Of a DNA stretch of 40,311 nt, positions 1 through 40,311 are shown piece by piece; within the stretch, counting starts at the first letter, position 1; each line of letters starts with the position of its first letter. The translations under genes and the position numbers were made by a program. The notes beneath the pieces were generated by a model, which did no database searches, was not told where the DNA came from, and saw only the letters and a list, made by a program, of their open reading frames with translations. The stretch spans positions 1 to 40,311 of the forward strand of contig CANQMT010000025.1 of assembly GCA_947625055.1 (NCBI GenBank), read 5' to 3'. This DNA is from an uncultured Monoglobus sp. (GTDB lineage: Bacteria > Bacillota > Clostridia > Monoglobales > Monoglobaceae).

Positions 1-41
1 AGTTTTTATTTCCAAGACTTATAGCTTTAAGCTTTTCTGAA

Positions 42-64
42 CCCCCGGACTATCCGGGGGTTTT
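42..64 (+). terminator. Intrinsic terminator of an upstream gene outside the window
   Basis: A perfect 8-bp stem (CCCCCGGA paired with TCCGGGGG) with a 3-nt loop is followed by TTTTCTT. It reads on the plus strand, so it most likely ends a gene lying to the left of the window. Confidence 0.85.
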
Positions 65-71
65 CTTAATA

Positions 72-229
72 CAAAAATGCGCCGGCCAAAGCCGACGCAT
101 AAAAACGCAGCCTTGGATGACGCAACTCTTTTTTTACCCAATTACCACCAGTATAAAAAACCAAAGCATACACGTTTTTTCAAAACGGTATACTAATGGT
201 GATTGAGTATTATATAAAAAAGAGTTGCA
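72..229 (-). ncRNA. Candidate structured non-coding RNA, copy A of a two-copy family
   Basis: Read on the minus strand, a promoter (235-263) points at a start near 229, exactly at the first base of a long closed hairpin. Its ends, 216-228 and 122-134, pair over at least 13 bp. Inside are an AT-rich internal loop containing TATAAT, an outer helix (about 187-205 with 139-156), a 6-bp CGTTTT/AAAACG hairpin with a GAA loop, and a 3' side loop with TGTATGCT. A linker (about 101-121) holds ATCCAAG and GCGTTTTT, then comes an intrinsic terminator (stem 77-86/91-100, U-run at 76-72). The linker heptamer at 110-116 is complementary to the terminator loop at 86-92. No ORF is visible. The same order of parts recurs at 24908-25069. 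Function unknown; a 6S-like regulator or an attenuator are options. Confidence 0.6.
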
Positions 230-234
230 ATTCT

Positions 235-263
235 AATATAACATAAATATAAAAATTTGTAAA
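235..263 (-). promoter_or_regulatory. Promoter of structured RNA copy A
   Basis: Minus-strand TTTACA (263-258), 17-bp spacer, TATATT (240-235). The predicted start falls at about 229, the first paired base of the RNA. Confidence 0.6.
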
Positions 264-335
264 TAAAATTTTTTCGACAAATTTCAACTTTATATTTAAA
301 TATTAGAAATTTAACTTATGTAATATAAACTTAAT

Positions 336-364
336 TTGAAAAAAATAAGATATTGTGATATTAT
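336..364 (+). promoter_or_regulatory. Promoter of the type I toxin mRNA
   Basis: TTGAAA (336-341), 17-bp spacer, TATTAT (359-364). Transcription would start near 371, giving a leader of about 125 nt before the toxin start and a transcript of about 280 nt to the terminator at 626-651. Within the leader an AGGGGAGGTG ribosome site (about 434-442) precedes ATG-TAG at 451-456, a start codon followed at once by a stop. Confidence 0.6.
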
Positions 365-495
365 AAGTCAGAGGTGTTTGATAATTTTAATTTTGGCGAT
401 GCAGGGCGGCACAGCCTTCCCATCTTTTAAAGAGGGGAGGTGATTCTCCGATGTAGTTTTTTGAAGAAATTCATAAATGAAAGGAGGTATTGCTT

Positions 496-576
496 GTGAG
501 GAACATATTCAAAGTTCTATTAATAGTATTTTTGATCATTATACTGTTTGCAGTTTTTCCTTATAAAGCAATATAA
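496..576 (+). CDS. Small hydrophobic peptide, probable type I toxin (26 aa)
   Basis: GTG start after AAGGAGGT (481-488). The product begins MRNIFKVL and continues as an uninterrupted run of Ile, Leu, Val and Phe before a short PYKAI tail, so it is a single membrane-spanning peptide. Its size and composition fit membrane-damaging toxins of type I toxin-antitoxin systems (TxpA, BsrG and holin-like toxin group), though I see no specific sequence match. The supporting evidence is the locus: a strong consensus promoter on the opposite strand (662-690) drives an RNA antisense to the 3' end of this transcript, as for txpA/RatA. An alternative is a membrane micropeptide without toxicity, with the antisense RNA acting on something else. 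Confidence 0.65.
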   Translation: MRNIFKVLLIVFLIIILFAVFPYKAI

Positions 577-655
577 CCGCCTCTAAATTTCCAGCCTGAG
601 ACGGTTATATATACTTAATTAATTAGGCTGTGCCGCATAAGCGGTGCCTTTTGTT
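562..655 (-). ncRNA. Antisense RNA, probable type I antitoxin
   Basis: Initiated from the perfect promoter at 662-690, this minus-strand RNA of roughly 90 nt overlaps the toxin 3' untranslated region and the last toxin codons. It carries a GC-rich 5' hairpin (GCACCGC...GCGGC), an AT-rich spacer and the 13-bp hairpin at 571-610. The 3' end is not sharply defined because the run after the hairpin is only partly U-rich. The architecture is repeated at 25846-25949. Confidence 0.6.
571..651 (+). terminator. 3' hairpins and terminator of the toxin mRNA
   Basis: A 13-bp stem with one mismatch (571-583 with 598-610) carries CAGCC (592-596) in its loop. This pentamer is complementary to GGCTG at 626-630, so a pseudoknot is possible. 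A second GC-rich hairpin (about 626-647) is followed by TTTTGTT and is the likely terminator. Confidence 0.6.
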
Positions 656-661
656 AAATTT

Positions 662-690
662 ATTATAACATCTTATCTCTCCCTTGTCAA
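662..690 (-). promoter_or_regulatory. Consensus promoter of the antitoxin RNA
   Basis: Minus strand TTGACA (690-685), exactly 17 bp, TATAAT (667-662): both boxes are perfect. A 9-bp inverted repeat (675-683 with 695-703) straddles the -35 box and could be an operator or a terminator stem. Confidence 0.85.
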
Positions 691-921
691 GCATGGGAGA
701 GATTTAATATATATAATATATATTATTTATTTTATTGTAGGTGATGATGCTGTTGCGGTGGAAAGTGTTTAAAATATATTTTGAAGGTCGTTTTTTCTTT
801 AAAATTTAAGGTGTGAAAATATATTAATTCCGATTTTTCATATTTAACATTATCTACATGTTTATAAATTAAAAATAATTTTACACATATTTTCCACAGT
901 TTATAAATATTTATAATGTTC

Positions 922-1965
922 CTAATTTTTATTGTCTTTTATATGATCCGCCAAAATAACTATCATCCATATCATTCCGAGCGTTCCCATTACAAAATAT
1001 AAATTTTTCACTAAATATGAAAATCCTATTTCTGACAGCGGCAGAGCGCATCCGAAAATAATTATTGACAGAACCGCTCTTTTTAATACGGTATCATGTT
1101 TAAAATAAGACAGAAGTCCGTAGCCTTCGGAAACAGCCGTGGTGAATATTGAAAAAAGAAGACAAACAGAGTATATGTTTTCAATATTTGAATTTATCAT
1201 TCCGGCGAGTTTTTTCATCGGAAAGCTTTCATACCAAAGTGTTTTAAAGTTAAGGCTTATGGACAGCCATACCAAAAATATTAGAAGTCCCGTTATAACT
1301 CCGGCCGCTGCGGAGGCTGTCAGGATAGTCTTTCGGCTTTTTATTGTTTTTGCAAGCGGCGAGAGCACCGCGGCGGCCGTCAGAGTGTTATAGCTGACAT
1401 AACATATTGATAAAAATATCATGTTTCTGTCAAAGCCGGTTAAAAAATTTACAGGATTAAAGGCGGGCGAGTATATTTTTGAGAGTATAGAAAATATGCA
1501 CACGACGGTGATAGTTATTATGATTATAGGAACCAATATTATATTAACGGTCGCTATTCCTTTAATATCAAAAATAAAAACGATAATGCACAGAACCGCC
1601 AGCATAAGAGATCCCGCTGCTTTAGGCGAGTTTAATATTTCACTCAGTATTTCTCCTCCCGATGAAAGCATTACAATAAGGCCGGCGGCGAGATCGGCGA
1701 ATATAAGGCACATAAAGAATTTTTGAATGATTTTTAAATTTGGAAACGTGTTTTTTATGTAATCCGATATATTGTATATATTATGATCGGCGGATTTTTT
1801 TAGTATTATATAACACACGAATGAAAAAAGAAGAGAAGCGATTATTATTCCCGTGTAATCTGAATTTGAACAAAAATTGAAATATTCGCATATTTCTCTT
1901 CCGGAGGCAAATCCCGCCCCGATAATGAGACCCATATATATAAACACAATTTTTAAATGATCCAT
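922..1965 (-). CDS. YkvI-family integral membrane protein
   Basis: The 347-residue product opens with MDHLKIVFIYMGLIIGAGF and continues ASGREICEYF. The GAGFASG motif in the first helix is typical of the YkvI group (COG3949), related to APC-superfamily amino-acid transporters. I count about ten hydrophobic stretches. The substrate is unknown. The start at 1965 is chosen over the in-frame ATG at 1977 because AGG at 1974-1972 serves as its ribosome site, while the earlier ATG lacks one. A weak promoter candidate lies at 2015-2044 (TTGGCA, 18 bp, TATATA). The gene is monocistronic, with no clear terminator downstream. Confidence 0.8.
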   Translation of the reverse strand: MDHLKIVFIYMGLIIGAGFASGREICEYFNFCSNSDYTGIIIASLLFSFVCYIILKKSADHNIYNISDYIKNTFPNLKIIQKFFMCLIFADLAAGLIVMLSSGGEILSEILNSPKAAGSLMLAVLCIIVFIFDIKGIATVNIILVPIIIITITVVCIFSILSKIYSPAFNPVNFLTGFDRNMIFLSICYVSYNTLTAAAVLSPLAKTIKSRKTILTASAAAGVITGLLIFLVWLSISLNFKTLWYESFPMKKLAGMINSNIENIYSVCLLFSIFTTAVSEGYGLLSYFKHDTVLKRAVLSIIIFGCALPLSEIGFSYLVKNLYFVMGTLGMIWMIVILADHIKDNKN

Positions 1966-2072
1966 TTTATACCTCATAATAATGTATATTGTTATCTTAT
2001 TATATATATAATACTATATATGGTGGACTGGTTTTTTATGCCAAAATTATTTAAAAATTTTTCAAAAAAATG

Positions 2073-2101
2073 TTGACAACTTGAAATAAATGTGTTAGTA
2101 T
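2073..2101 (+). promoter_or_regulatory. Promoter of the rpmG-secE-nusG-rplKA operon
   Basis: TTGACA (2073-2078), 17-bp spacer, TAGTAT (2096-2101), 54 bp upstream of rpmG. Confidence 0.7.
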
Positions 2102-2154
2102 AAGTATTGCCTCTTTTGGGGCTTTTATTTGTGTTATGAATTTGAGGTGAGATT

Positions 2155-2304
2155 ATGCAAACAAAGATTACGCTGGCTTGCACGGAATGCAAACAGAGAA
2201 ATTACGACACGACAAAGAATAAGCAGAACTGCCCCGACAGACTTGAGATGAAAAAATATTGCAGATTCTGCAGAAAGCACACTGTTCACAAAGAAACGAG
2301 ATAA
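2155..2304 (+). CDS. rpmG: 50S ribosomal protein L33
   Basis: The 49-residue protein carries the two CxxC pairs of the zinc-binding (C+) form of L33: C9-C12 and C36-C39. It sits on the large subunit near the E site. The start is fixed by GAGGTGAG eleven bases upstream. It is the first gene of the operon and lies 14 bp before secE, the usual Firmicutes order rpmG-secE-nusG. Zinc-dependent L33 can be swapped for a zinc-free paralogue under zinc limitation in some Firmicutes; no paralogue is visible here. Confidence 0.95.
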
Positions 2305-2318
2305 TTGAGGTGTAAAAA

Positions 2319-2528
2319 ATGGAAAAAACAAAACCGAGCTTTTTTCAGAGAATATCAAAATATGTAAGAGAAGTTAAGTCCGAAATGAAGAAGGTAGTCT
2401 GGCCTTCGTTCAAAAAGATAAGACAAAACACTCTTGTTGTTATGCTCTATGTTTTTATTGTCGGCATAGTTATCTGGATTTTGGACGCTCTGTTTACATG
2501 GGCAATGTCATTTATTATTAACAGATAA
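2319..2528 (+). CDS. secE: Preprotein translocase subunit SecE
   Basis: A 69-residue protein with the short Gram-positive SecE layout: an amphipathic cytoplasmic part ending in the signature VKSEMKKVVWPS (about residues 19-30), then one transmembrane helix (about 39-60). SecE clamps the SecY channel. It lies 13 bp before nusG with a GAGGTG ribosome site, and its position between rpmG and nusG is almost universal in Firmicutes. Confidence 0.95.
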   Translation: MEKTKPSFFQRISKYVREVKSEMKKVVWPSFKKIRQNTLVVMLYVFIVGIVIWILDALFTWAMSFIINR

Positions 2529-2541
2529 AAGGTGATTATTT

Positions 2542-3066
2542 ATGGCAGACAAAAAAGCTAAGTGGTATGTTGCTCATACTTATTCGGGTTATGAGAATAA
2601 GGTTATGGACGATATATTAAAGACAGTTGAGAACCGCGGAATGGAAGATGTTATCCAGGATGTAAGAGTGCCGATGGAAGAGGTAATCGAGATCAAGGAT
2701 AACAAAAAGAAAATTACCGAGCGCAAAATATTTCCCAGCTATGTTATGGTAAAGATGATAATGAATGATCAAAGCTGGTACGTTGTGCGCAACTGCCGCG
2801 GCGTTACGGGGTTTGTCGGCCCCGGCTCAAAACCCGTCGCCCTTACCGATGAGGAAATTGAAAAAATGGGTCTTGAAAACAAGACGATCAAGATCGATTT
2901 TGAAGTCGGCGACAGCATCAGAGTTAAATACGGAGCTCTCGAGGGATTTTTGGGAGTTATTACGGATATTAACTTTGAGAAGGAAAAGGTTAAGGTCAAG
3001 GTATCAATGTTCGGAAGAGACACGGATGTTGATCTTGAATTTAATCAGATAGAATCAATTGCATAA
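2542..3066 (+). CDS. nusG: Transcription elongation/termination factor NusG
   Basis: 174 residues. The NGN domain (about 5-105) begins KWYVAHTYSGYENKV and includes the FPSYVMV core strand; the KOW motif follows at about 122-150 (VGDSIRVKYG). NusG binds the RNA polymerase clamp, links transcription with translation through S10 and assists Rho. Length is normal for Firmicutes. Start supported by AAAGGTG upstream. A 164-bp leader containing an L1-stalk mimic separates it from rplK. Confidence 0.96.
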   Translation: MADKKAKWYVAHTYSGYENKVMDDILKTVENRGMEDVIQDVRVPMEEVIEIKDNKKKITERKIFPSYVMVKMIMNDQSWYVVRNCRGVTGFVGPGSKPVALTDEEIEKMGLENKTIKIDFEVGDSIRVKYGALEGFLGVITDINFEKEKVKVKVSMFGRDTDVDLEFNQIESIA

Positions 3067-3119
3067 ATTTGTTACCCACACGGATTTTTCCGTTTATATA
3101 TACTCGTTCTAAACGGGTC

Positions 3120-3148
3120 GTGGGAGGGCGTAAGCCCGATATTACCAC
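3120..3148 (+). promoter_or_regulatory. L1-binding leader element upstream of rplK (23S L1-stalk mimic)
   Basis: GTGG (3120-3123), GA, a GGGC-GTAA-GCCC hairpin (3126-3137), GATATTA, CCAC (3145-3148). 23S rRNA helix 76-78, the L1 site, has the same layout: GTGGGAGG on one side and TACCAC on the other, enclosing an asymmetric internal loop. L1 represses the rplK-rplA mRNA through such mimicry in known bacteria. Two further small hairpins precede it at about 3072-3116. Confidence 0.75.
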
Positions 3149-3230
3149 AAAAGCAACAGCTTATCAAATAATTGGCTGACAGCGGTATTTGATATGCGGC
3201 TGCTGAATGTGTACGAGGAGGTGTATTCAC

Positions 3231-3656
3231 ATGGCACAAAAAATTACCGGTTATATTAAGCTGCAAATTCCCGCGGGTCAAGCCACACCGGCTCCCCCTG
3301 TAGGTCCTGCTCTCGGTCAGCACGGCGTGAATATCATGGAGTTTACAAAGCAGTTTAATGAAAAAACAAGAGCTGATATGGGAACTATTATACCCGTTGT
3401 TATCACGGTATATCAGGACAGATCGTTCTCGTTTATAACCAAGACTCCGCCGGCTCCGGTTCTTATCAAAAAGGCCTGCGGCATTGAGAAGGGTTCGGGA
3501 GTTCCGAACAAGACAAAGGTGGCTCAGATAACAAAGGCCGCTCTGCAGGAGATAGCCGAAAAGAAGATGCAGGATCTTAACGCCGCGTCTTTGGAGGCAG
3601 CGATGTCTATGATCGCCGGAACAGCCCGCTCAATGGGTATCACGGTAGAGGAGTAA
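3231..3656 (+). CDS. rplK: 50S ribosomal protein L11
   Basis: 141 residues, the usual L11 length. The N-terminal domain has the proline- and glycine-rich signature [19 protein letters not shown]; the C-terminal domain (about 70-141) binds the GTPase-associated centre of 23S rRNA and contains GTARSMGI near the end. L11 takes part in factor-dependent GTP hydrolysis and RelA activation. The ATG at 3231 after GAGGAGGTG is chosen over an upstream in-frame ATG at 3207, because the extra residues are not L11-like and overlap the leader. Confidence 0.97.
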
Positions 3657-3676
3657 GTTTCAGGAATTCAAGAAAA

Positions 3677-3707
3677 GTGGGAGGAATTTTAAATTCTGTG
3701 TAACCAC
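3677..3707 (+). promoter_or_regulatory. Second L1-binding leader element, upstream of rplA
   Basis: GTGG (3677-3680), GA, GGAATT...AATTC hairpin (3683-3696), TGTGTAA, CCAC (3704-3707). This is the same outline as the element at 3120-3148 with different hairpin bases, so the GTGG/CCAC frame and GA bulge are conserved while the stem has changed. It ends seven bases before the rplA ribosome site, well placed for translational repression by L1. Confidence 0.75.
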
Positions 3708-3723
3708 GAAGGAGGATTAATTT

Positions 3724-4419
3724 ATGAAGAAAGGTAAAAAGTATCAGGAAGCTTCAAAACTCATTGAGAGAGGAAAGCTTTATGATCCCGACGAAGCGCT
3801 TCAGCTTGTTTGCAAGACGGCTTCCGCCAAGTTTGACGAGACGGTCGAGCTCCATGCAAAATTGGGCGTTGACTCAAGACACGCCGATCAGCAGGTAAGA
3901 GGCGCCGTTGTTCTCCCCAACGGAACGGGTAAGAACGTTAAAGTTCTTGTATTTGCCCGCGACGATAAGGCGGAGGCGGCAAAAGCTGCCGGCGCCGATT
4001 ATGTGGGAGCCGAGGATATGGCCCAGAAAATTCAGACCGAGAACTGGTTTGATTTTGACGTTGCTATAGCAAGTCCCGATATGATGGGAGTTGTAGGAAG
4101 AATAGGAAGAATACTCGGTCCTAAGGGTCTTATGCCTAACCCCAAGGCCGGTACAGTTACTCCGGATGTCGCCAAGGCGGTTGAGGAGGCTAAGGCCGGT
4201 AAGATAGAATACAGACTTGACAAGGCTAATATCATTCACTGTCCGATCGGCAAGGTATCGTTCGGTCCCGAGAAGCTTAACGAAAACTTTAAGGTTCTTA
4301 TGAGCGCGATCATCAAGGCTAAACCTGCGGCGGCGAAGGGTATGTATTTAAGATCCGTAACCATCGCTTCAACGATGGGCCCCGGCATAAAGATAGCCGG
4401 CAATAAATTAGAAGCTTAG
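3724..4419 (+). CDS. rplA: 50S ribosomal protein L1
   Basis: 231 residues, standard length. Recognisable L1 blocks include [32 protein letters not shown] and [19 protein letters not shown]1 forms the mobile stalk that moves deacylated tRNA out of the E site, and represses its own operon by binding the leader. Start supported by GAAGGAGG ten bases upstream. A new promoter begins immediately after its stop codon, so rplJ-rplL can be transcribed separately. Confidence 0.97.
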
Positions 4420-4421
4420 TA

Positions 4422-4450
4422 TTGACAAATATTGATTTTTATGTTAAAAT
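4422..4450 (+). promoter_or_regulatory. Promoter of rplJ-rplL
   Basis: TTGACA (4422-4427), 17-bp spacer, TAAAAT (4445-4450), placed two bases after the rplA stop codon. Confidence 0.85.
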
Positions 4451-4456
4451 AAATAT

Positions 4457-4594
4457 TTGTTGAAATTATTCCGCAGACAGCAGGGGGCGGCCGCAGAAAT
4501 CAGCGGCATCAGCCGTAAGTCCTGCCGAGGATGATATATTACATTAATTTTATCGCGTAATTATATCCCTCGTATGTTTGCGAGGGATTTTTTA
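4457..4594 (+). promoter_or_regulatory. L10 leader with transcription attenuator
   Basis: The conserved core of the L10-leader family is visible: GCAGACAGCAGG at about 4473-4484 and CCTGCCGAGG at 4521-4530, which pair around variable stems. Downstream, ATCCCTCG (4565-4572) and CGAGGGAT (4581-4588) form a perfect 8-bp stem followed by TTTTTT, a clear intrinsic terminator before rplJ. Known L10 leaders bind the L10(L12)4 complex, so excess L10-L12 should reduce rplJ-rplL expression. Here terminator control is the most likely mode. Confidence 0.9.
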
Positions 4595-4613
4595 CGGAAG
4601 GAGGAATAGATCA

Positions 4614-5234
4614 ATGCCAAGCGCAAAAATATTGGAAAGCAAAAAGGCTATGGTTAAGGAGCTGGCTGACAGACTTAACAACGCACAGGCCGGTGTTCTG
4701 GCCGATTACAGAGGCCTCACGGTCGAGCAGGACACAGAGCTTCGCCGCAAACTCCGCGAAGCCAATGTTCAATATACGGTTATTAAAAACAGTATTATTC
4801 ATTTTGCCGTTAAAGAAGCCGGACTTGACGGACTTGACAGCGTTTTGGAAGGTCCCACGGCTCTCGCGACCAGCGTCGATGATGTTGTTTCACCCGCGAA
4901 GGTTCTTTATGATTTTGCAAAAGACAATGAAAGTCTTGAGCTTAAGGGCGGTTTCGTTGAAGGAGAGGTCATCTCGATTGACGAGGTTAAAAAATATGCT
5001 TCGATCCCTTCAAAAGAAGTTCTTATTTCAAAAATGCTGGGATCGCTGCTTTCGCCTATCGGCGCTCTTGCCCGCACACTTCAGGCTATAGTGGACGAGG
5101 AAGCAACTCCCGGCCACGGCGGTTCGGAAGATGCGCCTGCTGAGGAGGCAAAGGCAGACGAAGAGCCCAAGGCTGAAGAAGCGCCCGCCGAGGCGCCGGC
5201 AGAAGAGGCGGCTGAAGCGCCTGCTGCCGAATAA
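4614..5234 (+). CDS. rplJ: 50S ribosomal protein L10 with long acidic tail
   Basis: 206 residues. The first ~165 are ordinary L10: N-terminal rRNA-binding domain with ADYRGLTVEQ and YTVIKNSI, then the helix that carries L7/L12 dimers. From about residue 163 a roughly 44-residue Ala/Glu/Pro-rich tail with repeated EAPAE-type units extends the protein beyond the usual 165-175. Start at 4614 (ATG-CCA after GGAGGAATAG) is preferred to an in-frame codon at 4578, which lies inside the attenuator hairpin. Confidence 0.95.
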   Translation: MPSAKILESKKAMVKELADRLNNAQAGVLADYRGLTVEQDTELRRKLREANVQYTVIKNSIIHFAVKEAGLDGLDSVLEGPTALATSVDDVVSPAKVLYDFAKDNESLELKGGFVEGEVISIDEVKKYASIPSKEVLISKMLGSLLSPIGALARTLQAIVDEEATPGHGGSEDAPAEEAKADEEPKAEEAPAEAPAEEAAEAPAAE

Positions 5235-5285
5235 TTAATATTTGAAAAGTAATCTTTAAAATTTTAAAAAATGGAGGATAAAAAA

Positions 5286-5657
5286 ATGGCTGATATAACA
5301 AAAATTCTTGATGAAATTAAAGAGTTAAAATTGGTTGAAGTTAATGACCTGGTTAAGGCTTTGGAAGAAGAATTCGGCGTAAGTGCCGCGGCTCCCGTTA
5401 TGGTTGCCGGCGCTGCCGGTGAAGCCGGCGGCGGTGCTGCTGAGCAGACCGAGTTTGACGTTATTCTGACGGGCGCAGGCGCTCAGAAGATCAAGGTTAT
5501 CAAGGTCGTTCGCGAGATCACAAGCCTCGGACTGGCTGACGCGAAGGCTCTTGTTGACGGCGCTCCCAAGGCTGTTAAGGAAGGCGTTTCCAAGGAAGAA
5601 GCCGAAGAGATCAAGACAAAGCTCGAAGAAGTTGGCGCTCAGGTTGAGCTCAAATAA
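5286..5657 (+). CDS. rplL: 50S ribosomal protein L7/L12
   Basis: 123 residues: N-terminal dimerisation helices (about 1-33), Ala/Gly-rich hinge (about 36-54, [11 protein letters not shown]), and the globular C-terminal domain (about 57-123) containing [16 protein letters not shown], which recruits elongation factors. ATG at 5286 follows ATGGAGG with correct spacing; an in-frame ATG at 5271 overlaps that site and is rejected. The strong terminator after it closes the operon. Confidence 0.97.
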
Positions 5658-5677
5658 TCGAATTTGTTTAAAATCGG

Positions 5678-5705
5678 GCCGCGCTTTAAAGCGCGGCTCT
5701 TTTTT
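5678..5705 (+). terminator. Intrinsic terminator after rplL
   Basis: The palindrome GCCGCGCTTTAAAGCGCGGC (5678-5697) is followed by TCTTTTTT. rpoB would normally be reached here in most bacteria; instead transcription ends. Confidence 0.92.
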
Positions 5706-5713
5706 GCCGTAAG

Positions 5714-5742
5714 TTGAATTTCCGAAAAATTTGTGTTATAAT
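5714..5742 (+). promoter_or_regulatory. Promoter of comF
   Basis: TTGAAT (5714-5719), 17-bp spacer, TATAAT (5737-5742). Its position inside the 5' part of the longest possible reading frame argues for the shorter protein starting at 5774. Confidence 0.8.
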
Positions 5743-5773
5743 TTCAGTAATATTAAATTATCGGAGTAAAATC

Positions 5774-6511
5774 ATGAGTTTTATTGATAAAATATTATTT
5801 GTCTTTTATCCCGGAAAGTGCGCTTTCTGCGGAGAATTGATGCCTTACAGCAAAACCGGAGTGTATATCTGCGGCGACTGCTTAAAAAGCATAAGATTTT
5901 GCGTGAATGAGAAATGCTGTCCGATTTGCGGCGTTCCCATCGTCAATGACAAAAAAATATGCGATGAGTGTTTTTCTCTGAAGAAAAACGGGACCTCAGT
6001 GAGCTATGACAAAATCGTGTCCTCGTGCATATATGACAAAAGCACAAAAAACGGGATATTAAAATTTAAAACGGGAGCCGCGGGCGGCTCATATTCAACT
6101 TTTGCGGGGATAATAGCTCCAATAGTAAGATCATCGCTTAAAAATATTGATCTTATTGTTGCTGTGCCTCCGAGAAAAGAGAGAATGATCAGATCCGGCT
6201 TTGATCAGTGTCATGTTTTGGCAGATAAAATTTCAAAGTTACTTGATATTCCATATAAGAAAAACGCAATGCGCCGAATAAGAGAAACCGGAAAACAGTC
6301 GTCTTTAAGCGGAGAAATGAGAAGGGAAAATCTCAAAGGCGTTTTTGAAGCCGTGATAGACCGCGGCATAATTAAAAATAAAAATATTCTTGTGATAGAC
6401 GATGTAAAGACCACCGGCTCCACGATCAACGAGTGCGCTGCGGCTCTAAAGAAAAAAGGCGCCGCACATGTGTACGGCGCCGTTATAGCCGAAACGAATC
6501 TTGAAAGATGA
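5774..6511 (+). CDS. ComF-family phosphoribosyltransferase-like protein
   Basis: 245 residues. The N-terminal part has a cysteine-rich zinc-ribbon region (C16/C19, C33/C36, C49/C52, C63/C66) typical of ComFC. The C-terminal type I phosphoribosyltransferase fold ends with the PRPP-binding motif LVIDDVKTTGST (about 206-217) and has PPRKERMIRSGFDQ upstream. ComFC is needed for DNA uptake in competent Bacillus, but the family is also widespread in non-competent Clostridia. No comFA or other competence gene is nearby. It ends 11 bp from the end of convergent polC. Confidence 0.88.
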   Translation: MSFIDKILFVFYPGKCAFCGELMPYSKTGVYICGDCLKSIRFCVNEKCCPICGVPIVNDKKICDECFSLKKNGTSVSYDKIVSSCIYDKSTKNGILKFKTGAAGGSYSTFAGIIAPIVRSSLKNIDLIVAVPPRKERMIRSGFDQCHVLADKISKLLDIPYKKNAMRRIRETGKQSSLSGEMRRENLKGVFEAVIDRGIIKNKNILVIDDVKTTGSTINECAAALKKKGAAHVYGAVIAETNLER

Positions 6512-6522
6512 AATTTTAAAAA

Positions 6523-9500
6523 TCAGAACGAGATCTGAGAACTTTCGGGCATATCGCCCAGAACTCCGTTGTCACCGAGAATGTCGATCACGGTTTTTGT
6601 CACGCCCGAGCGCTGCTTCAGGTCGTCCTTTGACATGAATTCCCCGCCGCGGGCCGCCTCGTAAATCGCCTGCGCCGCGCCGGTTCCTACTCCCGGAAAC
6701 GCGTTGAGGGGCGGCAGGATTTTTTTATTTTTAAGCCCGAACTTAAAGGCGTGACTCTCATAAATATTAACGGGCGCGAAATCTATCCCGCGCTCGTACA
6801 TCTCAAGGCAGACCTCAAGGATAGTGAACAGATTTTTCTCGTTCGCGGTCGCGGAGGGGCCCTTCGCGCGTATCTTGCGCATTTCCTGAATAACTCTGTC
6901 TTTTCCCACCGCCATTATCGAGGCGTCAAACAGATCCGCTCTCACGGTGAAATATGCCATATAAAACTCGGTCGGATAGTGAACTTTAAAATAGGCTATT
7001 CTGAACGCCATCATAACATAAGCCGCGGCGTGGGCCTTCGGGAACATATATTTGATTTTTTTGCAGGAGTTTATGTACCATTCGGGAACGTTATTCTCTC
7101 GCATGGCTTTTTCATAATTTTCCGGCATTCCCTCTTTTGCGGCCCTGCCTTTTCTGACAAATTCCATGATCTGGAACGCCATGTCTGGCTTTAAGCCTTT
7201 TTGGATAAGATACACCATAATGTCGTCTCTCAGTCCGATGACCTCGGAAAGATTGGCGATTTTGTTTTTGATAAGATCCTGCGCGTTGTTGAGCCACACG
7301 TCGGTGCCGTGCGACAGACCCGATATTATAAGCAGCTCGACAAAGGTCTTCGGCATTGTGTCAACCAGCATGCCGCGCACGAAATTCGTGCCGAATTCGG
7401 GAACTCCGAAGGTGCCGACCTTGCTGTCGATCTGTTCGGGTGTAATGCCGAGAGCTTCGGTGCCGCTGAAAATGCTCATAGTCTCGGGGTCGTCAAGAGG
7501 GATCTTCAGCGCGTCTATTCCGGTAAGATCTTCAAGCATTCTTATTGTTGAAGGATCGTCGTGTCCGAGAATGTCAAGCTTTAAAAGATTATCATGTATG
7601 GAATGAAAATCAAAATGCGTAGTGATTATGTCGGAGTCTTTTTTGTCCGCCGGGTGCTGAACGGGAGTAAAGTCGTGGATATCCATAGTTTTCGGACAAA
7701 CGATAATTCCTCCCGGATGCTGGCCGGTGGTTCTTTTTACTTCGACCATTCCCTTTGAAATACGCTTGAGTTCGGCTTCCGGCGCGTTTATCTCTTTTTT
7801 CTCATAATATTTCCGCGCTAAAGCTATGGCGGTTTTTTCGGCTATCGTGCCGATGGTTCCGGCCTTGAAAACATATTCCTCACCGAACAGCTCGCCGACA
7901 TATTTGTGGGCCGTGGCCTGATATTCGCCCGAGAAATTTAAGTCAATATCGGGAACTTTGTCGCCCTTAAATCCGAGAAACGTCTCAAACGGAATATTGA
8001 GTCCGTCCTTTTTAAGCGGAGCGCCGCACTTAGGACAAATTTTATCGGGCATGTCCATTCCAACCTGATATTCGCCGTGCTCAAAAAACTCGCTGTATTT
8101 ACATTCGGGACACACGTAATGCGGACAGAGAGCATTGACCTCGGTTATACCCGACAAAAACGCGGCAAAGGAAGAACCCACGCTTCCGCGGCTTCCTACC
8201 AAATATCCGGCTTCATTGGATTTTTTAACCAGTTTGTGGGCTATCATATACATAACCGAATATCCGTATTTAACTATGCAGTCAAGCTCTTTTTCCATGC
8301 GTTTTTCAACGATTTCCGGCAAAACGTCTCCGTATACCTCATGGGCCTTTTTGCGGCACATTTCAACAAGATCCTTTTCGCTGTTGGGGATCTCGGGCGG
8401 ATATGAGCCGGACTTCACCGGCTGAATATCTTCGATCATGTCCGCTATCTCAATTGTGTTATCAATAACGATCTCCTCGCAGCGGTCGCCGAGATAGCTG
8501 AACTCGTCCATCATTTCATCGGTCGTGCGGAAGAAAAGAGGGGCCTGGGTTTCCGCGTCCTCATATCCCTGCGCTCCCTGCAGAACTCTGCGATACATCT
8601 CGTCCTTAGGATCCATAAAATGCACGTCGCAGGTCGCGACCGTTTTTATCCCAACACTGTCGCCCAGCTTCACGATCTTTTTGTTTATTTCAATCAGCTC
8701 GTCCATATCCTTGACCTGGTTGTTTCTGAGCATAAAGGCGTTGTTGCCGAGCGGCTGTATCTCAAGATAATCGTAGAATTTTGCGATCTCCCTGAGCTCG
8801 TCGTCGGGCAGCCCTTTGATTATTCCTCTGTAAAGCTCACCCTGCTCGCATGCGGAGCCGATAATTATTCCCTCGCGGTGCTTATGGAGCAGACTTTTTG
8901 GTATTCCCGGACGGCGATAGAAATAATCGAGGTTGGACGCGGAAATAAGCTTATATAAATTTTTAAGTCCAATATAATTCCGCGCCAGCAGAATTATATG
9001 ATATTTTTTTTCTTTTATTAAAGGATCGTCTTTTTCAATGACAGATATATTTTTTTCAAGCTCCGCCGCACGCTTCCACTCGGTCATCTCCATCATTTTT
9101 ATAAAGCAGTGCGCCGTGGCCTCGGAGTCGGCGACGGCCCGGTGGTGATTTTTAAGCTCAACGCCGAGGCGCGAACACATAACGTCAAGTTTGTGGACCT
9201 CCTCATCCGGCCATAATTTGCGCGACATTTTAAGAGTGTCCGTTGTTTTGTTCGGAAAATACATATTGAGCCGCCTCGCCGCCGCGTATATAAAACTCAT
9301 GTCAAACGAAGTGTTGTGCGCCACCATAACGGCGCTCCCGCAAAACTTTTGGAATTTCGGCAGGACCTCGGCGATAGTCGGCATATTTTCGACCATTTCG
9401 TTGGTAATTCCGGTGATCTGCGTGATTTCGGCGGATATGTTCTTTTCGGGGTTTACGAGCTGTGAAAAGCTGTCAATAATAAGTCCGTCTTTAATTTTAA

Positions 9501-10788
9501 CTGCGCCGATCTCGGTTATGGCTTCGGTTTCGGCTTTAAGGCCGGTCGTTTCAAGATCAAAGACCACATATGTGCCCTTTTTTATTTCGCGGATCTCGTT
9601 AAGCTTTTTGGACTTGATATCGTCAATAAGATATCCCTCCATGCCGTAGATCATTTTAAGACCTTTGTGCTTTGCCGCCGCAGCCGCGGCGTCGGGAAAT
9701 CCCTGCACGACTCCGTGGTCGGTTATGGCTATGGCGGGATGGCCCCAGTATGCGGCTCTGTCAACAAGATCGCCGATAGACGTCATGGCGTCCATTGCGC
9801 TCATTTTTGTGTGAAGGTGCAGCTCAACGCGTTTTTTCGGATAATTGTCGGATCTGACCGGAGGCGCTTCAACGGCTGCAGCCGCCGTCACGTCAATGAC
9901 GTTTGTATTTAAAAAATTATCGAATTTATAATTTCCCTTTATTTTAAGCAGCGCTCCGCTCGAAAGCATGGAGGACAGCGGTTTCAATTTTGTTTCGTTG
10001 CCGTAAGTGCTGCACATCACGGCCCATTCGTCATCTCCGACAGAGAATTTTATTGACAGATTCCTTCTGTTGCCGTTAACGACCTCGCGTGTTTCACAAT
10101 CGATCACTTCCCCCTGAACGACGCAGTTTTGCGTTTCGTTTGTAAGATTGATGATCGACATCGGTTCCTCGTCTATATATTTGCCGAACTGTTTTGCCGC
10201 CGTCGGCTTTTTTTCGGTTTTTGGAGCGTTTCTCGCCGCTATGGCGGCATCGGCTTCAATGCTTTTTTCAAGCTCCTCCTGGCGCCTGAGATATTCGCTG
10301 CGGTCGGTATCCGAAAAAACCATGTTTACACGCACGGCGGTCCCGAAAGCGTATGACATGTGTCTGCGCATAAAGCTTTCAAATCCGATATTGCTCAGAA
10401 TTTCAGCGTTTCCGGTAAGGCCCGTAACGGTCAAAGCCCCGTTTTCATATGAAGCCTCGGCGTTTCCGAGAAACGCTCTGCCCGAGTCATGGGCCGAAAG
10501 ATATGCATCCGTGAGATAGTCAAAATATTCGTCGGAGAAATCTGTTCCGGGATATTTTGCGAATATTTCAATGGAATTTATGCGATACAGATTTTTTGCC
10601 TGTTCTATAAAAGTATGCGTATCGGCGGGAGACAGGAAATTATCCGCCCCCCTGCCGTTAAGATAGATCTCGACCGCTCCTTCACGCATGTTCACATTAC
10701 ATGATTCAACATCGAACTGATCAAGAGCCGATGCATATTTTTCGGTCACAGTGACCTTGTCAAATATATCAAGAACTTTTGGCGTCAT
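6523..10788 (-). CDS. polC: DNA polymerase III, PolC-type alpha subunit
   Basis: 1421 residues, normal for Gram-positive PolC. Order: N-terminal domains, OB-fold (about 210-310, VVQGEVIDCETREV), PHP domain starting at VELHLHTKMSAMDA and interrupted by a DEDDh proofreading exonuclease (VVFDLETTGL), then the polymerase core with PDIDLNFS carrying catalytic aspartates. Four cysteines of a zinc site are at CPHYVCPEC and CPKC. The C-terminus has a helix-hairpin-helix region and the beta-clamp-binding-like SSQISF end. It starts 14 bp after ispG with AAGGAATG as ribosome site, so the two form an operon as in many Clostridia. Confidence 0.97.
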   Translation of the reverse strand: MTPKVLDIFDKVTVTEKYASALDQFDVESCNVNMREGAVEIYLNGRGADNFLSPADTHTFIEQAKNLYRINSIEIFAKYPGTDFSDEYFDYLTDAYLSAHDSGRAFLGNAEASYENGALTVTGLTGNAEILSNIGFESFMRRHMSYAFGTAVRVNMVFSDTDRSEYLRRQEELEKSIEADAAIAARNAPKTEKKPTAAKQFGKYIDEEPMSIINLTNETQNCVVQGEVIDCETREVVNGNRRNLSIKFSVGDDEWAVMCSTYGNETKLKPLSSMLSSGALLKIKGNYKFDNFLNTNVIDVTAAAAVEAPPVRSDNYPKKRVELHLHTKMSAMDAMTSIGDLVDRAAYWGHPAIAITDHGVVQGFPDAAAAAAKHKGLKMIYGMEGYLIDDIKSKKLNEIREIKKGTYVVFDLETTGLKAETEAITEIGAVKIKDGLIIDSFSQLVNPEKNISAEITQITGITNEMVENMPTIAEVLPKFQKFCGSAVMVAHNTSFDMSFIYAAARRLNMYFPNKTTDTLKMSRKLWPDEEVHKLDVMCSRLGVELKNHHRAVADSEATAHCFIKMMEMTEWKRAAELEKNISVIEKDDPLIKEKKYHIILLARNYIGLKNLYKLISASNLDYFYRRPGIPKSLLHKHREGIIIGSACEQGELYRGIIKGLPDDELREIAKFYDYLEIQPLGNNAFMLRNNQVKDMDELIEINKKIVKLGDSVGIKTVATCDVHFMDPKDEMYRRVLQGAQGYEDAETQAPLFFRTTDEMMDEFSYLGDRCEEIVIDNTIEIADMIEDIQPVKSGSYPPEIPNSEKDLVEMCRKKAHEVYGDVLPEIVEKRMEKELDCIVKYGYSVMYMIAHKLVKKSNEAGYLVGSRGSVGSSFAAFLSGITEVNALCPHYVCPECKYSEFFEHGEYQVGMDMPDKICPKCGAPLKKDGLNIPFETFLGFKGDKVPDIDLNFSGEYQATAHKYVGELFGEEYVFKAGTIGTIAEKTAIALARKYYEKKEINAPEAELKRISKGMVEVKRTTGQHPGGIIVCPKTMDIHDFTPVQHPADKKDSDIITTHFDFHSIHDNLLKLDILGHDDPSTIRMLEDLTGIDALKIPLDDPETMSIFSGTEALGITPEQIDSKVGTFGVPEFGTNFVRGMLVDTMPKTFVELLIISGLSHGTDVWLNNAQDLIKNKIANLSEVIGLRDDIMVYLIQKGLKPDMAFQIMEFVRKGRAAKEGMPENYEKAMRENNVPEWYINSCKKIKYMFPKAHAAAYVMMAFRIAYFKVHYPTEFYMAYFTVRADLFDASIMAVGKDRVIQEMRKIRAKGPSATANEKNLFTILEVCLEMYERGIDFAPVNIYESHAFKFGLKNKKILPPLNAFPGVGTGAAQAIYEAARGGEFMSKDDLKQRSGVTKTVIDILGDNGVLGDMPESSQISF

Positions 10789-10802
10789 TCAAATCATTCC
10801 TT

Positions 10803-11846
10803 TTATTCAGTCATTTTTTTGATCTCGTCAACCAGGCATGAGACGATCTCGCTCTCACTGACCTTTTTGACGATTTTTCCCTGTTTAAACAGCACCGCGC
10901 AGCCGTCGCCGCCGGCAATGCCCACATCGGCGCCGGACGCTTCGCCGGGTCCGTTCACAACGCAGCCCATAACAGCCACTTTGAGGTTTTTTCTGATCCC
11001 GCCGACAGCTTCGTTTACCGCCGCGGCGATCGGGATAAGATCGATCTTTGTTCTGGCGCAGGTGGGGCACGAGACGACCTCGACATAATCGTCGCCCATG
11101 CCGAGCGAACGCAGGATAAGCCGCGCCGCCTTGACCTCCTCGACCGGATCATCGGTCAAAGATACTCTTATCGTATCGCCGATCCCGTCGAGCAGCAGAG
11201 AGCCTATTCCTATGGATGACTTAACAATGCCCTGCTCCGAGGTCCCCGCTTCGGTCACGCCAAGATGCAGCGGATAGTCAAATGTTTCGCTCGCCAGACG
11301 GTAGGCCCGAACGGTCGTGCGAACGTCCGAGGCTTTAAGCGACAGCACAATATCGTCAAAGTCAAATTTGTTTAATATGGTGACATGGCGCTTCGCACTT
11401 TCGACCATCGCGCGGGGCAGATCGCCTCCGCATTTTTCAAGCAGGCCCTTTTCAAGCGAGCCGCCGTTTACCCCGATGCGTATCGGGATATTTTTCGCTT
11501 TTGCGGCTTTTGCGACGGCTGCGGCTTTATCCTCGCCGCCGATGTTTCCGGGGTTTATCCTTACCTTGTCGATCCCGCGCTCAATACACATCAGAGCGAG
11601 CCGGTAGTCAAAATGTATATCCGCCACAAGCGGGATATTCGTGCGGCTTTTTATAATATCGATGCTCTCGGCGCTCTCCCTGTCGGGCACCGAAAAGCGG
11701 ACAATGTCGCATCCCGCCGCCTCGAGATCGTTGATCTGGGCAATGACCCTTTCAGTGTCGCTTGTGGGGACATTGGTCATTGACTGGATCTTGACCGGCG
11801 CGTCTCCGCCGATCTCTGTATTACCTATTTTAATTTTCTTTGTCAT
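10803..11846 (-). CDS. ispG: 4-hydroxy-3-methylbut-2-enyl-diphosphate synthase (IspG/GcpE)
   Basis: 347 residues beginning MTKKIKIGNTEIGGDAPVKI. IspG is the penultimate enzyme of the MEP isoprenoid pathway, reducing MEcPP to HMBPP with a [4Fe-4S] cluster. Cluster ligands are in CPTCARTK and CVVNGPGEA. ATG at 11846 follows AAGGAGTG with 6-base spacing; an in-frame extension to 11888 has no ribosome site and crosses the promoter. polC follows in the same operon. The common clostridial partners dxr and rseP are absent upstream. Confidence 0.96.
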   Translation of the reverse strand: MTKKIKIGNTEIGGDAPVKIQSMTNVPTSDTERVIAQINDLEAAGCDIVRFSVPDRESAESIDIIKSRTNIPLVADIHFDYRLALMCIERGIDKVRINPGNIGGEDKAAAVAKAAKAKNIPIRIGVNGGSLEKGLLEKCGGDLPRAMVESAKRHVTILNKFDFDDIVLSLKASDVRTTVRAYRLASETFDYPLHLGVTEAGTSEQGIVKSSIGIGSLLLDGIGDTIRVSLTDDPVEEVKAARLILRSLGMGDDYVEVVSCPTCARTKIDLIPIAAAVNEAVGGIRKNLKVAVMGCVVNGPGEASGADVGIAGGDGCAVLFKQGKIVKKVSESEIVSCLVDEIKKMTE

Positions 11847-11878
11847 GATCCCACACTCCTTGAGATACGTATAGATTA

Positions 11879-11907
11879 ATTTTAACACAACAAATTTATA
11901 TATTCAA
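11879..11907 (-). promoter_or_regulatory. Promoter of ispG-polC
   Basis: Minus strand TTGAAT (11907-11902), 17-bp spacer, TAAAAT (11884-11879). Transcription would start about 26 bases upstream of the ispG ATG. Confidence 0.7.
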
Positions 11908-11971
11908 GTGAGAATTTTTAAAACGCCTATCTCAATACATGTTTTTGAACATATGATAAACAGGTGGTGCT

Positions 11972-12484
11972 ATGACGCAAAAAATAATCGTAAGCGGAAA
12001 CGGCCCGTATGAGCTCGCGCTTATAAACAACGGAAAAATAACACTCAAATCTCCGTGCTTTGTCGGAAAAAACGGCATAACAAAACAAAAGCGCGAGGGT
12101 GACGGAGCAACACCCGCGGGAATTTTCAAAATAACCGCCGCTTTTGGATTTGCGGAGGATCCCGGGTTTTCTTTGCCTTATATTCATATAAACAAATACG
12201 CATATCTTGTGGATGATCCGGGATCAAAATATTATAACCAAATCGTTGACGTGAGAAAAATCATTCCCGATTTCCGCTCGGCGGAAAAAATGTCGGAATA
12301 TCCCGAATATAAGTACGGCGCGGTCATCGGATATAACATGAACAACATTCCCGGCCTGGGCTCCGGGATATTTCTCCACTGCGCCCGAGAACCTTACACT
12401 CTCGGCTGCGTTTCCGCGCCCGAAGATGTGATCGTGAGGATATTAAAAATATTGACCCCCGGAGCCGAAATAACAATGATGTGA
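11972..12484 (+). CDS. YkuD-domain L,D-transpeptidase-like protein
   Basis: 170 residues, essentially just a YkuD catalytic domain. Features: GDGATPAGIFKI (about 43-54), the catalytic histidine in GIFLHC (H136) and the nucleophile in TLGCVS (C146), the HX(n)[ST]xGC arrangement of L,D-transpeptidases. Such enzymes make 3-3 cross-links or trim peptidoglycan peptides. No signal peptide or membrane anchor is visible, which is odd for a wall enzyme but common in the COG3786 group. Start follows CAGGTGG. It converges on mreB. Confidence 0.85.
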   Translation: MTQKIIVSGNGPYELALINNGKITLKSPCFVGKNGITKQKREGDGATPAGIFKITAAFGFAEDPGFSLPYIHINKYAYLVDDPGSKYYNQIVDVRKIIPDFRSAEKMSEYPEYKYGAVIGYNMNNIPGLGSGIFLHCAREPYTLGCVSAPEDVIVRILKILTPGAEITMM

Positions 12485-12519
12485 TAAATATCAGTGAAAA
12501 AATTGACGGCAATAAAAAC

Positions 12520-12563
12520 TGACCCCATGCGATCCGTCTAAAACACGGAAATATATGGGGTCA
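12520..12563. terminator. Inverted repeat between convergent genes
   Basis: TGACCCCAT (12520-12528) and ATGGGGTCA (12555-12563) form a 9-bp stem with an inner CCGT/ACGG stem. It sits between the transpeptidase and mreB stop codons. The U-run is weak on both strands, so termination is plausible but not certain. Confidence 0.5.
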
Positions 12564-12598
12564 ATTGTAAATTGCTCTTTAATAACGGAAGATCAAAT

Positions 12599-13600
12599 TT
12601 ATTTCCGTTTGAACAGATCGGGATGGTCGATCGCTTTGCCGAGTCCGGTCACTACGCATGTCTCGGGGGTGTCGGCCACGCGCGACTTCATATCGAGCTC
12701 GCGGCGTATCAGGTTGGTTATTCCGTATATCTGCGAGCAGCCGCCGGTAAGTATGATCCCATTTTTGCATATGTCGCCGATGAGTTCCGGCGGAGTTTTT
12801 TCGAGCAGGGTGCGTATCGCGTCCACTACCGAGCCGGCGGGTTCTTTTAAGGCCTCCAAAATCTCGTCGCTTGAGACCTGGACCGTTTTCGGCAGTCCGG
12901 TCACAAGGCTGCGGCCCCGGGCCTCCATAGCCAAAAGCTTGTCCCTGCGGTAAACGCAGCCGATTTTTATTTTAAGCTGCTCCGCTGTGCGCTCGCCGAT
13001 GAGCACGTTGTATTTTTTTCTGATATATCTGATTATCGCGTCGTCAAAGCTGTCGCCCGCTATTTTGATAGAGTCGCTGATGACCGTGCCGCCGAGCGAG
13101 ATCACCGCGATGTCGCAGGTCCCGCCGCCGATATCGACAACAACGTTGCCGTGCGCCTCGTCAATGTCGATCCCGACCCCCAAAGCCGCTGCGAGCGGCT
13201 CCTCAATGAGCTGGACCTTGCCCGCGCCCGCCTGAAGACCCGCGTCAATGACCGCCCTTTCCTCGACCTCGGTTATGTTGCTCGGAACGCTGACATAGAT
13301 CCTCGGCTTGATAAACGCGCCGATAACGCTGTTTCCCACCGCTTTATTGATAAAATGCCGGAGCATTTTTTCCGCCGCCGAATAATCGCAGATGACCCCC
13401 TCTTTAAGAGGTTTTACCGCCTTGATGCTGCCGGGCGTCCTGCCGAGCATTTTTTGCGCCTCGGCGCCGATCGCGATAACCTTTCCGCCCGGGGTCTGGG
13501 CCGCGACCACCGACGGCTCCCTGTCAACGATGCCTTTGCCTTTTACATACACCAAAACGGTGGATGTTCCCAAATCTATTCCAATGTCCTGTCCGAGCAT
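12599..13600 (-). CDS. mreB: Rod shape-determining protein MreB/Mbl
   Basis: 333 residues of an actin-like ATPase. Phosphate 1 is GIDLGTSTVLVYVKGKG near the N-terminus, phosphate 2 VVDIGGGTCDIAV, and the adenosine motif ILTGGCSQIYG. MreB filaments organise elongation-type cell-wall synthesis. ATG at 13600 is preferred to an upstream TTG at 13621, since MLGQDIGIDLG matches Mbl-type starts. mreC and mreD are not next to it, so it resembles solitary mbl-type genes. The neighbouring L,D-transpeptidase is also a wall gene but is transcribed separately. Confidence 0.93.
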   Translation of the reverse strand: MLGQDIGIDLGTSTVLVYVKGKGIVDREPSVVAAQTPGGKVIAIGAEAQKMLGRTPGSIKAVKPLKEGVICDYSAAEKMLRHFINKAVGNSVIGAFIKPRIYVSVPSNITEVEERAVIDAGLQAGAGKVQLIEEPLAAALGVGIDIDEAHGNVVVDIGGGTCDIAVISLGGTVISDSIKIAGDSFDDAIIRYIRKKYNVLIGERTAEQLKIKIGCVYRRDKLLAMEARGRSLVTGLPKTVQVSSDEILEALKEPAGSVVDAIRTLLEKTPPELIGDICKNGIILTGGCSQIYGITNLIRRELDMKSRVADTPETCVVTGLGKAIDHPDLFKRK

Positions 13601-13648
13601 TCCCTCGCACACCCTTTCCAAATATTACAAATTAATTACATTATGATT

Positions 13649-13677
13649 ATTTTATATTAAAAATACCCAAATGTCAA
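13649..13677 (-). promoter_or_regulatory. Promoter of mreB
   Basis: Minus strand TTGACA (13677-13672), 17-bp spacer, TAAAAT (13654-13649). Confidence 0.75.
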
Positions 13678-13744
13678 TAAAATAGGCCAATAAACCTTTT
13701 TACAAATTTCGATAAGCTTTTCGGAAAAGGGGAGAAAACTATGA

Positions 13745-14233
13745 TTAATAATATTGATAAATAATTTTTTTAACAGCCGGGATCTCAATAACGCGGATAT
13801 CGGATTTTTCGACCGCATGTTCTTTCATTTTAATTGTTTCGATAGGAGAGGTGCTGTCATGGCAGATCAAAAAGTCCGAATGGTCCACGATCCAAAAATT
13901 TCGCGCCAAAATTGCTCTTCTTGAGGACAGATTTCCAAAATCGGGTTGGATGATCTCGTCAAAAAGCTTTTTATAATATTCGCGCTTTGTGTCAAGAGAG
14001 GGCATGTAAAACGGCACGGCCCAGCAAAGCTTAATTTGTTTGTATCGTCCTTTCAGTGACCGCACGATTTTCCCGCAAACTCTGTCATAGCCCTTGGAAT
14101 GACCGCTGTAAAAGGTGGTCACACCCTCGTTTTCGATCAGTTCAATCATGGTTTCGCGAGTTTTTTGCGCAACAAATCCGTCGGTATTTGAAAAAAATCT
14201 GTGTCCGCAAAATCCGCAGGCTTTTTCGCACAT
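13745..14233 (-). CDS. SLOG-like (DUF1273/YspA-type) protein
   Basis: 162 residues beginning MCEKACGFCGHRFF. The N-terminal xxCGHR motif, a SGHSKGYDRVCG loop and a late NFWIVDHSDFLIC strand resemble the Rossmann-like SLOG fold of the DUF1273/YpsA group, proposed to bind nucleotides or nucleotide-derived ligands. No enzymatic role is established. ATG at 14233 follows AGGAGTG at 7-base spacing. The gene is driven by a perfect consensus promoter (14273-14301) overlapped by operator-like repeats and is divergent to an XRE regulator that probably represses it. The family call is from motif recall only. Confidence 0.65.
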   Translation of the reverse strand: MCEKACGFCGHRFFSNTDGFVAQKTRETMIELIENEGVTTFYSGHSKGYDRVCGKIVRSLKGRYKQIKLCWAVPFYMPSLDTKREYYKKLFDEIIQPDFGNLSSRRAILARNFWIVDHSDFLICHDSTSPIETIKMKEHAVEKSDIRVIEIPAVKKIIYQYY

Positions 14234-14335
14234 AAAATCACTCCTATAGTACCTATGAGTTCTATGAGAATAATTATACACATTATGTATGTTATTGTCA
14301 ATAGTACATATAGATACTATTGGGGTGATTTTATG
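14231..14335. promoter_or_regulatory. Divergent control region with paired inverted operators
   Basis: A 35-bp segment ending at the SLOG start codon (minus strand, 14265 to 14231) matches 29 of 35 positions of the segment ending at the XRE start codon (plus strand, 14301 to 14335). Each copy contains an operator-like core, the ribosome site and the ATG. The right core is a palindrome, CAATAGTA...TACTATTG, with an 8-bp spacer; the left shares 15 of 20 bases with it. The right core touches the -35 box and the left lies just past the -10 box of the SLOG promoter, as expected for repression. Confidence 0.75.
14273..14301 (-). promoter_or_regulatory. Consensus promoter of the SLOG gene
   Basis: Minus strand TTGACA (14301-14296), 17-bp spacer, TATAAT (14278-14273), both boxes perfect. 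Such a strong promoter normally needs a repressor, which the adjacent XRE protein would supply. Confidence 0.85.
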
Positions 14336-14563
14336 TATTTTCAGCGGCTGCGTGACCTGCGCGAGGATAAAGACATGAAACAAAGTGAAATTGCTGAAAT
14401 GCTGGGAATACAGCAAACGGTTTATTCACGCTATGAAAGAGGTTATCAGAATATACCGCTTGAGTATTTGATAAAATTATCAAAATTTTACGAAACCTCA
14501 ACCGATTTTATATTGGGTTTGACAAATGAAATCAAACCATACAAGAGAATAAAATCTAATTAA
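14333..14563 (+). CDS. XRE-family (Cro/C1-type) transcriptional regulator
   Basis: 76 residues that are almost entirely an HTH_3 domain: FQRLRDLREDKDMKQSEIAEMLG is helix 1-2 and QQTVYSRYERG the recognition region. ATG at 14333 follows TGGGGTGA. It is likely a dimeric repressor acting on the mirrored operators in the shared upstream region, controlling itself and the SLOG gene. It has no C-terminal effector domain, so induction would need another protein or ligand. No phage genes are adjacent. Confidence 0.85.
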   Translation: MYFQRLRDLREDKDMKQSEIAEMLGIQQTVYSRYERGYQNIPLEYLIKLSKFYETSTDFILGLTNEIKPYKRIKSN

Positions 14564-14585
14564 GAATTTTATCGGCTTTATAAAA

Positions 14586-14622
14586 AACGGCCCGCGCGGT
14601 TAAAAGCGCAGGCTGTTTTTTA
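14586..14622. terminator. Terminator between XRE and HAD genes
   Basis: A GC-rich stem (14586-14597 with 14606-14617, one mismatch) is followed by a T-run on the plus strand. Its left arm starts with an A-run, so it can also serve the HAD gene on the minus strand. Confidence 0.75.
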
Positions 14623-15267
14623 TTTCATAAGTATCGTCAAAAGCTCGTCGGTGTTGTCGGCAATATAATCGGCGCCGGCGGCTTCGAGCTCGCCGTCAAG
14701 CGCGTATCCGTAGCGCACTCCGCATGAGGCTATGCCGCATTTTTTCGCGCCCGAAATGTCCTGTTCGCGGTCGCCCACCATTATTATTTTATCCCTCGGG
14801 CAGCCGGATTTTTCTATCGCGTACTCGATCACCTCGCTCTTGGCGTTGCGAGTGCCGTCAAGCTCGGAGCCGCAAAGCAGCTTGAAATAAGGCCGGAGGC
14901 CGAATTTTGTCATTATCCGCTCGGCGTATACTCTCGGCTTTGAAGTGGCGAGGACCGGAACGCGGCCCCCGTTCACCAACTCCTGCAGCAGAGCGTCGAT
15001 CCCGTCGTAGACGCGGTTCTCAAAAATCCCGGTCACGGAAAATCTCTCGCGGTATTTCTCAACGGCGAGCGCGGCTCTTTCCGCGCTCATGCCGCAGAAC
15101 TCGCCGAACGAGTACACAAGCGGCGGGCCGAGAAATCTTTGCAGGGTTTTATCGTCCGGGATCGGCTCATCAAGGCTTGTCAGGGCATATTTGATCGAGT
15201 TTATTATGCCTTCCTTTGAGTCGGTCAGAGTGCCGTCCAGATCAAAAAATATGTATTTGTATCTCAT
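14620..15267 (-). CDS. HAD-superfamily phosphatase (phosphoglycolate phosphatase-like)
   Basis: 215 residues. HAD motif I is DLDGTL (9-14), motif II is in ATSKPR (about 107-112), and motif IV is VGDREQD. The alpha-helical cap between motifs I and II places it in the Gph/PpaX-like subfamily of small-molecule phosphatases. The substrate is not readable from sequence. Its start codon is two bases after the IMP dehydrogenase stop, so the two are co-transcribed; a role on a nucleotide or sugar phosphate is possible but unproven. Confidence 0.85.
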   Translation of the reverse strand: MRYKYIFFDLDGTLTDSKEGIINSIKYALTSLDEPIPDDKTLQRFLGPPLVYSFGEFCGMSAERAALAVEKYRERFSVTGIFENRVYDGIDALLQELVNGGRVPVLATSKPRVYAERIMTKFGLRPYFKLLCGSELDGTRNAKSEVIEYAIEKSGCPRDKIIMVGDREQDISGAKKCGIASCGVRYGYALDGELEAAGADYIADNTDELLTILMK

Positions 15268-15269
15268 GC

Positions 15270-16775
15270 TTACTCGTGGTTCACGTTGTCTTTGACAACA
15301 ACGTCATGCGCGCCGCCCTCGATGATCGAAACGCTGCTAACGAGGGTCAGCTTGGCCTTGCTCTGGAACTCGGGAATACTGAGCGCGCCGCAGTTGCACA
15401 TGGTGGAGCGGACCTTGCTCAGGGTGGTCGTCATATTGTCGTGAAGCGAGCCGGCGTACGGCACATAGCAGTCAACGCCCTCAACGAACGAAAGCTTCTT
15501 GTCGCCGCCGAGATCGTAGCGCTGCCAGTTCCTCGCTCTCGCGCTGCCCTCGCCCCAGTACTCCTTCATATAGCTGCCGTTTACCATGACCTTGTTCGTC
15601 GGGCTCTCGTCAAATCTGGCGAAGTATCTGCCCAGCATGCAGAAGTCGCAGCCCATGGCCAGGGCCAGCGTGATGTGGTGGTCGAGCACGATGCCGCCGT
15701 CCGAGCATATCGGAACGTAAACCCCGGTCTCTTTGAAATACTCGTCGCGCGCCTCGGCGACCTCAATGACCGCGGTCGCCTGTCCGCGGCCTATTCCCTT
15801 GGTCTCGCGGGTTATGCAGATGCTGCCGCCGCCGATGCCGACCTTCACGAAGTCTGCGCCCGCCTCGGCCAGAAATCTGAAACCGTCGCGGTCAACCACA
15901 TTGCCTGCGCCGACCTTAACGCTGTCGCCGTAGGTCTTTCTGATATAGTCGATAGTCAGCTTCTGCCACTCGGTGTAGCCCTCGCTGGAGTCGATGCACA
16001 GCACGTCCGCGCCCGCCTCGACCAAGGCCGGGACGCGCTCCTCATAGTCGCGGGTGTTGATGCCCGCGCCCACAATGTAGCGCTTGTGCGAGTCAAGCAG
16101 CTCGTGGGGGTTTTCCTTGTGCTGCTCATAGTCCTTGCGGAACACGAACGCGACAAGCCTGCCGCTGTCGTTCACGATCGGGAGCGAGTTCAGCTTGTGC
16201 TCCCACAGAATGTCGTTCGCCTTTTTAAGCGATGTGCCCTCGGGGGCCGTTATAAGCTTTTCAAGAGGCGTCATGAAGTTTTTGACCTTCTCGTCGGGCG
16301 ACATGCGGGTAACTCTGTAATCCCTGCCGGTGACTATGCCCACCAGTCTGCCGTTTTTGGTTCCGTCCTCGGTGACTGCGATGGTGTCGTGGCCCCTTTC
16401 CTCTTTAAGCGCGACCACGTCCGCCATGGTCTTGTCCGGAGCGATGTTTGAGTCGGACTCAACAAAACCCGCCTTGTAGGCCTTGACCTTTCTTATCATT
16501 TTCGCCTGCTTCTCGATCGGCTGCGAGCCGTAGATAAAGGAGATCCCGCCTTCCTTAGCGAGGCCTATCGCCATGTCAACGCCCGACACGGACTGCATGA
16601 TAGCGGAAACCAAAGGGGTGTTCATCGAGAGGGCGGGTTCTTCCTCGCCCTTTCTGTATTTCACCAAAGGAGTTCGGAGCGAAACGTTCGCGGGTATACA
16701 ATTTGAGTCGGAATATCCGGGAACGAGCAGATATTCGCTGAATGTGTGGGATGGTTCTTTGTAGTAGTACGCCAT
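15270..16775 (-). CDS. guaB: IMP dehydrogenase, Tritrichomonas-type
   Basis: 501 residues. It converts IMP to XMP, the committed step to guanine nucleotides. The catalytic loop is [18 protein letters not shown] with the nucleophile at C320, and the mobile flap carries R419-Y420 in [13 protein letters not shown] pair (about 110-225, containing IVTGRDYRV) is inserted in the barrel. The loop and C-terminal block ([42 protein letters not shown]) match the Tritrichomonas foetus enzyme group as I know it (C319, R418, Y419) rather than the common bacterial GPGSICTTR type. Start follows AAAGGAGG. It is expressed from a strong promoter with a 117-nt leader. Confidence 0.93.
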
Positions 16776-16898
16776 AAAAATTCCTCCTTTTCGTTTTAAA
16801 CCGCGCCGAATACGGCAATAATACGCGTATAACCGGACTCCGCGCGGATAATAATTAGAATAACGGACTTAAAAAATGATTGTATTGGTTAATGTAAA

Positions 16899-16927
16899 AT
16901 TGTAACATAATTTAAGTGAATTGTCAA
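16899..16927 (-). promoter_or_regulatory. Promoter of the IMP dehydrogenase operon
   Basis: Minus strand TTGACA (16927-16922), 17-bp spacer, TACAAT (16904-16899). The leader of about 117 nt contains GC-rich complementary blocks around 16801-16850 but no purine-riboswitch core that I can recognise. Confidence 0.8.
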
Positions 16928-17349
16928 AGAAATATTAAAGATCCGCCATAAAATATTAACGCGGCCCGGCGGCAATATTTTGTGTATATTTACAAGATTT
17001 TTTTCGGAGTGAAATAAAAGCCGAAAATACACTTTATTTTAAATAAAAAAATACGTAAAAAGACGGAATTTTTGTTAAAAAATACAAAAATATTATAAAT
17101 CTAAAAATAATTGTAGCATTTTGTCGTCCGTTGTAGTAAAATGCTAATATATCATTACAATGGATGTTTGGACATAATATTACATATTAACAATATGGGC
17201 AGAAAATGTATCTTAGCGAGATGACCTGAGTATGCTTGTATTGTTGTTGCATTTGTTGCGTTTAAATTATGAAAAATAAATCTATGAAAAACAAATTAAA
17301 ATAAGGAAAAATAAATTAAAATTATAATATAATTTCAGGAGGACAAAAA
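16928..17349. other. AT-rich intergenic region upstream of HU
   Basis: About 420 bp without a credible gene. It holds a perfect 9-bp inverted repeat (TAGCATTTT 17114-17122 and AAAATGCTA 17138-17146), several A-tracts, and repeated (G)AAAAATAAAT-type units just before the HU ribosome site. The HU promoter is not obvious; TTGTAG (17111-17116) with TAGTAA (17134-17139) is one weak candidate. Confidence 0.5.
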
Positions 17350-17628
17350 ATGAATAAGCAAGAGTTACTTTCAGCTATTTCTGAGAAATCAGGATTAACA
17401 AAGAAGGATTCCGAAGCAGCATTGGCCGCTTTTATCGAGACAGTTCAGGAATCTTTGAAGAAGGGCGATAAGGTTCAGCTTATCGGCTTTGGCAGCTTCG
17501 AAGTAAGAGAAAGAGCAGCGAGATCGGGCAAGAACCCCCTCACGGGCGAGCCTATGAATATTCCCGCGGCTAAGGTTCCCGCTTTCAAGGCGGGCCGCGC
17601 TCTTAAGGACCTGGTAAATAATAAATAA
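17350..17628 (+). CDS. hup: HU-family DNA-binding protein
   Basis: 92 residues, standard length. Begins [20 protein letters not shown]; the signature [14 protein letters not shown] and the DNA-intercalating arm [23 protein letters not shown] are intact, including the conserved NP proline. HU bends and compacts DNA non-specifically. Strong ribosome site CAGGAGG. Monocistronic with its own terminator and a long AT-rich upstream region. Confidence 0.96.
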
Positions 17629-17644
17629 GCAAATCGTTTTGCGG

Positions 17645-17671
17645 GCGCAGCCTTTCGGCTGCGCTTTTTTT
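17645..17671 (+). terminator. Terminator of HU gene
   Basis: GCGCAGCC, TTTC loop, GGCTGCGC followed by TTTTTTT. Confidence 0.95.
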
Positions 17672-17923
17672 GCGGTTTTGCTTTGAACATCATATTTTAA
17701 AGGGCTTGTAACATAATCGTCATAATCCTCCCCAAAATGAACAAATGTCTGAAAAATACTGCTAAAAATTCGGTTTGAGCCGTTGTTTTATTGGATATAA
17801 TTGAGATTGACTTTTCGGCGGAAATGTTGTTTAATATAAATGCGGAAAGTGTCCGCCGCGCGCTGCGCGGAGAGATTTCCGCCCGTTCAGGTCATATTAA
17901 TTGTGATAACAGGAGGGGATTTT

Positions 17924-18181
17924 ATGAGAGTATTTTCGCACACTGTCACAAACAAGTATGATTTGGCCGCAAAACCGGCGATGGACATAATAAAATTAGC
18001 GGGAGAACATAAATGCCGCACATACGTCGAAAGCCGTGACTATATCACGGATATCGACAAGCTGTTTATACTGCTCAGCTATGGCATAAAGGCCGGAGAT
18101 ACGATAAAGTTTATTACGGAAGGCGACGACGAGAAGCGCGCCATAGATAAAATAGGTAAATATGTTTCCCGCTATATGTAA
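17924..18181 (+). CDS. HPr-like protein lacking both phosphorylation sites
   Basis: 85 residues that align without gaps to Bacillus HPr. The usual GIHARPA at 13-19 is DLAAKPA, so catalytic His15 is Ala15. At position 46, regulatory Ser is Lys (DIDKLF in place of the LKSIMG pattern), while the following LSYGIKAGD matches LSLGIxxG. The fold is therefore probably kept, but neither EI-dependent nor HPr-kinase phosphorylation is possible at these sites. Bacillus Crh retains Ser46, so this is more degenerate than Crh. A regulatory protein-binding role is inference. Start follows AGGAGGGG. Confidence 0.8.
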   Translation: MRVFSHTVTNKYDLAAKPAMDIIKLAGEHKCRTYVESRDYITDIDKLFILLSYGIKAGDTIKFITEGDDEKRAIDKIGKYVSRYM

Positions 18182-18219
18182 AATAAGCATGAAACATCCA
18201 CCGGTTTTGAACCAAAACA

Positions 18220-18248
18220 AACGCGGAGCCGTTCGGCTCCGCGTTTTT
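18220..18248. terminator. Bidirectional terminator between HPr-like gene and argB
   Basis: A perfect stem ACGCGGAGCC...GGCTCCGCGT (18221-18244) with TTTTT on the plus side and a T-rich run on the minus side. Confidence 0.9.
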
Positions 18249-18257
18249 CCTATTCCT

Positions 18258-18284
18258 AGACCCTATTCCCTAGTCCCTACGTTA
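18258..18284. repeat. 27-bp interspersed repeat, copy 1
   Basis: The 27 bases starting AGACCCTATTCC and ending CCCTACGTTA recur at 29995-30021 with one mismatch. The last three bases of this copy supply the argB stop codon on the minus strand. Related degenerate pieces are at 29850-29869 (inverted) and 28768-28776. Confidence 0.75.
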
Positions 18285-19163
18285 GTATTTATCGCCCTTG
18301 ATAAGGGTGCCTATGCCGGATTTTGTGAAGATCTCAAGCAGCAGACAGTGCGGGATCCTTCCGTCGATTATATGAACGCCCGAAACGCCCGCGTCGATCG
18401 CGTCGCAGCAGCCCAGGACCTTGGGTATCATGCCGCCTTTGATAACGCCGGTGCCGATCATCTGATCAATCTCCTTGGTGTGCGCCTCATATATTATGTT
18501 GCCGTCGTCGTCCTTAAGACCCTCAACGTCGGTCAGCAGCACCAGCTTCTCGGCCTGGACAGCCTTGGCGACCGCCGAGGCGACCGTGTCAGCGTTGATG
18601 TTGTAGCTGTTGCCGTGCTCGTCTGTGCCTATCGGCGCGATAACGGGGATATACTGGTCGGACGAAAGCAGATCGAGAATGCAGTTCTTGACATGAACTA
18701 TGTCGCCCACATATCCCAGCTCCTTAACCTCGCCGTCTTCAACGGTGGTCTGTTTCTTACATTCGATAAAGCTCGCGTCGATTCCGCTTATTCCAACGGC
18801 TCTGCCGCCCTTTGTGTTAAGCAGCGACACGATCTCTTTGTTGGTTTTGCCGATCAGGACCTGCTGGGCTATATCCATTGTGGCCTTGTCGGTGTAGCGG
18901 AGACCGTTGATAAATTTGCTCTCAATGCCCGATTTGCTGAGAGCCGCCGAGATATCGGGGCCGCCGCCGTGGACCACGATAGGCTTTAAGCCGATGTATT
19001 TGAGCAGTATAATATCATCCATGACCGAGTTTTTGAGATCCTCGTTTATCATGGCGTTTCCGCCGTATTTAACGACGATCTTCGCCCCCTCGAACTTTTG
19101 CATATACGGCAGAGCCTCGATAAGGATCTCGGCTCTGCTGATCAAGTCCTCCATTTTTGCCAT
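18282..19163 (-). CDS. argB: Acetylglutamate kinase
   Basis: 293 residues of the amino-acid kinase family. Motifs: KYGGNAMIN (ATP phosphates), [10 protein letters not shown], and the late VTxGGM-like region [14 protein letters not shown]. It phosphorylates N-acetylglutamate in arginine synthesis. Long N-terminal helix [20 protein letters not shown] is typical of hexameric, arginine-inhibitable forms. It follows argC by 18 bp in one operon. The stop codon lies in an interspersed repeat, so the extreme C-terminus may have been reset by insertion. argJ, argD and argF are not adjacent. Confidence 0.95.
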
Positions 19164-19181
19164 TTTGATTTCCCTTTCTGT

Positions 19182-20222
19182 TTATAGATACATTCCCGCG
19201 GCGCGAAGACCCGTGCCCTCGTCAAGTCCGCAGATAAGATTCATATTCTGAACGGCCTGTCCCGCCGCGCCTTTCACAAGGTTGTCAATGCACGAGACAA
19301 CAACTGCGCGGTTTAAGCGCTCGTCGACAACGACGCCGATCGCCGCGTAGTTTGAGCCTGCGACATGCTTGATCTCGGGCAGGGTCCCCGCGTCGTAGAT
19401 CCGGACGAATTCCTCGCCCTTGTAATATTCCTTGTAGAGCCCGACCGCCTCATCTGTGGTCATGGGTTTTTTGAGGTCCGCGTAGCAGGTCGCCAGAATC
19501 CCCCTCTGCATGGGTACCAGGTGGGGAGTGAACGACAGCATGATATCCTCGCCCGCCAGCAGCGAAAGCTCCTGTTCGATCTCCGATGTGTGGCGGTGGG
19601 TCGCGACTTTATATGCCTTGAGCGACTCGTTGACCTCACAGTAGAGGTTGGGCAGAACAGCGCTCCTTCCCGCGCCGGTCACGCCGGACTTGGCGTCGGC
19701 GATAAGACTTGTGTTGTCGACCGATCCTGACGCCACAAGAGGCGCCAGGGCCAGTATCGAGCAGGTGGTATAACAGCCCGGATTGCCGATCAGCCGATGC
19801 CTTTTTATCTCGTCTCTGTGCAGCTCGCACAGGCCGTAGACCGATTCTTTAAGAATTTCGGGGGCGGAGTGGGGTTCTCCGTACCATTTTTCATAGACCT
19901 TGGGGTCGTTATATCTGAAATCGCCGCTCAGGTCGATAACCTTGAGCCCTTTTTCAAACAAAGCGGGGATAACGGTTTTTGAAGCTCCGTGCGGCAGCGC
20001 GGTGAAAACCACGTCGCAGTTTTCGGCGATGTCGTCAACGTCAAGGGCGCTGCATTCCATATCGCAGATGCCTTTAAGGTTTGGATAGACCTCCGATATC
20101 TTTTGACCGACAAAGCTCTGCGAAACGACCCGCGCGAGTTCGGCACCGGGGTGCGAAACGATAAGACGCACGGTTTCGATCCCGGCATAGCCTGTGGCGC
20201 CCAAAATTCCGACTTTTATCAT
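19182..20222 (-). CDS. argC: N-acetyl-gamma-glutamyl-phosphate reductase
   Basis: 346 residues. The N-terminal NADP-binding fold begins MIKVGILGATGYAGIE; the catalytic cysteine is C150 in GNPGCYTT, and HRHTSEIEQEL carries the conserved histidines. It reduces N-acetylglutamyl phosphate to the semialdehyde, the step after ArgB. First gene of an argC-argB operon with its own promoter at 20273-20301. The ribosome site GGAG is somewhat far (about 11 bases). Confidence 0.96.
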   Translation of the reverse strand: MIKVGILGATGYAGIETVRLIVSHPGAELARVVSQSFVGQKISEVYPNLKGICDMECSALDVDDIAENCDVVFTALPHGASKTVIPALFEKGLKVIDLSGDFRYNDPKVYEKWYGEPHSAPEILKESVYGLCELHRDEIKRHRLIGNPGCYTTCSILALAPLVASGSVDNTSLIADAKSGVTGAGRSAVLPNLYCEVNESLKAYKVATHRHTSEIEQELSLLAGEDIMLSFTPHLVPMQRGILATCYADLKKPMTTDEAVGLYKEYYKGEEFVRIYDAGTLPEIKHVAGSNYAAIGVVVDERLNRAVVVSCIDNLVKGAAGQAVQNMNLICGLDEGTGLRAAGMYL

Positions 20223-20272
20223 TATGTATCAACTCCGTCATAAAATCAATTAATTCGCTGTATTACAAGGCT

Positions 20273-20301
20273 ATTATACTATCAACGGCAAAATATATCA
20301 A
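20273..20301 (-). promoter_or_regulatory. Promoter of argC-argB
   Basis: Minus strand TTGATA (20301-20296), 17-bp spacer, TATAAT (20278-20273). I could not recognise a definite ARG box. Confidence 0.75.
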
Positions 20302-20492
20302 GACTAAGCTTAAATTTTGTGCAGTATTACCGAATTTTTAAAAAGAGCCAAATTTTGCTATGCAAATTGCCTAAAATCTTTTTTTTAATTTTGGTTAATT
20401 AATCTCTTTTTTTCTTTTGATAAGTATGTTAGAATATATTTGTATTTAAAGTGAAACTTTATAATATAAATAAATATAGGAGGTCATATAAT

Positions 20493-21602
20493 ATGGCAAG
20501 TTTAAGTTTACGGCATATCTACAAGACATATCAGGGCGGTTTTACCGCGGTTAAGGATTTCAATCTTGAAATCGCCGACAAGGAGTTCGTTATCTTCGTT
20601 GGTCCCTCGGGCTGCGGTAAGTCGACAACTCTGAGAATGATCGCGGGTCTTGAGGAAATTTCCGAAGGCGAACTCTATATCGGCGACAAGCTGATGAACG
20701 ACGTTGTTCCCAAGGACAGAGATATCGCGATGGTTTTCCAGAACTACGCTCTGTATCCGCATATGTCGGTATTTGAGAATATGGCATTCGGCCTGAAGCT
20801 CAGAAAAGTTCCGAAGGATGAGATCAAGAAGAAGGTTATCGAGGCAGCTCAGATCCTGGGTATCGAGCATTTGCTTGACAGAAAGCCCAAGGCTCTGTCC
20901 GGCGGTCAGAGACAGCGTGTTGCGCTGGGCCGCGCTATCGTTCGTACGCCTAAGGTATTCCTTATGGATGAGCCTCTCTCAAACCTGGACGCCAAGCTGA
21001 GAGTTCAGATGAGAACCGAGATCGGCAAGCTGCATAAGAAGCTCATGACAACGTTTATCTACGTTACGCATGACCAGACAGAGGCTATGACGATGGGTAC
21101 AAGGATCGTTGTTATGAAGGACGGTATCATCCAGCAGGTTGACTCGCCGACAAACCTCTACAACTATCCCTGCAATATGTTCGTTGCCGGATTCATCGGC
21201 TCGCCGCAGATGAACTTCCTGAACGTAACGCTTGACAGCGCGAGCGACGGTACATACTTAAAGAGCGGTCAGTTCAAGATCAAGCTGCCCGACGGCAAGG
21301 TTACACCCGAACTTAAGAAATACAACGGCAAGGAAGTTGTTATGGGTATCAGACCCGAAGATATGTATGATGACGAGGCGTTTATTTCAAGCGTTCCCGG
21401 CTGCAGTGTTGATGTTAATATCGACCTGGTTGAGATGATGGGCGCCGAGACATATCTGTACTTCAAGGTAGCCGGCACCGACTTCACGGCGAGAGTTAAC
21501 CCCCGCTCGAAGACCAAGCATGGCGATCATGTTCCTGTTGCTTTGGATCCCAACAAGATCCACATCTTCGACAAGGACACCGAGAATATCATTTCGCACT
21601 AA
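20493..21602 (+). CDS. ugpC: Sugar ABC transporter ATP-binding protein, UgpC/MsmK type
   Basis: 369 residues. Walker A GPSGCGKST (37-45), Q-loop VFQNYALYPHM, signature LSGGQRQR, Walker B VFLMDEPLSNLD, switch VTHDQ, then a C-terminal MalK-like regulatory OB region (about 240-369). Proteins of this group energise several carbohydrate importers at once. No permease or binding-protein genes adjoin, consistent with a shared ATPase serving dispersed sugar (possibly pectin-oligosaccharide) transporters; this is inference. ATG at 20493 follows AGGAGG; the earlier in-frame codon lacks a site. Confidence 0.94.
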   Translation: MASLSLRHIYKTYQGGFTAVKDFNLEIADKEFVIFVGPSGCGKSTTLRMIAGLEEISEGELYIGDKLMNDVVPKDRDIAMVFQNYALYPHMSVFENMAFGLKLRKVPKDEIKKKVIEAAQILGIEHLLDRKPKALSGGQRQRVALGRAIVRTPKVFLMDEPLSNLDAKLRVQMRTEIGKLHKKLMTTFIYVTHDQTEAMTMGTRIVVMKDGIIQQVDSPTNLYNYPCNMFVAGFIGSPQMNFLNVTLDSASDGTYLKSGQFKIKLPDGKVTPELKKYNGKEVVMGIRPEDMYDDEAFISSVPGCSVDVNIDLVEMMGAETYLYFKVAGTDFTARVNPRSKTKHGDHVPVALDPNKIHIFDKDTENIISH

Positions 21603-21613
21603 AAACAAAAACC

Positions 21614-21644
21614 GCCGGACGGGATCTTCCCGTCCGGCTATTTT
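21614..21644 (+). terminator. Terminator after ugpC
   Basis: An 11-bp perfect stem (21614-21624 with 21628-21638), TCT loop, followed by TATTTT. Confidence 0.92.
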
Positions 21645-21682
21645 AATATTGTTCATTTGAACATTTTCTTAAAACTATTTAG

Positions 21683-22105
21683 TTAAAGCGTTGAAAAATT
21701 ATTTTGCCTATAAATGTCATGCAAATATTCTTTTGTTATTTTATATACTTTTTCTGCGTTTTCAACTTGTTTTGCAGCTTCGTCTTTTTTTGCAATATAG
21801 AAATCATCATAATCGCTTTTGCTTCTTATTAAACTTGCGCCGGTTATGATATCCGAAACCTCGCGGCCGAAAATTCGGGTCTTGACATAGTGTTCCCTGA
21901 AATATGAAATAACGCCGGAGTGTTTTTTGAAGTCAACCTCATCAAGCGCCAATACTGCCCGCATAGCGTGAAAAATGCTGTAATACGCTCTGTTGTTAGC
22001 GGTTTTGTATTCTTCGATTTCAAGGTTTTTGCGCGCGCTGCTTAAAAACTCTTTTGCTCTTTCCAGCCTGTATTTTGAAAGAATAATACTTTTTTCGTTA
22101 GGCAA
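21683..22105 (-). CDS. HEPN-domain protein, putative RNase toxin of a HEPN-MNT pair
   Basis: 140 residues, mostly helical. The motif RAYYSIFH (R39 to H46, an Rx6H) matches the catalytic RX4-6H of HEPN ribonucleases. It overlaps the MNT gene by 8 bp (22098-22105), which is the typical translational coupling of HEPN-MNT toxin-antitoxin pairs. In characterised pairs the MNT partner AMPylates a tyrosine near the Rx4-6H motif and thereby inactivates the toxin; here tyrosines Y41-Y42 lie within the motif. HEPN proteins can also be non-toxic nucleotidyltransferase partners. Confidence 0.82.
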   Translation of the reverse strand: MPNEKSIILSKYRLERAKEFLSSARKNLEIEEYKTANNRAYYSIFHAMRAVLALDEVDFKKHSGVISYFREHYVKTRIFGREVSDIITGASLIRSKSDYDDFYIAKKDEAAKQVENAEKVYKITKEYLHDIYRQNNFSTL

Positions 22106-22445
22106 CTATCCTCACTCCTTCGGTGTCAACATTTTTATAAAAAGGCAGGTCGATTTTCCATTCATTAAAGAATTGGGAGCTGATAACGATCGGAGATAAA
22201 GTTACGGAATAATCAAATTCTTCATAAATATCCCCTAGTATTTTTATTATGCGGTCATTATAAGTGTTTTCGATATCATGCGGTATATCCGCTATTATTG
22301 CAATGTCAACATCGGAAGTCTCCTCAAAGTCTCCGCGCGCATAAGAGCCGAAAAGAATGATCTCTCTCAAGCTGCTGCCGAACAAAATTTTTATTTTTTC
22401 CGCAAAAACGCGGAGTATATTATCAAGTTCAGATCTTGAACACAT
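22098..22445 (-). CDS. MNT-type minimal nucleotidyltransferase, putative antitoxin
   Basis: 115 residues. The DNA polymerase beta-like signature is complete: G33-S34 followed by D45-V-D47 (GSYARGDFEETSDVDIAI). This is the minimal nucleotidyltransferase that partners HEPN proteins and can act as an antitoxin by AMPylation. First gene of the pair, with GAAAGGGATG upstream. A weak promoter (TTGCCG, 16 bp, TATTAT) lies in the 87 bp between it and fabZ. Confidence 0.85.
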   Translation of the reverse strand: MCSRSELDNILRVFAEKIKILFGSSLREIILFGSYARGDFEETSDVDIAIIADIPHDIENTYNDRIIKILGDIYEEFDYSVTLSPIVISSQFFNEWKIDLPFYKNVDTEGVRIVA

Positions 22446-22532
22446 TTTAAATCATCCCTTTCGTTTAAGTTAATAATATAGTGCTCTGAGTATTCGGCAA
22501 ATATAATGCTTTTTGAAATAACGCCGAAAAAT

Positions 22533-22970
22533 TTATTTTTCGATCAGGGCAAAGGAGATTTCGCCTTTGGCGGCGATATCATCGCCAACATAGGCGCACA
22601 CGTCGGCCTTGCCCATGACCGAGCGGAACTTTGTCAGCTCGACCTCAAGGCGCAGCGTCTCGCCCGGCACCACCTGGTGTTTGAATTTGAAGTTGTTGAT
22701 CCCGGTGAACACCGCCAGCTTGTCTTTAAACTCGGGCTTGCTGAGAATAACCACTGCCCCGACCTGCGCCAGCGCCTCGCAGATAAGCACACCCGGCATT
22801 ATGGGGTTGCCGGGGAAGTGTCCCTGAAAGAACGGCTCGTTCATCGTGACGTTTTTAAGTCCGACCGCGCGCTTTCCTTCCTCAAACTCGATAATTTTGT
22901 CCACGAGCAAAAACGGATAGCGATGCGGTATGGTGTTCATTATCTCTTTTATATTCATTTCGCTGCTCAT
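22533..22970 (-). CDS. fabZ: 3-hydroxyacyl-ACP dehydratase FabZ
   Basis: 145 residues with a complete hot-dog dehydratase: HRYPFLLVD near the N-terminus, catalytic H51 in [13 protein letters not shown] and E65 in EALAQ. It dehydrates 3-hydroxyacyl-ACP in type II fatty-acid synthesis. ATG at 22970 follows GGAGGTAAAAC; an extension to 23030 lacks a site. It is isolated here, without fabD/F/G or acc genes, which is unusual because FabZ is normally in a fab cluster in Clostridia; it may be a second copy. Confidence 0.94.
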
Positions 22971-23059
22971 TGTTTTACCTCCATAAAAATATGTTAAGAT
23001 TATATTACCACAAGGCGGCGGCTTTAGCAAGAAATAAATAAAATTTTTTCAAAAAAGTC

Positions 23060-23088
23060 TTGACAAGCCCGGTTGATTGTGGTATTAT
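23060..23088 (+). promoter_or_regulatory. Promoter of tRNA-Tyr
   Basis: TTGACA (23060-23065), 17-bp spacer, TATTAT (23083-23088), about 45 bp before the mature tRNA. Confidence 0.85.
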
Positions 23089-23132
23089 AGTCAAGTCGTC
23101 AGCGCGGAAGCGGGGCGGCGGACAATTTAATC

Positions 23133-23217
23133 GGAGGGGTTCCCGAGTGGCCAAAGGGGGCAGACTGTAAATCTGTTGTCAACGACTTCGATGGTTCGAA
23201 TCCATCTCCCTCCACCA
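23133..23217 (+). tRNA. tRNA-Tyr (GTA anticodon)
   Basis: 85 nt including encoded CCA (23215-23217). Acceptor GGAGGGG pairs with TCCCTCC (one wobble). The anticodon loop CTGTAAA holds GTA at 23167-23169. The long variable arm of a class II tRNA and T-arm GATGG-TTCGAAT-CCATC are clear. Single tRNA gene with its own promoter and terminator. Confidence 0.96.
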
Positions 23218-23218
23218 A

Positions 23219-23250
23219 AAAAGCTTGAAACGAAAGTTTCAAGCTTTTTT
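23219..23250. terminator. Bidirectional terminator shared by tRNA-Tyr and the relE-like gene
   Basis: Stem AAGCTTGAAAC / GTTTCAAGCTT with GAAA loop (23221-23246), A-run on the left and T-run on the right, so it works on both strands. The relE-like stop codon begins at its right edge. Confidence 0.92.
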
Positions 23251-23512
23251 ATATGCCGAGTACTTCTTTGTGGTGCCCGACTTCCAACAACAGAATAATA
23301 ACGCCGTTTTCATACCGCCATAAAATCCTGATGTTCATATTAACGCTCATTTCAAACACATCATCAAAACCCCGGACTTTTTTGGTTCGCAGAGACGGAT
23401 AAAACGGATCTTTAATTAATAATTTAAGCTTATTCGCCACCGCGGTCCGTTCGGCGCGCGATAAGCTTTTCAGGTGCTTTTCAAAGGTCTTTGTATATTT
23501 CAGCTTATACAT
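23249..23512 (-). CDS. RelE/ParE-family toxin (mRNA interferase-like)
   Basis: 87 residues with the compact RelE fold pattern: YTKTFEKHLKSLSRAERTAV N-terminal helices, then MNIRILWRYENGVIILLLEVGHHKEVLGI strands. The conserved basic Arg in the RILW strand and the terminal HHKE are typical of the YafQ/RelE branch. Directly downstream of an AbrB-type antitoxin, one base apart, so co-translated. Expected to cleave ribosome-bound mRNA; unproven. Confidence 0.85.
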   Translation of the reverse strand: MYKLKYTKTFEKHLKSLSRAERTAVANKLKLLIKDPFYPSLRTKKVRGFDDVFEMSVNMNIRILWRYENGVIILLLEVGHHKEVLGI

Positions 23513-23513
23513 T

Positions 23514-23771
23514 TTAAGCGTCTATTCCCATATCCGCGAACATTTCCTCTACGCTTTCAAAAGCGGTTTGTTTCGAGGTCTCTTTCTCGGCGTCTTTGAC
23601 AAGCTTGGCTATTTTGGCGATTTTATTTTTGGGATACACAACGACCGGACATAAGAATATGCCGCCGTCTTTTTCGGTAATGTCAAATTTATCGCCCTCG
23701 CTGATGCCGAGCTTTTTTATAATATCGGCGGGAATTGTGACCTGTGAGCGTCCTCGTATTTCTGCCAGCAT
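23514..23771 (-). CDS. AbrB/MazE-type antitoxin
   Basis: 85 residues. The N-terminal swapped-hairpin domain (about 1-45) has RGRSQVTIPADIIKKLGISEGD, the standard SpoVT/AbrB core. The C-terminal half is charged and probably disordered, fitting a toxin-binding tail. Transcribed before the RelE-like gene from the promoter and palindrome at 23790-23845, most likely autorepressed. Start follows AAAGGGTG. Confidence 0.87.
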   Translation of the reverse strand: MLAEIRGRSQVTIPADIIKKLGISEGDKFDITEKDGGIFLCPVVVYPKNKIAKIAKLVKDAEKETSKQTAFESVEEMFADMGIDA

Positions 23772-23789
23772 GCAATCACCCTTTCGTGT

Positions 23790-23845
23790 TTCTGAATTTC
23801 AGAATTTCTTACAAATATTATATCCGATTATAAGAAAAAAATCAA
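23790..23845 (-). promoter_or_regulatory. Promoter and operator of the AbrB-RelE operon
   Basis: Minus strand TTGATT (23845-23840), 17-bp spacer, TATAAT (23822-23817). A perfect 15-bp palindrome, TTCTGAA-T-TTCAGAA (23790-23804), covers about +9 to +23 of the transcript and is a good operator for the AbrB-type antitoxin. Confidence 0.75.
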
Positions 23846-23863
23846 GACTTTTGAATGAAATAT

Positions 23864-23892
23864 TTGTAAATATAAAAATAATGTGATATTAT
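23864..23892 (+). promoter_or_regulatory. Promoter of the PAP2 gene
   Basis: TTGTAA (23864-23869), 17-bp spacer, TATTAT (23887-23892), immediately before the AAGGAGG ribosome site, so the leader is very short. Confidence 0.6.
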
Positions 23893-23913
23893 ATAAAAAA
23901 GGAGGCGAAGGCG

Positions 23914-24480
23914 GTGACGGGAGTTATAACAAGCGCGGATCTTGCGGCGCTTGATTTTATTCAAAACAATTTGCGCTGCGGATTTGCGGACGGGCTGATG
24001 AAGTTTTTCACAATGCTCGGAAACGGCGGGATGATCTGGATCGCTCTGGGTATTGTTTTGTGTTGTTTTAAAAAATACCGCGTCTGCGGGATCTCGGTGA
24101 TCGCGGGGCTGCTGCTGGGCCTTGTGATAAGCACGCTCGGCATAAAAAACATAGTCTGCCGCCCCAGGCCTTTTGTCCAAAACCCCGGCGTCATGCTGAT
24201 TATTCCTCCGCCCTCGGGCTACTCGTTCCCCTCGGGGCACGCGCTGTCATCGTTCACCGCGGCGTTCCTGCTGCTGATGTACCGCGTAAAATACATTGAT
24301 ATCGCAGCGCTGATATTGGCGTGTTTTATTGCGTTTTCGCGAATGTATCTTTATGTCCACTTTCCGACCGATATTCTGGGCGGAGCGGCAGCCGCAGCCG
24401 TGATCGCAGCCGCGGTGTATTATTTGGCAAAACGCATAGTGCGGCACAGAGGGGGATCTGTGCAAAAACTTTTGCCTTAA
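23914..24480 (+). CDS. PAP2-family membrane phosphatase
   Basis: 188 residues with GTG start after AAAGGAGGCG. The three PAP2 signature parts are present: KNIVCRPRP, PSGHALSSF and SRMYLYVHFPTDILGG, set among about five transmembrane helices. Likely substrates are undecaprenyl pyrophosphate or phosphatidic/phosphatidylglycerol phosphates; sequence alone does not decide. Its last codons lie in a 14-bp inverted repeat that continues past the stop, so the C-terminal VQKLLP end may be repeat-derived. Confidence 0.88.
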   Translation: MTGVITSADLAALDFIQNNLRCGFADGLMKFFTMLGNGGMIWIALGIVLCCFKKYRVCGISVIAGLLLGLVISTLGIKNIVCRPRPFVQNPGVMLIIPPPSGYSFPSGHALSSFTAAFLLLMYRVKYIDIAALILACFIAFSRMYLYVHFPTDILGGAAAAAVIAAAVYYLAKRIVRHRGGSVQKLLP

Positions 24481-24547
24481 ATTGATTGCCCAAAGCCCAT
24501 ATTCCGCCATGCCAAGCCGCGGGCGGCAAAGCTGCAAAAGTTTTTGC
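24462..24547. repeat. Inverted repeat overlapping the 3' end of the PAP2 gene
   Basis: GCAAAAACTTTTGC (24462-24475) and GCAAAAGTTTTTGC (24534-24547) are perfect 14-bp inverted copies around 58 bp that include the PAP2 stop codon. The arms resemble a small mobile or repeat hairpin. A separate hairpin (24613-24626) followed by GTTTTTT probably terminates the PAP2 transcript. Confidence 0.55.
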
Positions 24548-24631
24548 TTCTCTCCAATAGGCGAGGCGGGAACGTCAAAGACCCAGCCGCCTGCGGCTTG
24601 ATTATCGCGCGGGCTTTCCCGAAAGCGTTTT

Positions 24632-24871
24632 TTATTTCAGGGCGTATTTCAAAACGCGGCGGCAAGACGGGCAGAGCGAGATATTTTCAAATTTTTCAAG
24701 TCCTTTTTCCTCGCCGCAGTTGGCGCAGCGCGGAACAAGCCGAAACAGCGAAACGCCGATGTCATCCGGCAGCGGCAGCATATTGGCTTCCGTGTTCGGT
24801 TTTAAATTGAATTTTTGTCTGTATTCCTTCGGGATAACTACTCTGCCGACTGAGTCGATTTTAACTGTCAT
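24632..24871 (-). CDS. AbrB/SpoVT-type regulator with C-terminal zinc ribbon
   Basis: 79 residues. The first ~45 are an AbrB swapped-hairpin domain, MTVKIDSVGRVVIPKEYRQK. The rest is a zinc ribbon with C49-C52 and C67-C70 (CANC, CPSC). This domain pair occurs in small clostridial transcription regulators; no toxin gene accompanies it. ATG at 24871 follows TGGAGGTATT; the reading frame extends to 25042 through the upstream structured RNA, but with no ribosome site. An intrinsic terminator at 24908-24940 precedes it, so transcription from 25076-25104 reaches this gene only on readthrough. Confidence 0.85.
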   Translation of the reverse strand: MTVKIDSVGRVVIPKEYRQKFNLKPNTEANMLPLPDDIGVSLFRLVPRCANCGEEKGLEKFENISLCPSCRRVLKYALK

Positions 24872-24907
24872 AACAATACCTCCAAAAAATATTTGAAAAA
24901 TCCGCGC

Positions 24908-25069
24908 AAAACAAAAAGGCGCGAAGCCGAGCAACGCGCCCAAAAACGCTATGCTCGGATTTAGTCGCCAAACTATCAATCTATCTATCGCAATGTACGC
25001 CAGATATGAGCATGCATTTTTGTCGAAACAAAAAGCATACATATTGATAGATATTATAATAGTTTGGCA
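24908..25069 (-). ncRNA. Candidate structured non-coding RNA or leader, copy B of the two-copy family
   Basis: From a promoter at 25076-25104 transcription starts near 25069, at the first base of a closed hairpin: GCCAAACTAT (25068-25059) pairs perfectly with ATAGTTTGGC (24976-24967). Further in are ATCTATC/GATAGAT and ATGTATGC/GCGTACAT helices, a TTTTTGT-TTCG-ACAAAAA hairpin, a TATAAT-containing internal loop and a 3' side loop TGCATGCT. The linker has ATCCGAG and GCGTTTTT; the terminator stem is GGCGCG/CGCGCC with TTTTTGTTTT. The linker CCGAGCA (24958-24952) is complementary to TGCTCGG in the terminator loop (24933-24927), so an antiterminator could form. Layout and length match 72-229. Standalone RNA or attenuator of the downstream AbrB-type gene. 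Confidence 0.6.
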
Positions 25070-25075
25070 AGTTTG

Positions 25076-25104
25076 ATTATATCACAGCCGCGGCGTTGTG
25101 TAAA
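25076..25104 (-). promoter_or_regulatory. Promoter of structured RNA copy B
   Basis: Minus strand TTTACA (25104-25099), 17-bp spacer, TATAAT (25081-25076). The same -35 box (TTTACA) and spacer are found at copy A. Confidence 0.7.
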
Positions 25105-25234
25105 CAAAAACTTTTCCGCTTTTTTCGACATTGTTTGCAAAAGCAAATAAAACCCGAAAAGAGCTGCTCTAAGATTGACAAAATCGTTTGGAGCGGTATA
25201 ATATAAGAAAAAGATTGAAACGGCGGGAATTTGT

Positions 25235-25612
25235 GTGAAACTTGTAGGAAAAATCAACAGAGAAATATATAAATGCATTACCGAAGATATAACCACCGAC
25301 GAGGTTATCATTACCGACGAGCGCGTCGAGCATATAGAAGATAATCATCCCGGGCATTTTAAAAATTATGGCGTTTATTTGCAAGAAATTGTAGAGAGAC
25401 CCGATTATATTTTTTCGGGTAATCGAGTTAAAACGGCGCTTGTTTTAAAGCATGTATCCGAGATTGACGAAAAATTTAAAACTGTAATTCGATTGATTAC
25501 TTCAAGTGATGACAAGACATATAAAAATTCAGTCATAACATTTATGAAAATTGACGAAAAAGAGTGGAACAGACTTAAAAAGAATAAAAAAGTCCTTTAC
25601 AAATCAGAATAA
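25235..25612 (+). CDS. PBECR-like nuclease-fold protein
   Basis: 125 residues, GTG start with only a weak ribosome site. The pattern VIITDERVEHIEDNHPGHF, then IVERPDYIF, LVLKHV, TVIRLITSSDD and a C-terminal KNSVITFMKIDEKEW resembles the phage-Barnase-EndoU-ColicinE5/D-RelE (PBECR) nuclease group, which occurs as toxin tips and as free small proteins. Histidines in EHIEDNHPGH, the LVLK lysine and the KNS/T strand are candidate active-site residues. No immunity gene is recognisable beside it; a structured RNA starts from its 3' end. Family call is from motif recall. Confidence 0.6.
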   Translation: MKLVGKINREIYKCITEDITTDEVIITDERVEHIEDNHPGHFKNYGVYLQEIVERPDYIFSGNRVKTALVLKHVSEIDEKFKTVIRLITSSDDKTYKNSVITFMKIDEKEWNRLKKNKKVLYKSE

Positions 25613-25631
25613 ATATGTTAATATAATAATA

Positions 25632-25781
25632 TAATAAAGTTGCTGTTTGAGGTGGAGGATTACGTCCGGTCCACACGCCGATGGTATGACAAGGGTGAAA
25701 ACCCTGAGAGATGCAGGAGAATGGGACGCCTGCCAAACAGTAATATATAGACCGCTTTGAGAAATCAAAGCGGTTTTTTAC
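25632..25781 (+). ncRNA. Unidentified compact structured RNA with terminator
   Basis: A promoter TTTACA (25596-25601), 17 bp, TAATAT (25619-25624) lies in the end of the PBECR-like gene. A 10-bp closing helix (25640-25649 with 25734-25743, one wobble) encloses three hairpins: GTGGA-GGA / TCC-GG-TCCAC with a TTACG loop (25652-25674); AGGGT-GAAA-ACCCT, a GNRA tetraloop (25692-25705); and GCAGG / CCTGC (25713-25733) whose loop has GGACG, complementary to CGTCC at 25663-25667 in the first hairpin. A strong terminator follows (ACCGCTTTGA-GAAA-TCAAAGCGGT, then TTTTTT). No gene follows within 300 bases in the same direction, so it is probably a free RNA. I could not match it to a known riboswitch. 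Confidence 0.65.
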
Positions 25782-25845
25782 TTTTCGGCACCGGGGAACG
25801 ATTTGTAACACTATCTTAATTTGCGATTTTTGCAGCTTCTGTACA

Positions 25846-25949
25846 GTAAAAAATACAACCGATCCAAAGTTTAGCGGTCGAGGATCGGTTGATATTCAAC
25901 ATATTCGAAGCGGCTGACCGTTTTTACGCTCTGCCGTTTCTCTTTTATA
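25846..25949 (-). ncRNA. Orphan type I antitoxin-like RNA
   Basis: Starting near 25949 from the perfect promoter at 25955-25983, this minus-strand RNA has a 5' part with CGGCAGAGCG and CGGTCAGCCG, an AT-rich spacer, then CAACCGATCC/GGATCGGTTG (10-bp perfect stem, 25856-25891) followed by a U-run (complement of 25848-25853). The hairpin loop and the 5' part carry complementary pentamers (25875-25879 and 25916-25920), exactly as in the antitoxin locus at 562-655 but with different bases. No small hydrophobic ORF with a ribosome site is found on the opposite strand. Confidence 0.6.
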
Positions 25950-25954
25950 TATTT

Positions 25955-25983
25955 ATTATATATTATCATTTCCTTTTTGTCAA
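25955..25983 (-). promoter_or_regulatory. Consensus promoter of the orphan antitoxin-like RNA
   Basis: Minus strand TTGACA (25983-25978), 17-bp spacer, TATAAT (25960-25955), both perfect, as at 662-690. Confidence 0.8.
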
Positions 25984-26043
25984 GCGCTTTTTTGCGGTGA
26001 CTGTCAAAATTGTTTTCAAATTGATTAAATTTCAAAATATATA

Positions 26044-26072
26044 TTGTAATTTTCTGCGCGTTATAATATAAT
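26044..26072 (+). promoter_or_regulatory. Promoter of the spoVB-like operon
   Basis: TTGTAA (26044-26049), 17-bp spacer, TATAAT (26067-26072); another TATAAT lies at 26062-26067. Confidence 0.55.
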
Positions 26073-26111
26073 TATAAAATAACACTTAATGCAAACAAGG
26101 AGCTGAAACAT

Positions 26112-27869
26112 TTGAGCAGGAAAAAAAGTTCCGGCGGCAGCTTTGTTAAGGGCGCGCTGATACTGGGCATAGCAAGTTTAATTGTTAAAATTATAGGCGC
26201 TTTCTTTAAGATACCCATGACCAACCTCATAAAGGACGACGGCATGGGGTTGTTCAACGGCGGATATCAGATATACACATTTATGTTTATCGTGGCGACC
26301 GCGGGCTTCCCGGTGGCTATATCAAAAATGGTTTCCGAGAGTCTGGCGCGCGAGGATGAGCGCGACTCAAAGCGGGTCTTTCAGACCGCGTTCTCGCTGC
26401 TGTTCGTCACCGGAATAGCCGGCAGTGTTATTCTGTTCACGTTCGCGGGCCCGTTCGCGAGGGCGGTCGGCATGCCGGACGCGGAACTCGGCATCAAGGC
26501 GATCTCGCCCGCGATATTCTTCGTGTCCATGGCTTCGGCGCTGCGCGGATATTTTCAGGGCAGACAGAACATGTATCCCACCGCGTTTTCCGAGGTGATC
26601 GAGTCGACCGGAAAGCTGGTCATCGGTCTGTTGGCCGCGGGCTTCTTTATGAATATGGCGGTAACCCCCGATATGCCGAATCTGGTGGATTTCGCGGGCA
26701 GGGTCATCAGCTCGGCCCACCTGAGAACCGTTTATGCCTCGGCGGGCGCTATCTTGGGAGTGACAGCCGGAACCTTCCTGTCGGCGACCCTGCTTATCTG
26801 CATTTACATATTCACCTCGACCGCCGCCAAGCGGCGCGCCGAAAAGCTTGCGCCGTCAGTGACAGCGGCGAAAAAGCTTAGACCCAAAAAGACAATTCTC
26901 AAAGAGCTGGTGCTCATCGCGATCCCGATAACCATAGGCGCGTCGGTTTCAAGTCTCACGACCCTGATCGATATGTCAACGATCAGCCGCCGCCTGGTGG
27001 TCAATCCGTCCGTGTTTGACCGCTACGCCTTTATGTTCGAGGGCAGCGCCGAGTTTATGCAAAAGGTGGCCCAGGAGGGCTGGAACGCGGCGCAGATCAA
27101 CGTCCAGAAGGCCACGTCGCTGTACGGAATGTACACCGGCAAGGCGCTGACCATGTTTAATCTGCCGCTGACACTCGTGGTCTCGCTGGGAACCAGTGTT
27201 GTCCCCGCGATCTCGGGTTCGTTGGCAAAGGGGAATAAAATACAGGCAAGGAACATAACCGAAAGCGCGATCCGTCTGGCGCTGCTGTTCGGCGCTCCCT
27301 GCGCGATAGGGATGTCGGCGCTGTCGGGCGGGGTGCTCAATCTGCTGTTCAGCACCAACAACGCGGCGAATGTTCTGGCGATCCTGTCGATCGCGATCAT
27401 CCCGGTATCGGTGGTTCAGGTCACAAACGCCATGCTCCAGGCATACGGCAAGGTTTATTATCCGGTCATCAATATGCTGATAGGCGGCGCGGCCAAGGTG
27501 ATATTCAACTATTTCATGATCCCCGTCCTCGGAATCGAGGGCGCGCCGATGGGAACGTTCCTGTGCTATCTGATAATCGCGGTGATCAACACCGTTCAGA
27601 TCGTGCGCCTCTCCGATATGAAATTTAAGCCGATCGACACAATAGTAAAACCGCTTATCGCCGCCTTGGTAATGGGCGCGGTCGGATTTTTTGTCGCGGG
27701 AGCTCTGCCTTCGTCGCGGCTTATGACATTGATAGAGATCATGATCTGCGGCGTGGTTTACCTGGTCATGATATTCGTTGTCCGCGCCGTTAAGCGCGAG
27801 GATCTGATGAATCTGCCCAAGGGCGAGAAAATCGCCGGCCTGCTCGCGCGGTTTAAACTGATAAAATAG
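26112..27869 (+). CDS. SpoVB/MurJ-type MOP-superfamily flippase
   Basis: 585 residues with about 14 hydrophobic segments. It begins SGGSFVKGALILGIASLIVKIIGAFFKIPMTNLI, a typical start of the SpoVB group (YabM/SpoVB), and contains AFSLLFVTGIAGSV and LRGYFQGRQNMYPTAFSEV blocks. These proteins flip lipid-linked wall precursors or polysaccharide units. In Bacillus the order yabM-mazG(yabN)-yabO(rqcP) is the same as here. Start is TTG at 26112 with AAGGAG eight bases upstream; the nearby ATG (26088) is followed by a stop. Confidence 0.88.
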   Translation: MSRKKSSGGSFVKGALILGIASLIVKIIGAFFKIPMTNLIKDDGMGLFNGGYQIYTFMFIVATAGFPVAISKMVSESLAREDERDSKRVFQTAFSLLFVTGIAGSVILFTFAGPFARAVGMPDAELGIKAISPAIFFVSMASALRGYFQGRQNMYPTAFSEVIESTGKLVIGLLAAGFFMNMAVTPDMPNLVDFAGRVISSAHLRTVYASAGAILGVTAGTFLSATLLICIYIFTSTAAKRRAEKLAPSVTAAKKLRPKKTILKELVLIAIPITIGASVSSLTTLIDMSTISRRLVVNPSVFDRYAFMFEGSAEFMQKVAQEGWNAAQINVQKATSLYGMYTGKALTMFNLPLTLVVSLGTSVVPAISGSLAKGNKIQARNITESAIRLALLFGAPCAIGMSALSGGVLNLLFSTNNAANVLAILSIAIIPVSVVQVTNAMLQAYGKVYYPVINMLIGGAAKVIFNYFMIPVLGIEGAPMGTFLCYLIIAVINTVQIVRLSDMKFKPIDTIVKPLIAALVMGAVGFFVAGALPSSRLMTLIEIMICGVVYLVMIFVVRAVKREDLMNLPKGEKIAGLLARFKLIK

Positions 27870-27880
27870 AAGGAGTAATT

Positions 27881-28534
27881 ATGGATTTTAATTTTAAAAA
27901 CGAGAATGAGAAATACGATTTTGACGATCTGGTCCGCGTGGTCGAGCTGCTGCGCGCGCCCGGGGGCTGTCCCTGGGACCGCGAGCAGACCCACGAGAGC
28001 ATAAAGCGCAATCTGATCGAGGAGGGCTATGAGCTGATCGAGGCGATAGACGGCGGAAAGCCCGCGAAAATTGCCGACGAGAGCGGCGACCTGATGCTGC
28101 AGGTGGTGTTCCACGCGGTGATAGGCAAGGAGGCGGGCGAGTACGACATAAACGACGTGACCGACGCGATATGCCGCAAGCTGATCCACCGCCATCCGCA
28201 CGTGTTCGGCGACGTAAGCGTGTCGGGCAGCGGCGAGGTGCTTAAAAACTGGGACGCGATAAAGCGCGGCGACCGCCACCAGCAAAGCATAGCGGACGAG
28301 CTTCGGGGCGTGTCCGAATATCTGCCCGCGCTGATGCGCGCCGAGAAAATTCAGAAAAAGGCCGAAAAGGCGGGATATTCGCCCGGGATCGGCGAGCCTG
28401 CCGAGGACGACTTTGGTGCGGCGCTTTTCGAACTTGTGCGCCGCGCCCGCAAAGCCGGTGCCGACCCCGAGCTGGCTCTGAGGGAATACACGAACAAATT
28501 TATTGACGAGTTTGAAAAATTTGAGAGGGAATAG
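27881..28534 (+). CDS. mazG: Nucleoside triphosphate pyrophosphohydrolase MazG
   Basis: 217 residues. The signature RAPGGCPWDREQTHESIKRN, the metal-binding EEGYE and later ESGDLMLQ form the EExxE...ExxD site of all-alpha NTP pyrophosphatases. MazG removes aberrant or excess NTPs and can deplete ppGpp precursors in stress. Eleven bases after the flippase with GAAGGAG, so co-transcribed. The Bacillus homologue carries an N-terminal methylase domain (YabN); this one lacks it and is the MazG part only. Confidence 0.94.
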   Translation: MDFNFKNENEKYDFDDLVRVVELLRAPGGCPWDREQTHESIKRNLIEEGYELIEAIDGGKPAKIADESGDLMLQVVFHAVIGKEAGEYDINDVTDAICRKLIHRHPHVFGDVSVSGSGEVLKNWDAIKRGDRHQQSIADELRGVSEYLPALMRAEKIQKKAEKAGYSPGIGEPAEDDFGAALFELVRRARKAGADPELALREYTNKFIDEFEKFERE

Positions 28535-28548
28535 TTGAGGCTGTGTTG

Positions 28549-28768
28549 ACCCCTCTCAGTCTGCGGACAAGCCGCAGACAGCTCTCCCCAAGGGGCGAGC
28601 CGGGACGTCGGGGCGGACGACCTCGGCCGCCCGTTTGCCTCTCCCTCTTGGGGATAATCAGCAAGCTTGCTTGCGGGTTCAAAGCTATCTTTCAAAATTG
28701 CTTGCAATTTTGACCAAGAGCTTCCTTAGAGGTGGATTTCCGCCGTAGGCGGAAAGACGGAGAGGGGT
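28549..28768. repeat. Modular repeat element with 9-bp terminal inverted repeats (type 1, long copy)
   Basis: Bounded by ACCCCTCTC (28549-28557) and GAGAGGGGT (28760-28768). Inside are hairpins GTCTGCGG/CCGCAGAC, CTCCCC/GGGGCGAG, AAAATTGC/GCAATTTT and TTTCCGCC/GGCGGAAA. No transposase. The same ends bound the 112-bp element at 29871-29982, and parts recur at 34275-34385. It separates mazG from tam and is nongenic. Confidence 0.8.
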
Positions 28769-28814
28769 TAACGTAGTTATTAGCGATTAGTAAACAGAAA
28801 AGGCGGAAATTTGT

Positions 28815-29582
28815 ATGAAAGAATGGAGTTCGGAGCAATATTTAAAATTTAAACAGCAGCGCACACAGCCCGCTGTTGATCTTGTAAAAAGAATTGCCGA
28901 TAAAAATCCGCGCACCGTTCTTGACATCGGCTGCGGCCCGGGGAACAGTACGTCCGTGCTTAAAAAAACATTTCCTGAAGCGCGTATTGTCGGAATAGAC
29001 AGCTCGCCGGAGATGATAGAAAAAGCAAGAGCGTCATGCGCGGATATAGAATTCAGATTATGCGATATTACGGCGGATCTGGAAAATTTGGAAAGCTATG
29101 ATGTCATATTCTCAAACGCCTGCCTTCAATGGGTGCCAGGTCACAGGACGCTGATCCCCGCGCTGCTTGGGAAACTGAACACTGGCGGTGTGCTGGCTGT
29201 TCAAATACCGATGAATTATAAAGAGCCGCTGTTTGTGGTTGAAAACGATGTTCTGTCCGAGGCGCGCTGGGGTTTTGCCGGCAAGGAGATCAGAACCATT
29301 AACACCCTGCCGCCTGAGGAATATTTTAACATACTCGCCTCATGCGCAAGCGATTTTGACATATGGGAAACAGTATATTATCATCGTATGCCCTCAGTGG
29401 AGGCAATGGTCGAATGGATAAAAGGAACAAATCTGCGCCCGTATATTAATGCTCTGGATGCCGAAAACGCGAAAAAACTTGAAGCGGAAATAACCGACCG
29501 TGCCGCCAAGGTTTATACAAAGCAGAAAAACGGAGAGTATATATTTAAGTTCCGCAGATTTTTCTTTGTTGCTGAAAAGTAG
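28815..29582 (+). CDS. tam: Trans-aconitate 2-methyltransferase-like SAM methyltransferase
   Basis: 255 residues, full length for Tam. W4 and SSEQYLKFKQQRTQPAVDL match the Tam N-terminus; motif I is VLDIGCGPGNST; VGIDSSPEMIEKA, SNACLQWVPGH and YYHRMPSVEAMVEWIKGT continue collinearly with E. coli Tam. It would methylate trans-aconitate to limit aconitase inhibition. It is inserted between mazG and rqcP, which are neighbours in other Firmicutes, and is flanked by a repeat. Ribosome site is weak (GGCGG). Confidence 0.85.
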   Translation: MKEWSSEQYLKFKQQRTQPAVDLVKRIADKNPRTVLDIGCGPGNSTSVLKKTFPEARIVGIDSSPEMIEKARASCADIEFRLCDITADLENLESYDVIFSNACLQWVPGHRTLIPALLGKLNTGGVLAVQIPMNYKEPLFVVENDVLSEARWGFAGKEIRTINTLPPEEYFNILASCASDFDIWETVYYHRMPSVEAMVEWIKGTNLRPYINALDAENAKKLEAEITDRAAKVYTKQKNGEYIFKFRRFFFVAEK

Positions 29583-29604
29583 ATAAGATATAAAAGGAGA
29601 AAAA

Positions 29605-29853
29605 ATGAGACTTGATAAATTTTTAAAGGTGTCGCGAATTATAAAGCGGCGGACGGTTGCGAACGAGGCCTGCGACGGCGGACGCGTGTCGGTCGGCGGC
29701 AGGGTCGTCAAGGCGTCGTATGACGTTAAGGAAGGCGACGAGATACAGATTATGTTCGGCGAGAAGCCGCTCAAGATACGCGTGCTTTCGGTCAAGGACA
29801 ACGTCCGCAAGGATGAGGCGGCGGGGTTGTACGAGGTAGTGACCGGGGATTAG
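29605..29853 (+). CDS. rqcP: RNA-binding S4-domain protein RqcP
   Basis: 82 residues, an S4 domain almost alone: MRLDKFLKVSRIIKRRTVANEACDGG at the start is the RNA-binding part. This is the YabO/RqcP family, which with RqcH adds alanine tails on stalled 60S-like 50S subunits in bacterial ribosome quality control. Follows tam by 22 bp with AAAAGGAG. Its usual neighbour mazG lies 1.1 kb upstream, separated by tam and the repeat. Confidence 0.93.
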   Translation: MRLDKFLKVSRIIKRRTVANEACDGGRVSVGGRVVKASYDVKEGDEIQIMFGEKPLKIRVLSVKDNVRKDEAAGLYEVVTGD

Positions 29854-29870
29854 GGAATAGGAAGTAGGGG

Positions 29871-29982
29871 ACCCCTCTCCGTCTTTCCGCCTGCGGCGGA
29901 AATCCACCTCTCCCCAAGGGGCGAGGCAAAATTAAAAGGCTCCCCCTAGGGGGAGCTGTCACCGAAGGTGACTGAGAGGGGT
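29871..29982. repeat. Modular repeat element with 9-bp terminal inverted repeats (type 1, short copy)
   Basis: ACCCCTCTC (29871-29879) and GAGAGGGGT (29974-29982) bound hairpins TTTCCGCC/GGCGGAAA, CTCCCC/GGGGCGAG and GGTGACTG pieces. Ends identical to those of the copy at 28549-28768; the internal order is partly inverted. Confidence 0.8.
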
Positions 29983-29994
29983 TTACTAGTCCCC

Positions 29995-30021
29995 AGACCC
30001 TATTCTCTAGTCCCTACGTTA
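29995..30021. repeat. 27-bp interspersed repeat, copy 2
   Basis: 26 of 27 bases identical to 18258-18284. It lies just after a type 1 element, and a degenerate inverted piece lies just before that element (29850-29869), so the two repeat types are nested. Confidence 0.75.
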
Positions 30022-30099
30022 TTTTTACCAAAATAATTTGTTAAAATATTGTCAGTTTCGGCAAGTCATATAAAATTGCCCGCGAAGCTTCAAAACATG

Positions 30100-30186
30100 T
30101 TGACAAACGCAAATTTAGGGAGTATAATCCACAGTAAGGTCAGCAAAGGCGCTGTGAGATTATTCTCGCGGCGCCTGTTTTGTTTT
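30100..30186 (+). promoter_or_regulatory. Promoter and attenuator-like leader of glutamine synthetase
   Basis: TTGACA (30100-30105), 17-bp spacer, TATAAT (30123-30128). About a dozen bases after the start, AGGCGC...GAG / CTC...GCGCCT (30147-30176) forms a stem followed by GTTTTGTTTT, an intrinsic terminator 43 bp before glnN. Default transcripts should stop after about 50 nt unless antitermination occurs, as in ANTAR- or riboswitch-controlled nitrogen genes. No glutamine riboswitch core is evident. Confidence 0.7.
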
Positions 30187-30228
30187 AGAAAAAAAGATAA
30201 TTTTGAAAATAGAAAGGATGTTTTGTAA

Positions 30229-32322
<2,094 letters not shown>

Positions 32323-32385
32323 TCACAAAATCGATTTACAAAACATAATATATATTACCAAACAAATTCAATTTTCAAAAAAGAC

Positions 32386-32421
32386 AAAGGGGTCTGAAAG
32401 TTATTTTCGGACCCTTTTTAT
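32386..32421 (+). terminator. Terminator between glnN and amt
   Basis: A 14-bp stem with two wobbles (32386-32399 with 32405-32418), then TTTTTATTT. It lies only 33 bp before amt, and no new promoter is obvious, so partial readthrough or attenuation controls amt. Confidence 0.8.
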
Positions 32422-32453
32422 TTATTTTATATGCTTTCAAGGAGGAATAAGTT

Positions 32454-34199
32454 ATGGGAAACATTATTGAAATGGCGACTTCCGAGATGTTCGGCATCTG
32501 GTTTCTGATAGGAGCGGCGCTGGTGTTCTTTATGCAGGCGGGCTTCGCTATGGTAGAGGCCGGCTTCACGAGAGCCAAGAACTCCGGCAACATTATTATG
32601 AAGAACCTGATGGACTTCTGCATAGGCACGGTTATGTTCATCATTCTCGGTTTCGGACTGATGCTGGGCGAGGACACGCTCGGCGGATTTATGGGAATGC
32701 CCACTCTGGGAATTTTCACCGACTACGCCAACGTTGACTGGTCGAACTTCGTGTTTAACTTGGTGTTCTGCGCCACGGCAGCTACGATAGTTTCGGGCGC
32801 TATGGCCGAAAGGACCAAGTTCTCGTCCTATTGCGTATATTCGGCGGTCATCTCGCTTGTTGTATACCCGATAGAGGCCCACTGGGTATGGGGCGGCGGT
32901 TGGCTGGCTCAGCTCGGTTTCCACGATTTCGCGGGTTCGGCGGCTATACATATGGTCGGCGGTCTGTCCGCGCTTATCGGTGCGGCTCTGCTGGGCGCCC
33001 GCATAGGTAAGTTCACCAAGGACAAGGACGGAAACACCAAGGTCCACGCGTTCCCGGGTCATAATATTGTTATCGGCGCTCTGGGCTGCTTCATCCTCTG
33101 GTTCGGCTGGTACGGATTTAACGGCGCGGCTGCCACTTCCGGCGATCAGCTCGCGTCAATATTCATGGCCACGACGATCGCTCCCGCGGTCGCGACGGTG
33201 GTCTGCATGATATTTACATGGCTCAAGTACGGCAAGCCCGATGTTTCGATGTGTCTGAACGCGTCTCTGGCGGGTCTGGTTGCGATAACCGCGGGCTGCG
33301 ACATGATTGACGGCTGGGGCTCGATAGTTGTCGGCGCGGTAGCGGGTCTGCTGGTTGTATTCGGCGTATGGTTCCTTGACAACATTCTGCACATCGACGA
33401 CCCTGTCGGCGCGGTAGCGGTTCATTTCTTAAACGGCATTTGGGGCACGATCGCGGTCGGCCTGTTCGCCTCGACAAGCGTTCCCGCGTGCGAGGTCAAC
33501 GGCCTGTTCCACGGCGGCGGCTTCTCGCAGCTCGGACTGCAGCTTCTCGGCATAATCACGATCTGCGGCTGGACAGCGGTAACGATGTTTATCGCGTTTA
33601 TGATAATCAAAAAGACGATTGGCTTGAGAGTTTCGGCCGAGGAGGAGATCGAGGGTCTGGACGTTCACGAGCACGGCATGTCCTCAGCTTACGCCGACTT
33701 CATGCCCTCAAGAGTTGCCATAGCCGAGGGCGCGCTCGAGGAGACCGAGGCAGCCGCGGCGCCCACGCCTATCGCGGTTCCGGTAGTAAACGTTCCGGCG
33801 AGCGCGGGCGGCAAGACGACAGACGACGACGGCCACCCGATAACCAAGGTGACGGTAGTCTGCAAGGAGTCGAAGTTCGAGGCCTTAAAGCGCGAGATGA
33901 ACAATATCGGCGTGACCGGCATGACCGTGTCCCACGTTCTGGGCTGCGGAATGCAGAAGGGCAAGAGCGAGTTCTACCGCGGAGTAGCGGTCGAGGCGAC
34001 GCTGTTGCCTAAGATTAAGGTCGAGATCGTCGTTTGCAGAGTTCCGGTCAACGACGTTGTGAAGGCCGCAAGCAAGGCCCTCTACACCGGACATATCGGC
34101 GACGGAAAGATATTCATCTACGGCGTTGACAACGTGGTTAAGGTCCGCACCGGCGAAAGCGGCTATGACGCGATGACCGAAGACGGCGAAAACTGCTGA
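32454..34199 (+). CDS. amt: Ammonium transporter fused to a P-II (GlnK-like) domain
   Basis: 581 residues. The Amt part (about 1-415) has the usual eleven helices, MVEAGFTRAKNSGNI, WGGGWLAQLGFHDFAGSAAIHMVGG and FGWYGFNGAA, with pore histidines. A flexible Ala/Pro linker leads to a P-II domain (about 455-570): KVTVVCKESKFEALKREMNNIGVTG, a T-loop MQKGKSEFYRGVAVE with the uridylylation-type tyrosine, and KIKVEIVVCRVPV. Separate GlnK normally plugs AmtB when nitrogen is sufficient; here it is covalently tethered. Follows glnN; strong ribosome site AAGGAGG. Confidence 0.93.
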   Translation: MGNIIEMATSEMFGIWFLIGAALVFFMQAGFAMVEAGFTRAKNSGNIIMKNLMDFCIGTVMFIILGFGLMLGEDTLGGFMGMPTLGIFTDYANVDWSNFVFNLVFCATAATIVSGAMAERTKFSSYCVYSAVISLVVYPIEAHWVWGGGWLAQLGFHDFAGSAAIHMVGGLSALIGAALLGARIGKFTKDKDGNTKVHAFPGHNIVIGALGCFILWFGWYGFNGAAATSGDQLASIFMATTIAPAVATVVCMIFTWLKYGKPDVSMCLNASLAGLVAITAGCDMIDGWGSIVVGAVAGLLVVFGVWFLDNILHIDDPVGAVAVHFLNGIWGTIAVGLFASTSVPACEVNGLFHGGGFSQLGLQLLGIITICGWTAVTMFIAFMIIKKTIGLRVSAEEEIEGLDVHEHGMSSAYADFMPSRVAIAEGALEETEAAAAPTPIAVPVVNVPASAGGKTTDDDGHPITKVTVVCKESKFEALKREMNNIGVTGMTVSHVLGCGMQKGKSEFYRGVAVEATLLPKIKVEIVVCRVPVNDVVKAASKALYTGHIGDGKIFIYGVDNVVKVRTGESGYDAMTEDGENC

Positions 34200-34218
34200 C
34201 GCGATGAATTAAAAAACG

Positions 34219-34258
34219 ATCGGGAACACGGCGAAAACCCGCCGTGTTCCCGATAATT
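34219..34258 (+). terminator. Terminator after amt
   Basis: A perfect 14-bp stem (34219-34232 with 34241-34254) followed by AATTTTAT. Confidence 0.85.
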
Positions 34259-34260
34259 TT

Positions 34261-34545
34261 ATCCGCCCGTCTGCCTCGCCCCTTGGGGAGAGGTGTCAGG
34301 CGAAGCCTGACGGAGAGGGGTGCTCGTATGCGGTTCCCCTCTCAGTCTGCGGACAAGCCGCAGCCAGCTCCCCCCAAGGGGAGCCATTCGGGCGGATAAT
34401 ATCCGCCCCTACGGTGTTTTGCGCACAATAGTTGTAGGGGATGGCGTCCTCAACGTCCCGCCATGGCCGGATATGGGCATCCGGCCCTACGAACATACTA
34501 ATCACAATGTTTCGGCTCCCTCTTATTTTAAGGGGGAGCCGGATT
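34261..34545. repeat. Cluster of repeat fragments between amt and the pectate lyase genes
   Basis: Contains a type 1 repeat fragment ending GAGAGGGGT (34313-34321) with a GTCAGGC/GCCTGAC hairpin, an adjoining piece starting CCCCTCTC (34337-34385) identical in part to 28551-28590, a GGCGGATA/TATCCGCC hairpin, a second hairpin block around 34440-34490 (GGCCGGAT/ATCCGGCC) and GGCTCCC/GGGAGCC (34511-34543). No gene is seen. The last hairpin is placed to act as a transcription block after the lyase operon. Confidence 0.7.
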
Positions 34546-34563
34546 AATTGGGAAGAAATTTAT

Positions 34564-37257
34564 TTATTTTTCATATTTTTCGCTTAAAGGTTTTATTTCG
34601 TCAAGGCCGCTCCAGATAAACAGCGCGAAGGTTTCGCCTTCGCCGATTTCAAAGCCGCTTACCGCGTACTCGCCGGCGCCGTTTATCTCGGTTTCCGCGT
34701 TAAAGCCGGTCAGAATGCCGCCCAAGTATTTTGCCGCGACAAGCCTTGCCGCGGGAGCGGGCTCCGCGCCGCCGTAGGCTATTGTGACCGCGAGTCCGCC
34801 GTCCTTTGCCTCGGCGCTTTTGATCGAATATCCGCCACTTTCGGGGCCCGCGGTCGGCTCGGGCGCCGTCGTGGGCGCTGAAATATCGGGAGTGGCGGTG
34901 GGCTCGGGCGATGTTGTGGGTTCTGAAATATCGGGCGTAGCTGTGGGTTCGGGTTTGGCTGTCGCCGTGGGTTCGGGCGCCGCCGTTTCACTGCCGGGAA
35001 CCGCGCGGACCGAAATTCCGGCAATGTTTATGTCGCCCATCGGGCCCGCGATATAGAGCGCGGAGCCAACGTCTTTAAAATGATAGGTAAAGGCGTAATC
35101 TCCGCCGCCGTGGTCGGGAGCGCAGACCGCCGCGGGTTCGGCCGAGGGGCTGAGGTGCAGACCCAGCGTGTTGGTGCCGTTTGAATAGAAGTAAACGGTG
35201 ATCATACATTCGCTTTCGGGAATGATATAGAACGAGCGGCTGTCGACGCTCTTTGCCTGATAGCCTCTCGTCATCGAGACTCCGTCCACGCTGAAGCTGT
35301 TGTTCTTATAGCCGTTGTTGTTGCCTTTGTAGCAGCCCACATATCCGTCTGCGGATATGTCGCCCGCCGACATGCTCTGTCCGCCGTTCCAGTCCTTGGC
35401 GAAGCTGTCCGCGCCGACGGGTATCGGATTCACGTCTCCCTCGGGAGGCGTGGCGGGCGCGCTTGTGGGCTTTGGCGTGGCGTTCGGGTCGGCCGTGATC
35501 AAAGGATCGGGTGTTGCTGTCGGCTCGGGCTCGGGCGGGATCAGCGGAAGTCCGCCGCCCACCGAGACAACCTTCGAGGCATAGCTTGTTATTTTTTCAA
35601 GCAGAGCCTGGTTTATGCCGTGGTGAGTGTCGTCGACCGCGTTGTCAAACGTCCACTCAAAGTCTCCGCCCTCGACGCGGCCCGCATATTTCTTGACGGT
35701 CTCAACCGCCTGCTCCGCGGATTGCGGCGTATATTCATACATAATGTTGGGATCGGTGTCAAAGTTGTCATATGTTCCAAAGCCTTGAGGGTCGCCTTTC
35801 AGCGCTTTGACACTGTCCGGCACGCGCTCATCGCGGGATTCCGCTTTGTAGGCGTCAAACTGGCCGGTATCTTTTTCGCTGCCGTAGAACCATAAGGTTT
35901 CCTGACCTATGGGCACATCGCCGAATGATTTTATCATGCCGCCCATCTGACCCGAAAGGGTACCCTTTCCCTTACCGTCGCTGCCCAGATAATCATTTCT
36001 GCCGCTGTTATACACATCGCTTCCCTGAGAGCCGATAAGCATCGGGCGGTTTGTGTGGCGGAAATAGTTGCACTCGGAGAATACCGAGGCTTTCATTGCC
36101 GCGCCTATGCCGTACATGGCCACGCCGTCGTAGTAATTGTTGTAAACGTGGTTGTCGCCGACCACGCAGCGGGGCATGCGCGAATCGCCGTGGTCGAACC
36201 AGTTGTGATGGTATGTCGCGTAATAGTGAGCCTCGGGATTGTACATATTGCTGTTTTCCCACGGGCCGCCCGAGACAAAGTTTTTGCCCAGATCCCACAT
36301 GTGGTTGTATGAGACCGTCACATAGCTCGAGCCCGACTTGAACGCGACCGCGCCGTCGCCCTTGGCCTGATCGGAGTCTTTTCCGGGCGCGTTATACAAA
36401 AAGTCGCAGTTGTGGACCCAGATGTTAAAGTTGTCGGTGTCCATTTCTATCGAGGATGCCTCCGCGCCCTCTCCTGCATACATAACTGCCAGGTTCCGTA
36501 TTTCAACGTTGACCATGCGTTTCAGGCACATCAGCCAGCCGTAAACCGCGGCGTCGTCCCCCACGCCCTCGATCGTAAGGTTCTGGCCGACCATGGGCGT
36601 GGTTTTTTGCTCCCAGCCCTGTATCTGGACCGTGTGCCGCGTAAGTCCCGCGGGATCCTCGACCCTGCCGATAAGCCGCACCGCCAGAGGCTTTGTTATC
36701 TTTTTCTGTTGGCGGTAGTGCAGGATCTCGGGCAGGCCGACGCCCTGCGAGGGGTCGCCGTTTACCGTCACCGTGTCCTTGTTGCCGTTTGTGACATAGA
36801 TCACGTCGGCGTTTTGCTTTAAGGTTCCGTCGTCGTTATAGGCTCCGCTCGCGGTGCCGACCGGCGAGTTCTTTGAAAACGCGAATCCGCTTCTGTCGTG
36901 AGCCGTGACCGTGAGTGTTCCGGTCTCCGCCGCCGCGTCCGCGATCTCCGCGCCGCCATTCACCGGGACGATTTTAAGCGTATACTCGCCGGCAGAGAGT
37001 CCGAGAGCGTCGGCGCGGAAATAATCGGGATATTCCCGAATAAGAGGCGCGTCCAGCTTAACCGGGCTGCCGCCCTTCGCTGTGGCGTAAACATTGTAGC
37101 TGTCGGCTCCGTCAAACGGCGCCCACTCGGCGTAGGCCGATTCGAGCCAGCCGTTTGACTTTTTGATCGTAACCGTGTCAGCAGCCGAGCCTATTCCCGC
37201 CGGGACCAGCGTCATCAGCATAACCGCGGTCAAAATCAGACATATCTTTTTCTTCAT
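34564..37257 (-). CDS. Secreted pectate lyase, PL1-type, multidomain (distal copy)
   Basis: 897 residues. Signal peptide at 1-25 (ICLILTAVMLMTLVPAGIGSA). A small beta domain (about 28-120) precedes the parallel beta-helix PL1 domain (about 125-530): IWVHNCDFL, KGDGAVAFKSGSSYVTVSYNH and YHHNWFDHGDSRMPR, with R360 matching the catalytic Arg of PelC-type lyases and D301 a calcium ligand. A Pro/Thr linker, a carbohydrate-binding-like domain (about 610-752), a long PEPTATP repeat linker (about 757-807) and a C-terminal domain (about 808-897) follow. It cleaves polygalacturonate by beta-elimination. Second gene of a tandem pair, 27 bp after its paralogue. Confidence 0.9.
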   Translation of the reverse strand: MKKKICLILTAVMLMTLVPAGIGSAADTVTIKKSNGWLESAYAEWAPFDGADSYNVYATAKGGSPVKLDAPLIREYPDYFRADALGLSAGEYTLKIVPVNGGAEIADAAAETGTLTVTAHDRSGFAFSKNSPVGTASGAYNDDGTLKQNADVIYVTNGNKDTVTVNGDPSQGVGLPEILHYRQQKKITKPLAVRLIGRVEDPAGLTRHTVQIQGWEQKTTPMVGQNLTIEGVGDDAAVYGWLMCLKRMVNVEIRNLAVMYAGEGAEASSIEMDTDNFNIWVHNCDFLYNAPGKDSDQAKGDGAVAFKSGSSYVTVSYNHMWDLGKNFVSGGPWENSNMYNPEAHYYATYHHNWFDHGDSRMPRCVVGDNHVYNNYYDGVAMYGIGAAMKASVFSECNYFRHTNRPMLIGSQGSDVYNSGRNDYLGSDGKGKGTLSGQMGGMIKSFGDVPIGQETLWFYGSEKDTGQFDAYKAESRDERVPDSVKALKGDPQGFGTYDNFDTDPNIMYEYTPQSAEQAVETVKKYAGRVEGGDFEWTFDNAVDDTHHGINQALLEKITSYASKVVSVGGGLPLIPPEPEPTATPDPLITADPNATPKPTSAPATPPEGDVNPIPVGADSFAKDWNGGQSMSAGDISADGYVGCYKGNNNGYKNNSFSVDGVSMTRGYQAKSVDSRSFYIIPESECMITVYFYSNGTNTLGLHLSPSAEPAAVCAPDHGGGDYAFTYHFKDVGSALYIAGPMGDINIAGISVRAVPGSETAAPEPTATAKPEPTATPDISEPTTSPEPTATPDISAPTTAPEPTAGPESGGYSIKSAEAKDGGLAVTIAYGGAEPAPAARLVAAKYLGGILTGFNAETEINGAGEYAVSGFEIGEGETFALFIWSGLDEIKPLSEKYEK

Positions 37258-37284
37258 GTATTTGTACCTCCTTAAAAAGAATTA

Positions 37285-40128
37285 TTATTTTTCAAATTTA
37301 TCACAGAGCGGCGCGATCGCGTCCGTTCCCTTCCATATGTAAAGTGAAACACTTTCGCCTTCCTCCGCGCGGAAATTCTCGATAAAATATTCTCCCGCGC
37401 CCTTTATTTCGACAGCGCCGTCAAAGCCGGTCAGAACGTCGCCTAAATATCTTGCCGCGAGCAGCCTTGCCGCGGGAGCGTCCGCGCCGCTGTATCCGAC
37501 GATCACTTTGAGTCCGTTTTCCGTATCCTCCGCGGATTTGATCGAATATCCGCCGCCTTCGGGCTCCGCGGTCGGCGTCGGCTCTATGGTAGGCGTAGGT
37601 TCCATGGTAGTCGGCGGAGCGTCGGTCGGCGGAGCGTCAAGAGTCAGCGCCATGTAGTAGATAAGCTGTTCGCCGCTGTTTTTGGTGATCTCGTAGCTCT
37701 CGCCGACGTTTACGGGAAATGTCAGCGTGTTTCCGCTGCCCGTCAAAGCCTCGCCGTTGATTTTTGCCGTCGGCGCGCTCGACGCGCCGAAAACCAGCAG
37801 CATTTCGCCGTCACCCGGGGCGGTGAAGCTTATGCGCGAGCTGCTGCCGAGCTTGAACGCGTTAGTCAGCGTCATGCCTCCGTATTCGATCGAGCCCCTG
37901 TCCTTTGATGTGGCGCCGCTTATGGCGTAAAAATCGCTCCGCATGTCGCTTTCGGTGAAGTTGTGGATATATCCGCCGCTTGGCGGAACATCGGAACCGC
38001 CGCCCGGCTTGGGCGTCGGTTCTCCCGGTCTCGCGGTGGGCGCGGCTGTGGGCGCCTGCGTGGGGAGCGGCGTTATCGTCGGGCTGTCCGGGTCGTATTC
38101 CAGAACCAGATAGAACAGATACGAGACGCTGTCGCGGGTGATGTTGTATGTCTCGCCCGGCTCGACGTTGAATTGTATAAGTCCTGTTTCCGGGTCGCCG
38201 CGGACGACCTCGTTGTTTACCTTGACGTTGACCGAGCCGCGGTACGGATTGGCGAGCAGAGTCATAATGCCTCGCTGTACCGCCGTGAATTTTATATACG
38301 AGCTGCCCTCGAATTTGAGGGATTTTGTCAGATTGACCGCGTCATACCGCATTATGCCGAACAGGTCGGTTATCGAGCCCTTGATCTCAAACACGCTGCT
38401 CGCGGTGTCTTGGGTCGTAAAATTATGCGTGATCCTGCTGCTCGACGGCTCGGGCGGCTGCTCAACAACGAGCGACGCGTCGCCGCCGACTTTGGCGATC
38501 GGCGGGTCATAGTTTTCAACCAAAGCCTGAAGCTCGGGTATCATGTCATAATTGCTGTCCTGAACCGAATTGTCGAAGGTGTATTTAAAATCTCCGCCGT
38601 TCATGCGGCCCGCGTATTTTTTAACGCTTTCAACGGCGCTTTCGGCCGGCTCGGCGTTATAATCATACATGTCCGCCGCGGTGTCAAAATTGTCATACGC
38701 CGCGCCGCCATTGAGCGCCGTGACGGTCCCGGGCACCTTCTCGTCCCGGCTTGAGACAAGATAACAATCGAAATGGCCGGCGTTGCTCACACCCGGAGCC
38801 AAGTCGCTCGGAGTGTCAAGTTGAGTATAAAATCTCTCGTATTCTCCCATATGATTGCCGAAGGCTTTTATCATTCCGCCCGACTGACCGGACAGCGTTC
38901 CCTTGCCGCTGTAATTCTTTTTGTCCGAGTTATAAACGTCGCTGCCCTGGCTTGAGATTATCATAGGTCTGGCGCAGTATCTGAAATAATTGTTCTCGGC
39001 GAATATGCACGAGCCCTTGGCCGCGCCTATGCCGTATTTGGAAACGCCGTCGTAATAGTTGTTGTACATATGCACGTCGCTTCCCACGCATCTCGGGTGG
39101 CGCGAGTCGGAATGGTCAAAGTGGTTGTGGTGATAAGTGACGTGGGTTTTTGTCGAGGCGGCGTCGGGGCTGTCGGTGAATGTGGTCTTTCCGGAGTCCC
39201 AGAAATGATTGTATGAGATCGTCACATAGTCCGACTGATTTTTCATGTCAATGCTGCCGTCGCCTTTGCTCTGATCCTTGTCGGGGCCTTGGGCGCCGTA
39301 GAAATACTCAAGGTTGTGGATCCAGATGTTGTCATTGTTTCCGTCAAGCGCCGTCGCGTCGCTGTCGGTGCCGCCGCCGTACCACATTATAGCGAAGTTG
39401 CGCAGCTCGATGTCGGATGACTCCTTAAACGTTATTCCCCAGCCGTGGATCGCCGCATCCTCGCCGATGCCTTCTATTGTAACATTTTTTGTGCTGCGGA
39501 TACCGAGCAGATATTTCTCCATGCCCTCGGGCATGTCAACTCTGCCTATCAGACGCACGATCAGAGGTGTAGTGATCTTGTTCCGCTCGCGGAAATCGAA
39601 TATGCTCACAAGTCCCACGCCGTCTTTGGGTATCCCGTCTATCATAACGCGGTCCTTGTTTCCGTTTGAGACGTAGATTATGTCCGCGCCGTCTTTGGGC
39701 GTGCCGTCGGGCTTATAGCCGCCGCTCGCGTCTTTGTTGGGGGATTGGTCGCTGAAGGCGAAACCCTCGCGGGGATACGCGCTGACGGTAAGCAGCTCGG
39801 TTTCGATCGCCGCGGTTCCGTTTTCGCCGCTGTCATACTCTATTTTTATCCGATAGTTCCCCGGCGCGAGGCCGGGCGCGTCAACGCGGCAGAGGCCGCT
39901 TTTGTATTCCCGCAGAAGCTCGCGGTCTATCGGGGCGTATTCGCCGCCCTCGGGCTTTATATACGCATTCACGCCGTCAATGCCCGCGCCGGTCCACTCG
40001 GCGTACGCGGCCTCAAAGCTGCCAGCCGCGTCGGTGATCGAGACCGTGTCCGCCGCCGAGCTTATTTTCGACGGAATCAGCATCAGCAGCAGAAATGGTA
40101 GCAAAATCAAACACAAATTTTTCTTCAT
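37285..40128 (-). CDS. Secreted pectate lyase, PL1-type, multidomain (proximal copy)
   Basis: 947 residues. Signal peptide at 1-25 (LCLILLPFLLLMLIPSKISSA). PL1 domain at about 125-520 with IWIHNLEYF, KGDGSIDMKNQSDYVTISYNHFWD and YHHNHFDHSDSRHPR (catalytic-type Arg R343). It then carries two copies of a roughly 115-residue binding-like module (about 567-680 and 722-833, each starting HNFT and containing ...IxF[T]A), separated by Pro/Thr linkers, and the same C-terminal domain (about 858-947) as its paralogue. The lyase and terminal domains are shared but the middle modules differ. No S-layer or sortase motif. Probably co-transcribed with the distal copy. Confidence 0.9.
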   Translation of the reverse strand: MKKNLCLILLPFLLLMLIPSKISSAADTVSITDAAGSFEAAYAEWTGAGIDGVNAYIKPEGGEYAPIDRELLREYKSGLCRVDAPGLAPGNYRIKIEYDSGENGTAAIETELLTVSAYPREGFAFSDQSPNKDASGGYKPDGTPKDGADIIYVSNGNKDRVMIDGIPKDGVGLVSIFDFRERNKITTPLIVRLIGRVDMPEGMEKYLLGIRSTKNVTIEGIGEDAAIHGWGITFKESSDIELRNFAIMWYGGGTDSDATALDGNNDNIWIHNLEYFYGAQGPDKDQSKGDGSIDMKNQSDYVTISYNHFWDSGKTTFTDSPDAASTKTHVTYHHNHFDHSDSRHPRCVGSDVHMYNNYYDGVSKYGIGAAKGSCIFAENNYFRYCARPMIISSQGSDVYNSDKKNYSGKGTLSGQSGGMIKAFGNHMGEYERFYTQLDTPSDLAPGVSNAGHFDCYLVSSRDEKVPGTVTALNGGAAYDNFDTAADMYDYNAEPAESAVESVKKYAGRMNGGDFKYTFDNSVQDSNYDMIPELQALVENYDPPIAKVGGDASLVVEQPPEPSSSRITHNFTTQDTASSVFEIKGSITDLFGIMRYDAVNLTKSLKFEGSSYIKFTAVQRGIMTLLANPYRGSVNVKVNNEVVRGDPETGLIQFNVEPGETYNITRDSVSYLFYLVLEYDPDSPTITPLPTQAPTAAPTARPGEPTPKPGGGSDVPPSGGYIHNFTESDMRSDFYAISGATSKDRGSIEYGGMTLTNAFKLGSSSRISFTAPGDGEMLLVFGASSAPTAKINGEALTGSGNTLTFPVNVGESYEITKNSGEQLIYYMALTLDAPPTDAPPTTMEPTPTIEPTPTAEPEGGGYSIKSAEDTENGLKVIVGYSGADAPAARLLAARYLGDVLTGFDGAVEIKGAGEYFIENFRAEEGESVSLYIWKGTDAIAPLCDKFEK

Positions 40129-40161
40129 ATCTATTCCCCCGATATTATATTCATTAATTGT

Positions 40162-40246
40162 ATTATACAGCCCGGAGCGCTTTGGGGTAAAGTAGCAGAT
40201 AGTTAAAATTTTTATGGGTGCAGATTGAGTTTTGACACGTCAATCT
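40162..40246 (-). promoter_or_regulatory. Promoter and upstream palindrome of the pectate lyase operon
   Basis: Minus strand TTTACC (40191-40186), 18-bp spacer, TATAAT (40167-40162), about 34 bp before the proximal lyase start. Upstream, AGATTGA (40222-40228) and TCAATCT (40240-40246) form an inverted repeat whose centre is the palindrome TTGACACGTCAA (40232-40243). Such a site about 55 bp upstream of the -10 box could bind an activator or repressor of pectin genes. Confidence 0.55.
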
Positions 40247-40311
40247 AATTTTGAAATAAAATTGTAACCCAAAGAATCCAAAAACATGATATACTTAAAA
40301 AGGGTGACAAA

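Follow-up and report, generated by a model that had tools for sequence, protein, structure and literature searches.

Attenuating riboswitches, the orphan candidates included, are 5' leaders that serve regulons of many loci, and in them a pseudoknotted domain is followed by a mutually exclusive antiterminator and terminator. T-box leaders and the protein-controlled attenuators, such as BglG-type RAT and ANTAR-type leaders, likewise set an antiterminator against an intrinsic terminator. 6S RNA (RF00013) forms a long hairpin and has its own promoter, and skipping-rope RNA (RF02924) is another structured RNA of Clostridia. The RNA described here was found in a stretch of 40,311 nucleotides from an uncultured Monoglobus sp. 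(contig CANQMT010000025.1), which is called the window in the following.

Two copies of the RNA in the window

An initial annotation of the window had described two minus-strand units with their parts in the same order, copy A (72-229) and copy B (24908-25069), and both are present. It had placed the transcription start on the first base of the long stem, which agrees with our reading, but the position 229 is off by one: the putative start is 228 in copy A and 25068 in copy B (minus strand). The proposed complementarity of seven bases between linker and terminator loop, with compensating differences, was found in both copies. Compared with dinucleotide shuffles, folding had a z score of -8.1 for copy A and -6.5 for copy B, and in either case none of 200 shuffles folded equally well. 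In both copies TG stands before the -10 element, 6 or 7 bases follow, and then comes the G that is base 1 of the stem. The parts are listed below; P1 to P3 are helices of the long hairpin, L is the linker, and H and T are the strands complementary to it in the hairpin and in the terminator, respectively.

258-263, minus strand: copy A, -35 element TTTACA, 17 bp from the -10 element (read in the sequence)
235-240, minus strand: copy A, -10 element TATATT, preceded by the TG extension (read in the sequence)
216-228, minus strand: copy A, 5' strand of P1, beginning at the putative transcription start (from the fold)
161-178, minus strand: copy A, H strand, complementary to the linker (from pairing counts in the family)
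122-134, minus strand: copy A, 3' strand of P1 (from the fold; two-sided changes in the family)
101-121, minus strand: copy A, linker L, GTCATCCAAGGCTGCGTTTTT (from sequence and complementarity)
73-100, minus strand: copy A, terminator hairpin (ATGCGTCGGC TTTG GCCGGCGCAT) and U tract, with the T site in arm and loop
25099-25104, minus strand: copy B, -35 element TTTACA, 17 bp from the -10 element (read in the sequence)
25076-25081, minus strand: copy B, hexamer TATAAT of the extended -10 element TGATATAAT (read in the sequence)
24967-25068, minus strand: copy B, long hairpin P1-P2-P3, beginning at the putative transcription start (G at 25068)
25000-25021, minus strand: copy B, H strand (AAAAATGCATGCTC and flank; from complementarity to the linker)
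24942-24966, minus strand: copy B, linker L, GACTAAATCCGAGCATAGCGTTTTT (from sequence and complementarity)
24913-24941, minus strand: copy B, terminator hairpin and U tract, with the T site TGCTCGG in the loop
24632-24871, minus strand: gene after copy B, AbrB/SpoVT-type regulator of 79 aa with C-terminal Zn-ribbon cysteines

Three features had escaped the initial annotation: the linker also pairs with a strand within the hairpin (TGTATGCT/TGCATGCT), the start codon of the AbrB-type gene follows copy B at a distance of 41 nt (Shine-Dalgarno sequence GGAGGT at 24878-24883), and nine more copies exist elsewhere in the genome. Behind copy A the assembly ends, and the 71 nt left before the contig end hold no gene. 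In two related genomes (G003, G010) the counterpart of copy A lies 18 nt before another AbrB-type gene.

Some other elements of the window are mentioned for completeness. At 38-62, in the stretch that leads from copy A to the end of the contig, there is a strong inverted repeat, AACCCCCGGATAGTCCGGGGGTT, which resembles a bidirectional terminator; a sub-threshold STnc490 match at this place is probably only the inverted-repeat hairpin. A skipping-rope RNA (RF02924, 46.5 bits) lies at 25642-25741 on the plus strand, about 0.6 kb from copy B, and the two RNAs are likewise neighbours in another genome (G010, L035). The ribosomal protein L10 leader (RF00557) at 4453-4602 (plus strand) is an ordinary known element. 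Outside the window, Gut-1 RNAs (RF01706) were seen near members of the new family at two loci (L140, L191).

A widespread RNA family in Clostridia

Clear homologues of both A and B within the same genus were found by blastn among 100 relatives, and on reading these and weaker matches the same anatomy was seen in many genomes. Scanning with a DNA pattern yielded 84 places, almost all of them in metagenome-assembled genomes of gut Clostridia (Oscillospiraceae, Ruminococcaceae, Monoglobus). The search of related genomes that the initial annotation had called for was run with a covariance model built from 17 hand-picked copies, whose structure comprised just P1 and five pairs of the terminator. 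With this model 11 copies were detected in the 2.2-Mb Monoglobus sp. genome (E below 1e-4). Within the same family, 36 of 38 genomes had copies, with up to 38 per genome, and within the same class 79 of 291 genomes had them. When 348 genomes drawn from across the phylum were searched, the sole match was the genome of the window itself, and the other 347 had no copies. This indicates that the model is specific; the family looks confined to its class. One carrier is an isolate, Agathobaculum desmolans ATCC 43058, with a single copy before a lipoprotein gene.

At the gathering threshold no family of Rfam 15 covers A, B or the copies in 38 further loci, and below it nothing credible appeared for A, B or one consensus-like member; tsr26, STnc490 and the other low-scoring matches at A were set aside as chance or simple hairpins. 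No description of the RNA was met in the part of the literature covered by our search. The presence in dozens of genomes, the strong compensatory change described below and the lack of an Rfam match bear out the proposal of a new structured RNA family whose structure is under selection. We regard it as nearly certain that this family is real, apparently undescribed and widespread. About a quarter of the sampled genomes of the class carry a multi-copy RNA that is described in none of the catalogues searched.

A decoy for RNA polymerase like 6S RNA had been among the functions considered, and a length of about 160 nt, the long hairpin and the promoter of its own would suit it. However, a 6S RNA was located on a different contig of the genome (G000:C47:4050-4242, 78.5 bits), so that an identity of the new RNA with 6S was rejected. 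Searches with RF00013 found no match in A and B at E values of up to 10, nor in the 38 further loci at the gathering threshold, and the folds contain no open, promoter-like central bubble; the helices P1, P2 and P3 are continuous. As family membership this explanation is refuted, and we give it practically no weight.

The occurrence of many copies per genome, some of them in tandem, could also point to a mobile or selfish, MITE-like repeat that carries promoter and terminator; the initial annotation had listed a mobile-element RNA among its options. Such a repeat would be found as near-identical copies in random orientation, whereas here the stem sequences differ freely and diverge in a compensatory manner, with pairing kept, and orientation and distance to genes are fixed. 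Moreover, searches of phage, plasmid and viral collections gave no matches to the family. We therefore consider a mobile element very improbable. A different matter is a repeat in one genome labelled Bacteroides sp. (JAMPEQ01, G671), which probably belongs to the Clostridia (loci L236, L237, L238, L240, L249-L254). There at least four copies of the RNA are broken in the terminator loop at an identical sequence (TGAAATTGTCAAGAGAAAGTATAC...); on contig C16 this sequence borders, from the opposite side, on a terminator-like arm, and contigs end inside the element. It seems to be an IS-like element that targets the terminator of the RNA family.

Conserved promoter and covarying stems

The promoter is of the sigma-A type (-35, 17 bp, TGnTATAAT) and is part of the unit. 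A -35 element within two mismatches of TTGACA was found in 140 of 165 copies, with a spacing of 17 bp in 135 of these 140; the TG extension before the -10 element (TGn) is present in 154 of 165, and in 153 of 161 the stem begins 6 nt past the -10 element. P1, of about 12-13 bp, is followed by an A-rich asymmetric loop, P2 and the small hairpin P3 (UUUUUACC/GGUAAAAA type). On the 3' side of P3 there is a conserved unpaired strand, and H is AAAAAUGCAUGCUC and variants of it. Then follow the 3' strand of P1, the linker L, whose last bases are UUUUU, and the intrinsic terminator.

Two copies are not sufficient to prove covariation, but the larger set of sequences is. Among 91 distinct sequences all 12 modelled pairs of P1 showed two-sided compensatory changes and 98.5% of the cells were paired, and the terminator helix was paired in 94.9%. 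In slid controls of the whole structure, pairing dropped to 29-58%.

Upstream of the promoter, TGNCGAA occurs within 100 nt in 22 of 165 copies, where about 5 were expected. In copies linked to AbrB genes (L055, L056 and others) a Spo0A-box-like TGTCGAA has a fixed place 39-51 nt upstream of the -10 element. As the boxes occur mostly at this one position in the AbrB subgroup, control of the whole family by a Spo0A box was rejected; in this subgroup they probably reflect common descent.

The linker has two mutually exclusive partners

L is complementary to H, in L013 for instance over 15 bp (GGAGUUUGCGUUUUU with AAAAAUGCAAAUUCC), and also to the arm and loop of the terminator (T). In the 91 distinct sequences 96.7% of the L:H cells were paired, compared to 33-61% in slid controls, and 41 cells had two-sided changes compared to 10.2 in shuffled data (reached in 0 of 500 shuffles). 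For L:T, 90.2% of the cells were paired and two-sided changes were found in 26 (8.4 when shuffled). A second set of 86 other sequences gave 98.0% for L:H and 92.5% for L:T; stronger conservation of H and L in this set made the excess of covariation smaller. Whenever the partner was slid by 1-3 columns, pairing fell sharply. Since neither L:H nor L:T belongs to the structure given to the model, the alignment is not biased towards them.

Duplex energies point in the same direction, with -17.5 for L:H (-9.8 with shuffled linkers) and -19.5 for L:T (-9.0 with shuffled linkers). The antiterminator segment is more stable than the isolated terminator (-18.2 vs -15.4 kcal/mol). The two pairings exclude each other, and both are kept across about 160 copies. 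Two other readings of the linker were discarded: a U*A-U triple helix, as the changes between G-C, G-U and A-U suit antiparallel Watson-Crick pairing, and an upstream reading frame in L, which is not conserved.

Genes downstream of the RNA

A Shine-Dalgarno sequence and a start codon 12-60 nt past the RNA were found in 96 of 156 copies. The controls gave 6 of 157 when the upstream side was read away from the promoter, 2.9 for shuffled DNA and 10% for positions chosen at random. In 95 downstream proteins, Pfam identified BspA-type leucine-rich repeats (19), AbrB/MazE (13), EcoRI-type methylases (3) and AMP-binding enzymes (3) as well as HTH, CHAP, SLH and other domains; TIGR01439 (AbrB) matched 15 of the 95, and both TIGR01439 and MazE/AbrB matches occur among the AbrB-type proteins. 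Lipoproteins are also among the downstream genes. An N-terminal hydrophobic segment was predicted by a crude heuristic in 40 of 55 downstream proteins of at least 100 aa; in a background set of 200 frames it was predicted in 65 (Fisher p 1.5e-7). In several genomes (L069, L071, L089, L092, L194) a tiny protein of 46-61 aa (M-x-DYKKLYHKMFNKVTDVIEELQ type) recurs after the RNA, possibly DUF6809.

In about 60 of 158 copies the next 60 nt contain no start codon, and some of these copies stand in tandem with their own promoters. Tandem copies with own promoters were seen at L015, L005 and L247; in the last case a few bases separate the terminator of the first copy from the -35 element of the second. 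In the gene-less copies L:H is unchanged and L:T nearly so (-18.8 vs -19.9, p 0.03), so that a loss of the antiterminator, being slight only, was discarded as a distinguishing feature.

A probable transcription attenuator with a pseudoknot switch

Our preferred interpretation, to which we assign a probability of roughly 0.7 on sequence grounds, is that the units are cis-acting transcription attenuators with a pseudoknot switch, a new family in which the attenuator is fused to a strong promoter. Transcription would start at base 1 of P1, so that the 5' end is paired immediately. The hairpin, with P1, the A-rich asymmetric loop, P2 and P3, would display H, which lies partly in P3 and is partly single-stranded. 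When L emerges it could pair with H as a pseudoknot, leaving the terminator free to form (OFF). Alternatively, L could pair with T, and the resulting antiterminator would let RNA polymerase proceed into the gene, which lies 17-40 nt away (ON). A presumed signal, which might be a ligand, a protein or an RNA, would shift the balance between the two. We infer that L:H and L:T are alternative regulatory states, that L:H with termination is the default and that such a signal exists.

Of the three functions suggested initially, an attenuator is best supported, by the placement of the genes and the mutually exclusive pairings. In 96/156 copies (control 6/157) the RNA is a leader directly upstream of a same-strand gene, and a conserved intrinsic terminator (94.9%) faces a competing antiterminator (L:T 90-92%). 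Some observations speak against it: gene-less copies keep L:H and nearly all of L:T, which is unexpected under pure control in cis; copy A has no gene before the end of its contig; the varied downstream genes suggest no obvious ligand; and the terminator of at least four copies in one genome is interrupted by the repeated element.

Another possibility is that the RNA is a constitutive 5' leader, in which a stabilising hairpin and a leaky terminator set a fixed low expression in the absence of any signal. The pairing of the 5' end from base 1 and the lack of a known ligand are consistent with this, but it leaves the complementarity of L to both H and T, and its maintenance by compensating changes, unexplained, and we consider it improbable.

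Somewhat less improbable, though still unlikely, is that the units are primarily small RNAs, terminated after about 165 nt, which act in trans by exchange of L and H or on other mRNAs, the genes being secondary. Every copy has a strong autonomous promoter and a terminator, and tandem and gene-less copies exist. In addition, the computed pairing is only a little weaker when L is combined with the H of other copies (-15.9 vs -17.5 kcal/mol), and the sequence of H is more conserved than pairing alone needs. Yet start codons at a narrow distance from the RNA are far above chance, and complementarity to T can be understood only with respect to the terminator of the RNA itself. As the gene-less and tandem copies keep their pairings and L and H pair across copies, a role in trans is possible, alone or in addition to attenuation.

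Taken as attenuators, the units would control genes that are likely important for life in the gut, namely those of adhesin-like leucine-rich repeat proteins, lipoproteins, AbrB regulators and a few EcoRI-type methylases and AMP-binding enzymes. Tentatively, and with somewhat less than even odds, the RNA could be a new class of signal-sensing switch, possibly with exchange of L and H in trans, that coordinates surface proteins, AbrB regulators and small proteins genome-wide in gut Clostridia. If it senses a signal, a large unexplored regulon would exist in common gut bacteria and the ligand would be a tractable question. A. desmolans is a culturable carrier of the RNA.

Comparison with known systems

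Skipping-rope RNA, although a neighbour of copy B, is a separate family at a separate locus and matches neither A nor B, so that membership was rejected. With 6S RNA the new RNA shares its size, but RF00013 does not match it, the genome has a 6S RNA of its own and genes follow the new RNA at a fixed distance. With T-box leaders and BglG-type RAT and ANTAR-type leaders it has the competition of antiterminator and intrinsic terminator in common; it differs in having no Rfam match and in downstream genes that do not all belong to one pathway. With the attenuating riboswitches it shares the 5' leader, a multi-locus regulon and a pseudoknotted domain ahead of the two exclusive structures; Rfam 15 assigned it to none of the known classes. 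Unlike these, it has no known ligand, little invariant unpaired sequence and highly variable helices, and it contains a promoter at a fixed distance within the unit and occurs in gene-less tandem copies.

What the first reader, a model, noticed from the sequence alone, without database searches (positions are those of the whole stretch)
25632..25781. Compact three-hairpin RNA with kissing-loop potential, not recognised
A closing helix, a bulged hairpin, a GNRA hairpin and a third hairpin whose loop (GGACG) can pair with the first (CGTCC) make a tightly packed 105-nt core, then a strong terminator. It looks like an aptamer or a small regulatory RNA rather than random sequence. No gene lies immediately downstream in the same direction, so a simple cis riboswitch is unlikely. 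It is transcribed from the end of a PBECR-like nuclease gene.
Basis: partly seen in the sequence, partly recalled or inferred. Interest (0 to 1): 0.6.

Follow-up and report, generated by a model that had tools for sequence, protein, structure and literature searches.

The report
Structured RNA paired with nuclease toxin
A small folded RNA of a known but functionally unexplained class sits directly behind a toxin-like RNA-cutting enzyme in this bacterium and in over a hundred related bacterial and phage loci, in a pattern expected if the RNA is the antidote to that enzyme.

Summary
The RNA is real, but it is recognised: Rfam RF02924 "skipping-rope" (46.5 bits, cut-off 36.7), a class for which I found no function in the held library. 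Its hairpins and kissing loops covary strongly.

The finding is what lies beside it. The upstream gene is a PBECR2 nuclease (PF18810). Among 112 PBECR2 loci fetched by protein similarity alone, the RNA follows within 32-73 nt in 109; two contigs end too early, and in one a transposon separates the pair. The RNA has its own promoter, whose -35 box is written into the end of the nuclease gene (97 distinct loci).

RNAs without nuclease are common (14 of 25 in relatives). A standalone nuclease without RNA is almost unknown. In phages the nuclease is often the tail of a capsid protein.

Best explanation (0.75): the RNA is an antitoxin/immunity RNA that neutralises the nuclease, working like type III toxin-antitoxin systems but with reversed gene order, a different toxin family and a different RNA. 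Neutralisation itself is inferred, not shown.

The parts
25175..25202 (+). Promoter of the nuclease gene, TTGACA-N16-TATAAT
   Evidence: 12 of 12 consensus matches
25235..25612 (+). PBECR2 nuclease gene (125 aa, GTG start), the proposed toxin
   Evidence: PF18810 E 3.8e-13, 50.1 bits, cut-off 27.1; model mean pLDDT 95.8; H33, N98, S99 and T/S102 conserved in 101-102 of 102 distinct relatives
25596..25624 (+). RNA promoter TTTACA-N17-TAATAT; the -35 box lies inside the 3' end of the nuclease gene
   Evidence: same promoter arrangement in 97 of 97 distinct loci; codon bias at residues 121/122
25642..25741 (+). skipping-rope RNA (RF02924), the proposed antitoxin/immunity RNA
   Evidence: 46.5 bits, gathering 36.7, E 4.5e-8; covariation
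25642..25649 (+). P1 5' strand (pairs with 25734-25741)
   Evidence: 8 of 8 pairs change on both sides, 98.8% of cells paired
25663..25667 (+). Kissing loop 1, CGTCC
25724..25728 (+). Kissing loop 2, GGACG
25749..25776 (+). Intrinsic terminator, 12 pairs followed by a T run

Best explanation
The locus is a two-part toxin/antidote module. The upstream gene encodes a PBECR2 nuclease predicted to cleave RNA; in many phages the same domain is the C-terminal end of a capsid (MuF / minor capsid) protein and may be delivered with the DNA. The downstream skipping-rope RNA is made in excess from its own promoter, which is embedded in the end of the nuclease gene and closed by a terminator. It folds into a three-hairpin kissing-loop structure that binds the nuclease and keeps it inactive. 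Loss of the nuclease is harmless and leaves an RNA that may still protect against incoming nucleases; loss of the RNA while the nuclease is intact is lethal and is not seen. Shown here: the pairing, gene order, promoter, RNA structure, one-sided losses, phage fusions and intact predicted active site. Inferred: toxicity, excess of RNA, RNA binding, neutralisation and delivery by virions.
For: (1) Partnership. PBECR2 loci found by protein similarity only: RNA 32-73 nt after the nuclease match in 109 of 112; L156 and L216 have 6 and 0 nt of contig left; in L191 a transposase gene lies between the two and the RNA, with its promoter, follows at +2271. In 60 relatives all 11 PBECR2 matches (one with an internal stop) precede an RNA. 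(2) Two families: in 398 genomes of the phylum, 19 of 26 distinct PBECR2/PBECR3 places have the RNA; of the 7 without, 5 lie in frames of 693-2356 aa, one in a 191-aa frame and one (127-aa frame) is under the curated cut-off. (3) Own promoter TTTACA-N17-TATAAT: all 97 distinct loci within 3 mismatches of consensus and 95 within 2, against about 4% of shuffles within 2. Tyr122 is TAC in 101 of 102 although other conserved Tyr are mostly TAT; residue 121 is CTT in 99 of 102. (4) One-sided loss: at one chromosomal site in 12 genomes of the genus, 5 have nuclease plus RNA, 3 RNA only, 4 neither, 0 nuclease only; broken nuclease with an RNA kept in 5 of 29 phylum RNA loci. (5) RNA identical over 100 nt in four species while nuclease dS is 0.15-0.55 and dN/dS 0.09-0.15. 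(6) No protein could serve as a general immunity gene: the largest downstream protein cluster is in 14 of 91 loci. (7) RNA and nuclease converge on opposite strands in G334, so at least there the RNA cannot act in cis. (8) The nuclease model's best matches are BrnT/RelE/CDI-type toxin entries (Z 7.9, 7.4, 5.9, 4.7). (9) 46 of 112 nucleases are the end of longer frames; 9 of 9 scanned are Phage_Mu_F or Phage_min_cap2 fusions.
Against: No experiment: neither toxicity nor RNA binding has been tested. The gene order is the reverse of type III systems. Most loci carry one RNA, not a repeat array; 9 of 112 have a second RNA within 200 nt. Conservation of the pair would equally fit an RNA that activates or guides the nuclease, except for the RNA-only genomes. 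The fold match is below Z 8, where a shared fold is not certain, and Foldseek alone gave nothing at E<=0.001. Many RNAs have no recognisable nuclease nearby (14 of 25 relatives, 12 of 29 phylum), so the RNA may also have another partner. The 112 loci are related by descent and are not independent events; the query alignment was built from RNA-linked nucleases.
Confidence: 0.75

Rival explanations
1. The RNA is an activator, guide or essential cofactor of the nuclease: together they form an active ribonucleoprotein effector.
For: Standalone nuclease is almost never found without RNA.
Against: RNAs with intact promoter and structure persist where the nuclease is missing (3 species at one site). 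Four relatives with RNAs (G004, G015, G016, G017) have no PBECR2 or PBECR3 match at all, and G009 only part of one inside a 979-aa frame. Phage contigs carry RNA without nuclease: 10 of the 36 with enough upstream sequence, from 40 found by RNA pattern.
Confidence: 0.1
2. The RNA has its own phage- or host-related job (for example a regulatory sRNA or a decoy for another protein) and travels with the nuclease only because both belong to the same mobile cassette.
For: RNA-only loci are frequent; in some phages the RNA follows other C-terminal domains, e.g. DUF6883 (L244, L257) or an unmatched domain with a ~91-111-aa ORF (L015, L019, L270).
Against: Hitchhiking does not explain the same 29-nt gap in 10 loci, the promoter written into the nuclease gene, or the near absence of nuclease without RNA. 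0 of 32 Phage_min_cap2 matches in the same 398 genomes lie near an RNA hit, so the RNA is not a general companion of phage head genes.
Confidence: 0.1
3. The RNA controls the nuclease mRNA (type I antisense RNA, attenuator or 3'UTR element) rather than the protein.
For: It lies directly downstream and could be part of a read-through transcript.
Against: Predicted duplex with the nuclease mRNA is no better than for shuffled RNA (117 of 200 as good). The loops that could pair are tied up in a covarying internal kissing interaction. The RNA lies on the opposite strand in G334.
Confidence: 0.05

Closest known systems
Rfam RF02924 skipping-rope RNA
   Same: This RNA is a member (46.5 bits over a cut-off of 36.7), with the known pseudoknot (PMC7779021, Figure 3 legend)
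   Different: Rfam lists it only as a small RNA; the nuclease partner and a function were not found in the held papers. The 2017 discovery paper (recalled) is not held
Type III toxin-antitoxin systems (ToxIN, CptIN, TenpIN)
   Same: RNase toxin plus trans-acting pseudoknotted RNA made in excess (definition from passages of PMC5086642)
   Different: There the RNA precedes the toxin, with a terminator between them and one promoter, as short repeats; here the toxin precedes a ~100-nt RNA with its own promoter; toxin and RNA families differ
AbiF-RCd22 of Clostridioides difficile (abiF motif RF03085)
   Same: An Rfam motif shown to be a type III-like RNA antitoxin for a prophage-encoded toxin, with binding shown (passages of PMC12373285)
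   Different: RNA upstream and co-transcribed with the toxin; different RNA and protein families
MuF polymorphic toxins of temperate phages
   Same: Toxin domain at the C-terminus of a phage head protein; immunity encoded downstream (passages of PMC5576092)
   Different: Immunity there is proposed to be a small protein; here the only constant downstream element is an RNA
[quoted passage not shown]
   Same: The nuclease passes the PBECR2 threshold and has the His and C-terminal Ser/Thr named for the active site (passages of PMC5512222)
   Different: No RNA partner appears in the passages I read; that paper suggests other targets such as mRNA or CRISPR RNA

Membership tests
skipping-rope RNA RF02924 | Score at or above the curated gathering threshold | tested here: met
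   46.5 against 36.7 bits
skipping-rope RNA RF02924 | Closing helix, hairpins and covarying pseudoknot | tested here: met
PBECR2 nuclease (PF18810) | Score over curated cut-off | tested here: met
   50.1 against 27.1 bits
[quoted passage not shown]
   H33 in helix 28-37, 101 of 102; T/S102 102 of 102
PBECR2 nuclease (PF18810) | BECR fold shared with RelE/BrnT/CDI toxins | tested here: inconclusive
   Best Z 7.9, 7.4, 5.9; Foldseek no match at E<=0.001
Type III toxin-antitoxin | RNA gene upstream of toxin, terminator between, single promoter | tested here: not met
   Toxin first, RNA second with own promoter
Type III toxin-antitoxin | Antitoxin is an array of short repeats | tested here: not met
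   One RNA at the window; a second RNA within 200 nt in 9 of 112 loci
Type III toxin-antitoxin | Pseudoknotted antitoxin RNA | tested here: met
   Kissing-loop pseudoknot; the type III examples are H-type
Type III toxin-antitoxin | RNA binds and inhibits the toxin protein | not testable with these tools
   Needs experiment
Type III toxin-antitoxin | ToxN-like toxin fold | tested here: inconclusive
   The aligner's list cannot exclude an unlisted fold
Type I toxin-antitoxin | Antisense complementarity to toxin mRNA | tested here: not met
   117 of 200 shuffles pair as well
MuF polymorphic toxin | Phage Mu F / minor capsid N-terminus fused to toxin | tested here: not met
   Window gene is standalone (125 aa); met in 9 of 9 scanned fused relatives

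The most novel reading that the evidence does not exclude
Skipping-rope RNAs are an RNA-based immunity system against nucleases carried into cells on phage capsids: phages and lysogens keep the RNA so that the incoming or newly made capsid-borne nuclease spares them, and bacteria and rival phages keep or collect orphan and tandem RNAs as antidotes. It would be, as far as I know, the first RNA (rather than protein) immunity partner of a polymorphic, virion-delivered toxin.
Probability: 0.45. Interest if true: 0.9.

Novelty: new variant of a known kind. Interest (0 to 1): 0.8.

Why it matters
It offers a concrete, quickly testable function for an Rfam class for which the held papers give none, and a partner for a nuclease family whose targets and control are unknown. 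If right, RNA antidotes extend beyond the ToxN and AbiF families to RelE-like nucleases and to toxins fused to phage capsid proteins, and orphan RNAs in genomes could be read as records of past phage encounters.

Tried and rejected
Aptamer/riboswitch: no evidence; the next same-strand gene (polysaccharide/MurJ-family, 26112) starts 370 nt further on and is not a constant neighbour. Type I antisense RNA: duplex energy no better than shuffles. Chance neighbour: rejected by the two-way counts. General phage-head companion: 0 of 32 Phage_min_cap2 matches lie near an RNA hit. Downstream immunity protein: largest cluster 14 of 91 loci, phage structural-type proteins by my reading of the sequences. 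Known defence model: PADLOC matched only 1 of 11 PBECR proteins, to DrmMI at E 2e-4; NCBIfam none of 3 proteins. Annotated phages: one weak hit, record without annotation; plasmids: none. Solved structures by sequence: only two chance-level matches. ToxN-like folds do not appear among the rows. One search uses strict filters and missed one RNA (G395), later confirmed at 40.5 bits, so its RNA counts are lower bounds. The MAFFT alignment A5 puts a gap inside kissing loop 1; I therefore counted the kissing pairs ungapped and gave only three of them. One kissing combination of 18 does not pair (an L137 copy). Rows dropped before counts: could not parse 24 RNA copies, and 16 more of other sub-types or lengths were left out of A5 (69 kept, plus window and L178); one search dropped duplicates (97 distinct); one search used 102 distinct of 113 nucleases. 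The viral contigs found by RNA pattern overlap in part with those found by nuclease.

Full report
What is there. The RNA at window 25642-25741 (+) is a member of Rfam RF02924, skipping-rope RNA: 46.5 bits against a gathering score of 36.7, E 4.5e-8 over the whole window, again at E 6.1e-10 in a short search. It is followed by a strong intrinsic terminator at 25749-25776. In the held library the class is named in the Rfam 14 paper (Figure 3 legend only, showing its pseudoknot), as a training set in DecoyFinder (passage), and its accession also in a machine-learning paper (listing only). None of the text I saw gives a function. The discovery paper (as I recall, Weinberg et al. 2017) is not held, so a remark on gene context there cannot be excluded.

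The RNA structure is under selection. Seventy-one RNAs of the window's sub-type (70 distinct) were aligned. Over six helices 97.4% of cells pair, 19 of 27 pairs change on both sides, and no shuffle of 500 reaches any of the five measures. The two kissing loops covary: at positions 4-5, 17 of 18 distinct loop combinations pair, against 5.0 on average and 12 at most in 2000 shuffles. The middle hairpin has a GNRA loop in 52 of 69.

The upstream gene. 25235-25612 (+) encodes 125 aa that match PBECR2 (PF18810, 50.1 bits, cut-off 27.1) and PBECR3 (PF18812, 30.5 bits, cut-off 30). [quoted passage not shown] In 102 distinct relatives H33 is kept in 101, N98 and S99 in 102, and position 102 is T or S in 102. 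The AlphaFold model is confident (pLDDT 95.8). Its best structural matches are two toxin entries (7vd7, and BrnT 3u97), a contact-dependent inhibition entry and RelE-type toxins (Z 7.9, 7.4, 5.9, 4.7); these values are below the level that proves a shared fold, and Foldseek alone gave no match at E<=0.001.

The pair. In 60 relatives, 25 RNAs lie in 12 genomes; the separate search for PBECR2 gave 11 matches, and comparison of coordinates shows all 11 directly upstream of an RNA on the same strand. Protein similarity to nine nucleases then brought 79 loci from genome contigs and 33 from viral contigs. A DNA profile built from 47 RNAs finds the RNA 32-73 nt after the nuclease match in 109 of 112. 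Two of the three exceptions have 6 and 0 nt of contig left. In the third, L191, a DDE transposase gene lies between the two; a stretch of the nuclease's 3' end is repeated on the far side, and the RNA with its promoter follows at +2271. The nine query nucleases were themselves RNA-linked and all loci share descent, so this is one association kept over large divergence (pairwise identity down to 34%, median 56%), not 110 independent events. In 398 genomes of the phylum, 26 distinct PBECR2/PBECR3 places were found. Nineteen have an RNA: 18 adjacent, and one 1.9 kb away (G429) with a transposase-like gene between and a truncated nuclease. Seven have none: five lie in frames of 693-2356 aa, one in a 191-aa frame and one (127-aa frame) is below the curated cut-off. 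In G334 an intact PBECR3 gene and the RNA converge from opposite strands. As a control, none of 32 Phage_min_cap2 matches in the same genomes lies near an RNA hit.

Its own promoter. In 97 of 97 distinct loci the best promoter ahead of the RNA has a 17-nt spacer; the -35 box is TTTACA in 94 and the -10 box TATAAT in 65. Ninety-five have at most two mismatches in all, against about 4% of composition shuffles. The -35 box starts inside the nuclease frame in 93. It is encoded by the Leu-Tyr near the C-terminus: Tyr122 is TAC in 101 of 102, while Tyr12, 48 and 58 are mostly TAT, and residue 121 is CTT in 99 of 102. So the end of the nuclease gene is constrained as promoter DNA. The nuclease has its own consensus promoter at 25175-25202. 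A terminator-like hairpin follows the RNA in 98 of 102 loci, against 130 of 306 shuffles (a lenient test).

One-sided loss. At the chromosomal site of the window (between a PAP2 gene and a MurJ-family gene), 12 genomes of the genus show: nuclease plus RNA in 5, RNA alone in 3 (L008, L013, L017, each with a promoter directly ahead of the RNA), neither in 4, nuclease alone in 0. Scanning the flanks of all fetched RNAs: relatives, 11 of 25 with nuclease (one with an internal stop), 14 without; phylum loci L026-L054, 12 of 29 with full nuclease, 5 with a broken one (L035 counted), 12 without (two of these near a contig end). RNAs found in viral contigs by an RNA pattern, without use of the nuclease: of 40, four lack upstream sequence; of the other 36, 24 have the full nuclease, 2 a remnant and 10 none. 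G004, G015, G016 and G017 hold RNAs but no PBECR2 or PBECR3 match, and G009 only part of one in a 979-aa frame; these genomes are 79-98% complete. The RNA is identical over 100 nt in four species whose nucleases differ with dS 0.15-0.55 and dN/dS 0.09-0.15.

Phages. In 46 of 112 loci the nuclease is the end of a frame of 200 codons or more; the nine scanned are Phage_Mu_F or Phage_min_cap2 proteins ending in PBECR2. Such MuF proteins are described as polymorphic toxins of temperate phages, with immunity proteins expected downstream (passages of PMC5576092). Here no protein family recurs downstream in more than 14 of 91 loci, while the RNA does. In some phages the RNA follows another C-terminal domain (DUF6883 in L244 and L257; an unmatched domain plus a small ORF in L270, as also in the genomes of L015/L019), as if a toxin cassette had been swapped and the RNA left behind (inference). 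Nine loci have two RNAs in tandem after one nuclease.

Mechanism. The most likely reading is that the RNA binds and silences the nuclease: a trans-acting RNA antidote made in excess, working like type III antitoxins. It is not filed as type III, because gene order and repeat array were tested and not met, and binding could not be tested. The AbiF-RCd22 system, where an Rfam motif proved to be part of a toxin-binding RNA antitoxin in a prophage (passages of PMC12373285), is the closest precedent. Rivals are a nuclease-activating RNA, an unrelated RNA that hitchhikes, and control of the nuclease mRNA; the RNA-only loci, the embedded promoter, and the antisense test with the convergent locus speak against these in turn. 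The step from association to neutralisation is inference, and is open to a simple bench test.

Noticed in passing
window 21683-22445 (-) and 23249-23771 (-): Two further toxin-antitoxin-like gene pairs near the module: nucleotidyltransferase + HEPN, and MazE-like + YafQ/ParE-like (toxin below the curated cut-off). The stretch around the site looks like a hot spot for conflict modules.
   Followed up: partly
   Followed up: partly
L244, L257, L273: RNA downstream of phage Mu F-type proteins; L244 and L257 end in DUF6883 and L273 carries the same sequence as L244 in the part shown: DUF6883 may be another toxin domain answered by this RNA, or the RNA may be a relic.
   Followed up: partly
L133, L155, L159, L160, L166, L182, L197, L199, L209: Two skipping-rope RNAs in tandem behind one PBECR2 gene, sometimes of different sub-types.
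   Followed up: partly
L191 4369-6640: Transposon inserted in the spacer between nuclease and RNA, with the 3' end of the nuclease repeated on the far side, which re-creates the RNA promoter.
   Followed up: yes
window 4453-4602 (+): Ribosomal protein L10 leader, 66.8 bits.
   Followed up: no
   Followed up: no
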